Source: Rhodobacterales bacterium
GTDB lineage: Bacteria > Pseudomonadota > Alphaproteobacteria > Rhodobacterales > Rhodobacteraceae
Length of the DNA stretch: 64,000 bases
Direction of reading: 5' to 3'
Assembly (NCBI GenBank): GCA_003249215.1
Contig: QKJR01000097.1
Coordinates: 124,001 to 188,000, forward strand
Each line of letters opens with the position of its first letter. The first letter of the stretch is position 1. The translations under genes and the position numbers were made by a program. The notes under the pieces are model-generated. The model saw only the letters and a program-made list of their open reading frames with translations, was not told the DNA's origin and did not search any database. Of this stretch, positions 1 through 64,000 are shown in pieces.

Positions 1-46
1 GGGCCCATGGCCAGCGGATAGCACGACACGGGGGCATAAAGATTGC

Positions 47-1120
47 GTGAGAGCGAGGCAAGATTTGCGCAGCGGTGAAGAGGCATTGGCGGGGGCAGCG
101 CTGCTCGCGTGGTACGACCGGGCGGCGCGGGTGATGCCCTGGCGCGTGGGCCCGGCCGAGCGCATGGGCGGCGCGCGGCCCGATGCCTATGCGGTCTGGC
201 TCTCCGAGGTGATGCTGCAACAGACGACAGTCGCGGCAGTGCGCGATTACTTCCGCCGCTTTACCGCGCGCTGGCCGAGCGTGAGCGATCTCGCCGCGGC
301 GGCGGATGCCGATGTCATGGCCGAATGGGCGGGGCTTGGCTATTACGCGCGGGCGCGGAACCTTTTGAAATGCGCCCGCGCCGTGGTGTCCGATCACGGT
401 GGGCGTTTCCCCGAAACGGCCGAAGGCCTTCGCGCCCTGCCCGGAATCGGCCCCTATACCGCGGCCGCCGTCGCGGCGATCGCCTTCGATGAGCCCGCCG
501 TGGTGGTCGATGGCAATGTCGAGCGGGTCGTTTCGCGGCTCTGGGCGGTCACCGATCCGTTGCCCGGCGCCAAGGTGCGACTGACCGAGCTTGCCGGGCG
601 GATCACGCCCGCGGATCGCCCCGGTGATCATGCCCAGGCGATGATGGATCTGGGCGCCACGATCTGCACCCCGCGCAGCCCCGATTGCGCGGCCTGCCCG
701 GTCGCCGCCTTCTGCACGGCGCGCGCGCAGGGCATCGCCGCCAGCCTGCCGCGCAAGGCGCCGAAAGCGGAAAAGCCCACGCGCCGCGGTTTCGCTTATG
801 TGGTGCTCGACCCTGACGGCGCCGTCCTGCTCGAGCGCCGCCCCGACAGGGGCCTCTTGGGCGGCACGCTCGGCTTTCCCGGCTCGGACTGGACCGAAGC
901 CCCCGATCCACGCCCGCCGTTGAGCGCCGATTGGCGCGTGGCCCCCGCCGCGGTGCGCCACACCTTCACCCATTTCCATCTCGAGCTGACCGTGATGACC
1001 GCGCGCGCCACGGGCGCGGGTTTCACCTCGCGCGCGGCGTTCCGCCCCGGCGATCTGCCCACGCTGATGCGCAAGGTCTGGGAGGCGGCGCAGAGTGCCG
1101 ATTGGTCGCAACCTGACTGA
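47..1120 (+). CDS. mutY: A/G-specific adenine DNA glycosylase MutY
   Basis: Removes adenine mispaired with 8-oxoguanine or guanine in base-excision repair. The 357-residue protein has the catalytic Glu segment SEVMLQQTT, a helix-hairpin-helix with LPGIGPYTAAAVAA followed by the GPD-loop aspartate in VVVDGNVERV, and a [4Fe-4S] ligand set C-x6-C-x2-C-x5-C around residues 205-221. The C-terminal third (from about residue 245) looks like the NUDIX-fold domain that recognises 8-oxoG. Length is normal for the family. The start is a GTG at 47; no ATG lies upstream in frame. The next gene begins 55 bp downstream, so the two may be cotranscribed, though their functions are unrelated. Confidence 0.95.
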   Translation: MRARQDLRSGEEALAGAALLAWYDRAARVMPWRVGPAERMGGARPDAYAVWLSEVMLQQTTVAAVRDYFRRFTARWPSVSDLAAAADADVMAEWAGLGYYARARNLLKCARAVVSDHGGRFPETAEGLRALPGIGPYTAAAVAAIAFDEPAVVVDGNVERVVSRLWAVTDPLPGAKVRLTELAGRITPADRPGDHAQAMMDLGATICTPRSPDCAACPVAAFCTARAQGIAASLPRKAPKAEKPTRRGFAYVVLDPDGAVLLERRPDRGLLGGTLGFPGSDWTEAPDPRPPLSADWRVAPAAVRHTFTHFHLELTVMTARATGAGFTSRAAFRPGDLPTLMRKVWEAAQSADWSQPD

Positions 1121-1175
1121 TTGCCTCGGGAAACTCGCACGCTATCATGGCCGCGTCCCGCGTCAGAGGTGCCCG

Positions 1176-2318
1176 ATGTCGACCCGCGAAGAACTCCGCC
1201 GCCCCGGCCATGCCCTGCCCTTCTGGCTCTCGCTGGGGACGTTACCGCTCGTGGTGATCGAGGCGCGCTTCGGGGGCTGGACGCTGATCCTGCTGCCGAC
1301 CTACGCCTGGTGGCTGGTGACGATGCTCGACCAGATCCTCGGGCGCAACGCGGATCAGCCCGACACCGAGACGCCCGAGGCCGAGCTTTTCTGGTATCGG
1401 CTGATCACGCTGATCTGGTTCCCGATGCAGGCGCTGGCGATCTTCGGCACGATCGCCTGGGTGACCCATACCGACCATCTGAACGGGCTCGAGGTCATCG
1501 CGCTGATGTTCGGGCTCGGCGTCATCTCGGGTACGATCGGCATCGTCTATGCGCATGAACTGCTGCATCAGAAGACGAAGCTGGAACGCTGGCTCGGCGA
1601 TCTGCTTCTGGCCACCGTGCTTTATTCACATTTCCGCACCGAGCATCTTCTCGTCCATCACCTTTGGGTCGGCACGCCGCGCGATGCGGTCTCGGCGCGC
1701 TACAACGAAGGGTTTCACCGCTTCTTCTGGCGCGTTCTGCTCGAATGCCCGGCAAGCGCCTGGCAGGCCGAGGCGCTGATGCTCAAACGTGCGGGCCGGC
1801 CGCTGTGGCACCCGGGCAATCCGTTCTGGCGCTATGGCGCGCTGCAGGTGCTCGCCCTGATCGCGGCCTTCGCTGTCGGCGGCTGGCTCGGGGTCTGCCT
1901 CTTCGTGCTGCAGGCCTTCTTTGCGGTCTGGCAGCTCGAACTGACCAATTACGTCGAGCATTACGGGCTCACCCGCGAATATCGGGGCGAGGGGCGCTAT
2001 GAACATGTCCTGCCGCGCCATAGCTGGAACGCCGATCAGATGGCGTCGAATTGGCTTTTGATCAATCTGCAGCGCCATTCCGACCATCATTACAAGCCCG
2101 ACCGGCGGTTTCCCCTGTTGCAGACCTATTCCGACGAGGAGGCGCCGCAACTGCCCTTCGGCTATCCGGCGATGACGGCGCTCGCGATGGTGCCACCGCT
2201 CTGGCGGCGCCGGATGAACCCGCGGGTGCGCGCCTGGCGCAAGCGGTATTATCCGCACATCGAGGACTGGACGCCCTATACCAAGGGCACGACCCCGATG
2301 CCGCGCGGCTCTGTGTGA
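1176..2318 (+). CDS. alkB: Alkane 1-monooxygenase family membrane di-iron hydroxylase
   Basis: An integral-membrane non-haem di-iron hydroxylase of the AlkB / fatty-acid desaturase superfamily, expected to hydroxylate medium-chain alkanes or a related alkyl substrate using electrons from rubredoxin. The histidine boxes match alkane monooxygenases: HELLHQK, EHLLVHHLWVGTPRDAVSAR, NYVEHYGL and LQRHSDHHYKPDRRF. Several hydrophobic helices precede and separate the boxes. The ATG at 1176 is chosen because AGAGG precedes it and because earlier in-frame starts overlap mutY; this gives 380 residues. No rubredoxin or rubredoxin reductase gene is present nearby, so the electron donor must be encoded elsewhere. 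The substrate is inferred only from the family. Confidence 0.88.
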   Translation: MSTREELRRPGHALPFWLSLGTLPLVVIEARFGGWTLILLPTYAWWLVTMLDQILGRNADQPDTETPEAELFWYRLITLIWFPMQALAIFGTIAWVTHTDHLNGLEVIALMFGLGVISGTIGIVYAHELLHQKTKLERWLGDLLLATVLYSHFRTEHLLVHHLWVGTPRDAVSARYNEGFHRFFWRVLLECPASAWQAEALMLKRAGRPLWHPGNPFWRYGALQVLALIAAFAVGGWLGVCLFVLQAFFAVWQLELTNYVEHYGLTREYRGEGRYEHVLPRHSWNADQMASNWLLINLQRHSDHHYKPDRRFPLLQTYSDEEAPQLPFGYPAMTALAMVPPLWRRRMNPRVRAWRKRYYPHIEDWTPYTKGTTPMPRGSV

Positions 2319-2348
2319 CCACGTGCCGGGGCGCTGCCCCGGACCCCG

Positions 2349-2400
2349 GAGTATTTGGACCAAGAAAAAAACCAGCTGCTTTTTCTTGGCATAAATACTC
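2349..2400. terminator. Bidirectional terminator-like inverted repeat between convergent genes
   Basis: Two 21-base arms (2349-2369 and 2380-2400) are complementary except for three central positions and are separated by a 10-base loop. The arms carry the GAGTATTT...CCAAGAAAAA sequence, so each strand ends the stem in an A/T-rich run. It lies between the convergent alkB hydroxylase and AlkB repair genes, which suits a shared terminator. Related sequence recurs at 6413, 21745 and 50123. Confidence 0.7.
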
Positions 2401-2408
2401 AAAATCCG

Positions 2409-3044
2409 TCAGCTCACCACGCGCAGCGTCAGATTGAGGCGCCCGCCCTGCGGCAGCAGTGTCGAGGTGGCCGGCGCGATCCGGTCGAGACCGTGATAGA
2501 GCAGCCGAGCCGCCCCACCCATCACCAGCACATCGCCCGAGCGCAGCCAGAGGCTTTGCGTGGTACCGCCGCGGGTCTCGTTTCCGATCCGGAAGCGGCC
2601 GTCATCGCCGAGGCTGATCGAGACGACGGGCTGGGTGAAATCAGCCTCGTCACGGTCCTGATGCAGGCCCATTTTCGCCCCTTCGGGGTAGCAATTGATC
2701 AGGCAGCATTCGGGATCGCGCGCACCCGGCACCACCGCCCGCCAGATCGCCAGGACGCTTTCGGGGATCGGCGGCCATGGGGTGCCCCGCGGATGGGTCT
2801 CGCTGTAGCGATAGCCGCGCCGGTCCGAGACCCAGCCAACGCGCCCCGCCGAGGTCATCCGCACCGACATCGGCCGGCCATAGGGGGTCATCGGCGAGAA
2901 AAGCGGTGCGGCGGCCGCCACCGTGCGCAGATCCGAGACCAAAGCCGCCTGTTCTTCGGGCGAAAGCCAGCCCGGATAATGCAGAAAGCCGCGAATTTCC
3001 TGTGGCACAGGGCGCGGCACGTCCTCTTCGGCGGTTCTGTGCAT
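2409..3044 (-). CDS. alkB: AlkB-type 2-oxoglutarate/Fe(II) DNA demethylase
   Basis: Direct-reversal repair enzyme that oxidatively removes 1-methyladenine and 3-methylcytosine from DNA. The 211-residue length is close to E. coli AlkB. Iron ligands are visible as H128-x-D130 (GLHQDRDEADF) and H184 (LLYHGLDRI), and the 2-oxoglutarate-binding RLNLTLR motif (R202, R208) is at the C-terminus. The N-terminus is set at the ATG at 3044, with GAGGAAG upstream; longer readings run into the dnaK promoter region. It is divergent from dnaK and convergent with the unrelated alkane-monooxygenase gene that shares its name. Confidence 0.92.
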   Translation of the reverse strand: MHRTAEEDVPRPVPQEIRGFLHYPGWLSPEEQAALVSDLRTVAAAAPLFSPMTPYGRPMSVRMTSAGRVGWVSDRRGYRYSETHPRGTPWPPIPESVLAIWRAVVPGARDPECCLINCYPEGAKMGLHQDRDEADFTQPVVSISLGDDGRFRIGNETRGGTTQSLWLRSGDVLVMGGAARLLYHGLDRIAPATSTLLPQGGRLNLTLRVVS

Positions 3045-3072
3045 TTCTCGTGACTTCCTCGGGACGGGGTTC

Positions 3073-3100
3073 TTGCAGGGCCTTTTTCCCCTCCTTATAT
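3073..3100 (+). promoter_or_regulatory. Candidate dnaK promoter
   Basis: TTGCAG (3073-3078), a 16-base spacer and TTATAT (3095-3100) lie about 115 bases upstream of dnaK in the dnaK/alkB divergent region. The preceding C and the C-rich spacer end (CCCCTCCTTATAT) resemble alphaproteobacterial RpoH promoters, so heat-shock control is plausible. No CIRCE-type inverted repeat was seen. Confidence 0.5.
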
Positions 3101-3213
3101 ACGCCGGGAGCCGGAGGGACCAAAGCCTTCCGGGCCAAACCGAAACCCTGGGATAGGGCGCGGGGGCCTGAGTGGACCCGCACCCGCCAATCGCCGCAAG
3201 AAGAGGTATTGAA

Positions 3214-5136
<1,923 letters not shown>

Positions 5137-5154
5137 GCGCCGGAACCTGAGGAG

Positions 5155-5179
5155 CGGGCCCCCCTTTGGGGGCCCGTTT
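5155..5179 (+). terminator. GC-rich hairpin between dnaK and dnaJ
   Basis: A perfect 9-bp stem (5155-5163 with 5168-5176, loop CTTT) is followed by TTT. It resembles a weak intrinsic terminator that would lower dnaJ expression relative to dnaK. The inner part of this element is also complementary over 13 bases to 5189-5201, next to the dnaJ start, so it could take part in an alternative RNA fold. Confidence 0.55.
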
Positions 5180-5208
5180 CCCCATGTTCCCCCAAAGGGG
5201 GTACTGGA

Positions 5209-6366
5209 ATGGCAAAACGCGATTACTACGAGGTTCTTGGCGCCGCCAAGGGGGCTTCGCCCGAGGAATTGAAGAAGGCCTATCGCACCAAGGCGAAAGA
5301 GCTTCACCCCGACCGCAACAAGGACAACCCCGAGGCCGAGGCCCAGTTCAAGGAAGTGAACGAGGCCTATGACGTGCTGAAGGATGCCGACAAGAAGGCG
5401 GCCTATGACCGCTTCGGTCATGCGGCCTTCGAGGGCGGCATGGGCGGTGGCGGCGGCCCGAGGGGCGGCGGCTATGCCCAGGGCGATTTCGCCAGCGCCT
5501 TCTCGGACGTCTTCGAGGATCTCTTCGGCGATTTCATGGGCGGCCGTGGTGGCCCGGGCGGGGCGGGGCGAAGCCGCGCGACCCGCGGCTCGGACCTGCG
5601 CTACAACATGCGGGTGACGCTCGAAGAGGCGTTCAAGGGCGCGCAGAAGACGATCACCGTGCCCGGCTCGGCGCAATGCACCGCCTGCAACGGCACCGGC
5701 GCCGAAGGCGGAGCCGAGCCGCAGACCTGCCCGACCTGTTCGGGCATGGGCAAGGTGCGCGCGCAGAACGGCTTCTTCACCGTGGAACGCACCTGTCCGA
5801 CCTGTGGCGGTGCCGGTCAGGTGGTGAAGAACCCCTGCAAGGTCTGCCATGGTGCGGGCCGCGTCGAAAAGGAGCGCACGCTCTCGGTCAATATCCCGGC
5901 GGGCGTCGAGACCGGCACGCGGATCCGGCTGGCTGGTGAGGGCGAGGCCGGGATGCGTGGCGGTCCTGCGGGCGATCTCTATATCTTCATCGAGGTGCGC
6001 GAGCACGCGCTCTTCCAGCGCGAGGGCGTGAACCTCTATTGCCGCGTGCCGGTCAGCATGGCCTCGGCCGCGTTGGGGGGCGAGGTCGAGGTGCCGACGA
6101 TCGACGGTGGCCGGAGCCGCGTGAAGATCCCGCACGGCAGCCAGTCGGGCCGGCAGATGCGCCTGCGCGGCAAGGGGATGCCGGCGCTGCGCGGTGGCGG
6201 GGTCGGCGATATGGTGATCGAACTGGCGGTGGAAACCCCGGTGAACCTGACCGCACGGCAAAAGGAACTGCTGCGCGAATTCGAGAAGATCGAGGCCGAG
6301 AACAACCCCGAGGGGGCGTCGTTCTTCAAGAAGGTCAAGAGCTTCTGGGATGGGATGAAAAGCTGA
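5209..6366 (+). CDS. dnaJ: Chaperone DnaJ (Hsp40)
   Basis: Co-chaperone that stimulates DnaK ATPase and delivers substrates. The order of domains is canonical: an N-terminal J domain with the HPD motif ([10 protein letters not shown], near residue 33), a Gly-rich stretch (about 75-125), then four CxxCxGxG zinc-binding repeats (starting [32 protein letters not shown]), and the two beta-barrel client-binding domains. At 385 residues it is a normal type I DnaJ. The SD-like AAAGGGGG is 7 bases before the ATG and lies within a self-complementary stretch (see findings). Confidence 0.97.
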
Positions 6367-6390
6367 ACGGGCGCCTTCGGGCGCCCGTTC
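6365..6390 (+). terminator. dnaKJ terminator
   Basis: A perfect 11-bp stem (6365-6375 with 6380-6390) closed by a TTCG tetraloop begins within the dnaJ stop codon. No long T tract follows directly, but T-rich sequence appears 50 bases later, after a partial copy of the GAGTATTTGGACCAAGAA element at 6413-6432. Confidence 0.7.
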
Positions 6391-6412
6391 CATCTGAGTA
6401 TCTGGGCCATTC

Positions 6413-6432
6413 GAGTATTTGGACCAAGAAAA
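6413..6432 (+). repeat. Copy of the GAGTATTTGGACCAAGAA intergenic element
   Basis: The sequence repeats the left arm of the inverted repeat at 2349-2400. Only one arm is clear here, with a degenerate GAGTATCTGGGCCA just upstream (about 6396-6410). It sits between dnaJ and radC. Confidence 0.5.
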
Positions 6433-6475
6433 CGCCTGAACACTTTTTTAACCATCATGGGCGCATCCTTGCGCC

Positions 6476-7240
6476 ATGAAACCCCGCGCCCCCGCCTTTT
6501 CCGAAGCCCCCCTGCCGCTTTTCGCGCCCGACGAGGCCGTGCCGGTCGCGCTCGCGCAGGGGCGGCTGCCCTCCTATCTCGCCGATCACCGGGCGCGGCT
6601 GCGTTCGCGGTTCATGGAGGGGGGCGCCGCCGCCCTGCCCGATTACGAGATGCTCGAACTGGTACTCTTTCGCGCCATCCCGCGGCAGGATGTCAAACCG
6701 CTCGCCCGTCGCCTGATCGACACTTTCGGCGATTTCGGGCGGGTGCTCTCGGCACCGCCTGCGCGTCTGGCCGAAGTCGCGGGCGTCGGCCCCGCCGTGG
6801 TGCAGGAACTCAAGATCGTCGAAGCGGCGGCCCAACGGCTCGCACGGGCCAAGGTGATGCATCGGCCAGTGCTCAGCTCTTGGGCCGCGCTGCTCGACTA
6901 CTGCCACACCGCGATGGCGCATCGCGAGACCGAGCAGTTCCGGGTGCTCTATCTCGATCGCCGCAACATGCTGATTGCCGATGAGGAACAGGCGCGCGGC
7001 ACGGTCGATCATGTACCGGTCTATCCGCGCGAGGTGATCAAGCGGGGGCTCGAGCTCAACGCGTCGGCCCTGATCCTCGTGCACAATCATCCCTCGGGCG
7101 ATCCGAGCCCGTCGGAGGCCGATATCGCGATGACCGATCAGATCCGGATGGCGGCCGAGGTGATGGGGATCGTGCTGCACGATCACCTGATCATCGGGAA
7201 AAGTCGCGAACTCAGCTTTCGCGCCGAGGCGCTGCTTTAG
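6476..7240 (+). CDS. radC: RadC family JAB1/MPN-domain protein
   Basis: The 254-residue protein has an N-terminal helix-hairpin-helix region (about residues 75-115, with VAGVGPAVVQELK) and a C-terminal MPN/JAB metal-binding domain carrying the HNHPSGDPSPSEAD signature near residues 200-215. RadC proteins were once linked to recombination repair, but their biochemical role is unsettled. The ATG at 6476 gives the usual length, although no strong SD is seen. It is flanked by the dnaKJ terminator upstream and a convergent gene downstream, so it is probably monocistronic. Confidence 0.88.
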   Translation: MKPRAPAFSEAPLPLFAPDEAVPVALAQGRLPSYLADHRARLRSRFMEGGAAALPDYEMLELVLFRAIPRQDVKPLARRLIDTFGDFGRVLSAPPARLAEVAGVGPAVVQELKIVEAAAQRLARAKVMHRPVLSSWAALLDYCHTAMAHRETEQFRVLYLDRRNMLIADEEQARGTVDHVPVYPREVIKRGLELNASALILVHNHPSGDPSPSEADIAMTDQIRMAAEVMGIVLHDHLIIGKSRELSFRAEALL

Positions 7241-7262
7241 GTCGAGGCCCGAATTCGCACCC

Positions 7263-8213
7263 CTAATTCACCGCGGCGAGCGAGAAGGCCTCCTCGGGCA
7301 GTGGCATCACCACCGATCCCTCGAGCTGATCGCAATCGGGCATCGCCAGCGTCACCGGCACCGGCGCCCCGATCTGACCGGCGCGGATCTGCACCACCGT
7401 GGCGCTAAGATCGCGCCCACAGGTCGCGGCCGTCACCGGCGCCTCGAGGTCGAACCGGGTGCCCGTCATGCCGGTGGGGGCCGAATAAATCTCGGCATGG
7501 GCGCCCTCGTCCACCCCGCCATAGCTCAGCAGATAGCCGCCGAGCGGCGTGTCCGGGGTGCGCGGCATCCGGGCCTGCACATGCCCCGCACCGTCATAAT
7601 CAGAACCATATTCATAGGCGTTGAGATGAACCTCGGCCGCACCGGTCCAAAGCAGCACAACCCGGTTCACCGCCGCGGCCCCCGGCACCTCGGTCTGTGC
7701 CGTGACGACCTCACCGTTCGGCAAACGGAAGTCGACCGCAGGCGTGGCAGAGAGCGCCGGGAGGAACCCGTTCCAGCCGCCCTCGGCATCGAGCCACAGG
7801 CTGACATCGAGCGGCCCCTGCACCAGGTGCAGACGCTCCATCGGGTGGCATGGTGCCGCGAGCTTGACCGCGACAAGACCGCGCTTGGTTGCTTCGAGCG
7901 TGAGCGTGGCGGGCGCGCAGCTTGCCGCGGCAAAGCCTACGACCGCGGGCTCTGCGGGCGGCGGCAGCGCGGCAAGAGGCGCCTCGTCGGCAACGCGACG
8001 CGCGGGCAATCCGGGCAGAGCGGCGACATCGGCAATGGTGAGCCCGGTGACCGCCATCGGCCGGACCGTCGGCGCATCCGGGCCCGCTGCGGACATCGCC
8101 GTGGCGGGCGGTGCGGCCGTCTCGGGCCCTTGGGCGGTCTGCATCATATGGCCGGTTGCGGCCGCCAGAAGGAAGGTCGCCCCAACGATCGACACTTTGC
8201 GCAGCTTTTGCAT
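7263..8213 (-). CDS. Exported or membrane-anchored protein of unknown function beside secA
   Basis: I do not recognise a characterised family. The 316-residue product begins with a basic N-terminus and a hydrophobic stretch (VSIVGATFLLAAATG, about residues 7-21), then an Ala/Pro-rich linker to about residue 90. A compact region rich in beta-strand-like segments and aromatics follows, with cysteines near residues 113, 121, 265 and 295 that could form disulfides in the periplasm. GGAG lies before the ATG. It is 198 bases downstream of secA on the same strand. That neighbour does not establish a secretion role. Confidence 0.75.
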   Translation of the reverse strand: MQKLRKVSIVGATFLLAAATGHMMQTAQGPETAAPPATAMSAAGPDAPTVRPMAVTGLTIADVAALPGLPARRVADEAPLAALPPPAEPAVVGFAAASCAPATLTLEATKRGLVAVKLAAPCHPMERLHLVQGPLDVSLWLDAEGGWNGFLPALSATPAVDFRLPNGEVVTAQTEVPGAAAVNRVVLLWTGAAEVHLNAYEYGSDYDGAGHVQARMPRTPDTPLGGYLLSYGGVDEGAHAEIYSAPTGMTGTRFDLEAPVTAATCGRDLSATVVQIRAGQIGAPVPVTLAMPDCDQLEGSVVMPLPEEAFSLAAVN

Positions 8214-8363
8214 CCCTGGCTCCTGCCGTAGTCCGGTTCTGACTCAGGCTAGCGGGAAATAGCGGCGAGCTTGGGGCCCTCGCGTGGCATTGTTTCCAAA
8301 ATCCGGAGGCAAGAACGCGCCAGATTTCGCTAAACTTTGCTGAAATTTCTCAAGATATGGAAA

Positions 8364-8392
8364 GGGCGGCGGGTCCTGTGACCGCGCCGCCC
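8364..8392 (-). terminator. Hairpin downstream of secA
   Basis: GGGCGGCG and CGCCGCCC (8364-8371 and 8385-8392) enclose a second stem GGTC/GACC with a CTGT loop, giving a nearly continuous 12-bp stem. Read on the minus strand it is followed by TTTCC, so it may end the secA transcript before the downstream unknown gene. Confidence 0.5.
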
Positions 8393-8411
8393 GAATGCCG
8401 CCGCATTTTCG

Positions 8412-11135
<2,724 letters not shown>

Positions 11136-11322
11136 GTTTTCTCCGCGGGTTCGTCTGACCAAATCGTGTGACAAGCCACCTTGCCCCGCCCCAAGGTGCC
11201 GCCTAGAACGGCTAACGAAAAAAGGGCGCGGCTTGCTTCACAAGACCCTTGGCGATGTAAGGGGCCGCCGTCAGAGTGTCAACGCCGCGGGCCTCCGCGG
11301 CCCTTGCCGGGAGAGGCTTTCG

Positions 11323-12192
11323 ATGCGGAAACTGACCAGAATGATGGGGGCCACGGCCTTTGCGCTCTCTCTTGCGCTTCCGGCGCTGGCCGAGGACGCG
11401 AAACCCGCCCCGCGCACCGACCTCACCGCCGATACGGTGATGGCCACGGTGAACGGTAAGGAGATCACGCTCGGTCAGATGATCACCGTGCGCAACGGCC
11501 TGCCGCCGGAATATATGCAACTGCCCGATGACGTGCTGTTCAACGGCATTCTCGATCAGCTGGTGCAACAGACCGCGCTGGCCGAGATCGGCGAGGCCCG
11601 GATGACCCGGCGCGACGAGATCGCGCTCGAGGTCGACCGGCGCGCCTATCTCGCGGGGTCGGTGCTCGATTACACCGCGAAATCGGCGGTGAGCGACGCC
11701 AAGATCGAAGACGCCTACAAGACCAAATACGCCGATGCCGAGCCCTCGCGCGAATATCACGCGGCCCATATCATCGTGGACAGCGAGGAAGAGGCGCAGA
11801 AGATCAAGGACGCGATCGACGGCGGTGCCGATTTCGCCGAGGAGGCCAAGAAGAACTCCAAGGACGGGGCGGCCGCGAATGGCGGCGATCTGGGCTGGTT
11901 CAAGCTCGAGGCGATGGTGCAGCCCTTTGCCGAGGCGATCGCGGGCATGAAGGACGGAGAGGTCAAGGGCCCGGTGCAGACCGAATACGGCTGGCATGTC
12001 GTCAAGCTGATGGAAAGCCGCCTGACCGAGGCGCCCAAGATCGAGGATGTCCGCGACGAGCTGATCGGCGATCTGCGTCAGCAGGCGGTCGAAACCCGCG
12101 TGACCGAGACCGTGGAAAAGGCCAAGGTCGAGAAGATGGTCGAGGGCGTCGATCCGGCGATCCTCAAGAATGACGCGCTGCTCGGTCAGTGA
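11323..12192 (+). CDS. Periplasmic parvulin-type peptidyl-prolyl cis-trans isomerase
   Basis: Predicted to isomerise X-Pro bonds and assist folding of exported proteins. The 289-residue precursor has a signal peptide with likely cleavage after LALPALA. A SurA/PrsA-like N-terminal helical part comes next, then a parvulin domain at about residues 145-235 (HAAHIIVDSEEEAQ, GGDLGWF, GPVQTEYGWHVVKL). An Ala/Glu/Lys-rich C-terminus follows. The ATG at 11323 has GAGAGG upstream and is the one that gives a signal peptide. It is divergent from secA and 21 bases upstream of argJ, so probably the first gene of a parvulin-argJ-mutT operon. Confidence 0.9.
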   Translation: MRKLTRMMGATAFALSLALPALAEDAKPAPRTDLTADTVMATVNGKEITLGQMITVRNGLPPEYMQLPDDVLFNGILDQLVQQTALAEIGEARMTRRDEIALEVDRRAYLAGSVLDYTAKSAVSDAKIEDAYKTKYADAEPSREYHAAHIIVDSEEEAQKIKDAIDGGADFAEEAKKNSKDGAAANGGDLGWFKLEAMVQPFAEAIAGMKDGEVKGPVQTEYGWHVVKLMESRLTEAPKIEDVRDELIGDLRQQAVETRVTETVEKAKVEKMVEGVDPAILKNDALLGQ

Positions 12193-12213
12193 TCCGCTCG
12201 GGAGGGACAGACG

Positions 12214-13599
12214 ATGGCAAAGAAGAAAGAGCTCGAGGCCAAGCTCGCCAAGCTCAAGGCCAAGGTGAAGAAACTCAAGGCCGGGGCTGCGAAGGCGGTC
12301 GAAGGGGCGGTTGAGGGCGTCGTGGCCGAGGCCAGCACGGTGATTGCCAAGGCCAAGGCACCGGTGATCTCGCCGCTCGCCCCGGCCGCCTTCCCGAAAC
12401 TGCCGGTGATCGAGGGCGTGGCCTTCGCCGCGGCCCCCGCCGGTGTGCGCTATGCCGGCCGGACCGATGTGATGCTCGCCGTGATCGAGCCCGGCGCCGC
12501 GATTGCGGGCTCCTTCACCACCTCCTCGACGCGGGCGGCCTGCGTGCTCGACTGTCAGGCCAAGCTCAAGGCCCGCAAAGGCCTCGAGGCGGGCGCCGCG
12601 ATCGTCGTGAACTCGGGCAATGCCAATGCCTTCACCGGCGCGGGTGGCCAGAGTGCCGTCGATGCGGTCACGGGCGCTGTTGCCGAGGCGCTTGGCATCC
12701 CGGCCAGCCGCGTCTTCTCCTCCTCCACCGGCGTCATCGGCGAGCCGCTGCCCTTCGAGCGGATCACCGCCGTGGTGCCCAAGCTGATCTCGGCGCTCGA
12801 CCCCGAGGGGATCGAGGCCGCCGCCCGCGCGATCATGACCACCGACACCTTCCCCAAGGGGGCCGCGGCCGAGATCGAGGGCGAAGGCGGCACGATCCGC
12901 ATCGCCGGCATCGCCAAAGGCTCGGGGATGATCGCGCCGAACATGGCGACGATGCTGGTCTATATCTTCACCGATGCGAAGATTTCGGCCGCGAACCTGC
13001 AGAAGATGCTCTCGCGGCAGGTCGATGACACGTTCAACGCGATCACCGTGGACAGCGATACCTCGACCTCGGACGCGCTGATCCTTGCGGCCACCGGGCG
13101 CTCGGCGGCGGCCGAGATCGCCGATCTGCGCTCGAAGGTTGCCAAGGACTTCGAGGCGGCGCTGCGCGGCGTGATGATGGATCTGGCGCATCAGGTGGTG
13201 AAGGACGGCGAGGGCGCGACCAAGTTCGTCGAGATCCGCGTGAGTGGTGCCGAGACGCCCGAAGACGCCCACAAGATCGCCATGTCGGTCGCGAACTCGC
13301 CGCTGGTGAAGACCGCGCTGGCCGGTGAGGATGCGAACTGGGGCCGCGTCGTGGCCGCGGTGGGCAAGTCGGGCGCCAAGGCCGACCGGGACCGCCTGCG
13401 GATCAGCTTCGGAGATATGGTTCTGGCCGAAAACGGCTGGCGCGTGCCGGATTACTCCGAAGAGGCCGCGAGCGCCTATATGAAGGGGCAGGAGCTGGTG
13501 ATCGGGGTCGATCTGGGGCTCGGGAAAGCCGCGAAATCGGTTTGGACCTGCGACCTGACGCATCGCTACATCGACATCAACGCGGATTACCGCTCGTGA
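12214..13599 (+). CDS. argJ: Bifunctional ornithine acetyltransferase / N-acetylglutamate synthase ArgJ
   Basis: Transfers acetyl from N-acetylornithine to glutamate in cyclic arginine biosynthesis and can also use acetyl-CoA. The protein is processed autocatalytically at the Thr of the SGMIAPNMATML motif (near residues 239-250). Family similarity starts only at about residue 52 (ISPLAPAAFPKLP). The first 50 residues are a Lys/Ala/Glu-rich, probably helical extension. The ATG at 12214 is strongly supported by GGAGGGA upstream. A GTG at 12364 would give a family-typical N-terminus and has a weaker AAGG before it. mutT follows directly and may be translationally coupled. Confidence 0.95.
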   Translation: MAKKKELEAKLAKLKAKVKKLKAGAAKAVEGAVEGVVAEASTVIAKAKAPVISPLAPAAFPKLPVIEGVAFAAAPAGVRYAGRTDVMLAVIEPGAAIAGSFTTSSTRAACVLDCQAKLKARKGLEAGAAIVVNSGNANAFTGAGGQSAVDAVTGAVAEALGIPASRVFSSSTGVIGEPLPFERITAVVPKLISALDPEGIEAAARAIMTTDTFPKGAAAEIEGEGGTIRIAGIAKGSGMIAPNMATMLVYIFTDAKISAANLQKMLSRQVDDTFNAITVDSDTSTSDALILAATGRSAAAEIADLRSKVAKDFEAALRGVMMDLAHQVVKDGEGATKFVEIRVSGAETPEDAHKIAMSVANSPLVKTALAGEDANWGRVVAAVGKSGAKADRDRLRISFGDMVLAENGWRVPDYSEEAASAYMKGQELVIGVDLGLGKAAKSVWTCDLTHRYIDINADYRS

Positions 13600-13619
13600 G
13601 CGGCGGCTGCGGCGCCGAT

Positions 13620-14039
13620 ATGCCCGCCCCGGTGACCTCGGGGCGGGTGGTTCTGGTCAGCGCGGTGGCGCTGATCGACGCCGACGGGCGCGTTCTGCTG
13701 GCGCAGCGCCCCGAGGGCAAGTCGCTCGCCGGGCTCTGGGAGTTTCCGGGCGGCAAGGTCGAACCGGGCGAAACCCCCGAGGCCGCGCTGATCCGGGAAT
13801 TGCACGAAGAGCTCGGGATCGAGACCTGGCATTCCTGCCTCGCGCCGCTGACCTTCGCGAGCCACAGCTACCCGGATTTCCACCTGCTGATGCCGCTTTT
13901 CGCCTGTCGACGCTGGGGGGGAATCGTCACGCCACGCGAGGGGCAGGGCCTGGCTTGGGTTCGGGCGGCTGAGCTCAAGAATTATGCGATGCCGCCTGCA
14001 GATGAACCATTGATCCCCATTCTCCGCGATTGGTTGTGA
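13620..14039 (+). CDS. mutT: NUDIX hydrolase, MutT-like 8-oxo-dGTP diphosphatase
   Basis: Cleans oxidised dGTP from the nucleotide pool. The complete NUDIX box GGKVEPGETPEAALIRELHEELGI lies at about residues 35-58, after the typical VSAVALIDADGRVLLAQRPEGKSLAGLWEFPGG run of MutT. The ATG at 13620 gives 139 residues, near the 129 of E. coli MutT. A GTG at 13596 overlapping the argJ stop is equally possible and would add 8 residues. Neither has a good SD, which fits translation coupled to argJ. Its pairing with mutY elsewhere in the window is a functional match only. Confidence 0.88.
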   Translation: MPAPVTSGRVVLVSAVALIDADGRVLLAQRPEGKSLAGLWEFPGGKVEPGETPEAALIRELHEELGIETWHSCLAPLTFASHSYPDFHLLMPLFACRRWGGIVTPREGQGLAWVRAAELKNYAMPPADEPLIPILRDWL

Positions 14040-14159
14040 CCTGACGTTCTCGAACCGCCACATTTCGTCGCATTTTAGTCGAGACGACGCATTTTTTGTT
14101 TGCCATTTGTAAACAATTTGCGACTAAGCTTGTTCATAGGGAAACGGGAGGAGGTTTCG

Positions 14160-14297
14160 ATGCTTCGTACGATCGTTGTCGGAAGTTCTGTGTCGATTCA
14201 GGGCATTTTCGAAGCCCAGCTCGACAATGGGAAGATTGTGGTGCGCGTAGATGATCGGCTTTTCGCCGGTCGCCCGGTGGTCAAGAAATCCGCCTGA
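14160..14297 (+). CDS. Small 45-residue protein of unknown function
   Basis: A strong GGGAGGAGG ribosome-binding site precedes the ATG at 14160. The 45-residue product (MLRTIVVGSSVSIQGIF... ending RPVVKKSA) reads like a small all-beta protein with alternating hydrophobic residues. It has no signal peptide or membrane helix. It is followed by a textbook terminator, so it forms its own short transcription unit between mutT and infB. Coding is supported by the SD, the terminator and the ordered hydrophobic pattern. I cannot assign a function. Confidence 0.7.
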   Translation: MLRTIVVGSSVSIQGIFEAQLDNGKIVVRVDDRLFAGRPVVKKSA

Positions 14298-14320
14298 ATT
14301 CACGAATTCGGGCAAAGTGA

Positions 14321-14351
14321 AACGGGGGGCTTTCGCCCCCCGTTTTCTTTT
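14321..14351 (+). terminator. Intrinsic terminator after the 45-residue gene
   Basis: A perfect 10-bp stem (14321-14330 with 14335-14344, loop TTTC) is followed by TTCTTTT. It ends transcription of the small gene and separates it from the convergent infB operon. Confidence 0.85.
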
Positions 14352-14395
14352 CCCAACGATCGCCTGCGCGGTCTATGCGGCGCGGCGCGCACCCC

Positions 14396-16936
14396 TTACA
14401 GGGTGCGCTGCACTTCCTCGCGCTCGAAGATCTCGATCACATCGCCTTGGCGGATATCGTCGTAGTTCTCGAAGGCCATCCCGCATTCCTGACCCGAGAT
14501 GACCTCTTTCACCTCGTCCTTGAAGCGTTTGAGCGTCTTCAGCGTGCCCTCGTGGATCACCACGTTGTCGCGCAGCAGGCGCACGCCCGCCGAGCGACGC
14601 GCAACGCCCTCGGTGACGAGGCAACCGGCGACCTTGCCGACGCCCGAGACGCGGAACACTTCCTTGATCTCGGCATAGCCGATGAAGTTCTCGCGGATCT
14701 CGGCCTTGAGCAGGCCCGAGGCGGCGGCTTTGATGTCGTCGACCAGATCGTAGATGATCGAGTAGTAGCGGATCTCGACGCCCTTCTGGTTCGCGGCAGC
14801 CCGCGCCGGCGCGTTGGCCCGCACGTTGAAGCCGATGACCGGCGCGCCCGAGGCTTCGGCGAGGCCGATGTCGCTCTCGGTGATGGCGCCCACGGCCGAA
14901 TGCAGCACGCGCACGCGCACCTCGTCGTTGCCGACCTTTTCCAGCGCCTGGGTGATCGCCTCGGCCGAGCCCTGCACGTCGGCCTTCACCACCACCGGCA
15001 GTTCCGAGACGTTCAGATCGGCCTTGGCCTTGGCCATGAGCTGTTCGAGCGACACGCTGGCGCCCGCCGCAGCGCGTTTGTCCTTGGCCGCCGAGATCCG
15101 GTAATCGGCGATCTCGCGGGCCTGCGCCTCGGTCTCGACGACGTTGAGAACGTCACCGGCCTCGGGCGTGCCGTTGAGGCCGAGAACCTCGACCGGAACC
15201 GAAGGACCGGCCTCGTCGACGCGCTCGCCCTTGTCGTTGATCAGCGCGCGGACCTTGCCCCACTGCTCGCCCACGACGAAGATATCGCCGCGTTTCAGCG
15301 TGCCGTGCTGCACCAGAACGGTGGCGACCGGGCCACGGCCGACATCTAGCTTGGCCTCGATCACCGCACCCTGCGCCGCACGTTGCGGGTTGGCACGCAG
15401 CTCAAGGATCTCTGCCTGCAGCGCGATGGCTTCAAGCAGGGTGTCGAGCCCCTTGCCGGTCTTGGCCGACACCTCGACGGTCTGGACGTCACCGCCCATC
15501 TCTTCGACGACGACCTCGTGCTGCAGCAGATCCGTGCGGACCTTCTGGGCATTGGCCGCGGGCTTGTCGATCTTATTGATCGCCACGATCATCGGCACCT
15601 TGGCCGCCTTGGCGTGGTTGATCGCTTCGATCGTCTGCGGCATCACCGCATCATCGGCGGCCACGACCAGCACGACGATATCGGTGACCTGAGCGCCACG
15701 GGCGCGCATCGAGGTGAAGGCCGCGTGGCCGGGGGTATCGAGGAAGGTGAGCTTCGCGCCCGACTCGGTCGTCACCTGATAGGCGCCGATATGCTGGGTG
15801 ATGCCACCGGCCTCGCCCGACACGACGTTCGCCTTGCGGATCGCATCCAGAAGCGAGGTCTTGCCGTGGTCGACGTGGCCCATGATCGTGACGATCGGCG
15901 GACGCGCGACCAGATCTTCGGGCTTGTCCTTGACCGTGTCGATCACCTGCTCGACGTCGGCATCCGAGACGCGCACGGCGTGGTGGCCGAATTCCTCGAT
16001 CACCAGCTCGGCGGTATCGGCGTCGATGGTCTGGTTCGCGGTGACCATCATGCCCATCTTCATCAGGGCCTTGACCACATCGGCGCCACGCTCGGCCATC
16101 CGGTTGGCGAGTTCCGAAACGACGATCGTTTCCGGAAGCTGCACGTCGCGGGCCTGTTTCTCGGCTTTCTGGCCGAAGCCCATGCCTTTCTGACGCGCCT
16201 TCTCCTGCTTGCGCTTCATCGCGGCGAGCGAGCGCTGACGCCCGCCTTCGCCCTCGATGTCGCTCAGGCTGAGCTTGCCGGACCGGCGACCATCGTCGCC
16301 CTTGCCCTTGGCATTGCGGTTGTCGCGGTCGCCCGCACCGGCGCCACCGCGCTCGTCGCGGTCGCGGTCGGTCTTGCGCGGGCCGGTCGAGGACACACCC
16401 TTGGTCGCGGCGCGCGAGGCGGCGGCCTCGGCGGCGGCCGGATCGGCGGGCGCGGCAGGGGCGGCCGACTTCGGCGCCTTGCGGACCTCTTCCTTCTTCT
16501 TCTCGCGCAGCTCGGCCTCGCGGGCCTTGCGCTCGTCTTCCTCGGCCTTCAGCCGCAGCGCCTCTTCGCGCTCGCGCTCTTCGCGCTCCTTGGCCTCGAT
16601 CTCGGCACGGCGGCGCTCGCGCTCTTCCTCGCGCGCCTTTTCATCGGCAGCGCGTTGCGCGGCTTCCTCGACCTCACGGGCCTTGGCGGCCTGCAGCGCC
16701 TTCAGCCGGCGCTCCATCTCTGCATCGGAAATGCCCGCGGGGCGCCGCGACGGATCGCCGAGGCTCGGGTTGCCGGACGGCTTGGCACCGCCGGCGCCGG
16801 GCTTGGGCACGACCACCTTCTTGCGCTTGGTCTCGACCACGACGCTCTTGGTGCGGCCATGGGAGAAGCTCTGCTTCACCTGACCGGGCCGTGCGCCGCC
16901 GAGACCCAAGGGTTTTTTGCCGTCCGTATCGTTCAT
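14396..16936 (-). CDS. infB: Translation initiation factor IF-2
   Basis: GTPase that delivers initiator fMet-tRNA to the 30S subunit. The 846-residue protein has a long charged N-terminal region (to about residue 270). That region is rich in Glu/Arg/Ala repeats and includes the conserved IF-2 start around [17 protein letters not shown]. The G domain follows, with [22 protein letters not shown] and NKIDKP, then the beta-barrel and C-terminal fMet-binding domains. Its ATG overlaps the stop of the upstream YlxR gene by 4 bases (ATGA). It is the last gene of rimP-nusA-ylxR-infB. Confidence 0.98.
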
Positions 16937-17562
16937 GCCGTCTTCGTATCCTTCATGGCGGTGTCGCCGCCGTCCTGCTTGCGCATACCCGCAAGCCTTG
17001 CCGCTTCCTGTATAACACGCGGAGTGAGTCCGCCAGCCGCAAGCGCGCCGTGTATGGCATGATCGCGGCCGAAAGCCAAACCCAATTCAGAACTCGTCAG
17101 GCAGCCGAACCAGCGGCCCCCTTCGGGTGTCCAGAGTTTGCCCTTGCCGCGCTCGGACCCGTCCGACGCCTGCAAGAGCACCTTCGCGCGCCCTTCGGCG
17201 AGCCAACTCTTGACCTTCTCGAACCCGACAACAGCCCTGCCGGATTTGCGCACCAGAGAGATAAGCTCAATCACGCGATGGGCAAGCCCCTGTTCCACGA
17301 GATCGGCCAGATTTTCCGGCGCTTTCGCGGGCGCCTTGGCGGCGCGCGAGAAAAGCCCCTTGGTCGCCGCCTTCTCGATCGCCGCCCGATCGGCGGTGAC
17401 CCAGATGCCGCGGCCGGGCAATTTCTCGGCGAGATCGGGATAGATCACCCCGTCGGGGCCAAGGACGAAGCGCACGAGTCCAGCCTTGGGCTGCACGTCA
17501 CCTGTGACGATGCAGCGCCGTTCCGGCAGATCGCTGGTCTTGTCCTTGCCCCCGCGGGTCAT
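16933..17562 (-). CDS. YlxR (DUF448) protein fused to an L7Ae-like RNA-binding domain
   Basis: The N-terminal half (about residues 10-90) is a YlxR/DUF448 domain with the [19 protein letters not shown] and [12 protein letters not shown] motifs. The C-terminal half contains an L7Ae/L30e-like segment ([22 protein letters not shown]). This two-domain form is typical of alphaproteobacteria, whereas Firmicutes encode the halves as separate ylxR and ylxQ genes. YlxR-like proteins have been linked to RNA binding and rRNA/tRNA processing; the exact job here is inferred. It starts one base after the nusA stop and overlaps infB by 4 bases, so it is tightly coupled. Confidence 0.9.
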
Positions 17563-17563
17563 C

Positions 17564-19174
17564 TTATTCCTCGTCCTCCGCCTCGACCTCTTCCGTCTCG
17601 GCCTCGGTCTCGAGCTCCGACGGGTCGACCCAGCCGAGCTGGATCCGCGCGGTCATGATCAGCGCCTGCGCCTCTTCGAGGCTCAGATCGAATTTCTCGA
17701 GCAGGCCATCGTCCTTCTGACGCTGACCGTCGACAGTGGTCCAGCCACCGGCGAGTTCCCAGTCGGCGCAGGTCGCGAAGTCTTCGAGCGTCTTGATGCC
17801 GTCTTTCGCCAGCGCCTCGATCATCTGCGGCGTCAGCCCCTCGAAATCGAAGAGCGACTGCTCAACACCCATTTCCTTCGCGGCGGCGATCGCCTTGGCG
17901 TTCTGCGCTTCGATGTAATCGCGGGCGCGCGCCTGCAGCTCTTCGGCGGTGCCTTCGTCCACACCCTCGATCGACAGCAGCTCGTCGAGATCGACGTAGG
18001 CCACTTCCTCGAGGTTGGTGAAGCCTTCGGCCACCAGCAGCTGGGCGAAGAATTCGTCCAGATCCAGCGCCTCGGCGAAGAGCTTGGTGCGTTCGGTAAA
18101 CTCGGCCTGACGGCGGCTCGATTCCTCGGCCTCGGTCAGGATGTCGATGTCGAGGCCGGTCAGCTGCGAGGCCAGACGCACGTTCTGACCGCGGCGGCCG
18201 ATCGCGAGGCTGAGCTGTTCATCGGGCACCACGACCTCGATCTTGCCGGCATCCTCGTCAACGACCACTTTCGACACTTCGGCCGGTTGCAGCGCGTTCA
18301 CGAGGAAGGTCGCCTGATCCTCATTCCACGGAATGATGTCGATCTTCTCGCCCTGCAGCTCGCCGACCACCGCCTGGACGCGCGAACCGCGCATACCCAC
18401 GCAGGCGCCGACCGGGTCGATCGAATTGTCGTTCGAAATCACGGCGATCTTGGCGCGCGAGCCCGGATCGCGGGCCACGGCGCGGATCTCGATGATGCCG
18501 TCATAGATCTCCGGCACTTCCATCTTGAAAAGCTCGGCCATGAACTGCGGGTCGGTGCGGCTCAGGAAGATCTGCGGACCACGGGTCTCGCGGCGCACGT
18601 CTTTCACATAGGCGCGGATGCGGTCGTTCGGGCGATAGCTCTCGCGGCCGATCTTCTCGTTGCGGCGCAGGATCGCCTCGCCACGGCCGATATCGACGAT
18701 GATATTGCCGTATTCCTCGCGCTTGACCACGCCATTGATGATCGTGCCCTTGCGGTCCTTGAATTCCTCGAACTGACGATCGCGCTCGGCCTCACGGACC
18801 TTCTGCAGGATCACCTGTTTCGCCGATTGCGCGGCGATCCGGCCCAGATCGACCGGCGGAACCTCGTCGATCACCTCATCGCCGATCTGCGGATCGGTCA
18901 GATATTGCTTGGCCTGCGCGACGGTGAGTTCCGCCTGATAGTTCTCCAGCGCTTCGTCCTCGACCACGGTGCGCACCCGGGTGAAGCTCGCGCGGCCGGT
19001 CTTGCGGTCGATATGGACGCGGATGTCCATCTCGGCGCCATAGCGCGACTTCGCGGCCCGCGCGAGGCTGTCCTCCATCGCCTGGATCACCAGATCCGGG
19101 TCGATCATCTTCTCGCGCGCGACGGCCTCGGCCGTCTGCAGAAGTTCAAGCTGGTTGGCAGAGGTGATTGCCAT
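17564..19174 (-). CDS. nusA: Transcription termination/antitermination factor NusA
   Basis: RNA-polymerase-binding factor controlling pausing, termination and antitermination. The 536-residue protein has the N-terminal RNAP-binding domain (to about 130), an S1 domain (about 135-200), two KH domains (about 230-370, including [18 protein letters not shown] and [13 protein letters not shown]), and C-terminal acidic helix-hairpin-helix repeats ending in a Glu-rich tail. It lies 3 bases downstream of rimP and 1 base upstream of the YlxR gene. NusA can regulate its own operon, which is relevant to the hairpin in the leader. Confidence 0.98.
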
Positions 19175-19177
19175 CTC

Positions 19178-19792
19178 TCAGGTCTCCTCGTCGGGGGAAT
19201 TCTGGTCGTCTTCGGACGTTTCGTCTTCTTCGGTTTCGATCTCGTCGAACTGGCCTTCGTCGATGATCCCGGCATCCTTGCGCTGGCGCAGCATCTCGGC
19301 GATCAGCTCTTCGGTGAGCACGAGTTTCGCATCGGCCAGCCACTCGAACTGCAGCCCGATGGTCACATCCTGGCCCTGATCCTCAATCTCGATCAGCACC
19401 TCGTCGCCCTCGGTGCCGCGCAGCATTCCCTTGAAGCGCTTGCGCCCGTCGATCTGCTCGGTGGTCTCGAGGCGGACCTCATAGCCTTCCCAGGCATCGA
19501 AATCCTTGAGCCGGGTCAGCGGCCGGTCGATGCCGGGCGAGGACACTTCGAGAGTATATTGCTCGGTGATCGGGTCCTCGACGTCGAGCACCGCCGAAAC
19601 CCCGGTCGAGATCGCCGCGCAATCGTCGACATTGATGCCGCCTTCGGGACGGTCGGCCATGATCTGCAGCGTGGCATGACGCCCGCCCTGCAGGCGGATG
19701 CGCACGAGCTCATAGCCCAGCCCCTCGATCACGGGGGCGACGATCTCGGCGAGGCGCCGGTCGATCGCAGTCTTGGCGATGAGGTCGCTCAT
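19178..19792 (-). CDS. rimP: Ribosome maturation factor RimP
   Basis: Needed for late assembly of the 30S subunit. The 204-residue protein shows the RimP alpha/beta N-terminal domain ([27 protein letters not shown] region) and the diagnostic [11 protein letters not shown] motif near residues 92-102. The C-terminal SH3-like domain carries an acidic extension rich in Glu/Asp/Thr. The ATG at 19792 has AAGGA upstream. It is the first gene of the rimP-nusA-ylxR-infB operon. Confidence 0.96.
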
Positions 19793-19805
19793 AGTTCCGG
19801 TCCTT

Positions 19806-19834
19806 AAAACAAAAAACGGGCCCTTGCGGCCCGT
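19806..19834 (-). terminator. Terminator-like hairpin in the rimP leader
   Basis: On the minus strand, ACGGGCC, a GCAAG loop and GGCCCGT form a 7-bp stem (19834-19816) directly followed by TTTTTTG and more T-rich sequence. It lies downstream of the candidate promoter at 19890-19917 and about 24 bases before rimP. It could therefore be an attenuator for the nusA operon, or simply the terminator of pip if transcription of rimP starts later. Confidence 0.7.
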
Positions 19835-19889
19835 CACACGTTTCCGGTGGGTCCCGGGTTTGGACCCCGGCACGCCGCTGTTGAGGGGC

Positions 19890-19917
19890 ATATAGGCCAA
19901 TGCGTCCGAGTCTGCAA
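19890..19917 (-). promoter_or_regulatory. Candidate promoter of the rimP-nusA-infB operon
   Basis: Read on the minus strand, TTGCAG (19917-19912), a 16-base spacer and CTATAT (19895-19890) form a good promoter in the 150-base gap between pip and rimP. The box sequences and spacing are nearly the same as those found before dnaK. Confidence 0.55.
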
Positions 19918-19943
19918 GAAAAGACTTCGCGGCCGGGAAAAGC

Positions 19944-20915
19944 TCAGCCGCGCATCCGGTCCATGGCGGCCACCAGCGCCGCACTGATCCCGGGCTCCGA
20001 CAGAGCATGACCCGCGGCGGGCACCATGCGCAGATTGGCCCGCGTCCAACCCTGCGCCAGCCGCCAGCTCGAGACCGGCGGGCAGATCATGTCCATCCGA
20101 CCTTGCACGATGGTCGTCGGGATATGCTCGATCCGGTGCCGGTCGCGCAGGATCTGACCGTCCTCCTCGAGGAAGGCGGAATTGATGAAATAGTGATTCT
20201 CGAGCCGGGCGAAGGCGCGGGCGTAATCCGGGGGGGCCTCGCCCGGGAGCCCGTCGAAATCGACCGAGGCGAGCGCATTTTCCCACATCGCCCAAGCGCG
20301 TGCAAACCGTGCCTCCTCGGCATAATCGCCGGAAAACAGACGCTTGTTATAGGCCGCGATCAGATCGCCGCGCTCATCCTCGGGGATCGCGGCGATGAAA
20401 TTCTGCCACAGATCGGGGAAGAACTGCCCCGCGCCGCCACCATAGAACCAGTCGAGCTCGGCCCGCATCGCCAGGAACACCCCACGCAGCACAAGCGCCT
20501 GCACACGATCGGGATGGGTCTCGGCGTAAAGCAGCGCGAGCGTCGCCCCCCATGACCCGCCGAAGACGACCCAGTCGGCTATGCCGAGCGTCGCCCGGAT
20601 GCGCTCGATATCGGCAATGAGATGCCAGGTCGTGTTCGCCGTGACCGAGGCATGCGGCCGCGAAAGCCCGCAGCCGCGCTGATCAAACATCACGATGCGG
20701 TAATGCGCCGGGTCGAAGAAACGCCGCATCGCCGGGCTGCACCCGCCGCCCGGACCACCGTGACAGACCAGAACCGGCATCCCGTTCGGATGGCCCGATT
20801 GCTCGACGTAGAGCCGATGCCCGTCGCCCATGTCGAGCATCCGCTGATCGAAGGGCTCGATCGGCGGGTAAAGAAAGGCGCTGGCTGTGCGCTTTTGCCC
20901 TGCGGTTCTGTCCAT
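19944..20915 (-). CDS. pip: Proline iminopeptidase
   Basis: Alpha/beta-hydrolase (peptidase family S33) that removes N-terminal proline from peptides. The 323-residue protein has the oxyanion-hole segment [19 protein letters not shown] and the [13 protein letters not shown] strand. The nucleophile elbow [13 protein letters not shown] is near residue 115, with late Asp/His residues ([18 protein letters not shown]) completing the triad. The start is the ATG at 20915, which gives the normal family length. It is divergent from ubiG with only about 66 bases between starts. Confidence 0.93.
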
Positions 20916-20981
20916 GATCGGACTATATAACGCCAAAAGCGTCCCGGCCATGGGGCGAATAGGATGAATGCGGAGAGAGCG

Positions 20982-21725
20982 ATGAGTGCGGCACCCAACA
21001 GCATCGACCCGGCCGAAGTGGCGAAATTCGAGGCGATGGCGGCGGAATGGTGGGATCCGAACGGCAAGTTCAAGCCGCTGCACATGCTCAACCCCTGCCG
21101 ACTCGATTACATCGTGACGCAGATCGCAGCGCAATTCGGCCGCGACCTGAAAGCCGCGCGCCCGTTCGACGGGCTGCGGCTCCTCGATATCGGCTGTGGC
21201 GGGGGGCTTCTGTCGGAACCGATGGCGCGGCTCGGGGCGACGGTGGTCGGCGCCGATGCGGCGCCCCGCAATATCCCCGTGGCGCAGCTTCATGCCGAGC
21301 AGTCGGGGCTCGCGATCGACTATCGCAATTGCGCGGCCGAGGATCTGGCCGGTGCGGGCGAGGCCTTCGACGTGGTGCTGGCGATGGAGATCATCGAGCA
21401 TGTCGCCGATCCGCAGGGGTTTGTCGACACCTGCGCGAGCCTGCTGGCGCCGGGCGGGCTGATGCTCTGCTCGACGATGAACCGCAATCCGAAAAGTTAT
21501 CTTATGGCGATCATCGGCGCCGAGCATATCATGCGCTGGCTGCCGAAGGGCACGCATGACTGGTCGAAATTCATCACGCCCGACGAGCTATACGAGCTGA
21601 TCCGCAAGGCCGCGCTCGATCCGGTCGACCGCAAGGGGATGGTGTTCAACCCGGTCGCCTGGCGCTGGTCTCTGTCGGATCGCGATCTGAGCGTGAACTA
21701 CGTCACCGCCAGCGTGAAACGCTGA
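20982..21725 (+). CDS. ubiG: Ubiquinone biosynthesis O-methyltransferase UbiG
   Basis: SAM-dependent methyltransferase for both O-methylation steps of ubiquinone synthesis. The protein shows the UbiG N-terminal pattern ([33 protein letters not shown]), SAM motif [20 protein letters not shown], and the [12 protein letters not shown] and [11 protein letters not shown] motifs. I chose the ATG at 20982 (247 residues) because GGAGAG is well placed. An ATG at 20964 would add 6 residues but has its AGG too close. The gene is followed by a 27-bp perfect inverted repeat. Confidence 0.94.
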
Positions 21726-21744
21726 CCCGGGGCTCCGCCCCGGA

Positions 21745-21813
21745 CCCCGGGATATTTGGACACAGATGATGAGAAAGGTCTGGTCCCATCATCTGTGTCC
21801 AAATATCCCGGGG
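21745..21813. terminator. 27-bp perfect inverted repeat between convergent ubiG and mog
   Basis: Arms 21745-21771 and 21787-21813 are exact reverse complements, separated by a 15-base loop. The core GATATTTGGACACAGATGATG is a variant of the element seen at 2349, 6413 and 50123. The position between two convergent stop codons suits a bidirectional terminator. Confidence 0.8.
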
Positions 21814-21848
21814 GTGAGGCCGAAGGCCAAGGGGGCAGGGCCCCCTGC

Positions 21849-22385
21849 TTACTTCGCCTTGGGACGGAAGGCCGCGATTTTCGCGGGATCGGTCTCGATA
21901 TACCCCGCGCCGATCAGATCGAGGCAATAGGGCACCGCGGCAAAGACCGCGTTCAGGCAGGTCGCGATCGCCGAGGGTTTGCCGGGCAGTGTGATGATCA
22001 GGCTTTTGCCCACGATGCCCGCCGATTGCCGCGAGAGGATCGCGGTCGGCACTTCGAGCAAGCTCGCGCGGCGCATTTCCTCGCCGAAACCCGCCAGTTC
22101 CTTCTCGATCACATCCGAGACCCCCTCGGGCGTCTCGTCGCGCGGTGCCGGTCCGGTGCCGCCGGTCACGAGGATCAGATCGGCCTCCTCTGCCACCAGT
22201 TGGCGCAGCGTCTCGGCCACGCTCTCGCGCCCGTCGGGGATGATGTGGCGGGTGATGCCGAGAGGCGAGGTCACCACGCCGCGCAGCCAGTCCTCGCAGC
22301 CCGGGCCGCCCTTGTCCTCGTATTCGCCGCGGCTCGCGCGGTCGGACACGGTGACGATGGCGGCGCGGGGCTGCGCCGCGCTCAT
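21849..22385 (-). CDS. mog: Molybdopterin adenylyltransferase (Mog/MoaB family)
   Basis: Activates molybdopterin by adenylation before molybdenum insertion. The 178-residue protein shows the MoCF_biosynth pattern: [19 protein letters not shown] near the N-terminus, [20 protein letters not shown] at about residues 70-90, and [14 protein letters not shown]. Mog and MoaB are close relatives; the [14 protein letters not shown] motif favours Mog, but the distinction is not certain. It begins inside the argG stop (4-base overlap), so it is translated from the argG message. Confidence 0.88.
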
Positions 22386-23608
22386 TTCTTCACGCGCGCG
22401 TTGCGGGTCGCGATCAGTTTGAGGCGCAGCGCGTTCAGATGGATGAAGCCCGCCGCATCGCGCTGATCATAGGCGCCGGCATCTTCCTCGAAGGTCACGT
22501 GTTTTTCGCTGTAGAGCGAATAGTCCGACCAGCGCGCCACAGTCCGAACCGACCCTTTGTAAAGCTTGAGCCGCACGGTACCGGTCACATATTCCTGGGT
22601 CTTGTCGATCAGCGCCTGCAGCGCCTCGCGCTCGGGGGCGAACCAGAAGCCGTTGTAGATCAGCTCGGCATAGCGCGGCATGATCGAATCCTTCAGATGC
22701 CCCGCCCCACTGTCGAGCGTGATCTGCTCGATGCCGCGATGCGCCTCGAGCAGGATCGTGCCGCCGGGGGTCTCATAAACGCCGCGCGACTTCATGCCGA
22801 CGAAGCGGTTTTCCACGAAATCCAGAAGGCCAATGCCGTGCTTGCCGCCATATTCGTTGAGCTTGGTCAGGATCGTCGCGGGCGACATCGCCGCGCCATT
22901 GATCGCGACCGCATCGCCCTTCTCGAAGGTCACCTCGATGAATTCGGGCTCGTTCGGCGCATCCTCGACCGCAACGATGCGTTGGGCAACATAATCGGGC
23001 GCCTCTTCGGCCGGGTTTTCCAGAACGGTGCCCTCGGACGAGGTATGCAGCAGGTTCGCATCGACCGAAAACGGCGCCTCGCCGCGCTTGTTCTTGGCGA
23101 TCGGGATCTGGTTCTGCTCGGCGAATTCCAGAAGCTTGGTGCGCGAGGTCAGATCCCAGAGCCGCCAAGGCGCGATCGTCTTGATCGAGGGATCGAGGGC
23201 GGCCACGCCCAGCTCGAAGCGCACCTGATCGTTGCCCTTGCCGGTCGCGCCATGGGCCACCGCATCGGCTCCGGTGCGCTGCGCGATCTCGACCAGATGT
23301 TTGGAAATCAGCGGCCGCGCGATCGAGGTGCCGAGCAGATAGAGCCCCTCATAGACCGCATTGGCGCGGAACATCGGGAAGACGAAATCGCGCACGAATT
23401 CCTCGCGCAGATCGACGATGTTGATGTTCTCTTCCTTGATGCCCAGCATCAGCGCCTTCTGCCGTGCGGGCTCGAGCTCTTCGCCCTGACCGAGGTCGGC
23501 GGTAAAGGTCACCACCTCGCAGCCGTATTCGGTCTGCAGCCATTTGAGGATGATCGAGGTATCGAGGCCGCCGGAATAGGCCAGCACGACTTTCTTGGGA
23601 GCGGACAT
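22382..23608 (-). CDS. argG: Argininosuccinate synthase
   Basis: Joins citrulline and aspartate using ATP in arginine synthesis. The 408-residue protein opens with the ATP-pyrophosphatase P-loop [18 protein letters not shown]. It also has the [24 protein letters not shown] and [16 protein letters not shown] motifs of class I ArgG. The ATG at 23608 has GGAG upstream and matches the usual [18 protein letters not shown] start. It is divergent from ilvA with 162 bases between. mog is coupled downstream. Confidence 0.97.
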
Positions 23609-23770
23609 CAGCAAGTCTCCGAAAACGGGCATTTGCGCGGGTCTAGAGCGTTTTCGCCTGTATCTCAAGGGCTGCTACGGCCCACCGCCCGCAGGAATTG
23701 TGCCCCATACAAAGGCCCCGCCCCGGCGATTGCGCTTGCGCGGCGGCCGATCCCGCGCCAAGGCTGGCCC

Positions 23771-25018
23771 ATGACCCAATTCGCCCTCTCCGCCCTTGCC
23801 GCCACCCGCGCCCTGCGCGCGCTCTTTGACCCGACGCCCTTGCAGCGCAACGAGCATCTCTCGGCGCGCTATGGTGCGGATATCTGGCTCAAGCGCGAGG
23901 ACCTGACCCCGGTGCGCAGCTACAAGCTGCGCGGCGCCTTCACCGCGATGCGCAAGCTGCGCGACAAGGATCCCGGGGCCAGTCACTTCGTCTGCGCGAG
24001 TGCGGGCAACCATGCGCAGGGGATGGCCTTTGCCTGTCGGCATTTCGGGGTGAAGGGGACGATCTTCATGCCGGTGACGACGCCGCAGCAGAAGATCGAC
24101 AAGACCCGCACCTTTGGCGGCGATGCGATCGAGATCGTGCTGACGGGCGATTATTTCGACCAGACGCTCGCCGCCTCGCAGGCCTATTGCGCCGAGGCGG
24201 GCGCGCATTTTCTCGCGCCCTTCGACGATACGGACGTGATCGAGGGACAGGCCTCCGTCGGCGTCGAGATCCTCGATCAGCTTGGTCAGGCGCCTGATCT
24301 CGTGGTGCTTCCGGTGGGCGGTGGCGGCCTTGCGGCCGGGGTCACCGGCTATCTGCGCGCGACAGCACCCGCGACGCGCTTTCGTTTTGTGGAACCCTTG
24401 GGCGGCGCGAGCCTGACCGCCGCCGTGGCCGAGGGCGCGCCGGTCACGATCAAGCAGGTGAACAGCTTCGTCGACGGCGCGGCGGTGGCGCGAATCGGCG
24501 CCCTGCCGTTTGCGGCGCTTGATTGGGTCACCCCCGAAATGATCCTGCGCGCGCCTGAGGACCGGATCTGCATCACGATGCTCGAGATGCTAAATGTCGA
24601 GGGGATCGTGCTGGAACCGGCCGGCGCGCTCTCGATCGACGTGCTGCCCGAGATTGCCGATCAGATCCGCGGCAAGACCGTGGTCTGCGTGACCTCTGGC
24701 GGCAACTTCGACTTCGAGCGCCTGCCCGAGGTTAAGGAACGCGCCCAGCGCTACTCGGGGCTCAAGAAATATTTCATCCTGCGGATGCCACAGCGCCCCG
24801 GCGCGCTGCGCGAGTTCCTGCAGATGCTGGGCCCCGAAGACGATATCGCGCGGTTCGAATATCTCAAGAAATCGGCGCGCAACTTCGGGTCGGTCCTGAT
24901 CGGAATCGAGACGAAGGAGGCCCGCGCATTCGACGCGCTGACGGCCCAACTCGATGCCGCAGGATTTTCCTATCGCGACATCACCGAGGATGACGCCCTT
25001 GCGGAATTCCTGATCTGA
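23771..25018 (+). CDS. ilvA: Threonine ammonia-lyase (threonine deaminase)
   Basis: PLP enzyme converting threonine to 2-oxobutyrate, the first step of isoleucine synthesis. The 415-residue protein has the Schiff-base lysine in RSYKLRGAF (near residue 57), the AGNHAQGMAFACRHFG substrate loop, the PLP-phosphate glycine loop PVGGGGLAAGV, and a single C-terminal ACT-like domain (about 335-415, starting KYFILRMPQRPGALREFL). This matches the short single-regulatory-domain IlvA form. The ATG at 23771 is the first that aligns with the family start. Confidence 0.94.
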   Translation: MTQFALSALAATRALRALFDPTPLQRNEHLSARYGADIWLKREDLTPVRSYKLRGAFTAMRKLRDKDPGASHFVCASAGNHAQGMAFACRHFGVKGTIFMPVTTPQQKIDKTRTFGGDAIEIVLTGDYFDQTLAASQAYCAEAGAHFLAPFDDTDVIEGQASVGVEILDQLGQAPDLVVLPVGGGGLAAGVTGYLRATAPATRFRFVEPLGGASLTAAVAEGAPVTIKQVNSFVDGAAVARIGALPFAALDWVTPEMILRAPEDRICITMLEMLNVEGIVLEPAGALSIDVLPEIADQIRGKTVVCVTSGGNFDFERLPEVKERAQRYSGLKKYFILRMPQRPGALREFLQMLGPEDDIARFEYLKKSARNFGSVLIGIETKEARAFDALTAQLDAAGFSYRDITEDDALAEFLI

Positions 25019-25039
25019 CCGCCCGACGAGGCCCCGCCC

Positions 25040-25369
25040 TCAGGCGGCGCGACAGAACTCGTCGACGCGGGTCATGAAGATCTCTTTCGACTCGCAATAG
25101 CAGTCGATGATCGCCTTGAGATCGACCTCGGCGGCGCGGCCGGCGGCGCATTTGCGTTCACCGTCCTGACAGATCGCCCCGAACGCCCGGAACCCGAGAT
25201 TCCAAGCCGAGCCCTTGAGGAAATGCAACTCCTCGCCAAGGCGCCCGGGCCGGCCCCCGACATTCATCACGACCGTTTCCACCTCGTCGAGAAACAGCTC
25301 GACAACCTCGGCAAAACCTTCGGCCCCGATCTCCGATCGCAGATCGGTCACACGCTGCCAGTCAATCAT
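25040..25369 (-). CDS. Histidine phosphotransfer (Hpt) domain protein
   Basis: A 109-residue single-domain protein whose helix-2 motif HFLKGSAWNLG contains the phospho-accepting His49. It would relay phosphate between a hybrid sensor kinase and a receiver domain. The ATG at 25369 is preceded by GGAGGTG; longer readings give an unrelated N-terminal tail. It is divergent from a receiver-phosphatase gene (142 bases between starts), a natural partner. No sensor kinase is in the window. Confidence 0.88.
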   Translation of the reverse strand: MIDWQRVTDLRSEIGAEGFAEVVELFLDEVETVVMNVGGRPGRLGEELHFLKGSAWNLGFRAFGAICQDGERKCAAGRAAEVDLKAIIDCYCESKEIFMTRVDEFCRAA

Positions 25370-25511
25370 CCACACCTCCACCGGAACAATCCCACCAGCG
25401 AAAACTCTAGGGTGGAAGTATTGCCGAAGACTTAAAGGCTTCTCGGTTACCTGCATTCACCCGATCTTAAATCCCGCAGTGCAATCTCGGCCAAACGGTA
25501 AGGTGGCGAAT

Positions 25512-26798
25512 GTGGTCAACCAGTTGCTAGAGCGCAGGAAACAGGGGAATGCCCCGGCCCGACCGAGGGCGCGGCGTGTCCTCGTCGTCGATGACAGTCG
25601 GATGCAGCGCCGCATCCTCAGCGCGCAGCTCGCGCGCTCGGGCTATGATGTGATCGAGGCCGGATCGGCCGAAGAGGCGCTCGAGATCTGCGCCCGGATC
25701 GAACCGGACATGGTGCTCTCAGACTGGGTCATGCCCGACGGCATGTCCGGGATCGAATTCTGTCGCGAATTCCGTCGGATGGAACGATCCGGCTACGGCT
25801 ATTTCGTGCTCCTGACCTCGAAGACCGACAAGAACGAGGTGGCCGAGGGGCTCGAGAGCGGCGCCGACGATTTCCTCTCGAAACCGGTCAGCGGCGACGA
25901 GTTGCGCGCCAGGCTGAGCGCGGGAGAGCGGATCCTGCGGATGGAGCGGGAGCTGAAGGAAAAGAACCGGATGCTCACCACCACCCTGACCGAATTGCAG
26001 GGCCTTTACGACGTGATCGACCGTGACCTCGCCGAGGCCTGCAAGCTGCAGCAGAGCCTCGTGAAGGAACGCTATCGAAGCTTCGGCAACGCGCAGGTCT
26101 CGCTACTGCTGCGTCCATCGGGGCACGTCGGCGGCGATCTGGTAGGGTTCTTCCCGATCAACGCCCGGCGTGTGGCGCTCTACGGGATCGACGTTTCCGG
26201 CCATGGCATCACCTCGGCGCTGATGACCGCGCGCCTTGCGGGCTATCTCTCTGGCTCCTCGCCCGATCAGAATATCGCGCTAATCCAGACCGAGTACGGC
26301 ATCTACGACGCCCGGCCCCCGGCCGAACTCGCCGCCTATCTCAACGCGCTGGTGCTCGAGGAGATGAAGACCGAGAGTTATTTCACCCTGATCTATGCCG
26401 ATGTCGATCTGATCTCGGGCAAGGTCGACCTCGTGCAGGCCGGTCATCCCTATCCGGCGGTGCAGCGCGCCGATGGCAGCGTGGAATTCCTTGGTGTCGG
26501 CGGGCTGCCCGTCGGGCTCATCGAAGGGGCCGAATACGAGCAGGTCCAGACCACCCTGACCCCCGGGGACCGGCTTTTCCTGATGTCGGATGGAATCACC
26601 GAGGCCGCAGACATCACCGATCAGATGCTCGGCGAAGCCGGGGTTGGGCGCCTCCTGCGCAAATCTGCGGGCCTGCGCAGCGCGTCCTTTCTCAATGCCT
26701 TCTATTGGGATCTGGAGGCCTTCGCCGCAGGCGATCTGGCCGACGATGTCTCGGCGGTCCTCTTCGAGTTCTTCGGGGCCAAGGAGAATGTAGACTAG
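25512..26798 (+). CDS. Response regulator with PP2C-type (RsbU/SpoIIE) phosphatase output
   Basis: The 428-residue protein has a receiver domain at about residues 22-140 with phospho-acceptor Asp71 (LSDWVMPDG), the acidic pair in VVDDS and the Lys of FLSKPVS. A probable coiled coil follows (about 140-185). The PP2C/SpoIIE phosphatase domain to the end has its metal-binding aspartates in GGDLVGFF, GIDVSGHG, DGITEA and ADDVSAVLFEFF. Such proteins dephosphorylate anti-sigma-antagonist (STAS) proteins in partner-switching systems. The start is a GTG at 25512 with AAGG 8 bases upstream; a GTG at 25503 is a close alternative. The Hpt gene is divergent, and a type I adhesin operon converges from downstream. 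Confidence 0.88.
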   Translation: MVNQLLERRKQGNAPARPRARRVLVVDDSRMQRRILSAQLARSGYDVIEAGSAEEALEICARIEPDMVLSDWVMPDGMSGIEFCREFRRMERSGYGYFVLLTSKTDKNEVAEGLESGADDFLSKPVSGDELRARLSAGERILRMERELKEKNRMLTTTLTELQGLYDVIDRDLAEACKLQQSLVKERYRSFGNAQVSLLLRPSGHVGGDLVGFFPINARRVALYGIDVSGHGITSALMTARLAGYLSGSSPDQNIALIQTEYGIYDARPPAELAAYLNALVLEEMKTESYFTLIYADVDLISGKVDLVQAGHPYPAVQRADGSVEFLGVGGLPVGLIEGAEYEQVQTTLTPGDRLFLMSDGITEAADITDQMLGEAGVGRLLRKSAGLRSASFLNAFYWDLEAFAAGDLADDVSAVLFEFFGAKENVD

Positions 26799-26818
26799 TC
26801 CGCTCTCGGCGCCGTCGC

Positions 26819-27991
26819 TCAGGGCTCGCGCAAGGCCTCGCGCGACTTGTAGAGCGGTTTCAGCAGATATTGCAGGATCGTTTTCTCGCCCGTGTGCAGC
26901 TCGACCGTCGCCTGCATCCCCGGCCGGATCTCGAGGCTCTGCTGACGCGCGCTCAGATGGCTCAGATCGACCCGCAGCGTCACCTTGTAATGCGGATCGC
27001 CATCGGGCTTGCGCTCGTCCTTGAATGTGTCGGCCGAGACGAAATGCACCTTGCCCTGCAGGCTGCCGTAAATCGTGTAATCATAGGCCGAGAGCTTGAT
27101 CGTCGCATCCTGCCCGATCCGCACATTCGCGATGTCCTTCGGCACGATCCGCGCCTCGATGAACATCTCCTCGTCGAGCGGGATGATCTGCATGATCTCC
27201 TCGCCGGGCTTCACCACCCCCCCGATCGTGGTGACCGAGAGCTTGTTGACGACCCCGCGCATCGGCGCGACGAGCGTGGTCCGGCCAAGCTGATCTTGCG
27301 AGAGCTTGAGCTGCTGGCGCAGGGTGCCGAGCTTTTCCAGCGTCTCGGAATACTCCCCCGCCCGCTCCAGCTCGACTTTCGTCGTGATTTCAGAGAGCTG
27401 CGCCGCCGCATCCGAATAGCTCTTGCGCGCGCGCGTCACCTCGATCAGCGGCGCGATCTCTTTCTCATACATGTTCTCGAGCAGGTCGCGCTCGGTCTTG
27501 ACCTGTTTCAGCACCGCCTCGGCGCCCGACTTGCGCGCCCGGTAATCCTCAAGCCGCGCGCTCAGCAGCGCGCTTTCCGAGGCGACGATATCGGGCACGA
27601 GCCGCGCCTGCTCCTCGGTCGGCTCGAAGGCGTCGATGCCGTTCATCTCGGCCTCGAGCCGCAATTGCCGGATCTCGAGACCCGCGATCTGGGCGCGCAG
27701 ATCGTCGACCTCGGTCTGATATTTCGTGCCGTAAAGCCGCGCGAGCACGGTGCCCGGCGCGACCTCGTCGCCCTCGGCCACATCGAGTTCGGCGAGAATC
27801 CCGCCTTCGAGGTTCTGGATGATCTGCGGCTTCGACGAAGAGACGATCTCGCCCGGGCCGCGCACGATCTGATCGACCCAGGCGACCGAGGCCCACAGAA
27901 GGAAGACCAAAACGACCGCCGCCACCAGCCAGATCGTCAGGCTGAGATTGCGGGACCGCGCGAGAATCGCGCCCGGATCGACGGTGATCAT
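26819..27991 (-). CDS. Type I secretion membrane-fusion protein (HlyD family)
   Basis: Periplasmic adaptor linking the ABC exporter to the outer-membrane channel. The 390-residue protein has a short cytoplasmic N-terminus, one membrane helix (about residues 17-38, LSLTIWLVAAVVLVFLLWASVAW), and a lipoyl-like half (ILAELDVAEGDEVAPGTVLARL). Long coiled-coil helices (about 95-250) lead to a second lipoyl half (APMRGVVNKLSV) and a beta-barrel C-terminus. Its ATG overlaps the ABC gene stop by 4 bases. It is the last gene of the adhesin export operon. Confidence 0.92.
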   Translation of the reverse strand: MITVDPGAILARSRNLSLTIWLVAAVVLVFLLWASVAWVDQIVRGPGEIVSSSKPQIIQNLEGGILAELDVAEGDEVAPGTVLARLYGTKYQTEVDDLRAQIAGLEIRQLRLEAEMNGIDAFEPTEEQARLVPDIVASESALLSARLEDYRARKSGAEAVLKQVKTERDLLENMYEKEIAPLIEVTRARKSYSDAAAQLSEITTKVELERAGEYSETLEKLGTLRQQLKLSQDQLGRTTLVAPMRGVVNKLSVTTIGGVVKPGEEIMQIIPLDEEMFIEARIVPKDIANVRIGQDATIKLSAYDYTIYGSLQGKVHFVSADTFKDERKPDGDPHYKVTLRVDLSHLSARQQSLEIRPGMQATVELHTGEKTILQYLLKPLYKSREALREP

Positions 27992-30249
27992 CCGCCCGCC
28001 CCCGCGGCCTTGGCCTTGGTCAGATGCGCGAGCACCGCATCGCGCGGCCCGTCCACCGCCATCTTGCCGTTCTGCAGGATCAGCGTGCGCGCGGTGAGCG
28101 ACAGGATCGGCACGCGGTGGGTGGCGATGATCGCGGTGCGGCCCGCGAGCCAGGGATCGAGCCGGCTGACCAGAGTGGTTTCAAGCGTGGTATCGAGTGC
28201 CGCGGTCGGCTCGTCGAGGATCACCACCGAGGGGTCCTGCAGCCAGAGCCGCGCCCAGCCGATCGACTGGCGCTGACCGACCGAGAGCCCCTCGCCGCCG
28301 TCGCGGATCACCAGATCGAGCCCCTTGGGATGGCTGCGCAGGAAGGGCCCGAGCCCCGCGAAATCGAGCGCCCGATAGAGCCGCTCCTCGTCGCGTTCGA
28401 GCTGTGTCATGTTGAGGTTGTCGCGCAGGGTGCCGGAGAAGAGCCGCACATCCTGCCCCAGATAGCCCACCTGCCGACGCAGATCGCGCGGGTGCAGTTG
28501 CCCGATATCGACCCCGTCGAGCAGGATCCGCCCGCCCGACGGCTCGTAAAGCCCGGCGAGCAGTTTCAGGAGCGTCGACTTGCCCGAACCGTTCGCGCCG
28601 AGCACGGCGACGCGTTGCCCCTCGGGGATCCGCAGCGCCGGAATGTCGACCGTCGCGGCGCCCTCGGGATCGTATTTGAATTCGAGCTGGCGCAGCTCGT
28701 ATTCGCCGCCGATCCGCTCGGCGCGCAGATAATGCCGCCCGCCCGCCTGCACCTGATCGGCCTCGGCGATCGCCTCGAGCCCCTCGAGCGCGGCCTTGAC
28801 GTTCGACCAGCGTGCCAGCGTGCCCGCGAGCTGGGTCAGCGGCGCGAGCGTGCGCGAGGTCAGGATACCGATGGCAATGATCGAGCCCACGGTGAAATCG
28901 CCCGCGAAGACCTTGTAGGTGCCCACCACCACCGCGGTGACATAGGTCGCCTGCTGGATCATCTGCGCCCAGTAGGTCAGCACCGAGCTCAGCTTGCGCT
29001 GTTCGGAATTCTTGACCGCCGAGAGGGTGATCAGCTCTTCCCAGACGCGCTTGAACCGGTCGGCGCCACGCGCGGTCGAGACCGTCTCATGCTCGTAGAT
29101 CGCCTCGTGCAGCAGACGGCTCGCGCGGGCCGAGGCGCCCTGCGTCGAATGCGTCAGGGCGATCATCTTCTTCTGGAAGAGAAAACCGGGCAGCACCATC
29201 AGGATGCCTCCCGCGACGAGCACCCAGACCAGATTGCCGCCGATGCTCGCCACCAGCGCGAGGAAGAGGACGAGGAAGGGAATGTCCGCGAGGGTGCCGA
29301 TCGTCGAAGCCGTGAAGAACTCGCGCACCGAGGAAAACTCGCGCATCGCCGAGAAGAGCTGCGACGGTGACCGGCGGCCGGGCGCGGCCTTCATGCCCAG
29401 CAGACGGTCCATCAGCAGTTTCTGCACGCTGAGTTCGATCTTGCGCCCCGACATGTCCATCAGCCCCGAGCGCGCCAGCTTGAGCGCCATCTCGAGCCCG
29501 AGCGCGAGGAAGGCGCCGAGCGCCAGCACCCAGAGCGTGCTTTCCGACTGATGCGGGATCACCCGGTCATAGACCTGCATCGAGAACATCGCCACGGCGA
29601 CGGCGAGGATATTGGCGAAGAGCGAGCCGATGGCGACCTCGGCAAAGGCGCGACGCTCGGAGCGGAAGGCGCCCCAGAACCAATGCGCGCGATCGGCGGT
29701 GACGCGGTGGCGTTCCTCGATCTGGCGCAGGGTGGTGCGCGCACGCACGATCTGCCCCGAAAAATAGGGCGTGAATTCCGCCATCGGCACTTCGGCGCGC
29801 TGATCGGGAAAGGTCTTGTCATAGACGAAGAGCGTTTCGCCCTCCTGCCCGAGCACGAGCACCATCTGCCCTGAGGTCATCTGGGCGAGCGCGGGCCATT
29901 GCCCGGGGCTCAGCCGGTCGATCTGCTCGACGCCCGAGGTCATGCCGGCCACGCGCAGAACGGCGGCGACATGTTCGGGGGCGACTTCGGTTGCGGCGGC
30001 ACCCGTGACCGCGGCGGTGGCCTCTCCCACGGCCAGCAGCATCTGTTCGAGAATATCGGCCGCGGGCACCTCGGCGCCGAGGATCCCGGCATAGGCCGAG
30101 GCAAGCTCGGCCCGGGTGCGCGCGCGGTTCGGGGCCTTCGCACCCGCCGCACGCGACGGCATGGCCGGCCTCGGCGCTACGCCTTCGGCCGCCCCGCTGA
30201 CCTGGGCCGCGTTGATGTCAAAAGCGATGACGCGGTCGGTCAAACCCAC
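27988..30249 (-). CDS. Type I secretion ABC transporter, LapB/HlyB-like
   Basis: Exports the operon's large adhesin in one step. The 753-residue protein has an N-terminal region (to about 190) resembling the C39-peptidase-like domain but with no visible catalytic Cys, as in exporters of unprocessed RTX/adhesin substrates. A six-helix ABC membrane domain follows (about 195-480). The ATPase domain carries Walker A GANGSGKST, signature LSVGQRQ, Walker B VVILDEP and the switch His in ATHRVP. The start is a GTG at 30249 with AAGG upstream. The HlyD-like gene overlaps by 4 bases. Confidence 0.92.
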   Translation of the reverse strand: MGLTDRVIAFDINAAQVSGAAEGVAPRPAMPSRAAGAKAPNRARTRAELASAYAGILGAEVPAADILEQMLLAVGEATAAVTGAAATEVAPEHVAAVLRVAGMTSGVEQIDRLSPGQWPALAQMTSGQMVLVLGQEGETLFVYDKTFPDQRAEVPMAEFTPYFSGQIVRARTTLRQIEERHRVTADRAHWFWGAFRSERRAFAEVAIGSLFANILAVAVAMFSMQVYDRVIPHQSESTLWVLALGAFLALGLEMALKLARSGLMDMSGRKIELSVQKLLMDRLLGMKAAPGRRSPSQLFSAMREFSSVREFFTASTIGTLADIPFLVLFLALVASIGGNLVWVLVAGGILMVLPGFLFQKKMIALTHSTQGASARASRLLHEAIYEHETVSTARGADRFKRVWEELITLSAVKNSEQRKLSSVLTYWAQMIQQATYVTAVVVGTYKVFAGDFTVGSIIAIGILTSRTLAPLTQLAGTLARWSNVKAALEGLEAIAEADQVQAGGRHYLRAERIGGEYELRQLEFKYDPEGAATVDIPALRIPEGQRVAVLGANGSGKSTLLKLLAGLYEPSGGRILLDGVDIGQLHPRDLRRQVGYLGQDVRLFSGTLRDNLNMTQLERDEERLYRALDFAGLGPFLRSHPKGLDLVIRDGGEGLSVGQRQSIGWARLWLQDPSVVILDEPTAALDTTLETTLVSRLDPWLAGRTAIIATHRVPILSLTARTLILQNGKMAVDGPRDAVLAHLTKAKAAGAGG

Positions 30250-30258
30250 CAGACCTTG

Positions 30259-31602
30259 TTAAATGGAACTCCCGTCCACCAATATCCCGTATTCGCGGGC
30301 TATTTCCAGTTCAATCAACGCGATGTCGTATTTTAGCCCGGCCTGATCGCGCGCCATGTCGGCATAGCTCTCATACATGTTCACGAGCTCCATCAGCGTG
30401 CGTCGGCCGACCTTGTATTGCGCGGTGAACATCTCGAGGCTCGCCCCGGTCTGCGCCACGACGCCCGCATCGCGCGCCTCCTTGGCGCGCAGCGCCGAGA
30501 GCTTGGAGCGCAGCGCGGTCAGACGCAGCGCGGCATCCTGCCGCTCCTTCTCGATCTCGCGCCCGGCGACCTCCTTGGTCGCCTCGATCGCGGCGATCGT
30601 ATCCTTGGTGCCAAGGCCCAGAAGCTGCCCGGTGCCGAGCGTCACGCCGATGTCGGGCTTGCCCGAGCCGAAGCCCGCGCTCGCGGTCAGCCCCGGCAAG
30701 TATTCGGCGCGTTCCATCTTCGCCTCGGCCACGGTGCGCGCGCTCTCGCCCTCGGCGAGCTTGATGCTGAGCGCCTCGGGTGGCGGCTCGGGCAGGGTGA
30801 TCGCACCAAGCCCGCGCAAACCGTCGAAGCCGCGCCCGGCGAGCGCGGCAAGCTGCGCATCTGCGGTGGCCGCGCTGTCGCGGTCGGCCGCCGCGGTCGC
30901 CTCGATCTCGGCGAGTTTCTGGGCCAGAACCCGCGCCTCGGACATATCCGAAAGGCCGCCCTCGACGCGCGCCCGCATGATCGCGTCAAACTCGGCGAGT
31001 TTCGCGGTCGAGGCCTCGGAAACCGCCGCCTGATCACGCGCCTTGAGCCCATTGACGTAGTATTTCAGCCCGTCATGCACGGTCTGGTTCATCTCGGTCG
31101 CGAGGCTGACCGCCGCCACCTCGACATCGGCCGCGGCGAAGTCGCGCTCGGCCTTCTTGGCGCCATTGTCGAGCAAGACCTGCTGGAACACGAGATCGGT
31201 GACCACCTCACCGAGCGAGGTCAGGCTGATCTGCGGCCCGACTTGCGGCAGCCAGTTCTTGGACTTGGCCCGCTCGGTCAGCCGGGCGACGCGCAATTGC
31301 GCCTGCGCGGTGCCTTTCGAGGCCTCGAGCACCGCCTGCGCGACCTCAGCATAGGGCCCATGCGCGGGCAGGCCCGAGCGCCGAGCCGCAAGATCGGCGA
31401 TGATCAGCGAAGTTTGCGCTGTCGCCCCCGGCGTGCGGGGGCCGAGCGCCCCTTTCGAGGCCGCGCTGAACGGCGCGCGGCTCGCGGCGCCCGGGTCCTG
31501 CGTCATGCAGCCCCCAAGCCCCGCCAGCACCAGCGCTGCGGTAAAGATCCGGGCCGCCGCAGTGGCCCGGAGAAGCGGCGCAGAGCTGCTTTTCCGGGTC
31601 AT
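30259..31602 (-). CDS. TolC-like outer-membrane efflux lipoprotein
   Basis: Probable outer-membrane channel of the type I system. The 447-residue precursor has a lipoprotein signal peptide with lipobox LGGC near residue 32. Two similar long helical repeats rich in Ala/Glu/Arg follow, the pattern of TolC-family alpha-barrels. One conserved-looking segment near the C-terminus is YKVGRRTLMELVNMYESYADM. GAGGGG precedes the ATG at 31602. It is 10 bases after the adhesin gene and 9 bases before the ABC gene, so all three are cotranscribed. Confidence 0.88.
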   Translation of the reverse strand: MTRKSSSAPLLRATAAARIFTAALVLAGLGGCMTQDPGAASRAPFSAASKGALGPRTPGATAQTSLIIADLAARRSGLPAHGPYAEVAQAVLEASKGTAQAQLRVARLTERAKSKNWLPQVGPQISLTSLGEVVTDLVFQQVLLDNGAKKAERDFAAADVEVAAVSLATEMNQTVHDGLKYYVNGLKARDQAAVSEASTAKLAEFDAIMRARVEGGLSDMSEARVLAQKLAEIEATAAADRDSAATADAQLAALAGRGFDGLRGLGAITLPEPPPEALSIKLAEGESARTVAEAKMERAEYLPGLTASAGFGSGKPDIGVTLGTGQLLGLGTKDTIAAIEATKEVAGREIEKERQDAALRLTALRSKLSALRAKEARDAGVVAQTGASLEMFTAQYKVGRRTLMELVNMYESYADMARDQAGLKYDIALIELEIAREYGILVDGSSI

Positions 31603-31612
31603 CGCTCGCCCC

Positions 31613-34600
31613 TCAGATCGTCAGATTGGTGATCTGATCGTCGATGATCAGGCTCGCCCCATCATCGCCCAGCGTATAGATGCTGTAGCTCTCGCCGTCG
31701 ATCAGCGTATCCTCACCGCTGTCGACCGCCCCGAGTGCAGTGACGTGGTCGGCGCTGTCGCCATTGATCACCAGCGTATCGTCGGTGCCGGTCAGCGCCA
31801 CGAGCTGCTCGGCCGTGATCGTGAGATCGGCATCGGCGAAGCTCAGGTCGATCGCACTGAAATCGAACTGATCGAGCCCGTCGCGCCCCAGATCGACCGT
31901 GACCTCGTCGTTGTTGTCGACCACGAGCAGGGTCGAGGCGGTGTTGCCCGCCGCATCCTCGTCGGTCACCACGAGATAGGAGCCATTCGGCACCGATCCG
32001 TTGAAGGCATAGAGATCCTCGGTCCCCAGACTCACCGGCTCACCGGTCGAGAGGGTGACGTCGCTGACGTCGCCATCGGTGCTGACGGCATGGATCGCGT
32101 AATCGGATTCCCCATCCGCATCGGTGTAGAGCGCCCGGACGTTTTCCGAGTTGGCGGTCAGCGTCACCGCCTCGATCGTCGGCGCGTCGGGTGCCTCGAG
32201 ATCGAAGGTGAAGCTGAGCGAGTCGTCATCGCCCAGCACCGCCACGTTTCCGGCCTCGTCGGTCGCGGTGACGGTATAGGTCATCGTGCCCGAAGTGCCG
32301 CTCAGGTCATCGGCATCGAAGGTCACGCTCCAGGTGCCGTCCGCCCCCGCGGTCACGGTCTGCGTGGCCCCGCTCGCAAGCTCGACCACGATGGTCGAAT
32401 TCGCCTCGACCGTGCCCGAGATCGAGAAGCCCGCCTCCGCCTCGGTCGCGTTGACCACGTCGTCGTCGGTCACATTCGCGGTCTGGGTGAAGTTGGTGAC
32501 GATCGTGTCATAGTCGACCGCGCCGGTGACCGGCGTGGTCAGCGTGTTGCCGTAGGCATCCACCGCATTGACCGAATAGGTGAGCGTGCCCTCGGCATTT
32601 GCGATCTGGCTGGCGGGGATGGTCGCCGTCCAGGTCGTGCCGGTGATCGTTCCCGAAACGGTCGAACCATCGGCAAGCGTCACCGTGACCGAGGTCGCGC
32701 CGGCCTCCACCGTGCCGGTCAGAACGACGCCGTTGGCGCCCTCTGCGGCGTTCACGGTGTCGTCGTTGACGATCGTCGTATTGGTCGTGGTGCCTGCGGT
32801 CAGATCGTTGAGCAGGGTATCATAAACCACTGTGCCCGAGAGCGCGGCCGAGCTGTTGCCCGCCGCATCGGTCGCCTGCGCGGTATAGCTCAACGTGCCC
32901 TCGCCGGTCACTGCGCTTGCCGGGATCGTCGCGGTCCAGGTGGTGCCGGTGACGGTCGCATTCACGGTCGAGCCATCGGCCAGCGTCAGAACCACGGTGG
33001 AACCCGCCTCGACGGTGCCGCCGACAGTCACCGACGTCGATTCCGCCTTGTTCACAACGCCATCGGCCCCGCCGGTCGCATCGTTCAGCGTGAACTGGTT
33101 GACGAGCGTGTCATAGAGCACAGAACCGGTCACCGGCGTCGTCAGGCTGTTGCCATAGGCGTCGGTGCCGTTCACCGAATAGCTCAGCGTGCCCTCGCCC
33201 GTCGCGTAGGAGGCCGGGATCGTCGCGGTCCAGGTGGTGCCGCTGATCGTGCCGGCAACCGTGCTGCCATCGGCGAGCGTCACGATGACCGAGGTCGCAC
33301 CGGCCTCGATCGTGCCGGTCAGAACCACACCATTCGCGCCTTCCTCGGCATTGACCGTATCGTCATTGACGATCGTCGTATTGGTCACCGTGCCCGCGGT
33401 CAGGGGGCTGAGGATCGTGTCATATTGCACCGAACCGTCGAGGCTCGTGCTGTTGCCGTTCGGATCGGTCGCCGAGACGGTATAGGTGATCTCGCCCTCG
33501 CCGGTCATACCTGCCGTGGGAATCTCGGCGCTCCAGGTGCCATCGACCACGGTCGCGGCGATCACCGTGCCATCGGCGAGCGTCACGGTAACGGTCGAAC
33601 CGGCATCCACCGCACCGCCGATCGTGGCGCCCGAGGTGACCTCGGTCGCGTTCACCACGCCATCGGCGCCGCCCGGGCTTACGGTCTGGGTCAGGGTGAT
33701 CTCGGTATCGACGACGAGCGTGTCGGTGATCGTCGTGGTATTGCCGTTCACATCGGTCGCGGTGACGGTCATCGCTTCACTATAGGTGCCCGAGGGCAGA
33801 TCGCTGGTCGGGAAGGTCACCGACCAGGTGCCATCCTCTGAAACCGTGGTCTCCTGGGTCTTGCCCGCCACCTCGACGAGGATCGCAGCGCCCGCCTCAC
33901 CGGTGCCACCAATGGTTATACCGTCTTGGTATTCGGACGAATTCTCGACGTCGCCGGTCGAGTCCGCGCCCTCGGTAATCGCCACCGGCGGCGGCGTCAT
34001 GTCGATCAGGAAATCGGGGCCGTCGAGTTCGTATTCGGTGCCGTCGGGCGCGGTCACCGTCACTTCGGAGCTGTAATCGCCATCCGCGGGCAGGGTGTCA
34101 TCCTCGAAGACCACTTCCCAGGTGCCATCCTCGCCCACGATCGTGGTCTGGGTCTGATCACCGATCGTCACCTCGACGGTCGAGCCCGCCTCGCCGGTGC
34201 CGCTCACCACGGCCGACGGGTCGGGGGTGTTGGTGGTCAAAGTGCTGTCCGCGTCGGGATCGTCCACGGTGGGCAGGATCACCGCGGCGTCGGTGTCCCC
34301 GTCGGACCCGCCGTCGGTGCCACCACCAGTGCCGCCGTTGGTATCGCCATCGGTGCCCGTATCGGTTCCGGTATCGCCGCTCAGCGTATCGCTGCCATCG
34401 CTGCCGGTCGCGCTGTCGGTGCCATCGCCGCCGGCGAGAAGCGCGAGACCTGCGAGACCCGCCGCGGCCCCAGCCGTGCCGAGACCGCCCAGAAGCGCCG
34501 GCGCAAAGAGCGCCATGCCCGTCGTGTCGTCACCCGCGGGCGCGACCAGATCCTCGCCATCGAGGAAGGCAAGCTGATCGTTCGGGCTCCATTTGCCGAT

Positions 34601-34939
34601 GATCTCGGCTTCGCCATATTGCGCAAAGAGCACGCCGTCGCCGGCATCCTCGAGATTGACCTGGGTGATCTCGCCATCCGACGAGATATAGAGGTGGTTG
34701 GCATCACCTTCGGCGGCGTTGAAATAGCCCGACAGCGTGATCACACGGCCATCCGCCAGCACGACCTGCAGGTCCTCGCCGTCGCGGACATATTTCAAAA
34801 TGCTGGTTTTACGAAGATTGAGGGAAATGGCGTCGCCCGAGCCGACCTGGATGAAGTCACTGACCCCCTCGCCACCCACGACACCATAAGAAACACCGCC
34901 CGTATCGTTACGGACGGCAAAGTCGACCGACTTCACCAT
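31613..34939 (-). CDS. Large Ig-like repeat adhesin, type I secretion substrate (BapA-like)
   Basis: Predicted cell-surface adhesin of 1108 residues. The N-terminal 150 residues look like the Bap/BapA prefix domain. A Gly/Ala-rich segment and a low-complexity Asp/Gly/Thr linker (about 180-225) come next. About seven Ig-like repeats of roughly 95-100 residues follow, each with variants of GTVEAGSTVVVTLADGST, GTWTATIP, TYTVTATDAAGN and YDT. The C-terminal 120 residues (QFDFSAIDLSFADADL... ending IIDDQITNLTI) have the hydrophobic-acidic character of type I export signals. There is no Sec signal peptide. The protein is very acidic and has no cysteine that I could find. The ATG at 34939 has GGAGTAG upstream. 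The gene heads an operon with its own exporter. Confidence 0.9.
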   Translation of the reverse strand: MVKSVDFAVRNDTGGVSYGVVGGEGVSDFIQVGSGDAISLNLRKTSILKYVRDGEDLQVVLADGRVITLSGYFNAAEGDANHLYISSDGEITQVNLEDAGDGVLFAQYGEAEIIGKWSPNDQLAFLDGEDLVAPAGDDTTGMALFAPALLGGLGTAGAAAGLAGLALLAGGDGTDSATGSDGSDTLSGDTGTDTGTDGDTNGGTGGGTDGGSDGDTDAAVILPTVDDPDADSTLTTNTPDPSAVVSGTGEAGSTVEVTIGDQTQTTIVGEDGTWEVVFEDDTLPADGDYSSEVTVTAPDGTEYELDGPDFLIDMTPPPVAITEGADSTGDVENSSEYQDGITIGGTGEAGAAILVEVAGKTQETTVSEDGTWSVTFPTSDLPSGTYSEAMTVTATDVNGNTTTITDTLVVDTEITLTQTVSPGGADGVVNATEVTSGATIGGAVDAGSTVTVTLADGTVIAATVVDGTWSAEIPTAGMTGEGEITYTVSATDPNGNSTSLDGSVQYDTILSPLTAGTVTNTTIVNDDTVNAEEGANGVVLTGTIEAGATSVIVTLADGSTVAGTISGTTWTATIPASYATGEGTLSYSVNGTDAYGNSLTTPVTGSVLYDTLVNQFTLNDATGGADGVVNKAESTSVTVGGTVEAGSTVVLTLADGSTVNATVTGTTWTATIPASAVTGEGTLSYTAQATDAAGNSSAALSGTVVYDTLLNDLTAGTTTNTTIVNDDTVNAAEGANGVVLTGTVEAGATSVTVTLADGSTVSGTITGTTWTATIPASQIANAEGTLTYSVNAVDAYGNTLTTPVTGAVDYDTIVTNFTQTANVTDDDVVNATEAEAGFSISGTVEANSTIVVELASGATQTVTAGADGTWSVTFDADDLSGTSGTMTYTVTATDEAGNVAVLGDDDSLSFTFDLEAPDAPTIEAVTLTANSENVRALYTDADGESDYAIHAVSTDGDVSDVTLSTGEPVSLGTEDLYAFNGSVPNGSYLVVTDEDAAGNTASTLLVVDNNDEVTVDLGRDGLDQFDFSAIDLSFADADLTITAEQLVALTGTDDTLVINGDSADHVTALGAVDSGEDTLIDGESYSIYTLGDDGASLIIDDQITNLTI
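32490..33404 (-). repeat. Direct DNA repeats inside the adhesin gene (600-bp period)
   Basis: The segment at about 33090-33404 recurs at about 32490-32804. The shared stretch GACGATCGTCGTATTGGT starts at 33368 and at 32768, exactly 600 bases apart, and the repeat ends are 603 apart because one copy has an extra codon. The intervening Ig-like repeat is of a second type, so the modules alternate A-B-A. This is the pattern of recent duplication of a two-domain unit. Confidence 0.8.
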
Positions 34940-35089
34940 GATACTACTCCGCCTCAAATAGACCCGGCTCTTGCGGCCGAATTGTTCTGCTGAGTTTGGG
35001 ATAACGCAGGCGAGACCCCATTTCTAGTCAGTTAATTAACCTATACGGCAATTTGTGGTGGACTGACCCAAATATGGATCAGGCGTATC

Positions 35090-35533
35090 TTATTTGCCCC
35101 AGAATACCTGTGCGAGAAATTTACGATCTCCCTCCCCCGCAAGTTGCGCAAGCGCCGCCTCGGGCTCCATCCAGACCGCGGTATGGCCGGCTTCGCTCGG
35201 CGGGCCGCGGCGCAGGATCGGGCGGGCGACATAGATCGTGCAGAGTTTCTCGGCCCATCGGTCGTATTCCGGCATATAGGTAAAGCGGCGATAGGCCCCA
35301 ATCCGCCGCGGGCCACCGATCGACCAGCCGGTCTCCTCGAAGACCTCGCGGTGCAGCGCGGCGATCGGGTTCTCGCCCGGGTCGATGCCGCCGCCGGGCA
35401 ATTGATATTCCGGCACCGGCGCCGCCTGATGCGTCACCAGCACCGCGCCATCGCGGACCAGCACCGCATAGGCCCCCGCCCGCCTGCGATAGACCTGCCC
35501 CGATTTTACCGCCTCGCCCAACCGCCGGATCAT
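35090..35533 (-). CDS. NUDIX hydrolase
   Basis: A 147-residue NUDIX protein with the complete box GGGIDPGENPIAALHREVFEETGW (about residues 53-76) preceded by YAVLVRDGAVLVTHQAAPVPEYQLP. The substrate is unknown. The pattern does not match MutT or the CoA-pyrophosphatase type found at 36661. The ATG at 35533 is preceded by a GGGGG run. It is divergent from hslO and about 150 bases from the adhesin start. Confidence 0.85.
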   Translation of the reverse strand: MIRRLGEAVKSGQVYRRRAGAYAVLVRDGAVLVTHQAAPVPEYQLPGGGIDPGENPIAALHREVFEETGWSIGGPRRIGAYRRFTYMPEYDRWAEKLCTIYVARPILRRGPPSEAGHTAVWMEPEAALAQLAGEGDRKFLAQVFWGK

Positions 35534-35621
35534 CGCCGCCCCCTTGGTCTCTTGGTTGCCGTACCTATATAGACGCGGTATGCCAGCCCGAGGGCTGATG
35601 GAAAACCCCCAAGGAACCCCG

Positions 35622-36668
35622 ATGACCACGCTTTCCCAAATCGCCTGGGACGATACCGTCCTGCCGTTTCAGCTCGACAATTCCGACGTGCGCGGCCGTG
35701 TCGCGCGCCTCGATGGCGTTCTGGAACAGGTGCTGAGCCAGCACAATTACCCGCCCGTGGTCGAGGCGCTGGTGGCGGAGATCGCTCTGCTGACCGCGCT
35801 GATCGGCCAGACCATAAAACTGCGCTGGAAGCTCTCGATCCAGGTCCGCGGCAAGGGCCCGATCCGGATCCTCGCCACCGATTACTACGGCCCGACCGAA
35901 GACGGCCAGCCCGCGCGTATCCGCGGCTGGGCGAGCTATGATGCCGAACGGCTGGACCTCGACGGTCCCGGCTTCGAGCAGATCGGCGAGGGCTATTTCG
36001 CGATCCTGATCGACCAGGGCGAGGGCAACGTGCCCTATCAAGGCATCACCCCGCTGGCGGGCGGCTCGCTCTCGGCCTGTGCCCAGGCCTATTTCGCGCA
36101 ATCCGAGCAATTGCCGACCAGCTTCGCACTCTCCTATGGCCGCTCGACCCTGCCGGGCGAGCCCGAGATGTGGCGCGCGGGCGGGATCATGCTTCAGGTG
36201 ATGCCCAAGGCCTCGCCCTTCGCCGCGCGCGAAGGGTCGGGCGAGGCGGGCCTGCTGCAGCATTCCGATATCCTCGAAGGGGATGAGGAAGAGAACTGGA
36301 ACCGCGTCAACCTGTTGATGGAGACGGTCGAGGAGGTCGAGTTGATCGGGCCGAGCGTGCATCCGACCGATCTGCTGGTGCGGCTCTTCCACGAGGAAGG
36401 CCCGCGCGTCTTCGACGCCCAACCGATTGAGTTTGGCTGTACCTGCTCCGAGGACAAGGTGCGTCAGTCGCTCTCGATCTATTCGGCGCGCGACATCGGT
36501 CACATGACCCGCGAGGATGGCTCGGTCACCGCCGACTGCCAGTTCTGCGGGGCGCATTACATCTTCGATCCCCGCACGCTCGGGTTCGAGGCGGTGATGT
36601 ATCCCGATGGCTCGCCCCGTGAGCCCACGAACCACGACGGCTCGCCCAAGGCGCGCCCCGATGCCTGA
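35622..36668 (+). CDS. hslO: Redox-regulated chaperone Hsp33
   Basis: Holding chaperone activated by oxidation. The 348-residue protein has the N-terminal Hsp33 fold (DVRGRVARLDGVLEQVLSQHNYPPVV; RGKGPIRILATDYYG). The C-terminal zinc switch has cysteines in FGCTCSEDKV and CQFCGAHYIF, the CxC...CxxC arrangement. The ATG at 35622 has AAGGA upstream; an ATG at 35598 would add 8 residues. The stop overlaps the start of the next gene by 8 bases, so hslO, the CoA pyrophosphatase and the CCA transferase are probably one operon. Confidence 0.94.
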   Translation: MTTLSQIAWDDTVLPFQLDNSDVRGRVARLDGVLEQVLSQHNYPPVVEALVAEIALLTALIGQTIKLRWKLSIQVRGKGPIRILATDYYGPTEDGQPARIRGWASYDAERLDLDGPGFEQIGEGYFAILIDQGEGNVPYQGITPLAGGSLSACAQAYFAQSEQLPTSFALSYGRSTLPGEPEMWRAGGIMLQVMPKASPFAAREGSGEAGLLQHSDILEGDEEENWNRVNLLMETVEEVELIGPSVHPTDLLVRLFHEEGPRVFDAQPIEFGCTCSEDKVRQSLSIYSARDIGHMTREDGSVTADCQFCGAHYIFDPRTLGFEAVMYPDGSPREPTNHDGSPKARPDA

Positions 36669-37263
36669 TCCCTTCGCCCCGCTCCGTGCCGCGCTGGCCC
36701 GGACGGGGCGGCCTTCGTCGGATTACGATCTGAACCCTGAAACCGTGCTGCCGCCCGGGCGCAAGCTGCGGCCCGCGGGGGTTCTGATCGCCTTCGACGA
36801 GGGGCCGGACGGACTGCGCCTCTGGCTCACGAAACGCTCCTCGCATCTCAAGCATCACCCCGGCCAGATCGCCTTTCCGGGCGGCAAGGTCGACCCGGGC
36901 GATGCCGACCCGGTTGCCGCGGCGCTGCGCGAGGCGCGCGAGGAGATCGGCCTGCCCGAGGAGGCCGTCGAGGTGCTCGGCACCTTCGATCCCCATGAGA
37001 CGGTGACCGGCTTTCTGGTCACGCCCGTGGTCGCGCGGATCACCCGCCCCTTCACGCCGGTAGCCGAGGCGGGCGAGGTCGAGGAGATCTTCACTGTCCC
37101 CTTTTCCCATATCGCCGATCCCGCGCATTTCCGCATCGAGCGGCGGCGCTGGCGCGGTGCCTGGCGGCGCTTCTACGTGGCGCCCTATGGACCCTATTAC
37201 ATCTGGGGGGCGACGGCGCGGATGCTGCGCGCGCTGAGCGACCGGATGGCCGATGCGGATTGA
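36661..37263 (+). CDS. CoA pyrophosphatase (NUDIX, NudL-like)
   Basis: Predicted to hydrolyse coenzyme A and derivatives. The 200-residue protein has the extended CoA-type NUDIX pattern: the upstream LTKRSSHLKHHPGQIAFPGG motif (UPF0035 signature) and the NUDIX box GGKVDPGDADPVAAALREAREEIGL at about residues 77-101. Its ATG at 36661 overlaps hslO by 8 bases, and its end overlaps the CCA transferase by 11 bases, which suggests coupled translation. Confidence 0.9.
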   Translation: MPDPFAPLRAALARTGRPSSDYDLNPETVLPPGRKLRPAGVLIAFDEGPDGLRLWLTKRSSHLKHHPGQIAFPGGKVDPGDADPVAAALREAREEIGLPEEAVEVLGTFDPHETVTGFLVTPVVARITRPFTPVAEAGEVEEIFTVPFSHIADPAHFRIERRRWRGAWRRFYVAPYGPYYIWGATARMLRALSDRMADAD

Positions 37264-38398
37264 CGGGGACTGGATCCGCGCGCCGCATCTGCAACGCGTG
37301 ATGGCGATGCTCAGCGCGGGCGGGCATCAGGCGCTTCTGGTCGGGGGCTGCGTGCGCAATGCGCTGATCGGGGCGGCGGTGAGCGATATGGACATCGCCA
37401 CCGATGCGCGCCCCGAGCGGGTCATCGAACTGGCCCGGGCCGCCGGGCTGAAGCCGGTGCCGACCGGCATCGAACATGGCACGGTGACGGTGATCGCCGA
37501 TCACATCCCCCATGAGATCACCACCTTTCGCCGCGATGTCGAGACCCATGGCCGGCATGCGACCGTCGCCTTCTCCGACCGGATCGAGGAGGATGCCGCG
37601 CGGCGCGATTTCACGATGAACGCGCTCTATGCCGAGGCCGATGGCGCGGTGATCGACCCGCTCGGGCAGGGGCTCGCGGATCTCGGGCGCCGGCATCTGC
37701 GCTTCGTGGGTGATGCGCAGACCCGGATCCGCGAGGATTACCTGCGCATCCTGCGCTTCTTCCGCTTCACCGCCTGGTATGGCGCGCCGGATCTGGGCAT
37801 CGACGCCGAGGGACTGGCCGCCTGTGCCGCGAATTCCACCGGACTGGAGACGCTTTCGCGCGAACGGATCGGCGCCGAGATGCGCAAACTGCTGGCCGCG
37901 CCCGATCCGGCGCCGGCCGTCGCGGCGATGCAGGCGACGGGCGTTCTGGGGCAAGTGCTGCCCGGGGCCGATGCCCGCGCACTCGGGCCTCTGGTTCATC
38001 TAGAAGGCGATCTCCTCCCCGATCCCCTGCGCCGCCTGGCTGTGCTCGGCGGCGAAGATCCGACCGAACGACTGCGGCTCTCGGTCAAGGAAAGCCGCGC
38101 CCTCGAGGCGATCCGTGCCGCACTCGAGAGCAACGAGGCACCCGCCGCGAGCGCCTATCGCCACGGGTTCGCGGCCGCGCGCGATGCCGAACTGATCCGC
38201 GCGGCCAGCCTCGGCGCGCCGCTCGCCCCGAATTGGCGCGCCGCCCTCGAACGGGGGGCGACACAAAGGTTCCCGGTCACCGCCGCCGATCTGATGCCAG
38301 CGCTGAGCGGCCCCGCCCTTGGTCAGCGGCTGCGCGATCTCGAAAACCGCTGGATCGCCTCGGACTTTACCCTCGGGCGCGACGAATTGCTCGGCTGA
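37253..38398 (+). CDS. CCA tRNA nucleotidyltransferase / poly(A) polymerase family
   Basis: Adds or repairs the 3' CCA of tRNAs. The 381-residue class II nucleotidyltransferase has LVGGCVRNALIG and the catalytic SDMDIATDARPE (DxD) near residues 44-55. The flexible-loop and template motifs HGTVTVIADHIPHEITTFRRD and RRDFTMNALYAE are present, followed by the RIREDYLRILRFFRFTAWYG motif. The alternative reading as a poly(A) polymerase cannot be excluded from sequence alone. In alphaproteobacteria the NUDIX-CCA transferase pair is common. Confidence 0.9.
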   Translation: MRIDGDWIRAPHLQRVMAMLSAGGHQALLVGGCVRNALIGAAVSDMDIATDARPERVIELARAAGLKPVPTGIEHGTVTVIADHIPHEITTFRRDVETHGRHATVAFSDRIEEDAARRDFTMNALYAEADGAVIDPLGQGLADLGRRHLRFVGDAQTRIREDYLRILRFFRFTAWYGAPDLGIDAEGLAACAANSTGLETLSRERIGAEMRKLLAAPDPAPAVAAMQATGVLGQVLPGADARALGPLVHLEGDLLPDPLRRLAVLGGEDPTERLRLSVKESRALEAIRAALESNEAPAASAYRHGFAAARDAELIRAASLGAPLAPNWRAALERGATQRFPVTAADLMPALSGPALGQRLRDLENRWIASDFTLGRDELLG

Positions 38399-38455
38399 GG
38401 CCGTTTGAAGACCCGAAACCCGCGCTATATGCGGAGGGTTATGCAAGGAATTCCG

Positions 38456-40303
38456 ATGATCGACGCCTTTCGTCCCGCCGAGGGACCGCCCCCCGACCGC
38501 CTTGGTGCCTTCTTCCGCTGGAGCCTCAAGGGCGCCTGGCCCGCCATGATCCTCGCGGGGTTGCTCTCTGCTGCGGCGGGCTCGATGGAGGTGATCTCGG
38601 CCTGGCTTCTGGGGCGCGTCATCGACACGGCGGCGAGTGGAAATCCGACGCAACTCCTGGCCGAACACTGGCCGCTACTGGCGCTGTTCACCGCCTTCTA
38701 CCTCGGGCTCCGACCGCTCATCTTCGGGCTGTCGACGGCATCGACCAACCTCGTCATCGCACCGAACGTGATGCCGCTCGTGCTCTCGCGGCTGCACCGC
38801 TGGACGATGGGCCAGTCGGTCACCTTCTTCGACAACGACTTCGCCGGGCGGATCGCGCAGAAACAGATGCAGACCGCCCGCGCCGTGACCGATGTCGCAA
38901 GCGAAATGATCAACACCGCGATGTTCGCGCTGGCCTCGATCCTCGGCTCGATCGCACTTCTGATCGGGATCGACATCTGGGGGGCCGTCGCGCTCGCGCT
39001 CTGGATGTTGGCCTATTTCTGGCTCATCCGGGCCTTCCTGCCGCAGGTGCGCGCGCGTTCCAAAAGCCGCGCCTCGGCGCGAGCCATGGTGACAGGGCAG
39101 GTCGTCGACACGATCACCAATATCAAGACCGTCAAACTCTTCGCCCATGCCGATCACGAGGATCGTGCGGCGCTTGGCGCGATGGATACGTTCCGCGCCC
39201 GGGCCCGTGATTTCGGGGTGACCCACACCTGGTATCGGGTGGCGCAGATGACGCTCTCGGGGATGCTGCCGGTGATGCTCGTGGGCGCGGCGATGCTGAT
39301 GTGGGCGCGGGGCCATGCGACGCCCGGCGATGTCGCCGCAGCGGGCGCCGTCTCGATCCGGCTCGCGCAGATGTCGGGCTGGGTTTCGCAATCGCTGATG
39401 GGGATGTGGGGCAACGTGGGCGAGGTCGAGGACGGGATGCGCACGCTGGCGGTGGCGCACACGCTGACCGACGCGCCCGACGCTATCACCATCGAACGTG
39501 CGCAAGGCGCGATCACCTTCGATCAGGTGAGCTTTGCCTATGGCCGGGCCGAGGGCGGCGTCGAGGGCATCGACCTTGCCATCGCGCCGGGCGAGAAGAT
39601 CGGCATCGTCGGCGCCTCGGGGGCGGGGAAATCGACCCTCGTCGCGCTTCTGTTGCGGCTCTATGACACCGAAAAGGGCCGCGTTCTGATCGACGGCACC
39701 GACCTGCGCCGGCTCACGCAGGAAAGCCTGCGCCATCAGATCGCGATGGTCACGCAGGAGACCGCGATGTTCAACCGCTCGGCGCGCGAGAACATTCTCT
39801 ATGGCCGCCCGGATGCGACCGAAGAGGAAATGATCGCTGCCGCCCGCGCCGCCGAGGCGCATGAGTTCATCCTCGGGCTCGTCGATCACACCGGCAAGAC
39901 CGGCTATGACGCGGCTCTCGGCGAACGGGGCGTCAAGCTCTCGGGCGGTCAGCGCCAGCGCATCGCGCTCGCCCGCGCCTTCCTCAAGGACGCGCCGATC
40001 CTCGTGCTCGACGAGGCGACCTCGGCCCTCGACAGCGAGGTCGAGGCCGCGATCCAATCGGCGCTTGGCCGCGTCATGGCCGGCAAGACCGTGCTCGCCA
40101 TCGCGCACCGGCTCTCGACCATCGCGCAGATGGACCGGATCGTGGTGCTCGACCGCGGCCGGATTGTCGAGCTTGGCAATCACACCGAACTGCTGGCGCA
40201 AGGCGGGCTTTATGCGCGCTACTGGAACCGGCAGTCGGGCGGTTTCCTCGGCACCGAAGACGAGGAGACCGGCGGCGAAAGCGCGGAAGAGGCTGCCGAA
40301 TAG
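38456..40303 (+). CDS. ABC exporter (fused membrane and ATPase domains)
   Basis: Half-size exporter of 615 residues: a six-helix type I membrane domain (about 25-330) and a nucleotide-binding domain with Walker A GASGAGKST, signature LSGGQRQRIALARAF, Walker B ILVLDEATSALD and switch AHRLST. The sequence resembles MsbA/multidrug or ATM1-type exporters, and the substrate cannot be deduced. I chose the ATG at 38456 because AGGA is 6 bases upstream; the ATG at 38441 adds 5 residues. The gene is 57 bases after the CCA transferase gene. Confidence 0.88.
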   Translation: MIDAFRPAEGPPPDRLGAFFRWSLKGAWPAMILAGLLSAAAGSMEVISAWLLGRVIDTAASGNPTQLLAEHWPLLALFTAFYLGLRPLIFGLSTASTNLVIAPNVMPLVLSRLHRWTMGQSVTFFDNDFAGRIAQKQMQTARAVTDVASEMINTAMFALASILGSIALLIGIDIWGAVALALWMLAYFWLIRAFLPQVRARSKSRASARAMVTGQVVDTITNIKTVKLFAHADHEDRAALGAMDTFRARARDFGVTHTWYRVAQMTLSGMLPVMLVGAAMLMWARGHATPGDVAAAGAVSIRLAQMSGWVSQSLMGMWGNVGEVEDGMRTLAVAHTLTDAPDAITIERAQGAITFDQVSFAYGRAEGGVEGIDLAIAPGEKIGIVGASGAGKSTLVALLLRLYDTEKGRVLIDGTDLRRLTQESLRHQIAMVTQETAMFNRSARENILYGRPDATEEEMIAAARAAEAHEFILGLVDHTGKTGYDAALGERGVKLSGGQRQRIALARAFLKDAPILVLDEATSALDSEVEAAIQSALGRVMAGKTVLAIAHRLSTIAQMDRIVVLDRGRIVELGNHTELLAQGGLYARYWNRQSGGFLGTEDEETGGESAEEAAE

Positions 40304-40367
40304 GCTTGGCCTCGCCCCCCGCCCCCTGCTAATCGGGCGCCAAACCGGGCCCGAACAGGGGACAGCC

Positions 40368-41591
40368 ATGCAGCTCACCATCGACCGTCTTTCCGTCCAC
40401 GCCGATGGCGTTGCCCGCGGCCCCGAAGGCACGCTGCATGTGGCCATGGCGCTCCCCGGCGAGGTGGTCGAGGGCGAGGCGGTCGAGGGCCGGATCGCCG
40501 CGCCGAAGATCCTCACCCCCTCGGCCGACCGGGTGAAGGCGCCCTGCCCGCATTACCGCGCCTGCGGCGGCTGCGCGCTGCAACATGCCAGTGACGATTT
40601 CGTCGCGCGCTGGAAGGCCGAGGTGGTGGAAACCGCGCTGGCCGGACGCGGGATCGTGGCACGGGTCGAGCGGGTCGAAACCTCGCCGATGAACGCGCGA
40701 CGCCGCGCCACGCTCGCCGGGCGGCGCACCAAGAAGGGGACGCTCGTCGGCTTTCACGCGCGCGGCTCGGATACGCTGGTCGAGGTGCCCGGCTGCCTGA
40801 TCCTGCGCCCGGAATTGCTCGCCATGCTGCCCGCGCTGCACGACCTCACCGCGATTGGCGCGACCCGCAAGGGGGAGGTCGCCTTTGCGATGACGCTCTC
40901 CGAGGCGGGCGTCGAGGTTGCCGCACGCGGCGGCAAGCCGGTCGATCCCGAACTGTTTCAGGCGCTGTCGGCTCTGGCCGAGCGCCATGACCTCGCGCGG
41001 CTGAGCTGGGAGGGCGAGACGATCGCCGCGCGCCGCCCCGCGATCCAGAGCTTCGGCCGCGCCCGTGTCACCCCGCCGCCCGGCGCCTTCCTGCAGGCGA
41101 CCGAAGCGGGCGAGGCGGCGCTCGTGGACTTCGTGCGCGCGGCCACCACGGGCGCGGCACGGATCGCCGATCTCTTTGCCGGCTGCGGCACCTTTGCCCT
41201 CGCGCTCGCCGACCGCGCCGAGCTCCATGCCGTCGAGGCCGAGGCGGCGATGCTGAGCGCGCTCGACCGCGGTTGGCGTGCCGCTCAAGGCCTCAAACGG
41301 GTCACGCATGAGGCGCGCGACCTTTTCCGCCGCCCGCTCCTGCCCGATGAGCTAGAGCGCCATGACGCAATCGTGATCGACCCACCCCGCGCCGGGGCCG
41401 AGGCGCAGGTCGCACAGATCTGTGCCTCGAAAACCCGCGTTCTGGCCTATGTTTCGTGCAATCCGGTCACCTTTGCCCGCGATGCTGCGGCCCTGATCGC
41501 CGCGGGCTTCACCCTGACCGATCTGATCGTGGTCGATCAGTTTCGCTGGTCGGCGCATATCGAGCTTGCGGCGCGATTTGCGCGGGCTTAG
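40368..41591 (+). CDS. rlmD: 23S rRNA (uracil-C5) methyltransferase, RlmD/RumA type
   Basis: Predicted to methylate a uridine of 23S rRNA with SAM. The 407-residue protein has a short TRAM-like N-terminus and an iron-sulfur ligand set C60-x5-C66-x2-C69 with C143, as in RlmD. Other motifs are the SAM site LFAGCGTFALALAD, IDPPRAGAE, the catalytic Cys in YVSCNPVTFARD, and the general-base Glu in WSAHIELAARF. GGGG lies upstream of the ATG at 40368. RlmC or a related paralogue is possible, but the Fe-S pattern favours RlmD. Confidence 0.88.
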   Translation: MQLTIDRLSVHADGVARGPEGTLHVAMALPGEVVEGEAVEGRIAAPKILTPSADRVKAPCPHYRACGGCALQHASDDFVARWKAEVVETALAGRGIVARVERVETSPMNARRRATLAGRRTKKGTLVGFHARGSDTLVEVPGCLILRPELLAMLPALHDLTAIGATRKGEVAFAMTLSEAGVEVAARGGKPVDPELFQALSALAERHDLARLSWEGETIAARRPAIQSFGRARVTPPPGAFLQATEAGEAALVDFVRAATTGAARIADLFAGCGTFALALADRAELHAVEAEAAMLSALDRGWRAAQGLKRVTHEARDLFRRPLLPDELERHDAIVIDPPRAGAEAQVAQICASKTRVLAYVSCNPVTFARDAAALIAAGFTLTDLIVVDQFRWSAHIELAARFARA

Positions 41592-41667
41592 GCCGCTTCC
41601 GCCGTGGCGCGATTTGCGCTAGGGTGAGAAAAAATCGCGCAGTCCTCCAACCCATCACAGGCTTTCC

Positions 41668-42189
41668 ATGCATCGCCGTTCCGCCCTCGTCGGGCTTTCC
41701 TCGCTCGCCCTTCTTGCCGCCTGCGGGCGCCATCGGGGCGATTCCGCACCGCACAGCAAATTCCGCGGCTATTCCGGCCCGCCGATCACCCAGGTGCAGG
41801 TCTACAAGGCCAGCCGCAAGATGTATCTCTTCTCCGACCAAGAGCTGGTGAAGACCTACAAGATCGCGCTCGGCGGCAACCCAAAGGGCAAGAAGCAGTT
41901 CGAAGGCGATTACAAGACGCCCGAGGGCTTCTATTTCATCGACCGGCGCAATCCGAATTCCGCCTTCCACCTCTCGCTCGGGATCTCCTATCCCAATGCC
42001 GAGGACCGGGCCTTCGCCGAGGCGCAGAACCGCAAGCCGGGGGGTGACATCTTCATCCACGGTCGCGCGGGCAAGGACAAGGGCCGCGGCAAGGACTGGA
42101 CCGCGGGCTGCATCGCGGTCACGGATGGCGAGATCGAAGAGATCTATGCGATGATCGCGAACGGCACGCCGATCTGGATCTTCCCGTAA
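41668..42189 (+). CDS. L,D-transpeptidase (YkuD) lipoprotein
   Basis: Likely periplasmic enzyme forming 3-3 peptidoglycan crosslinks or attaching proteins to peptidoglycan. The 173-residue precursor has a lipobox LLAAC (Cys near residue 19). A YkuD domain follows, with YKTPEGFYFIDRRNP and the catalytic motif FIHGRAG...DWTAGCIAVTDGEI (His near 130, Cys near 151). It is the first of two YkuD genes in 2 kb, with a CAP-domain lipoprotein between them on the other strand. Confidence 0.9.
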   Translation: MHRRSALVGLSSLALLAACGRHRGDSAPHSKFRGYSGPPITQVQVYKASRKMYLFSDQELVKTYKIALGGNPKGKKQFEGDYKTPEGFYFIDRRNPNSAFHLSLGISYPNAEDRAFAEAQNRKPGGDIFIHGRAGKDKGRGKDWTAGCIAVTDGEIEEIYAMIANGTPIWIFP

Positions 42190-42203
42190 AATCAAGATTT
42201 TAC
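42186..42203 (+). terminator. Short AT-rich hairpin at the end of the YkuD lipoprotein gene
   Basis: GTAAAATC and GATTTTAC form a perfect 8-bp stem with a 2-base loop overlapping the stop codon. Weak as a terminator by itself, but it precedes the stronger hairpin at 42225. Confidence 0.4.
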
Positions 42204-42224
42204 AGATAATTCCGAAAATACAAA

Positions 42225-42246
42225 AAGGGCCCCGCTGGGCCCTTCT
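42225..42246. terminator. Bidirectional terminator between YkuD and CAP genes
   Basis: AAGGGCCC, loop CGCT and GGGCCCTT form an 8-bp stem (42225-42232, 42237-42244), with TTCTT on the plus side and a T run (from AAAAA) on the minus side. It sits between two convergent genes. Confidence 0.8.
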
Positions 42247-42270
42247 TCAATCCGGTCTGGGCCCCGGGCC

Positions 42271-42780
42271 TTACTGGCCGGTGACCATCGTCCACCAGAT
42301 CTTGCCCGAGGGCTCCTGATACCAGCCAAAGCCCATCTGCGTCGCCGCCGGGTTGAGGATCACGTCGCGCGTATCGACCAGCGCCATCCAGGCCGACAGC
42401 GTCTCGGTTTCGGTCTCGTAGGTCTCCGAGATATTCTCGCCGAGCACCTTGCCGAAGAAGCCCGCGCGCTTGGCCCGATCGAGCGGCGAGGAGCCGTCCG
42501 AACCCCAGTGCCACGGCCGGTTCTGCGAGGCCATATCGCGGGCATGAGCGCTGGAGGCCTGCGAGAGCGCCGCGTTGAGCACGACCGGCGCCGTGCCACG
42601 CGCCGCTCGCAGGCTGTTCATCGCCTCGAGCACGCGCTGCGGGATCACCTCGGCGTCACGCGCCGAGATCTTGTAGAGCTGCGGCAGGGGCTTGCCATCG
42701 GGTCCGAGCTGCGGCCCGGCCGGCTCGCAAGCCGCCAGAGCCAGCACGGACAGAACCATCAACGCTTTCACACTGTGCAT
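42271..42780 (-). CDS. CAP/SCP domain lipoprotein
   Basis: The 169-residue precursor has a lipoprotein signal with LALAAC (Cys near residue 18). A CAP (SCP/PR-1) domain follows, with AMNSLRAARGTAPVVLN, HARDMASQNRPWHWG, GENISETYETETETLSAWM and GFGWYQEPSGKIWWTMVTG, covering the usual motif positions. Bacterial CAP proteins are cell-envelope proteins whose activity is mostly unknown. It is convergent with one L,D-transpeptidase gene and divergent from the other, which suggests an envelope role by context only. Confidence 0.87.
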   Translation of the reverse strand: MHSVKALMVLSVLALAACEPAGPQLGPDGKPLPQLYKISARDAEVIPQRVLEAMNSLRAARGTAPVVLNAALSQASSAHARDMASQNRPWHWGSDGSSPLDRAKRAGFFGKVLGENISETYETETETLSAWMALVDTRDVILNPAATQMGFGWYQEPSGKIWWTMVTGQ

Positions 42781-42945
42781 CCCAGACCCCCGGATTGATC
42801 AGCGCCGAGCCATACACGCTCGTCCCGGGCTGCGCAAACGCACAGTTGCGTGAAAATGCCGATGACGCGGGTTTGATTTGCGCCTGCGGCAAAGTCGCAA
42901 TAATGGTGGCGCGATTCTGGCCCCAGATGGCCATCGGAGCTCCCC

Positions 42946-43554
42946 ATGACCGACCTGCGTAAACCTTTCGACCGCCGCGCCTTCCTTGGCACTGCCGCCC
43001 TGCTCGGCGCCGGTCTTGCTCTTCCCGCTGCCGCCCAGAGCACCCCCGATGCCGGGCTCGAGCAGCACGAGGACAACGAATACACCAACATGCGGCGTAA
43101 TATCTCGAGCTTCCGCGAGCTCGACTGGCCGCCCTATTTTGACAACCTCAAGAACGGCGCGATCCTCGTCGATACCGTGTCGCGGGCACTGCATTTCTGG
43201 TCCGAGGATCAGACGGTCTACCGCCTCTATCCGACTTCGGTGCCGGTCTCCGATGATCTGACCCGCCGCGGCCGGACCGAGGTGATCCGCAAGGTCGAGG
43301 GGCCGACCTGGTCGCCGACCCCGTCGATGAAACAGCGCAACCCCGACTGGCCGGATTTCGTGCCCGCCGGGCCCGACAACCCGCTCGGCACCCATGCGCT
43401 CTATCTCAGCTGGCAATATTACCGGATCCACGGCACCCACGACACGCGCAAGATCGGGCGCAAGTCGTCGAACGGCTGTATCGGGCTCTATAACGAGCAC
43501 ATCAAGGAGCTGTTCGGCTATGCCAAGGTCGGCACGCAGGTGCTGCTGATCTGA
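42946..43554 (+). CDS. L,D-transpeptidase (YkuD), Tat- or Sec-exported
   Basis: The 202-residue precursor starts with DRRAFLGTAALLGAGLALPAAAQ, a twin-arginine-like signal with predicted cleavage after AAA-Q near residue 31. The YkuD domain has the NPLGTHALYLSW strand and the catalytic HGTHDTRKIGRKSSNGCIGLYN (His near 164, Cys near 182). It resembles the ErfK/YbiS-type enzymes of Rhodobacterales. It stands alone with its own terminator and is divergent from the CAP lipoprotein gene. Confidence 0.9.
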   Translation: MTDLRKPFDRRAFLGTAALLGAGLALPAAAQSTPDAGLEQHEDNEYTNMRRNISSFRELDWPPYFDNLKNGAILVDTVSRALHFWSEDQTVYRLYPTSVPVSDDLTRRGRTEVIRKVEGPTWSPTPSMKQRNPDWPDFVPAGPDNPLGTHALYLSWQYYRIHGTHDTRKIGRKSSNGCIGLYNEHIKELFGYAKVGTQVLLI

Positions 43555-43578
43555 CCTGAGCGGAACCCGGACAAGACG

Positions 43579-43602
43579 AAGGGGGGCAGTGCCCCCCTTT
43601 TT
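43579..43602 (+). terminator. Intrinsic terminator after the second YkuD gene
   Basis: A 9-bp stem AAGGGGGGC/GCCCCCCTT with an AGT loop is followed by TTT. It separates this gene from the convergent hemH. Confidence 0.85.
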
Positions 43603-43623
43603 GCTGCGCGGTGTCCGGTAGTC

Positions 43624-44679
43624 TCAGGCGAGCCAGCCGGCGAGGTTTTCCTCGACCACTTCCATCAGCGCGGCGATGTGCAGATCGTCATCGTTGAGGC
43701 AGGGGATATAGGTGAAGCTCTCGCCGCCCGCATGCTCGAAGGCCTCGCGGATCTCGCCGTTGATCTCCTCGAGCGTCTCGATGCAATCGGCCGAGAAGGC
43801 CGGCGAGATGACGGCGATGTTCTTCTTGCCGGCCTTCGCCAGCTCGGCGACATGTTCGACCGTATAGGGCTTGAGCCATTCCTCGGTGCCGAAGACCGAT
43901 TGGAAGGTGGTGTCGATATCGCCCTTGTCCCAACCGAGCCGCTCGCGCAGCAGCCGCGAGGTCTTCTGGCACTGGCAATGGTAGGGGTCGCCCTCCATCA
44001 GATAGCGCTTGGGCATGCCGTGATAGCTCGCGACCAGCACGTCGGGGCGCTTGGGCAGCGTCGCATAGACCCGCTCGACCGACGCCGCCAGCGCCTCGAT
44101 ATAGCTCGGGCGGTCGAAATATTCCGGCGCCACGCGGGCGGCGGGCTGGCGCTTTTGCTTCATCAGCGCGCGGAAGAACTGATCGTTCGCCGTGGCCGAG
44201 GTAGCCCCCGCATATTGCGGGTAAAGCGGCAGGAACAGGATCTTCTCGCAGCCGGCCTTGACCATCTTGTCGACCACGCTCTCGGTCGAGGGATTGCCGT
44301 AGCGCATGCAGTAATCGACGACCACCTCGGCGCCATAGCGCACCGAGACCGCCTCGGCGATCTTGGCCACCTGCTGCTTGGTGATCGTCATCAGCGGGCT
44401 TTCATTGGCCTCGTTGTTCCAGATCGTCTTGTAATTCTCGCCCGAAGTGAACGGCCGTTTCGACAGGATGACGAGCTGCAGCAGCGGCTGCCATTTCCAC
44501 GCCGGATAGTCGATCACGCGCCGGTCGCTCAGAAATTCGTTCAGATAGCGCCGCATCGACCAGTAATCGGTGCCGTCGGGCGTCCCGAGATTGGCGAGCA
44601 GGAGCCCGATCTTCGCTTGTGCCACCGGCGGATGGTCTGCGGGGGCATGGGCGAGACGGGGATTAGGCTCGATCTTCAT
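43624..44679 (-). CDS. hemH: Ferrochelatase
   Basis: Inserts Fe(II) into protoporphyrin IX in the last step of haem synthesis. The 351-residue protein shows KIGLLLANLGTPDG at the start, PLYPQYAGATSATA, the metal-binding His in ASYHGMPKRYL, the CQCQKTSRLL segment, and the catalytic Glu region PAFSADCIETLEEI. The ATG at 44679 has AGGA upstream; longer readings on this strand run antisense through otsB. It is divergent from otsBA across a 114-base region with three TGACCC-type motifs. Confidence 0.95.
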   Translation of the reverse strand: MKIEPNPRLAHAPADHPPVAQAKIGLLLANLGTPDGTDYWSMRRYLNEFLSDRRVIDYPAWKWQPLLQLVILSKRPFTSGENYKTIWNNEANESPLMTITKQQVAKIAEAVSVRYGAEVVVDYCMRYGNPSTESVVDKMVKAGCEKILFLPLYPQYAGATSATANDQFFRALMKQKRQPAARVAPEYFDRPSYIEALAASVERVYATLPKRPDVLVASYHGMPKRYLMEGDPYHCQCQKTSRLLRERLGWDKGDIDTTFQSVFGTEEWLKPYTVEHVAELAKAGKKNIAVISPAFSADCIETLEEINGEIREAFEHAGGESFTYIPCLNDDDLHIAALMEVVEENLAGWLA

Positions 44680-44793
44680 TTCGGGTCCTGATGGCTTGTT
44701 GCGGCGGTCGTGGAACTGACCCCGACTTAATGTGTTTTGCAGGGGGGTCAATGCGACCTTTCGAATTGGGTCAATCTCGCTTACCATGGAGCC

Positions 44794-45528
44794 ATGCAGA
44801 TACCGGACGCGATCCTCACCGCCCCGCCCGCCCTCGACTGCAACCGCGACGCGCCTTGCCTCGATTTCGACGGAACCCTTGTCGAAATCGCGCAGCGTCC
44901 CGATGCGATCATCGTTCCACCCGACTTGCCGGCGAGCCTCTCGCACCTGTCTCGGGCCTGTGGCGGTGCCTTTGCGGTGGTCTCTGGGCGCGATCTTGCG
45001 ACGCTCGAACAGTTTTTGCCCGGCTATGACGGCCTCCTGATCGGGAGCCACGGCGCCGAAGCGCGTGGGATTACCTTCTACGAGACAGAGATCAGCGATC
45101 CGGAACCGGTGCAGGCCGCGCTGGCCGCCTTCGCCGCGCGCGCCGGCGTCCTCTACGAGCAGAAATCCCACGGTGGCGCGCTGCACTTCCGTGCCCGCCC
45201 GGAGGCCGAGGCAGAGGTGGCGCGGTTCGTGGCCGAGCTCGCCGCCGCCCATCCCGGTTTTGCGGTGCAGCCCGCGAAGATGGCCTTCGAGCTGCGCCCG
45301 GGCGGCGCCTCGAAGGACCGCGCACTTGCCGCCCTCGCCACCCTGCCCGCTTTTGCAGGACGGCAACCGATCTTTTTCGGCGACGACACGACGGACGAGC
45401 CGGCACTGGCATGGGCCGAAGCGCACAGCGGCTATGGCGTCAAAGTTGGCCCCGGCGAGAGCGTGGCGCGCTATCGCCTGCCGGGTCCCGCGGCGGTGCT
45501 CGACTGGCTTGCCACGGCGGAGGTGTGA
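44794..45528 (+). CDS. otsB: Trehalose-6-phosphate phosphatase
   Basis: Dephosphorylates trehalose-6-phosphate in the OtsAB osmoprotectant pathway. The 244-residue HAD-superfamily protein has the nucleophile motif LDFDGTLVEIAQRPD near residue 30, VVSGRD, the Lys/Gly-rich motif KSHGGALHFRARP and the metal motif FFGDDTTDEPAL. The start is the ATG at 44794, with GGAG rather close. otsA begins one base after its stop. Confidence 0.94.
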   Translation: MQIPDAILTAPPALDCNRDAPCLDFDGTLVEIAQRPDAIIVPPDLPASLSHLSRACGGAFAVVSGRDLATLEQFLPGYDGLLIGSHGAEARGITFYETEISDPEPVQAALAAFAARAGVLYEQKSHGGALHFRARPEAEAEVARFVAELAAAHPGFAVQPAKMAFELRPGGASKDRALAALATLPAFAGRQPIFFGDDTTDEPALAWAEAHSGYGVKVGPGESVARYRLPGPAAVLDWLATAEV

Positions 45529-45529
45529 C

Positions 45530-46876
45530 ATGGGACGGCTGATTTGCCTGTCGAACCGCATCCCGATGGGGCCGAACCCGACCGGGGGGCTCGTCGTGGC
45601 GCTGGGTGACGCGTTGACTGAACGCGGCGGGATCTGGATCGGCACCTCGGGCGAGCCCGTCGAAGCGCCCGAACCCGAATTGCGCGAGATCGAGGGCGGG
45701 CCGTTCCGCCGCTTCGTCTTCGACCTCAGCCCTGAGGAAGAGGCGAATTACTACTATGGCTTTTCCAATTCGGTGCTTTGGCCGCTGCTGCACGGGCGCA
45801 CCGACCTGCTGGATATCCACGGCGAATTCCTGAGCGCCTACAAGGACGTCAACCGGCGTCTAGCGCGGATGCTGATGCCGATGCTCGACCCCGAGGACCG
45901 GATCTGGGTGCATGATTTCCACATGCTGCCGCTCGCCTACGAACTACGCAACTTGGGCGCGACGAACCGGATCGGATTTTTCCTGCATACCCCCTTCCCC
46001 ACCCCGCTCGCGCTGCAGGCGCTGCCCAATGGCGCCGAAATCAGCCAGTGGCTCGCAAATTATGACCTCGTCGGGCTGCAGGCGGTGCGCGATGTGCGCA
46101 ACTGCATCGCGGCGATGGTCGAGGTCGGCGGCGCGACCGAGCTCGCAGGCGGGTTCGTCCATCTCGCGCCACGCCAGACCCGGATCGCGAGTTTTCCGAT
46201 CGCCATCGACGCCGTCGATTTTGCCCGCCTCGCCGCCGAGGAAATCGAGAAGCTGCCCGCAGGTATCGTCAAGCCGAACCGGCGCCTGATGATCGGGGTA
46301 GACCGGCTCGATTACACCAAGGGCGTGCCGCAACGCCTGCGTGCCTTCGGCGAGTTTCTGGCCCGCCACGAGGACTGGCATCGGCATGTCTCGCTGATCC
46401 AGATCTCGCCCCCGACGCGTGAAGGCGTCGCCGCCTATGACGACATCCGCACCGAGACCGAGCATCTCTCGGGGCAGATCAACGGCGCCTATGCCGAGAT
46501 CACATGGGCACCGATCCGCTTCATCAACCGCCCCGTCCCGCGCGAGACGCTGGCGGGCCTGTATCGCGCGGCGGATGTGGCGCTGGTGACACCCTTGATG
46601 GACGGGATGAACCTCGTGGCCAAGGAATTCGTCGCGGCGCAGGACCCCGACGATCCCGGCGTGCTGATCCTGTCGCAATTCGCGGGCGCCGCCGAACAGC
46701 TCGAAGAGGCGCTGATCGTCAATCCCCATGACATCGAGCAGATGGCGACCGCGATGATGACGGCGCTCGCCATGCCCCTGCCCGAGCGCAAGCGCCGTCA
46801 CGCCGCGCTGATGCAGGTGCTGACCCGGCACGACGTGCATTGGTGGTCGCGCGGGTTCCTGACCGCTCTCGGTTAG
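45530..46876 (+). CDS. otsA: Alpha,alpha-trehalose-phosphate synthase
   Basis: GT20 glycosyltransferase that makes trehalose-6-phosphate from UDP-glucose and glucose-6-phosphate. The 448-residue protein shows the family motifs LSNRIPMGPNPTGGLVVAL, WVHDFHMLPLAYELR, IGFFLHTPFPTP, GVDRLDYTKGVPQRL and VTPLMDGMNLVAKEFVAAQ. GGAGGTG lies 5 bases upstream of the ATG, overlapping the otsB end, so the two are one operon producing trehalose for salt or desiccation tolerance. Confidence 0.96.
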   Translation: MGRLICLSNRIPMGPNPTGGLVVALGDALTERGGIWIGTSGEPVEAPEPELREIEGGPFRRFVFDLSPEEEANYYYGFSNSVLWPLLHGRTDLLDIHGEFLSAYKDVNRRLARMLMPMLDPEDRIWVHDFHMLPLAYELRNLGATNRIGFFLHTPFPTPLALQALPNGAEISQWLANYDLVGLQAVRDVRNCIAAMVEVGGATELAGGFVHLAPRQTRIASFPIAIDAVDFARLAAEEIEKLPAGIVKPNRRLMIGVDRLDYTKGVPQRLRAFGEFLARHEDWHRHVSLIQISPPTREGVAAYDDIRTETEHLSGQINGAYAEITWAPIRFINRPVPRETLAGLYRAADVALVTPLMDGMNLVAKEFVAAQDPDDPGVLILSQFAGAAEQLEEALIVNPHDIEQMATAMMTALAMPLPERKRRHAALMQVLTRHDVHWWSRGFLTALG

Positions 46877-46888
46877 GAAAAACAGGCT

Positions 46889-47725
46889 CTATTTCGGCGC
46901 GTTTTCACCTGAGGGCAGCTCGCAGGTGCCCAAAGCCTCGGCCAGCCGATGGGTGGCCGAGCCCGGGCGCAAGGGCTTCTGCTGGCTTTCATGCGGTTTC
47001 CAGCCGGTGAGCCAGACCATGTCGAAGGTCGCCCTTACGCGCCCGTCCGGCTCGGCGAAATTGGCCGCGTAGCGCGCGAGCGCCTCGGCGATCACCGCAC
47101 GCTGCGTGAAATGGCGAACCCGCGCGGCGAGGGCGTTGCCCTGACCCATCGCCCGCAGATCCTGCAAGAGCCGCAGCGGATCGCCATAGGTCACCTTGCG
47201 CGTGACCGCATCCGCCACCGGCAGGGCAAAGCCCGCCCGCTGCAGAAGCGCGCCGAGATCGCGGATCTCGCCCATCGGCAGCACCCGCGGGCTGAGCCCC
47301 CCGGTGACCGCGATCTCGGCCTCGGCCAGCGCCGCGCGCAGCTCGGCCAGCGTCTGACCGCCGAACATCACCGCGATGAAGAGCCCGTCGGATTTCAGCG
47401 CACGCGCCGCCTGCACCATCTGGCCGACCGGATCCTCGGCCCAGTGAAGACAGAAGGCATGGACGATCAGATCATGCGCCTCGGGTTCGAGATCGAGCAG
47501 TTCGGTATCGGCCACCACCTTCGCGCCGGGCAGGACCGCGCGCCACGGATCGGGAAAATCCGCGATCACGGCAGGCGCCGTAAACGTTTTGTTAACCTCG
47601 TTCAGCCTCTCCTCGAGCTCGATGGCCGCATCCTCGTGCAGGAAGAGCGCGGGGCCTGCGGCGCGGGCGCGGGCGCGGTGGCGCGAGAGCGCCTCTCGAT
47701 CGGTGAGTTGGGGCGGAGTGGTCAT
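46889..47725 (-). CDS. SAM-dependent methyltransferase-like protein (BioC/NDUFAF5 type)
   Basis: The 278-residue protein resembles the BioC/NDUFAF5 branch of class I methyltransferases. Its recognisable parts are an acidic substrate region (ELLDLEPEAHDLIVHAFCLHWAEDP), GQMVQAARALKSDGLFIAVMFGG and a RKVTYGDPLRLLQDLRAMGQGN helical part. The glycine-rich SAM motif I is not obvious, so activity may differ. Homologues in alphaproteobacteria often lie beside comF. The start codon at 47723-47725 overlaps the comF start on the other strand. No good SD is seen. Confidence 0.75.
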   Translation of the reverse strand: MTTPPQLTDREALSRHRARARAAGPALFLHEDAAIELEERLNEVNKTFTAPAVIADFPDPWRAVLPGAKVVADTELLDLEPEAHDLIVHAFCLHWAEDPVGQMVQAARALKSDGLFIAVMFGGQTLAELRAALAEAEIAVTGGLSPRVLPMGEIRDLGALLQRAGFALPVADAVTRKVTYGDPLRLLQDLRAMGQGNALAARVRHFTQRAVIAEALARYAANFAEPDGRVRATFDMVWLTGWKPHESQQKPLRPGSATHRLAEALGTCELPSGENAPK

Positions 47726-48494
47726 GATGGGCGAAACTACTGCGGTTCTATCCGGGATTCCAGCGGCCATCCGCACCGCCGCAAGCGCGGGGTTGCAGCT
47801 TCTTTTTCCGCCGCGCTGCATCGCCTGCGGCGAGACGGTGGCGGCCGATTTCGGGCTCTGCGGCGCCTGCTGGGCCGAAACGCATTTCCTGACCGGACTT
47901 TGCTGCGACAGTTGCGGCGCGCCGCTGCCGGGCGATGAGGAGGGCGCGGTAATCTGCGACGACTGCCAGGCGCATCCCCGGCCCTGGACGCGCGGGCGGG
48001 CGGCGATCGGCTATTCGGGCACCGGACGCGATCTGATCCTGAAGTTCAAGCACAGCGACCGGCTCGACCTGAAGCGCCCTTTCGGCACCTGGATCGCCCG
48101 CGCCGCGGCCGATCTGATCGGTCCCGAAACGGTGATCGCGCCGATCCCGTTGCACCGGCTGCGGCTGATCCGGCGGCGCTACAACCAATCGGCGCTGCTC
48201 GCGCAGGAAATCGCGCGGCTTTCGGGCCGCCCCTGCATCCCCGACCTCTTTCGCCGCACACGCGCGACGCCACCGCAAAAGGGCCTCGACCGGGCGGCAC
48301 GGGCGGCCAATGTGGCGGGTGCGATCGTGCTCGATCCACGCCGGGCCGCCACGATTGCGGGGCGCCCGCTCCTGATCGTGGACGATGTGATGACCTCGGG
48401 CGCAACGCTTGCCGCGGCGACCGAGGCGGCACTTGCGGCCGGCGCGGCCCGTGTCGATGTGGTTACACTGGCGCGCGCGGCCAAAGACGCTTAG
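47724..48494 (+). CDS. comF: ComF family phosphoribosyltransferase-like protein
   Basis: The 256-residue protein has an N-terminal zinc-ribbon-like region with CxxC pairs (CIACGE, CGACW, CCDSCGAP, CDDCQ; residues about 30-80). The PRTase core follows, with RRRYNQSALLAQEIAR and the PRPP-binding motif LLIVDDVMTSGATL. ComF proteins are tied to DNA uptake in transformable bacteria; related GntX proteins have other proposed roles. ATGs at 47724 and 47727 share a GGAG. The gene starts a run of comF-grxC-nitrilase-marR. Confidence 0.88.
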   Translation: MMGETTAVLSGIPAAIRTAASAGLQLLFPPRCIACGETVAADFGLCGACWAETHFLTGLCCDSCGAPLPGDEEGAVICDDCQAHPRPWTRGRAAIGYSGTGRDLILKFKHSDRLDLKRPFGTWIARAAADLIGPETVIAPIPLHRLRLIRRRYNQSALLAQEIARLSGRPCIPDLFRRTRATPPQKGLDRAARAANVAGAIVLDPRRAATIAGRPLLIVDDVMTSGATLAAATEAALAAGAARVDVVTLARAAKDA

Positions 48495-48556
48495 ATTTCC
48501 CGGGTCCGCACCCCCCAACCGGCGGATGGCCCAACCGGCGGACTTGAGGACATGAG

Positions 48557-48814
48557 ATGAAGCGCGTCGAGATCTATACCACCCGCACCTGCCCCTATTG
48601 CATTGCCGCCAAGGCGCTGCTCACCCGCAAGGGCGTCACCTTCGAGGAAACCGATGTGGGCGCCGACCCGAGCCTGCGCGCCGCGATGATGCAACGCGCG
48701 AACGGCGGGCGCACCGTGCCGCAGATCTTCATCGGCGGACGGCATGTCGGCGGCTGCGACGATCTGCATGCGCTCGATAACGCGGGCAAGCTCGATCCGA
48801 TGCTGGCCGACTGA
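48557..48814 (+). CDS. grxC: Glutaredoxin 3
   Basis: An 85-residue dithiol glutaredoxin with active site C12-PYC15, the cis-proline motif GGRTVPQIFIGGRHVGG and the CDDLHALDNAGKL helix. It reduces disulfides and glutathione mixed disulfides in the cytoplasm. Its stop overlaps the nitrilase start by one base, and both products are linked to glutathione chemistry. Confidence 0.95.
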   Translation: MKRVEIYTTRTCPYCIAAKALLTRKGVTFEETDVGADPSLRAAMMQRANGGRTVPQIFIGGRHVGGCDDLHALDNAGKLDPMLAD

Positions 48815-49659
48815 TGCGGGATCAGCAGATACGGGCCGGCCTCGTTCAGCTTTCGGTCAGCGACGATCCGGCCGCCAACCTGCCGGTGACGCGCGATTTC
48901 ATTCGCGCGGCGGCGGCGGGGGGCGCAGGCTTCGTGCTGACCCCGGAATGCACCAATCTGCTGAGCTCGGACCGCGCCCATCAGCGCGCCGTGCTCTGCC
49001 ACGAAGAGGACGACCAGACGCTCGCCGCGCTGCGCGCGGAGGCCGCCGATCTCGGGATCTGGCTCCTGATCGGCTCGCTCGGGCTCAAGACCCATGACGC
49101 GGATGGCCGTTTCGCCAACCGCTCCTTCCTGATCGCGCCCACGGGCGAGATCGCCGCGCGCTATGACAAGATCCACATGTTCGATGTGGATGTCTCGGAA
49201 ACCGAGAAATACCGCGAATCCGAGGGCTATCGCCCCGGCACCCGCGCGGTGACGGCCCAAACCCCCTTCGGCACGCTCGGCATGGCGATCTGCTACGATC
49301 TGCGTTTTCCCCATCTCTTCCGGCGCCTCGCACAAGGCGGCGCCAACATCCTGACCCTGCCCGCGGCCTTCAACGACACGACAGGCGCTGCACATTGGGA
49401 AAGCCTGATCCGCGCCCGCGCGATCGAAAACACCTGCTTCGTTCTGGCCCCTGCGCAATGCGGCACCCATGCGGCGCACGGCGGCAAGCCGCGCCGCACC
49501 TGGGGCCACAGCCTCGCGGTCGCGCCTTGGGGCGAGGTGCTGGCCGATGGCGGCACCGAACCGGGGGTGACGCTGGTCGATCTCGACCTCGCCCGCATCG
49601 CCGAGGCCCGCGGCCGCGTCCCCTCGCTCCGCCATGACCGCGACTTCGAGGGCCCATGA
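48814..49659 (+). CDS. Nitrilase-superfamily amidohydrolase (Nit1-like, deaminated glutathione amidase)
   Basis: A 281-residue C-N hydrolase with the triad Glu45 (TPEC), Lys119 (RYDKIHMFDVDV) and Cys160 (MAICYDLRFPHLF). The DKIHMFDVDVSETEKYRES segment is typical of the Nit1 branch, whose members hydrolyse deaminated glutathione. Coupling to grxC supports a glutathione-repair role, but the substrate is inferred. It overlaps grxC by one base and the MarR gene by 4. Confidence 0.88.
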   Translation: MRDQQIRAGLVQLSVSDDPAANLPVTRDFIRAAAAGGAGFVLTPECTNLLSSDRAHQRAVLCHEEDDQTLAALRAEAADLGIWLLIGSLGLKTHDADGRFANRSFLIAPTGEIAARYDKIHMFDVDVSETEKYRESEGYRPGTRAVTAQTPFGTLGMAICYDLRFPHLFRRLAQGGANILTLPAAFNDTTGAAHWESLIRARAIENTCFVLAPAQCGTHAAHGGKPRRTWGHSLAVAPWGEVLADGGTEPGVTLVDLDLARIAEARGRVPSLRHDRDFEGP

Positions 49660-50096
49660 ACGACGGATCGGACCCGCTCGCCGCGACGCTCTTTGCCGAG
49701 GTCTTCATGACCGATCAGCTCGCGCGCAACCTGATCGGCAAGGCGCTTCCCAAGGGGATGGAGATCTCGCATTTCTCGGTGCTGAACCACCTTGCCCATA
49801 TCGGCGAGGAGCGCACCCCGGCGCAGCTGGCGGCGACCTTCCACGTCACCCGCGGCGCGATGACCAACACACTCTCGAAACTGGTCTGGGCCGGGCACAT
49901 CCATATCCGTCCCGACTGGGACGATGCGCGGCGCAAATTCGTGGCGATCTCGCCCGCCGGGCGGCAGGCGCGCGATGCGGCGCTAGCCTCCTTCATGCCG
50001 GGGATCGCCGATATCGTGCGCGCGATCGGCCCGGACCGGGTGCGTGCCGCCCTGCCCGTGCTGCGCGAATTGCGCACGCGGCTCGAGGAAAGCTGA
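49656..50096 (+). CDS. MarR family transcriptional regulator
   Basis: A 146-residue winged-helix regulator with the MarR core: FSVLNHLAHIGEERTPAQLAATFHVTRGAMTNTLSKLVWAGHI (helix-turn-helix, about 42-85) followed by the wing DWDDARRKFVAISPAGR. It overlaps the nitrilase stop by 4 bases, so it is cotranscribed with comF-grxC-nit. Ligand and targets are unknown. Confidence 0.88.
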   Translation: MNDGSDPLAATLFAEVFMTDQLARNLIGKALPKGMEISHFSVLNHLAHIGEERTPAQLAATFHVTRGAMTNTLSKLVWAGHIHIRPDWDDARRKFVAISPAGRQARDAALASFMPGIADIVRAIGPDRVRAALPVLRELRTRLEES

Positions 50097-50122
50097 GCGC
50101 AGCTCTCTCGGCCCGCTTCCAT

Positions 50123-50150
50123 TTTTCTTCTTGGCCCAAATACGCCCGCC
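50123..50150. repeat. Copy of the intergenic GTATTTGGCCAAGAAGAAA element
   Basis: On the minus strand this reads CGTATTTGGGCCAAGAAGAA, close to the arms at 2349 and 6413. It lies between the convergent MarR and ccrM genes, again in terminator position. Only one arm is clear. Confidence 0.5.
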
Positions 50151-50164
50151 GGAGGCAAGAACGC

Positions 50165-50193
50165 AAAAGGCCCCGCCGGTTGCACGGCGGGGC
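50165..50193 (-). terminator. ccrM terminator
   Basis: On the minus strand GCCCCGCCG and CGGCGGGGC (50193-50185, 50078-equivalent arm at 50070+100, that is 50170-50178) form a 9-bp stem with a 6-base loop, followed by CTTTT. Confidence 0.7.
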
Positions 50194-50261
50194 AAGGTCG
50201 TGCCTGCGGGCGGAACCACAGGCACTGGCGGTAATCGAATGTCAGGAAGCGGGGGCGCCGA

Positions 50262-51386
<1,125 letters not shown>

Positions 51387-51438
51387 TCATCGCCCGTCAG
51401 GGTGTCGCCGACTTGTGCCGGTCTATGGGGTCAAAGAT

Positions 51439-51477
51439 GAGTCAAAGCCGATTCGCCGTCAAATTCTTTTTTGAATC
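51439..51477 (-). promoter_or_regulatory. Three GANTC sites upstream of ccrM
   Basis: GAGTC at 51439-51443, GATTC at 51450-51454 and GAATC at 51473-51477 lie in the rnhB-ccrM gap, 62-100 bases before the ccrM start. The spacings of 11 and 23 bases are about one and two helical turns. GANTC methylation state is known to control ccrM in Caulobacter, so these are candidate feedback sites. Confidence 0.6.
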
Positions 51478-52111
51478 AAGGGGTTATAGATTTATCTTGG
51501 CACAAGATATTGTGCACCGGCTTGAACGAACGCCTATGAACGGGGGTCACCCCCAAATCTAGAAGCGCCTGTTTGTGGTCCTTCGTCGGGTATCCCGCGT
51601 TATGTTCCCAGCCATAGCCGGGGTATTGTTGCGCCAAATCCACCATGAGTGCGTCGCGCACTTCCTTCGCGAGGATCGAGGCCGCAGCGATGGAAAGCGC
51701 CCGCGCATCGCCCCGCACGATCAACTCTGCGCTGAGGTTGAGGCCCCCCGGCATCCGGTTGCCGTCGATCAGCAGGTGATCGGGCGCCTGCCGCAGCCCG
51801 GCGACCGCGCGGCGCATCGCGAGATGGCTGGCCTGCAGAATATTGAGTTCGTCGATCTCCTCGACGCTGGCATGGGCGACCGAGCAGTCGGCCGCCGCGA
51901 GCAGCACCTCGACCAGCGCCGCACGGCGCTTGTGGCTGAGTGCCTTGGAGTCGTTGAGCCCCTCGGGGATCTGGTTTGGATCGAGCACTACGGCGGCGGC
52001 GGTGACCGGACCGCAGAGCGGACCGCGGCCCACCTCGTCGACGCCCGCGACACGGATCAGCCCGCGCGCCTGCGCGGCAAGTTCGAAACTGTAGTCAGGA
52101 CGGGTCTTCAT
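51476..52111 (-). CDS. rnhB: Ribonuclease HII
   Basis: Cleaves the RNA strand at ribonucleotides embedded in DNA. The 211-residue protein has the RNase HII metal site in VAGVDEVGRGPLCGPV (DEG..G), LNDSKALSHKRR, DGNRMPGGL and ASILAKEVRDALM. It ends with the YGWEHNAGYPTKDHKQAL substrate-binding segment. The ATG at 52111 has GAGGGG upstream. The rnhB-ccrM order is typical of alphaproteobacteria. Confidence 0.95.
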   Translation of the reverse strand: MKTRPDYSFELAAQARGLIRVAGVDEVGRGPLCGPVTAAAVVLDPNQIPEGLNDSKALSHKRRAALVEVLLAAADCSVAHASVEEIDELNILQASHLAMRRAVAGLRQAPDHLLIDGNRMPGGLNLSAELIVRGDARALSIAAASILAKEVRDALMVDLAQQYPGYGWEHNAGYPTKDHKQALLDLGVTPVHRRSFKPVHNILCQDKSITP

Positions 52112-52150
52112 TCCCCTCTCCTGCCGCGCACCTGCGCCCTGTGCAACGAA

Positions 52151-52175
52151 AAAGCGCGGGGGTTTCCCCCCGCGC
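52151..52175 (-). terminator. Terminator after the small secreted-protein gene
   Basis: On the minus strand a 9-bp stem (GCGCGGGGG/CCCCCGCGC with a GAAA loop, 52175-52154) is followed by TTTTTCG. It ends transcription of the gene at 52201-52572 before rnhB. Confidence 0.85.
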
Positions 52176-52200
52176 GTCACTCGTTACGCATGGCGCCGGT

Positions 52201-52572
52201 TCAGCGACGATAGTAGCGGTCGCCGCGGCTCTCGCGGCAGCCCGGGCTGTAGACTTCGACGCGGCGGCCGTGGCGGTCGCGCTCGATGCGCACCGTGCAG
52301 CTATCCGCGCGGCGATCCCGATAGCGACGGTCGTCATGGCGGTAATCGCGATGCTCGACCCGCATCGGCGGGCGCACCGGCTCGGGGGCGTAGCTGCGGC
52401 GGCGATCTTTCTGGCCATCGGCCAGAACCGCGACGGCGCCGATCCCGAGGATCAGGCCGAGCGCGTTGCGTTCTTCGCGGGTCATCGCACTCGCGGAGGC
52501 GGCGGTCAGGCTGGTCAGCGCGAGGGTGGCGGCGACCAGAGCGGTGGTCAGGCGGGGAAAGGTGAAGGTCAT
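52201..52572 (-). CDS. Small secreted Arg/Asp/Tyr-rich protein of unknown function
   Basis: The 123-residue precursor has a clear signal peptide (LTTALVAATLALTSLTAASASA, cleavage near residue 29). A hydrophobic stretch LGLILGIGAVAVLADG, probably membrane-associated, comes next. The C-terminal half is dense in Arg, Asp and Tyr and holds two cysteines (DSCTVRIERD, SPGCRESRGD) that may pair. Similar small exported proteins with DRRYRDRR-like tails are common in Rhodobacterales; none I know has a function. GAGGA precedes the ATG. It is divergent from the regulator operon and shares its promoter region. Confidence 0.75.
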   Translation of the reverse strand: MTFTFPRLTTALVAATLALTSLTAASASAMTREERNALGLILGIGAVAVLADGQKDRRRSYAPEPVRPPMRVEHRDYRHDDRRYRDRRADSCTVRIERDRHGRRVEVYSPGCRESRGDRYYRR

Positions 52573-52650
52573 GGGCGGGTCCTCGGTTCGGGCGGGGCGC
52601 ACCCCGCTGGTTGATGAACGAACCCTCGGCCCGGATGGTTCCGCCACGCA

Positions 52651-52710
52651 ATAACAGCCCCCTGTTATCCGATAACCAAGGCGCCAACCCCTTTTGGCTA
52701 TTGCATAACA
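52651..52710 (+). promoter_or_regulatory. Overlapping ATAAC inverted repeats in a divergent promoter region
   Basis: ATAACAG (52651-52657) pairs with CTGTTAT (52662-52668). The latter overlaps GTTATC (52664-52669), which pairs with GATAAC (52671-52676). A fourth half-site ATAACA lies at 52705-52710. They occupy the 163-base gap between the divergent secreted-protein genes, upstream of the membrane-anchored winged-helix regulator, and may be its operator. Confidence 0.45.
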
Positions 52711-52735
52711 TCGGCTGCGCGCGCAGCCTCGGAGC

Positions 52736-53029
52736 ATGATGAAAGCCACGCTCCTTCCCCTTGCCTTCGGCCTCGCACTCGCCGCGGCCAGCCCCGCCGG
52801 GGCCGCCTGTTATACCGATTACAAGGCCAAGCAGGACAATCCGCTGCAACTGCATTACGGGGTGGCCGAGCTGCCCGACAACGCCTGTTCGCCACAGGCG
52901 GCGGCCCGCGCATTGGCGCCGCGGCTGGCGCGCGGGGGCTGGACGCTGCTGAATATCCTGTCCATTTTCGGCCCCGAGGGGCTCGATCAGAGGAAGGCCA
53001 GTGCCGGACAATATTTCCTCCGTTACTGA
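52736..53029 (+). CDS. Small secreted protein coupled to a membrane regulator
   Basis: The 97-residue precursor has a signal peptide (cleavage near AGA-AC, residue 24). The mature part of about 73 residues has two cysteines (ACYTDYKAK and NACSPQAA), likely disulfide-bonded, and a C-terminal part LARGGWTLLNILSIFGPEGLDQ...GQYFLRY. I do not recognise the family. GGAG is just upstream; the second ATG at 52739 is equally possible. The last 29 bases overlap the next gene, so the two are translationally coupled and probably work together. Confidence 0.78.
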   Translation: MMKATLLPLAFGLALAAASPAGAACYTDYKAKQDNPLQLHYGVAELPDNACSPQAAARALAPRLARGGWTLLNILSIFGPEGLDQRKASAGQYFLRY

Positions 53030-53720
53030 GGGCCCGATCGCCGCGGGCCTCCGCCGAGGCAATCGCGCCGTGCTCTGGGGCATCGCGGGCATCGCGGGCA
53101 TCCTCGCGCTGGCCGCGGCGCTGCTCTTCGTCTCGCTGCCGGATGCCAATGCCTTCAACGCCCGCGTGGAACGGATCTTCGTGGAAAACGACGCGCTGAC
53201 CCAGCCGGGCGAGATCAAACTCTTGGAGGTGCTGGCGCAATCGGGCACCGCCTTCGCCGAGGTGCTCAGCTCTTATCGCCTCATCATCTTCATCCTTCTG
53301 GTCTTCGCGACCGCGCTGATGGTGGCGGCGCTGGTGCTTCTGCTGACCCTCGTCGATCTGAACCGCCGGATGTCCGAGATCCGCCGCTCGGGCATCGAGG
53401 TGCAAGGTCTGCGCATCCTGCGCGGCGAGAACGCCGTGGTGCTCAATGACATGGCCTTCACCCTGACCCCAGCCGCCATCGAGACGCTCGCCGTGCTGGC
53501 CGAGGCACGGATGGACGACGAATTCCTGACCGGCGCCCAGATCGAGGCGATGATCTCGGGCAAACCCGAGGCCGATTGCGACGAGGCGGCGGGCGCCACG
53601 CGGATCAAACGGCTGCGCGATGCGATGGGCAATGCGCTCGTCAGCGAGCTTCTGGTGCGCAATGTGTCACGCAAGGGTTACACGCTCGCCGTAGCCAAGG
53701 AAGCGATCCGGGTCGACTAG
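53001..53720 (+). CDS. Membrane-anchored OmpR-type winged-helix regulator (ToxR-like logic)
   Basis: The 239-residue protein has two membrane helices (about 23-46 and 92-118) with a roughly 45-residue loop between. The C-terminal domain (130-239) reads as an OmpR/PhoB winged helix: FTLTPAAIETLAVLAEA, then TRIKRLRDAMGNALVSELLV and NVSRKGYTLAV. Positive residues before helix 1 and after helix 2 (LNRRMSEIRR) place the DNA-binding domain in the cytoplasm and the loop in the periplasm. It is therefore a one-component membrane regulator with the winged helix at the C-terminus, opposite to ToxR. The start is a GTG at 53001 with AGGAAGG upstream, overlapping the secreted-protein gene. Confidence 0.75.
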   Translation: MPDNISSVTEGPIAAGLRRGNRAVLWGIAGIAGILALAAALLFVSLPDANAFNARVERIFVENDALTQPGEIKLLEVLAQSGTAFAEVLSSYRLIIFILLVFATALMVAALVLLLTLVDLNRRMSEIRRSGIEVQGLRILRGENAVVLNDMAFTLTPAAIETLAVLAEARMDDEFLTGAQIEAMISGKPEADCDEAAGATRIKRLRDAMGNALVSELLVRNVSRKGYTLAVAKEAIRVD

Positions 53721-53813
53721 ATCTGCGGGCCCAATCACCTTGCGTCGCGGGGTCCGGGGGCCTATATCGCGGCTTCACTTTGCCACCGGGAACTTTGTCT
53801 CTAGGGGGAGCCC

Positions 53814-54920
53814 ATGATTCCGACGCCCTTCTATCTGATCGACGAAGCCCGCCTTCTCGAAAACATGCACAAGATCGCGCGGCTGCGCGAGTTGTCCGGG
53901 GCCAAGGCGCTTCTGGCGCTGAAATGCTTCGCGACATGGGGCGCCTTCGAGGCGATGAAGCCGCATATGGATGGCACAACCTCGTCCTCGCTCTTCGAGC
54001 TGCGGCTGGGGCGCGAGAAATTCGGCGGCGAGACCCATGCCTATTCGGTGGCCTGGTCGGATGGGGAAATCGACGAGGCGATCAGCTACGCCGACAAGAT
54101 CATCTTCAACTCGCTTTCGCAGCTCGACCGTTTCGGCGCCAAGGCGGCCGAGAAGGGGATCGAGGCCGGTCTGCGGCTGAACCCGCGGTTCTCGACCTCC
54201 GGCTTCGATCTGGCCGATCCGGCGCGGCCGTTCTCGCGGCTGGGCGAATGGGATATGGAGCGGCTGGAAGCCGCCCTGCCCCGGATCTCGGGCGTGATGA
54301 TCCATTACAACTGCGAGAACCGCGATTTCGATCTCTTCGATCAACAGCTCGGCCGGATCGAGGCCGAGTTTGGCGATTTTCTGAAAAAACTGAAATGGGT
54401 CAGCCTCGGCGGCGGCATCCATTTCACCGGCGAGGGCTATCCGCTGGAAGCCTTGGCCGCGCGGCTCAAGGATTTCTCGGAACGGCTCGGCGTTCAGGTC
54501 TATCTGGAACCCGGCGAAGCCTCGATCACCCAATCGACCAGCCTCGAGGTCAGCGTTCTCGACATCATCGACAACGGCAAGCAGGTCGCCATCGTCGACA
54601 GCTCCATCGAGGCGCATATGCTCGATCTGCTGATCTATCGGGAAACCGCCAAGCTGCCGCAGGACGGCGAGCACCCCTATCAGATCGCGGGCAAGACCTG
54701 CCTTGCGGGCGATATCTTCGGCGAGGGGAAATTCCCCGCCCCCCTGCAGATCGGCGACCGGATCAGCATCGCCGATGCCGCCGGCTATACGATGGTCAAG
54801 AAGAACTGGTTCAACGGCGTGAACATGCCGGCGATCGCGATCCGTCGCGCCGATGGCAATGGCACGGTCGAACTGATCCGCAGCTTCACCTATGAGGATT
54901 ACGCCTCGTCGCTTTCGTGA
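53814..54920 (+). CDS. nspC: Carboxynorspermidine decarboxylase
   Basis: PLP-dependent decarboxylase of the alanine-racemase-fold family that converts carboxynorspermidine or carboxyspermidine to the polyamine. The 368-residue protein has the PLP lysine in LLALKCFATW (near residue 41), IHYNCENRDFDLFD, the SLGGGIHFTGEGYPL glycine motif and YLEPGEASI. The C-terminal catalytic segment is AGKTCLAGDIFGEGKF. GGGGGAG lies before the ATG. It is followed 75 bases later by the enzyme that makes its substrate. Confidence 0.93.
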   Translation: MIPTPFYLIDEARLLENMHKIARLRELSGAKALLALKCFATWGAFEAMKPHMDGTTSSSLFELRLGREKFGGETHAYSVAWSDGEIDEAISYADKIIFNSLSQLDRFGAKAAEKGIEAGLRLNPRFSTSGFDLADPARPFSRLGEWDMERLEAALPRISGVMIHYNCENRDFDLFDQQLGRIEAEFGDFLKKLKWVSLGGGIHFTGEGYPLEALAARLKDFSERLGVQVYLEPGEASITQSTSLEVSVLDIIDNGKQVAIVDSSIEAHMLDLLIYRETAKLPQDGEHPYQIAGKTCLAGDIFGEGKFPAPLQIGDRISIADAAGYTMVKKNWFNGVNMPAIAIRRADGNGTVELIRSFTYEDYASSLS

Positions 54921-54995
54921 AGGCGCGCCCGCGCGCTTTCGGTCCGGGCCTGAGCGGCCCCCTTCCCCTGTCCTGAAGAAAAGGAGACAGCAGAA

Positions 54996-56243
54996 GTGAA
55001 ACGTAACGTGTTGATCATCGGCGCCGGTGGTGTCGCGCAGGTCGTGGCGCATAAATGCGCGCAGAACAACGACATTCTGGGCGATCTGCATATCGCCTCG
55101 CGCACGCAGGCCAAATGCGACGCGATCATCGCCAGCGTTCACGAGAAGGGCGCGATGAAGGTTGCGGGCGTGTTTCAGTCCCATGCCGTCGATGCGATGG
55201 ACAGCGCGGCCGTTGCGGCCCTGATCCGTGCGACCGGGACCCAAATCGTGATCAACGTGGGCGCGCCTTTCGTCAACATGTCCGTGCTCGACGCCTGCAT
55301 TGAGACCGGCGCGGCCTATCTCGACACGGCGATCCACGAAGATCCGGCCAAGATCTGCGAAACGCCGCCGTGGTATGGCAACTACGAATGGAAGAAGCGC
55401 GATCTCTGCGCCGAGAAGGGCGTGACCGCGATTCTTGGGATCGGCTTCGATCCGGGTGTGGTCAACGCCTTCGCGCGCTTCGCCGCCGATGAATATATGG
55501 ATGAGGTCACCTCGATCGACATCGTCGACATCAACGCGGGCTCGCACGGCCGCTATTTCGCGACCAACTTCGACCCCGAGATCAACTTCCGTGAATTCAC
55601 CGGCACGGTCTATTCCTGGCAGGGCGGCACATGGGTCGAGAACAAGATGTTCGAGGTCGGCCGCGACTGGGATCTGCCGGTCGTCGGCACCTGCCGCGCC
55701 TATATGTCGGGCCATGATGAGGTGCATTCGCTCGCCGCCAACTACCCGAACGCCGATGTGCGCTTCTGGATGGGCTTCGGCGATCACTATATCAACGTCT
55801 TCACCGTGCTGAAGAACCTCGGCCTGCTTTCGGAACAGCCGGTGAAAACCGCCGAGGGGCTCGAGGTCGTGCCGCTCAAGGTGGTCAAGGCGGTGCTGCC
55901 CGACCCGTCGAGCCTTGCGCCCGACTATACCGGTAAGACCTGCATCGGGGACCTCGTGAAGGGCACCAAGGACGGCAAGCCGGTCGAGGTCTTCGTCTAT
56001 AACGTCGCCGATCACAAAGAGGCCTTCCTCGAGGTTGGCAGCCAAGGCATTTCCTACACCGCGGGCGTGCCCCCGGTTGCAGCGGCGATGCTGGTGGCCA
56101 CGGGCGAATGGGATGCCGGCACGATGAAGAACGTCGAAGAGCTCGACCCGAAGCCCTTCTTCACCGTGCTCGACCGGATCGGCCTGCCGACGCGGGTGAT
56201 CGAAGGCGGGCTGAGCGGCACCGACAAGGCCTGGAACGCCTGA
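54996..56243 (+). CDS. Carboxynorspermidine synthase (saccharopine dehydrogenase family)
   Basis: NAD(P)H-dependent enzyme that condenses aspartate semialdehyde with a diamine to give carboxy(nor)spermidine, the substrate of NspC. The 415-residue protein has the Rossmann motif VLIIGAGGVAQVVAHKCA at the N-terminus, INVGAPFVNMSVLDACIETGAAYLDTA and GFDPGVVNAFARFAADEY. The start is a GTG at 54996 with AAGGAG well placed. In alphaproteobacteria this route makes spermidine without S-adenosylmethionine decarboxylase. Saccharopine dehydrogenase for lysine metabolism is the alternative, but the nspC neighbour favours polyamine synthesis. Confidence 0.92.
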   Translation: MKRNVLIIGAGGVAQVVAHKCAQNNDILGDLHIASRTQAKCDAIIASVHEKGAMKVAGVFQSHAVDAMDSAAVAALIRATGTQIVINVGAPFVNMSVLDACIETGAAYLDTAIHEDPAKICETPPWYGNYEWKKRDLCAEKGVTAILGIGFDPGVVNAFARFAADEYMDEVTSIDIVDINAGSHGRYFATNFDPEINFREFTGTVYSWQGGTWVENKMFEVGRDWDLPVVGTCRAYMSGHDEVHSLAANYPNADVRFWMGFGDHYINVFTVLKNLGLLSEQPVKTAEGLEVVPLKVVKAVLPDPSSLAPDYTGKTCIGDLVKGTKDGKPVEVFVYNVADHKEAFLEVGSQGISYTAGVPPVAAAMLVATGEWDAGTMKNVEELDPKPFFTVLDRIGLPTRVIEGGLSGTDKAWNA

Positions 56244-56247
56244 TCCT

Positions 56248-56278
56248 CGCGCAAGGCCCGCTCCGGCGGGCCTGCGCG
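56248..56278 (+). terminator. Hairpin after the polyamine genes
   Basis: GGCCCGC, loop TCCG and GCGGGCC (56255-56261, 56266-56272) form a 7-bp stem, extended by CGCGCA/TGCGCG with one bulge. No T tract follows. Confidence 0.6.
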
Positions 56279-56754
56279 AATCCGTTCGCCGGCCCGTTCC
56301 GGCTACTCTCCATTTCCTCTTTTTTACAGAGCGCCCGATTATCGACGGAAGCCGCAGTTCTGGCGATGAATTGCCGGGCACCCGACGAATTGCCCGAGCG
56401 CTTCACCGCTTGGACCGAGGCCTGGCGCAGCGGTGCTGCCTGCCGTCGAGCGGCCAGCGACAGAGGGCGGATCATCGCATGCGCCGCAACAGCGCAACGC
56501 CATGCGAGGAATGATGATGGCGATCGGGACTCAGTTTTATATTATATATATCAATGTATTATAAAAATTTTTATCTTCTGCTCGGTGCATATGGGCCGGC
56601 AGGTGCCATCCCGTTACCGCCACTTTCGGGTACGACTTTGCGCCCCTGTCTGGTGACGAGACGCCATTTCAGATCCGCTCGGAGACCTCGTTTCGGACCG
56701 CTTTTTTCCCGAAATCCGGCCGCGTGAATTTCACAAGTCAGATTCAACATTTTC
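56279..56754. other. Long intergenic region with an AT-rich island
   Basis: Between the polyamine genes and the iac cluster there is no gene I can support. A short open frame from 56368 has no SD and runs through the AT-rich part. Around 56533-56580 the sequence turns abruptly into almost pure A/T (TATATTATATATATCAATG and AATTTTTATC), unlike anything else in this GC-rich window. No transposase, tRNA or clear direct repeat is seen at the edges. This may mark the insertion boundary of the catabolic cluster. Confidence 0.6.
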
Positions 56755-56790
56755 TTGACGTGGCCATTTTTACATGAATGTTACTGTAAA
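56755..56790 (+). promoter_or_regulatory. Candidate iac promoter with a MarR-type operator
   Basis: TTGACG at 56755-56760 is a good -35. The -10 is poor (ATGTTA at 56778-56783 after 17 bases). Overlapping it, TTTACA (56769-56774) and TGTAAA (56785-56790) form an inverted repeat with a 10-base spacer. The position 44 bases before the first gene suits repression by the MarR regulator at the end of the cluster. Confidence 0.45.
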
Positions 56791-56833
56791 TAGGCGCGAC
56801 AAAACGCCGCCACATCCTCAACCGGGAAGCCAT

Positions 56834-57997
56834 ATGACCGCCTCTTCAGCGGGCGATGCCGTGCTGGTCCGACACCTGTCTCTGGGTGGCGAAGGCCCGA
56901 CGGTCGTCGTCAAGGATTGCATCGACATCGCCGGCACGGTCACCGCCTGTGGCTCGGCGGCCTTCGCCGCAGCGCCACCTGCCACCGCCCATGCGACCGT
57001 GGTCGAACATCTGCTCCGGTCGGGATGCCGGATCGTCGGCAAGGCCAATATGCATGAGCTGGCCTTCGGCATGACCGGGGTCAACACCACCTTCGGCACA
57101 CCGGTCAATCCGCATTGGCCCGACCGCATCCCGGGCGGCTCATCCTCGGGCTCGGCGGTCGCGGTGGCGGCGGGGCTCTGCGATTTCGCGGTGGGCACGG
57201 ATACCGGCGGCTCGGTACGCCAGCCGGCGACCTGCTGCGGCGTCTTCGGCATCAAGCCGAGCTTCGGGCGCATCGACCGCACGGGCCTCTCGCCCCGCAA
57301 CAGCTCGCTCGATTGCATCGGCGTCTTCGCACGAAGCATCGACATGCTCGAAACCGCGATGGCGGCGATCGACCCGAGCTTCAGCCGCATGGCGCTCGCC
57401 GGTGCGCCGCGGCTCGGCCGCATCAAGTGCAGCGGCGTCGAGCCCGCGGTGGGCGATCCGCTGGTCTATGCGCTGATGGATGCCTATCCGGATATGATCT
57501 ACGAGCGATTGCCCCATATGGAGGCAGCCTTCGCGGCGGGTATGACGGTGATTTCCCACGAGACGGCGGCGGCCTTCGGGCATCTGCTCGACGAGGGCGC
57601 CCCCCTCGGCGCGGATATCCGCAAGCGCCTTGCGGCGGCGCGCGAGGTCAGCGCCGCGCAGCTGGCCGAGGCCGAGGACATCCGCCGCCTCTTCACCGCC
57701 GAGGTGGATGCTCTGCTCGAACGCCATGACGCGCTCGTCACCCCGGCGCTGCCCGTCGTGCCGCCAACCCTCGAGGAAGCGAAGGATCCGCAGACGATCC
57801 TGCCGCTCACGCGCTTCCTGCGCCCGTTCAACCTCAGCGGCCACCCCGCGATCACGCTGCCTGCCCGCAGCGTCGAGGGGCTGCCGATCGGGCTTCAGAT
57901 CATCGGACGCAAGGGCGAAGACGCCCGGCTCTGCGCCGTGGCGCGCTGGCTCGTTGATTGCGTTCCGCTGTTTCAGTCAAAGGACACCCACCAATGA
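56834..57997 (+). CDS. iacH: Amidase-signature hydrolase of the iac cluster (IacH-like)
   Basis: A 387-residue amidase-signature enzyme. The Ser-cisSer-Lys triad is in VVVKDCIDI (Lys near 29), PGGSSSGSAVAVAAG and GTDTGGSVRQPA. The protein is shorter than many amidases but ends normally (GLPIGLQIIGRKGEDARL). In known iac clusters an amidase gene (iacH) accompanies the auxin-degradation enzymes, and its exact step is not settled. The ATG at 56834 has GGAAG upstream; the ATG at 56774 lies in the operator and has no SD. The next gene overlaps by 4 bases, making this the first gene of the operon. Confidence 0.8.
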   Translation: MTASSAGDAVLVRHLSLGGEGPTVVVKDCIDIAGTVTACGSAAFAAAPPATAHATVVEHLLRSGCRIVGKANMHELAFGMTGVNTTFGTPVNPHWPDRIPGGSSSGSAVAVAAGLCDFAVGTDTGGSVRQPATCCGVFGIKPSFGRIDRTGLSPRNSSLDCIGVFARSIDMLETAMAAIDPSFSRMALAGAPRLGRIKCSGVEPAVGDPLVYALMDAYPDMIYERLPHMEAAFAAGMTVISHETAAAFGHLLDEGAPLGADIRKRLAAAREVSAAQLAEAEDIRRLFTAEVDALLERHDALVTPALPVVPPTLEEAKDPQTILPLTRFLRPFNLSGHPAITLPARSVEGLPIGLQIIGRKGEDARLCAVARWLVDCVPLFQSKDTHQ

Positions 57998-59145
57998 CCC
58001 ATCTTTCCAAGCTGGCCGCGGATCAGGCCGATGACGCGCTCTATACCTCAGTTCTTGACGAGATCCGCGCGCGCCGTGCCGAGTTTACCAAGCTGCGCCA
58101 CGTGCCGCCCGACATGGTGCGCAAGCTGCAGCAGATCGGCGCCTATCGTGCCTTCGTGCCCGCGCGCTTCGGCGGCGACGCCAAGAGCCCGGCCGAATTC
58201 TGCAAGCTGATCGAGGATATCTCGGCCGCGGACGCCTCGACCGGCTGGGTCGCGAGCTTCGGCGTCTCGGCCACCTATCTCGCGGCGCTGCCGCCCGAAA
58301 CCTATGCCGCGATCTACGGCGCCGATCCCGATGCGGTCTTCGCGGGCGGCATCTTCCCGCCGCAGCCGGCCGAGAAGGTCGACGGCGGCTTCAAGGTCAA
58401 CGGGCGCTGGTCGTGGTGCTCGGGCGTGATGGGCGCCTCGGTCGTGGGCGCGGGGATCAAGGTCACCGGCGACGCGACACCGTTGCCGCGCATGGCGGTG
58501 ATGCCGCGCGCCAAGGTGCGGGTCGATGAGACCTGGAACACCATCGGCCTCTCGGCGACCGGCTCGCATGACGTCGTGGTCGAGGATGTGGTCGTGGCGC
58601 CGGAATGGACCTTCATCCGCGGCGGCGCGCCGAGCATGGACGATCCGGTCTTCCGCTATCCGGCGATGGCGCTGGCTGCGCAGGTGCTGGCGGTCGTGGC
58701 GCTCGGGGCTGCCCGTGAAGCGCTCGATTTCCTCGTGGCTGACGCGCGCGAACGCGCCTCGATCACCGGCGCGCCGAACCCCGGCGCGCGGCCCTATGTG
58801 CAGGCCGAATTCGCCAAGGCGCAGAGCCTTCTGATGGGCGCGCGGGCCGCCTTCTACGACACAATCGAGGCCGCCTGGGACGAACTCAAGCGCACCGGTG
58901 ACGTCTCGCCCGACATGAAGGTCCGGCTGCGGCTGGTGGCGACCAAGGCCGCCCGCGACGGGGCGGAGGCTGCGCGCATCGCCTTCGTCATCGGCGGCTC
59001 GGGCGTGATGGAGACCGGGCACACGCTCGGGCGCTGCATGATCGACGCGGCCTGCGTCGCCCAGCACGCCTTCATGGGCGAGGGCACATGGACCGCCGCC
59101 GGCGCCGCCTTCTTCGATCAGCCGAACATGCCCGGCTATCCGTGA
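57994..59145 (+). CDS. iacA: Flavin-dependent monooxygenase, acyl-CoA-dehydrogenase fold (IacA-like)
   Basis: Probable first enzyme of indole-3-acetate breakdown, using reduced flavin and oxygen to hydroxylate the indole ring. The 383-residue protein has the acyl-CoA dehydrogenase/HpaB-DszC fold: VPARFGGDAKSPAEFCKLIEDISAADASTGW in the N-terminal domain, FKVNGRWSWCSGVMGASVVGAGIKV in the beta domain, and a C-terminal helical bundle (VIGGSGVMETGHTLGRCMIDA). It lacks the catalytic base pattern of true acyl-CoA dehydrogenases, as group D monooxygenases do. The start overlaps the amidase stop (ATGA). The reductant partner is the flavin reductase at 63085. Confidence 0.85.
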   Translation: MTHLSKLAADQADDALYTSVLDEIRARRAEFTKLRHVPPDMVRKLQQIGAYRAFVPARFGGDAKSPAEFCKLIEDISAADASTGWVASFGVSATYLAALPPETYAAIYGADPDAVFAGGIFPPQPAEKVDGGFKVNGRWSWCSGVMGASVVGAGIKVTGDATPLPRMAVMPRAKVRVDETWNTIGLSATGSHDVVVEDVVVAPEWTFIRGGAPSMDDPVFRYPAMALAAQVLAVVALGAAREALDFLVADARERASITGAPNPGARPYVQAEFAKAQSLLMGARAAFYDTIEAAWDELKRTGDVSPDMKVRLRLVATKAARDGAEAARIAFVIGGSGVMETGHTLGRCMIDAACVAQHAFMGEGTWTAAGAAFFDQPNMPGYP

Positions 59146-59191
59146 GCCCCGCACCCGGCCCCAGAGACATTTTCCGCAAAGGACGAAACCG

Positions 59192-59554
59192 ATGACCGAG
59201 ACGAAACCGATCCGCACCCTTCTGTGCTTCAACAACCACGCTGCCTTCTTCAGCCTGCCCTTTGATCAGATCGGCCCGGTCTGGAAAGCGACGCAGGAAC
59301 TGATGGCCTCGATCGACCAGATGGATGGCGTCGAGATTGTCGGCACCTTCGACGACGATCAGACCTTCGTCGGCGCCTCGGTCGGCTTCCCCTTCACCTG
59401 GTACATCATGGCCGATTTCCCGTCGCGCGAGGCGGTGCAGGCGGCCTGCAACCTGCTGCGCACGATCGTCGTGGGCGAAGGCAACGACCGGCTGTGGAAA
59501 TACATGACCGTCGAGGCCCGCATGGGCCGCGCGCTCGAAATTCCGAAACTCTGA
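59192..59554 (+). CDS. iacB: Small protein of the iac cluster (IacB-like)
   Basis: A 120-residue soluble protein, MTETKPIRTLLCFNNHAAFFSLPFD... ending ARMGRALEIPKL, with no signal or membrane segment. Hydrophobic and aromatic spacing (VGFPFTWYIMADFPSREAVQAACNLLRTIVVGEG) suggests a compact alpha/beta-barrel dimer like Dabb or EthD proteins, but I see no defining motif. The position between the IacA-like and Rieske genes, and the size, match iacB, whose function is poorly defined. A weak GGACGAAACC precedes the ATG. Confidence 0.75.
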   Translation: MTETKPIRTLLCFNNHAAFFSLPFDQIGPVWKATQELMASIDQMDGVEIVGTFDDDQTFVGASVGFPFTWYIMADFPSREAVQAACNLLRTIVVGEGNDRLWKYMTVEARMGRALEIPKL

Positions 59555-59601
59555 CCCATTCCCGTGGGGGCCCCGGCCCTCACCAACCGAAAGGAGCCGA
59601 C

Positions 59602-60879
59602 ATGTCGCTCGACACCCTGAAATTCAGCGATCTCGACGCCCTCTACGACGAAGAGAACGCCCTCGTCGCGACCTCGATGTACGAAGATCCCGACCTCTTC
59701 GCCGAGGAGATGGAGAAGATCTTCAAGAACACCTGGGTCTGGGTCGCGCATGAAAGCGAATTCCCCGACAAGGGGTCGTTCAAACTGAGCAACGTCGGCC
59801 TCGAGCCGGTCATCGTGGTGCGTGACCGCAAGGGCGTGATCCACTGCATGGTCAACCGCTGCCGCCACCGCGCCGCGACCGTCTGCGAAGTGAAGAAGGG
59901 CAAGACCTCGTCCTTCCAATGCCCCTATCACGGCTGGGGCTATGGCCTCGACGGCAGCTTGCGCGCGCTGCCTTACCCCGAGCAATACGGCGACGATTTC
60001 AACAAGGAACAGCACGGGCTGCTGAAGCTGCGGACCGAGGCCTATAACGGCATGGTCTTCGCGACCTTCAAGGAAGACATCGAGCCGCTCGAGGAATTCC
60101 TCGGCCCGGCGGTGTGCCGCTATATCGACCTCTTTATGAAACAGGGCGGCGGCTTCCCGGTGAAGGTTCTGGGCGAGCATCAGTTCTCGGTTCCGATGAA
60201 CTGGAAGGTGCAGCTCGAAAACACGACCGACGCCTATCACTTCCCGATCGTGCACAAGTCCTTCATGCAGACGCTCGACGGCGCGACCGAAGAGATGTTC
60301 GACTTCCTCGACAAGGGCCGCGGCTGGGTCGAGGATCTGGGCAACGGGCACTCGATCATGATGATGATCCCCGAGCTCGAGGATCTCGACGCCGATCTCG
60401 ACCAGCCGATCCCCGAGCGCTTCGAGGAATTGGCCGCCGAGATCCGCGCCGAGGGCTACCCCGAGGATCAGGTCAAGAAGATCGTGCGTGCGGTCGGCGG
60501 GGCAGGGTTCAACCTCAACCTCTTCCCGAACGTCTCGTTCTCGCTCGCCTTCTTCCGCGTGCTGACCCCGATCAACGTCGAGAAGACCGACATCCGCCAC
60601 ATCGCGATCGGCATGGACGGCGGCCCCGATGCGGCCAACCAGATGCGCCTGCGCCTGCACGAGCATTTCCAGGGCCCGATGGGCTTCGGCTCGCCCGATG
60701 ACGCCGAGGTCTGGGAGCGCGTCCAGCGCGGCACCAAGGGCGGCGAGACCCTGCCGATCCTCGTGAACCGCGGCCTCGTCGACGAGGAACCCGGTCCGAC
60801 CGGTCCGCGTGGCCATATCTCGGCAGAGACCGGCATGCGCGCCGCCTACAAAATGTGGAAAAGGATGATGTCGAAATGA
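59602..60879 (+). CDS. iacC: Rieske ring-hydroxylating oxygenase, alpha subunit (IacC-like)
   Basis: Catalytic subunit of the dioxygenase that opens the way from the oxidised indole acid to catechol. The 425-residue protein has the Rieske ligands C87-x-H89 and C107-x2-H110. The mononuclear iron site is in NTTDAYHFPIVHKSF (D210, H213, H218), with a later Asp expected near GGPDAANQMRLR. Length and domain order are normal for an aromatic dioxygenase alpha subunit. AAAGGAG lies before the ATG at 59602. Its last 4 bases overlap the beta-subunit start. Confidence 0.9.
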   Translation: MSLDTLKFSDLDALYDEENALVATSMYEDPDLFAEEMEKIFKNTWVWVAHESEFPDKGSFKLSNVGLEPVIVVRDRKGVIHCMVNRCRHRAATVCEVKKGKTSSFQCPYHGWGYGLDGSLRALPYPEQYGDDFNKEQHGLLKLRTEAYNGMVFATFKEDIEPLEEFLGPAVCRYIDLFMKQGGGFPVKVLGEHQFSVPMNWKVQLENTTDAYHFPIVHKSFMQTLDGATEEMFDFLDKGRGWVEDLGNGHSIMMMIPELEDLDADLDQPIPERFEELAAEIRAEGYPEDQVKKIVRAVGGAGFNLNLFPNVSFSLAFFRVLTPINVEKTDIRHIAIGMDGGPDAANQMRLRLHEHFQGPMGFGSPDDAEVWERVQRGTKGGETLPILVNRGLVDEEPGPTGPRGHISAETGMRAAYKMWKRMMSK

Positions 60880-61370
60880 CCGAGATGAGCAAGATCGACA
60901 CCCGTGCCCTTCTGGCGGACGTGACCGAATTCATCTGGGCCGAAGGCGCGATGCTCGACGCCAAGGAGTATGACGCCTGGCTTGAGCTCTGGACCGAGGA
61001 CGGGCTCTACATCATGCCGATGGGGGCGGGCGACGATTACAAGAACCAGCTGAACCTGTGCTACGACAACGCCAAGATGCGGCGCGATCGGATCGGCCGT
61101 TTCCAGCGCGGCTTCTCGATTTCCTCGGCGCCGCCAGCCGAGACGGTGCGCACGCTGTCGCGCTTTCGGATCGAAGCGGCCGAGGGCGATCTGATCACCG
61201 TCTCCTGCGCCGAGCATCTCGTCGAGGACAAGTTCGGCCGTCAGCGGATCTGGGCGGGCAATGCACTCTATACGCTCAAGGTGACGGATGGTGGCTTCAA
61301 GCTGCACGGCAAGATCGTGCGTCTTCTGAACTCTGACGGGATGCTGAATTCGTTCAGCTATTTGTTCTGA
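60876..61370 (+). CDS. iacD: Ring-hydroxylating oxygenase, beta subunit (IacD-like)
   Basis: Small structural subunit of the Rieske dioxygenase. The 164-residue protein has the NTF2-like beta-subunit pattern: FIWAEGAMLDAKEYDAWLELWTEDGLYIMPM, IGRFQRGFSISSAPPAETVRTLSRFRIE and GNALYTLKVTDGGFKLHGKIVRLLN. The ATG overlaps the alpha-subunit stop (ATGA) and has AAAAGGATG upstream, ensuring equal synthesis. Its stop overlaps the start of the damaged SDR gene by one base. Confidence 0.9.
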   Translation: MTEMSKIDTRALLADVTEFIWAEGAMLDAKEYDAWLELWTEDGLYIMPMGAGDDYKNQLNLCYDNAKMRRDRIGRFQRGFSISSAPPAETVRTLSRFRIEAAEGDLITVSCAEHLVEDKFGRQRIWAGNALYTLKVTDGGFKLHGKIVRLLNSDGMLNSFSYLF

Positions 61371-62109
61371 TGGCGGCGCCGCTTCCCGAACAGATCCAGA
61401 CCGCGGTGGTGACCGGGCGGTCTGCCGGGCGCTGCACAAGGCGGGCTACCGCGTGGTGATCACCGACGCGGTGCTGGGCGATGAGGCCACGGCGCTGGCC
61501 TCGGAGCTCGACCTTGCGGGCGAGACCGCGATCACCGCGACGCTCGACATCTCGAAGCCCGGCGACTTCCAGGAGGTGCTCGACAAATGCGTCGAGCGCT
61601 GGGGCTCGGTCGAGGTGCTGGTGAACAACGCGGCCCGCACCATGGCGCAGCCGCTGATGGACATCGATCCCGTGGTCTTCAACGAGATCATGGCGACGAA
61701 CGCCGGCGGCACCTTCGCCGGCAGCCAGATCTTCGCGCGTCACTTCAAGGCGCGCGGCTATGGCCGGATCGTCAACATGGCCTCGCTCGCCGGGCAGAAC
61801 GGCGGCACGGCGACGGGCGCGCATTACGCGGCCTCGAAGGGGGCGATCCTGACCCTGACCAAGGTCTTCGCGCGCGATCTGGCGCCCTTCGGCATAACCT
61901 GCAACGCGATTGCACCGGGTCCGATGGACACCCCCATGGTGCGCGGCGTGGTGGGCGACAATGTCGAGGCCTTCCTGAAGAATATTCCCGTCGGCCAGTT
62001 CGGCGATCCCGATTTCGTCGCCAAGATGGTGGTGATGCTGGCCAGCCCCGAAGCGGCCTTCGTCACCGGCGCCTGCTGGGACGTCAATGGCGGTCTTTAT
62101 GTGAGGTAA
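61370..62109 (+). pseudogene. iacE: Short-chain dehydrogenase/reductase with frameshift in the cofactor loop (IacE-like)
   Basis: From the ATG at 61370 the frame reads MAAPLPEQIQTAVVTG and then leaves the family pattern, reaching a stop at 61457. The rest of a normal SDR continues in another frame from about 61414: RAVCRALHKAGYRVVITDA, then VLVNNAA, MASLAG, HYAASKG and CNAIAPGPMDTPM. The expected TGxxxGIG cofactor loop is missing. Between T (61412-61414) and the V of AVCRAL there are 5 bases where about 27 would be expected, so roughly 22 are lost. A GTG at 61453 could start a truncated protein but would lack the nucleotide-binding strand and loop. The catalytic Ser/Tyr/Lys are intact, so the damage is probably recent, or it is a sequencing error. 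Confidence 0.8.
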
Positions 62110-62111
62110 GC

Positions 62112-63074
62112 ATGACCGAGACGAAACAGACCCTGAAGGTCAGCGCCCGCATCCTCGACCGGGGCGACATCGCCCGCATCCGCTTCGTCCCCGAAGCAGG
62201 CGGCCCGATTGTCCCGTTCACAGCGGGGGCGCATCTCGACCTCTACCTGCCCGAACTCGACCTCTGGCGGCAGTATTCGCTCTGCTCTGATCCGGCCGAG
62301 ACCGGCTTTTATGAGATCGGCGTGCTCAAGGATCCGAAGAGCCGCGGCGGTTCGCTCAAGGTGCATGAAACTGCCGTTGAAGGCGCGACCTTCCGCGTCG
62401 AGGGGCCGCGCAACCACTTCCCGCTTGCGGAAGAGGCCGCAACCACGGTGCTGCTCGGTGGCGGCATCGGCATCACGCCGATGATCGCCATGGCGAAACG
62501 TCTGCACGCGATCGGGCGCGACTTCACGCTGCATTACTGCACCCGCTCCGAAGGTGTCACCGCCTTCCTCGACGAGCTGAAGGGCTGTGATTTCGCCGAC
62601 CGCGTCGTCTTCCACTTCGACGATCAGGACGCAGCGCAACGCCTTGATCTGACAAACGATCTGCCCGCGCCTTCGGCCGATACACACCTTTACGTCTGCG
62701 GGCCGCAGGGCTTCATGGACTGGGTGATCAATACGGCTGAGGCCGCAGGTCACGCAACCGCCAACGTCCACCGCGAATATTTCTCGGCCGATGTCGATCT
62801 GACCGGCGCGGGCTTCGAGGTGGAATGCGCCAAAAGCGGTCTGACCATCACCGTCGGCCCCGATGACACGATCGCCAAGGCGCTCGCCAAGGCCGGGATC
62901 AAGATCGAGGTGAAATGCGAAGAGGGTGTCTGCGGCACCTGCCTGACCGATGTCCTCTCGGGCGAGATCGACCACCGCGACCAGTTCCTGACCGAGGAGG
63001 AACGGGAGGACGGCGACGTGATCTGTGCCTGCTGCTCGCGCGCCAAGGGTCCGAAACTCGTGCTCGATATCTGA
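62112..63074 (+). CDS. iacF: Oxygenase reductase with FNR and plant-type [2Fe-2S] domains (IacF-like)
   Basis: Passes electrons from NAD(P)H to the Rieske oxygenase. The 320-residue protein has an FMN/NAD-binding FNR part (RQYSLCSDP; VLLGGGIGITPMIAMAKRL; LYVCGPQGFMDWVI). The C-terminal ferredoxin domain has ligands C269-x4-C274-x2-C277-x29-C307. This is the vanillate-demethylase-reductase layout. It starts 3 bases after the SDR stop; AGG is close to the ATG. The order after the SDR matches iacE-iacF. Confidence 0.88.
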   Translation: MTETKQTLKVSARILDRGDIARIRFVPEAGGPIVPFTAGAHLDLYLPELDLWRQYSLCSDPAETGFYEIGVLKDPKSRGGSLKVHETAVEGATFRVEGPRNHFPLAEEAATTVLLGGGIGITPMIAMAKRLHAIGRDFTLHYCTRSEGVTAFLDELKGCDFADRVVFHFDDQDAAQRLDLTNDLPAPSADTHLYVCGPQGFMDWVINTAEAAGHATANVHREYFSADVDLTGAGFEVECAKSGLTITVGPDDTIAKALAKAGIKIEVKCEEGVCGTCLTDVLSGEIDHRDQFLTEEEREDGDVICACCSRAKGPKLVLDI

Positions 63075-63084
63075 GGAGATGCCG

Positions 63085-63585
63085 ATGACCCCGTCACCGA
63101 CCCAGCTCGACTTTCGCGAAGGCATGAGCCGCCTCGGTGCGGCCGTGAACCTGATCACGACCGACGGCCCGGCCGGGCGCCACGGCCTGACCGCCTCGGC
63201 GGTCTGCTCGGTCACCGACAGCCCGCCGACACTGCTGGTCTGTGTGAACCGCAACGCCTTCGCGCATGACCGCTTCGTCGAGAACGGCGTGCTCGCGGTC
63301 AATGTGCTGGCCGCCGAGCATCAGGCGCTCTCGGGCCTCTTCGCGCGCTACGTCGAGGGCGTCGACCGCTTCGCCGAAGGCGACTGGATCACCGGCGACA
63401 GCGGCGCGCCGATCCTCGCCGACGCGAATGTCGCCTTCGACTGCCGCATCGCCGGACGCCAGCAGGAGGGGACGCATTCGGTCTTCTTCTGTGAGGTGCT
63501 GGGTGTCCATCTGACCCCCGAGGCCCGCCGCGGCCTCGTGTGGTTCGGGCGCGACTATCATCACCTGACGGCGGAGAGCCGCTGA
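63085..63585 (+). CDS. iacG: Flavin reductase (IacG-like)
   Basis: Supplies reduced flavin to the IacA-like monooxygenase. The 166-residue HpaC-type protein has FREGMSRLGAAVNLITTDGPAGRHGLTASAVCSVTDSPPTLLVCVNR and FCEVLGVHL...GRDYHHL. The ATG at 63085 is preceded by GAGGAG, whereas the ATG at 63079 is too close to it. It is the last gene of the operon on this strand and is convergent with the MarR gene, 17 bases apart. Confidence 0.9.
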   Translation: MTPSPTQLDFREGMSRLGAAVNLITTDGPAGRHGLTASAVCSVTDSPPTLLVCVNRNAFAHDRFVENGVLAVNVLAAEHQALSGLFARYVEGVDRFAEGDWITGDSGAPILADANVAFDCRIAGRQQEGTHSVFFCEVLGVHLTPEARRGLVWFGRDYHHLTAESR

Positions 63586-63602
63586 TGACGACGGCACGCG
63601 GC

Positions 63603-64000
63603 TCAGATCATCTTGCCCAGATCGGCGCTGATCTTGCGCAGGATCGCGTTGAGCGTTTCCAGCTCGGCGGGCGAGACGTGAAAGAAGCTCTCGTCGCGAA
63701 TGCGATCGACCTCGCCCATTGCCTGAGCGCGCAATTTTTCACCCTTTTCGGTCAATCGCACCTCGGTCACGCGCCCGTCATTCGGGCGCACCCGGGTTTC
63801 GACCAGACCGTCGAGGATCAGCCGTTGCACGATCTTCGTCGTCGTGTTGAGTTTGACGTTCGAAAACTCGGCGATTTCCGAGACGGACATGTAGCCCTGC
63901 TGGAAGAGCGTCATGATGACACGCCAGCGCGGCGCATCGACGCCCATCGGTTTGAGCCGCTTTTCGAGGGCCATCGTGTAGTAGGCATTGGCCCGGTTGA
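63603..64000 (-). CDS. iacR: MarR family regulator of the iac cluster (IacR-like), N-terminus beyond the window
   Basis: A MarR winged-helix protein, partial at its 5' end: the frame stays open to the window edge, with NRANAYYT in frame before the ATG at 63974. The visible part has RWRVIMTLFQQGYMSVSEIAEFSNVKLNTTTKIVQRLILDGLVETR (helix-turn-helix) and the wing RPNDGRVTEVRLTEKGEKL. In known iac clusters a MarR repressor (IacR) responds to indole-3-acetate. It is convergent with the operon, so its control of the promoter at 56755 would be in trans. Confidence 0.85.
   Translation of the reverse strand, partial: NRANAYYTMALEKRLKPMGVDAPRWRVIMTLFQQGYMSVSEIAEFSNVKLNTTTKIVQRLILDGLVETRVRPNDGRVTEVRLTEKGEKLRAQAMGEVDRIRDESFFHVSPAELETLNAILRKISADLGKMI

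Follow-up and report, generated by a model that had tools for sequence, protein, structure and literature searches.

The 64,000-nucleotide stretch of a Rhodobacterales contig analysed here (the window) very probably carries a genuine iac-type cluster for the degradation of the auxin indole-3-acetic acid (IAA), and this is the best explanation of the locus as a whole, its proposed working included. The cluster extends past the window edge and is therefore more complete than it seemed at first; in the assembled sequence, an early enzyme of the pathway is disrupted. The iac pathway is one of the two known aerobic bacterial routes that remove the main plant auxin, and in a community test the root effect of iac-type degraders differed from that of iad-type degraders, according to PMC9613470, whose survey spans 221 genera. 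A search of open-licence PMC literature found nothing that connects iac with Rhodobacterales, Celeribacter or a TRAP transporter.

Gene content and identity of the cluster

The first-pass annotation had described eight co-directional genes (H-A-B-C-D-E-F-G) and a convergent MarR gene at 56834-64000 and had called them an iac-type cluster. The same genes were re-found here, with overlaps of 4 bases at H/A and C/D and of 1 base at D/E, and the call was right, as it fits the gene content, the order, the IacR-type MarR and an iacI relative. The features are the following (C81 is the contig of the window):

56769..56790, + strand: predicted IacR operator, 22-bp palindrome TTTACATGAATGTTACTGTAAA, from an inverted-repeat search
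56774, + strand: alternative ATG of iacH, inside the palindrome
56834..57997, + strand: iacH, amidase, 387 aa (PF01425, 257 bits; 45-63% identity with the leading gene in eight plasmid-borne iac clusters)
57994..59145, + strand: iacA, group D flavin monooxygenase of acyl-CoA-dehydrogenase fold, 383 aa, reads through
59192..59554, + strand: iacB, 120 aa (24 invariant residues in 48 sequences)
59602..60879, + strand: iacC, Rieske oxygenase alpha subunit (PF00355, PF00848)
60876..61370, + strand: iacD, Rieske oxygenase beta subunit, 164 aa (PF00866; 44-79% in eight plasmid-borne clusters)
61370..62109, + strand: iacE, SDR, broken (22-nt deletion after 61417, frameshift)
62112..63074, + strand: iacF, 2Fe-2S/NAD reductase of the Rieske system, 320 aa (PF00111, PF00175; 46-76% in eight plasmid-borne clusters)
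63085..63585, + strand: iacG, flavin reductase, 166 aa (PF01613, 132 bits; 61-69% in seven alphaproteobacterial clusters)
63603..64000, - strand: iacR, MarR regulator, 3' part (the gene extends to C81:188073, 73 bases past the window)
C81:195338-195670, strand opposite to iacG: iacI relative, truncated where the contig ends (about 7.8 kb downstream of iacG, 7.3 kb past the window)

Pfam families were assigned to the amidase, the acyl-CoA-dehydrogenase fold, both Rieske subunits, the SDR, the 2Fe-2S reductase, the flavin reductase and the MarR protein, while iacB matched no Pfam family at 0.001. A motif check found the amidase, Rieske and 2Fe-2S motifs in the cluster proteins, and IacC has both the Rieske C-H/C-H and the D..H....H motif. 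An Rfam search of 50000-64000 returned 0 families. The components listed earlier (amidase, monooxygenase, IacB, Rieske alpha and beta, 2Fe-2S reductase, flavin reductase, MarR) are all in place, with the exception of the SDR, which is not an intact gene.

Curated libraries contain no Iac enzymes: their best matches to the monooxygenase and the Rieske alpha subunit are HsaA and HcaE, both far under their cut-offs, so that the identity of the cluster is decided by named neighbour clusters. Among solved sequences IacR was the sole Iac protein found, and an Acinetobacter baumannii plasmid cluster served as a stand-in for the characterised enzymes. IacA is 46% identical to its counterpart in this plasmid cluster and 65-71% to those of seven alphaproteobacterial clusters, IacC is 62% identical to A. 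baumannii and up to 93% to Celeribacter, and IacG is only 24% identical to the A. baumannii protein. The expectation of best matches to the Iac families is borne out for the MarR protein, whose best solved match is Pseudomonas putida IacR, and the clusters of the nearest relatives run in the same order; for the enzymes the libraries hold no such entries.

Related loci were represented by 80 named ones kept of the 388 found. All nine genes H, A, B, I, C, D, E, F and G occur in 59 of these 80 genome loci, and C is found together with A and B in 75/88 loci, which indicates that the genes are grouped more often than by chance. The amidase in front and the MarR gene at the far end had been regarded as notable variations; both turn out to be the usual layout, with H just upstream of A in 70/75 loci and the MarR gene so placed in 32/45. 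In the window iacC and iacD are adjacent, as in iac-like loci, and overlap by 4 bases (59602-60879 and 60876-61370). The marker genes iacA and iacB lie inside the window. It had also been noted that neither iacI nor a transporter was visible, which is true inside the window, but both are found further along the same contig: this extends 7.7 kb beyond the window edge and contains the start of the MarR gene, two TRAP sets and the iacI relative, which shares 76-84% identity with iacI from five relatives and 36% with the A. baumannii counterpart.

The suggestion of a Rhodobacteraceae-like genome fits, since the nearest relatives are found in Salipiger and Celeribacter. The clusters of Salipiger abyssi SY10-16 (L040) and Celeribacter (L037-L039, L041-L044) share the operon order, the convergent MarR and the TRAP genes with the window contig (IacA 85-87%, IacC 89-93% identical), and Salipiger additionally shares the reductase-like gene and, in matching order, the second set of TRAP genes. 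They differ in that their iacE keeps the NAD-binding motif, and four of the Celeribacter loci have iacI and the second set of TRAP genes upstream; neither iacG nor iacI was matched in the 16-kb Salipiger locus. The plasmid of Martelella sp. AD-3 (L010) has H-A-B-C-D-E-F-G, MarR(-) and TRAP(+) in the same order, but its iacI is divergent and upstream of H, and a hydroxyquinol-dioxygenase-like gene and an aldehyde dehydrogenase gene lie upstream.

The canonical iac clusters of P. putida 1290, A. baumannii and Marinomonas consist of the same enzyme and accessory families. We take the order in P. putida 1290 to be H-A-B-I-C-D-E-F-G, and that on A. baumannii plasmid pTS134338 is H-A-B-(I)-C-D-E-F-G. 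PMC11373566 prints the P. putida 1290 cluster as iacABCDEFGRHI. Both the A. baumannii plasmid and Marinomonas have iacI between B and C, whereas on the window contig it is far downstream of iacG. A MarR gene (iacR) is also part of the P. putida and Marinomonas clusters, and no match to it was found in the 21-kb A. baumannii plasmid locus. The linked transporter genes are of TRAP type on the window contig and of branched-chain ABC type in Marinomonas.

The iad loci of Variovorax and Bradyrhizobium resemble the present one in that they degrade IAA and contain iacCD-like and MarR genes, but their end product is anthranilate (PMC9613470). An iad-type locus was ruled out by the MarR type and by a search for indolepyruvate oxidoreductase: contig C81 has no iadB-type gene, the single PF01558 match of the assembly in the profile search being on contig C63, and the window MarR is far closer to IacR than to IadR. 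A second candidate iac cluster, on the 6.2-kb contig C76, is as assembled not a full one; it comprises an IacA relative (40%), a V4R-like gene and an ABC transporter, together with part of a Rieske gene that runs off the end of the contig.

Following the published pathway, we infer the substrate, the repression, the transport and each catalytic step as follows. IacR would sit on the palindrome before iacH and be released when IAA binds; IAA would be taken up, perhaps by the TRAP transporter encoded next to the cluster. IacA, supplied with reduced flavin by IacG, would oxidise IAA to 2-oxo-IAA, and IacE would convert this to dioxindole-3-acetic acid (DOAA), from which IacCD and IacF, aided by IacH, IacB and IacI, would form the ring-cleavage substrate. 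It is improbable that the substrate is another indole or aromatic acid instead of IAA. Such a reading could draw on Caballeronia glathei, whose IacA and IacE also accept indole-3-propionic and indole-3-butyric acid according to PMC7225977, and on HsaA, far under its cut-off, being the nearest curated NCBIfam model to IacA. Moreover, Halomonas-type clusters combine an A near 52% with a C near 78%, which suggests that parts are exchangeable between clusters and that the substrate could shift. The presence of an iacI relative and of a regulator of the IacR type argues against it, as does the use of iacA, iacB and iacI as markers of iac-type loci in PMC9613470.

An accessory island, with iacE disrupted as assembled

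Iac-like loci call for intact iacA and iacE genes; here iacA is intact and iacE is not. The ATG frame of iacE at 61370 meets a stop after 29 codons and the remaining SDR lies in another frame. The 22-nt deletion removes the Rossmann motif TGxxxGxG, and the Ser-Tyr-Lys motif is kept in the downstream frame. This weakens the claim that the copy works but does not affect iac membership. The copy in the assembly may be non-working, and with this sequence the pathway would halt at 2-oxo-IAA, unless the assembly is at fault for the deletion or a different SDR takes over the step.

We give slightly under an even chance to the deletion being real, in which case the island is decaying and the bacterium no longer degrades IAA fully. 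Not only are the frame and the Rossmann motif lost, but the motif is kept in 86/86 related E genes (a set that includes weak SDR matches, down to 45%), and no second IacE copy was found in the 82%-complete assembly, where the next SDR is only 36% identical. On the other hand, the other cluster genes are free of stops, which argues against long decay, and in a draft genome of 102 contigs the loss of 22 nt of GC-rich sequence can arise from faulty assembly.

The cluster is an accessory island. Its flanking gene is present in 18/18 genomes of the genus, synteny ends at 56197-56273 in 8/8 genus genomes examined, and no iac cluster was found in the 17 other genomes of the genus (best IacC match 34%). 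In the IacA tree the window's sister is Salipiger abyssi (100/98), within a Celeribacter-rich group of ten (100/99). This affinity of IacA to other genera and the reported contamination of 4.45% could speak for a contaminant contig, but that is very improbable and was rejected on the flanking synteny: the flanking gene shows 79-89% identity in every one of the 17 other genomes, and colinear stretches reach the junction in all eight examined.

IacR and its candidate operator

The best PDB matches of the MarR protein are 7KUA (8e-28; P. putida IacR), 7L19 (2.1e-24) and 7L1I (1.5e-20), as against only 1.8e-6 for the IadR structure 7KFO. The entries 7L19 and 7L1I, from the same paper as 7KUA, are by elimination other IacR proteins. 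By these matches the window MarR is assigned to the IacR group. In P. putida IacR, Tyr44 contacts the IAA carboxylate (PMC9613470), and its equivalent appears to be conserved here if the crystal chain has a 24-residue tag, the numbering being inferred.

The 22-bp palindrome before iacH is new here, and its recurrence makes it a candidate for an IacR operator shared across the Alphaproteobacteria. At up to 5 mismatches it has a single match in the window and downstream contig; the whole assembly gave one match at 0 mismatches and one at 3. The same element is upstream of iacH in 60/62 alphaproteobacterial loci, as counted with a consensus derived from those same loci. When the site of the window itself served as query, 31/62 loci matched at up to 5 mismatches versus 3/1689 control stretches. 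Among AT-rich stretches 89/576 matched at up to 5 mismatches; of those lying away from H and A, 35/481 did, and many of these matches are in fact the LysR-side or TRAP sites. No copy was found in the MarR-DctP intergenic region, so that IacR control of the TRAP genes is unsupported in the window.

A candidate hydroxyquinol end route

In relatives the palindrome (up to 5 mismatches) is also present in 19/19 intergenic regions that head a linked operon. Maleylacetate reductase and a hydroxyquinol-type dioxygenase are found in 16 of these 19 operons, and only aldehyde dehydrogenase in the other three (L057, L062, L072). This suggests that in many of these bacteria the auxin ring may be routed via hydroxyquinol instead of catechol. 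A broader proposal is tentative, with the balance of probability against it: that a large alphaproteobacterial iac subtype with iacI outside B-C, the window's cluster included, may degrade the ring via hydroxyquinol/maleylacetate and not catechol/muconate, with iac and the linked operon (maleylacetate reductase, hydroxyquinol 1,2-dioxygenase, aldehyde dehydrogenase) forming one regulon under the palindrome.

Both genes lie near iac in 22/52 long loci in which iacI is not between B and C, versus 0/15 in which it is; this 67-locus comparison omits 8 of the 75 loci with C, and a 76-locus count omits the 12 of 88 loci shorter than 20 kb. A hydroxyquinol-type dioxygenase was found in 24/33 subtype hosts versus 1/10 other hosts, a count that includes three matches with one in-frame stop in the aligned stretch (G048, G057, G080). 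The host search covered 49 of the 80 genome loci, with groups sorted by hand and six of A-B-E-G type in neither group. The background in other genomes of the window's family is 14/119, with which 18 Rhodobacterales hosts, five of them Celeribacter, were compared. Note that the subtype was defined after seeing the data and that the counts are uncorrected for kinship.

Of the subtype hosts, 11 have the hydroxyquinol-type dioxygenase and no catC. Against the proposal, 13/33 have both and 8/33 neither, the window genome's own hydroxyquinol-type copy is not under the palindrome, and the chemistry is unexplained, the published iac product being catechol. That copy looks to sit in a cluster for another phenol such as resorcinol. 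The window's genome has genes for both the catechol and the hydroxyquinol routes outside the cluster; contig C84 carries catB, catC, catA and a pcaD-like gene, as read from the ORFs.

A second intradiol type, at 41-44%, was seen in some hosts without the hydroxyquinol-type enzyme.

The present copy adds an accessory iac cluster to a genus whose 17 other examined genomes are without one. The step from DOAA to the ring-cleavage substrate is an acknowledged gap in PMC7225977, and the candidate hydroxyquinol end route bears on it. The comparison prompted by this cluster provides two directly testable items, the candidate IacR operator and the candidate hydroxyquinol end route.

Identity of the cluster and the state of iacE

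The first-pass annotation read this region as an iac-type cluster for the degradation of indole-3-acetic acid (IAA), and this reading is borne out by Pfam and by comparison with eight plasmid-collection clusters, which assign iacH, A, B, C, D, E, F and G, and by PDB matches, which identify the MarR gene as iacR. According to the window gene calls, eight genes lie on one strand, and contig C81 (QKJR01000097.1) continues 7.7 kb beyond the window before it ends. The features are the following, those from the first TRAP set onwards being named by homology:

Window 56834-63585, one strand: the eight genes iacH, A, B, C, D, E, F and G
Window 63603-64000, opposite strand to the eight genes: 3' part of the MarR gene (iacR)
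C81:188073, minus strand, in the contig past the window: start of iacR
C81:188206-191069: first TRAP set
C81:191079-192110: ketopantoate-reductase-like gene
C81:192390-195322: second TRAP set
C81:195338-195670, minus strand: NTF2/SnoaL-like gene, cut by the contig end

Identity to the A. baumannii plasmid cluster is 45% (H), 46% (A), 46% (B), 62% (C), 44% (D), 48% (E), 46% (F) and 24% (G). The values for the seven alphaproteobacterial clusters are 56-63% (H), 65-71% (A), 60-84% (B), 68-90% (C), 55-79% (D), 74-79% (E), 62-76% (F) and 61-69% (G), and R is 51-56% identical in three of the seven, i.e. the three with a match. We regard the cluster as a genuine iac cluster, with iacE damaged in the present assembly.

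Read from its start at 61370, the iacE frame runs for 29 codons. Within the stretch coding for TGGAxGxG, the window lacks 22 nt that Gemmobacter, Sagittula and Martelella have (32 nt between shared codons, versus 54 nt in those relatives). The TGxxxGxG motif near the start, kept in 86 of 86 related E genes examined, is absent from the window's iacE, and Ser-Tyr-Lys is retained in the downstream frame. In PMC7225977, IacE is described as converting 2-oxo-IAA to dioxindole-3-acetic acid (DOAA), so the route, as assembled, would halt early; the closest other SDR of the genome shares 36% identity with IacE. The loss may be a real deletion or a fault of the source assembly, a draft that is 82% complete and consists of 102 contigs.

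The role of IacB (59192-59554) is called unclear in PMC7225977. A Pfam search of 55 IacB sequences gave no match better than E 0.02, and 24 residues are invariant among 48 sequences, including Cys12, Asp54-56, Cys86, Arg90, Trp102, Arg110 and Arg113.

Layout among relatives and origin

We kept 80 of the 388 genome loci found and added the eight plasmid-collection loci, giving 88. The complete set H, A, B, I, C, D, E, F, G is present in 59 of the 80 genome loci, H is directly upstream of A in 70 of the 75 loci having H, A and C, and a convergent MarR gene directly follows G in 32 of the 45 having R, G and C. The position of iacI varies: I, B and C all occur in 65 of the 80 genome loci, and there iacI is divergent upstream of H (41), between B and C (15) or downstream (9). 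In Sagittula, Shinella, Gemmobacter, Martelella and Azospirillum, the gene that lies upstream of iacH in divergent orientation shares 76-84% identity with the NTF2/SnoaL-like gene of C81; for the A. baumannii gene between B and C, the iacI position, the value is 36%. Thioclava also carries the ketopantoate-reductase-like gene, and PMC11373566 lists a 2-dehydropantoate reductase and a class II aldolase in the Marinomonas iac region.

Nine alphaproteobacterial loci (L078, L092, L093, L094, L095, L098, L101, L102 and L103) contain iacA, B, E and G, with MarR in eight; no C, D, F or H was found in the locus sequence examined, which is short in L095 and L102. Such loci would escape any survey anchored on iacCD. 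In a Rhodospirillum MAG (L107), H-C-D-F and A-B-E-G form two blocks with a TRAP set between them, as if iac had been assembled from two modules. In Halomonas/Vreelandella (L106, L108, L110 and L111) IacA is 52-53% but IacC, D and E are 69-78% identical to those of the window, a mix suggesting that parts may have been exchanged between clusters.

The gene preceding the cluster is present in 18/18 genus genomes examined (79-89% identity in the 17 others), and colinearity with genus relatives stops at window 56197-56273 in all eight examined. The best matches in the 17 other genomes are 34% for IacC and 36% for IacA, and the first neighbour after the cluster-flanking gene varies among relatives. 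Judged by gene order and content, the cluster is an accessory island. In an IacA tree of 90 sequences the window is sister to Salipiger abyssi (100/98), both inside a Celeribacter-rich group of ten (100/99), a position that fits horizontal transfer. Elsewhere in the assembly, C76:1-6191 may hold another aromatic-acid cluster: it has a second IacA relative (40%) alongside a V4R-like gene and an ABC transporter, and a Rieske fragment lies where the contig ends.

A palindrome and its putative regulator

An inverted repeat, TTTACATGAATGTTACTGTAAA, is located at window 56769-56790. Allowing at most 5 mismatches, the element TTTACGTGAAWWTTACYGTAAA precedes H in 60 of 62 loci from Alphaproteobacteria and occurs in 21 of 1692 control stretches; a search with the site of the window itself gave 31/62 and 3/1689. 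The palindrome also precedes A in eight A-B-E-G loci that lack C, D and H; L048, in which F is present as well, is among the eight, and L093 and L103 are not. The window's genome contains one exact match, the 56769-56790 site, and a second site with 3 mismatches on C62. We infer that IacR would be the palindrome-binding protein. Within the sequence examined, 45 of the 88 loci have MarR without a LysR gene of the linked-operon type, both genes are present in 15, LysR alone in 4 and neither in 24; the last two groups (28 loci) speak neither clearly for nor against IacR as the binder.

A possible hydroxyquinol end route

In relatives, the element also recurs, at 2 to 5 mismatches, in 19 of 19 intergenic regions that separate a LysR gene from a linked operon. 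For 16 of the 19, genes for a maleylacetate reductase and for an intradiol dioxygenase belong to the operon; in L057, L062 and L072 the aldehyde dehydrogenase was the only one of its enzymes found. The Gemmobacter dioxygenase scores 417 bits against the hydroxyquinol dioxygenase 8R2X and 276 against 1TMX, versus 144 or less against catechol dioxygenases; in NCBIfam its nearest models, chlorocatechol and catechol dioxygenase, were below cut-offs and no hydroxyquinol model matched. The reductase aligns with maleylacetate reductases at 412 bits, and StyD comes closest to the aldehyde dehydrogenase, at a score below its cut-off.

The comparisons by iacI position use a subtype (iacI outside the B-C interval) defined after the data were seen, and none corrects for kinship. 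Reductase and dioxygenase are both present in 22 of 52 long loci of the subtype versus 0 of 15 with iacI between B and C (Fisher 0.0013, kinship uncorrected); of the same 52 loci, 2 have catC and 4 have catB. Genome-wide, a hydroxyquinol-type dioxygenase (at least 57% identity) was found in 24/33 subtype hosts versus 1/10 other hosts, and catC in 14/33 and 2/10, respectively; the dioxygenase occurs without catC in 11 of the 33 and together with it in 13, and 8 hosts have neither. Against a base rate of 14/119 in other genomes of the window's family, the dioxygenase is present in 11/18 Rhodobacterales subtype hosts including the window (Fisher 1.2e-5), or 10/17 with the window excluded (4e-5), kinship again uncorrected. 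By reading and homology, the window's genome carries, away from iac, catB, catC and catA on C84 and a hydroxyquinol-type cluster on C96. It is possible that the end route in relatives differs from the usual one and passes through hydroxyquinol. Both the candidate operator and the possible link to hydroxyquinol emerged as by-products of the cluster analysis and are worth testing.
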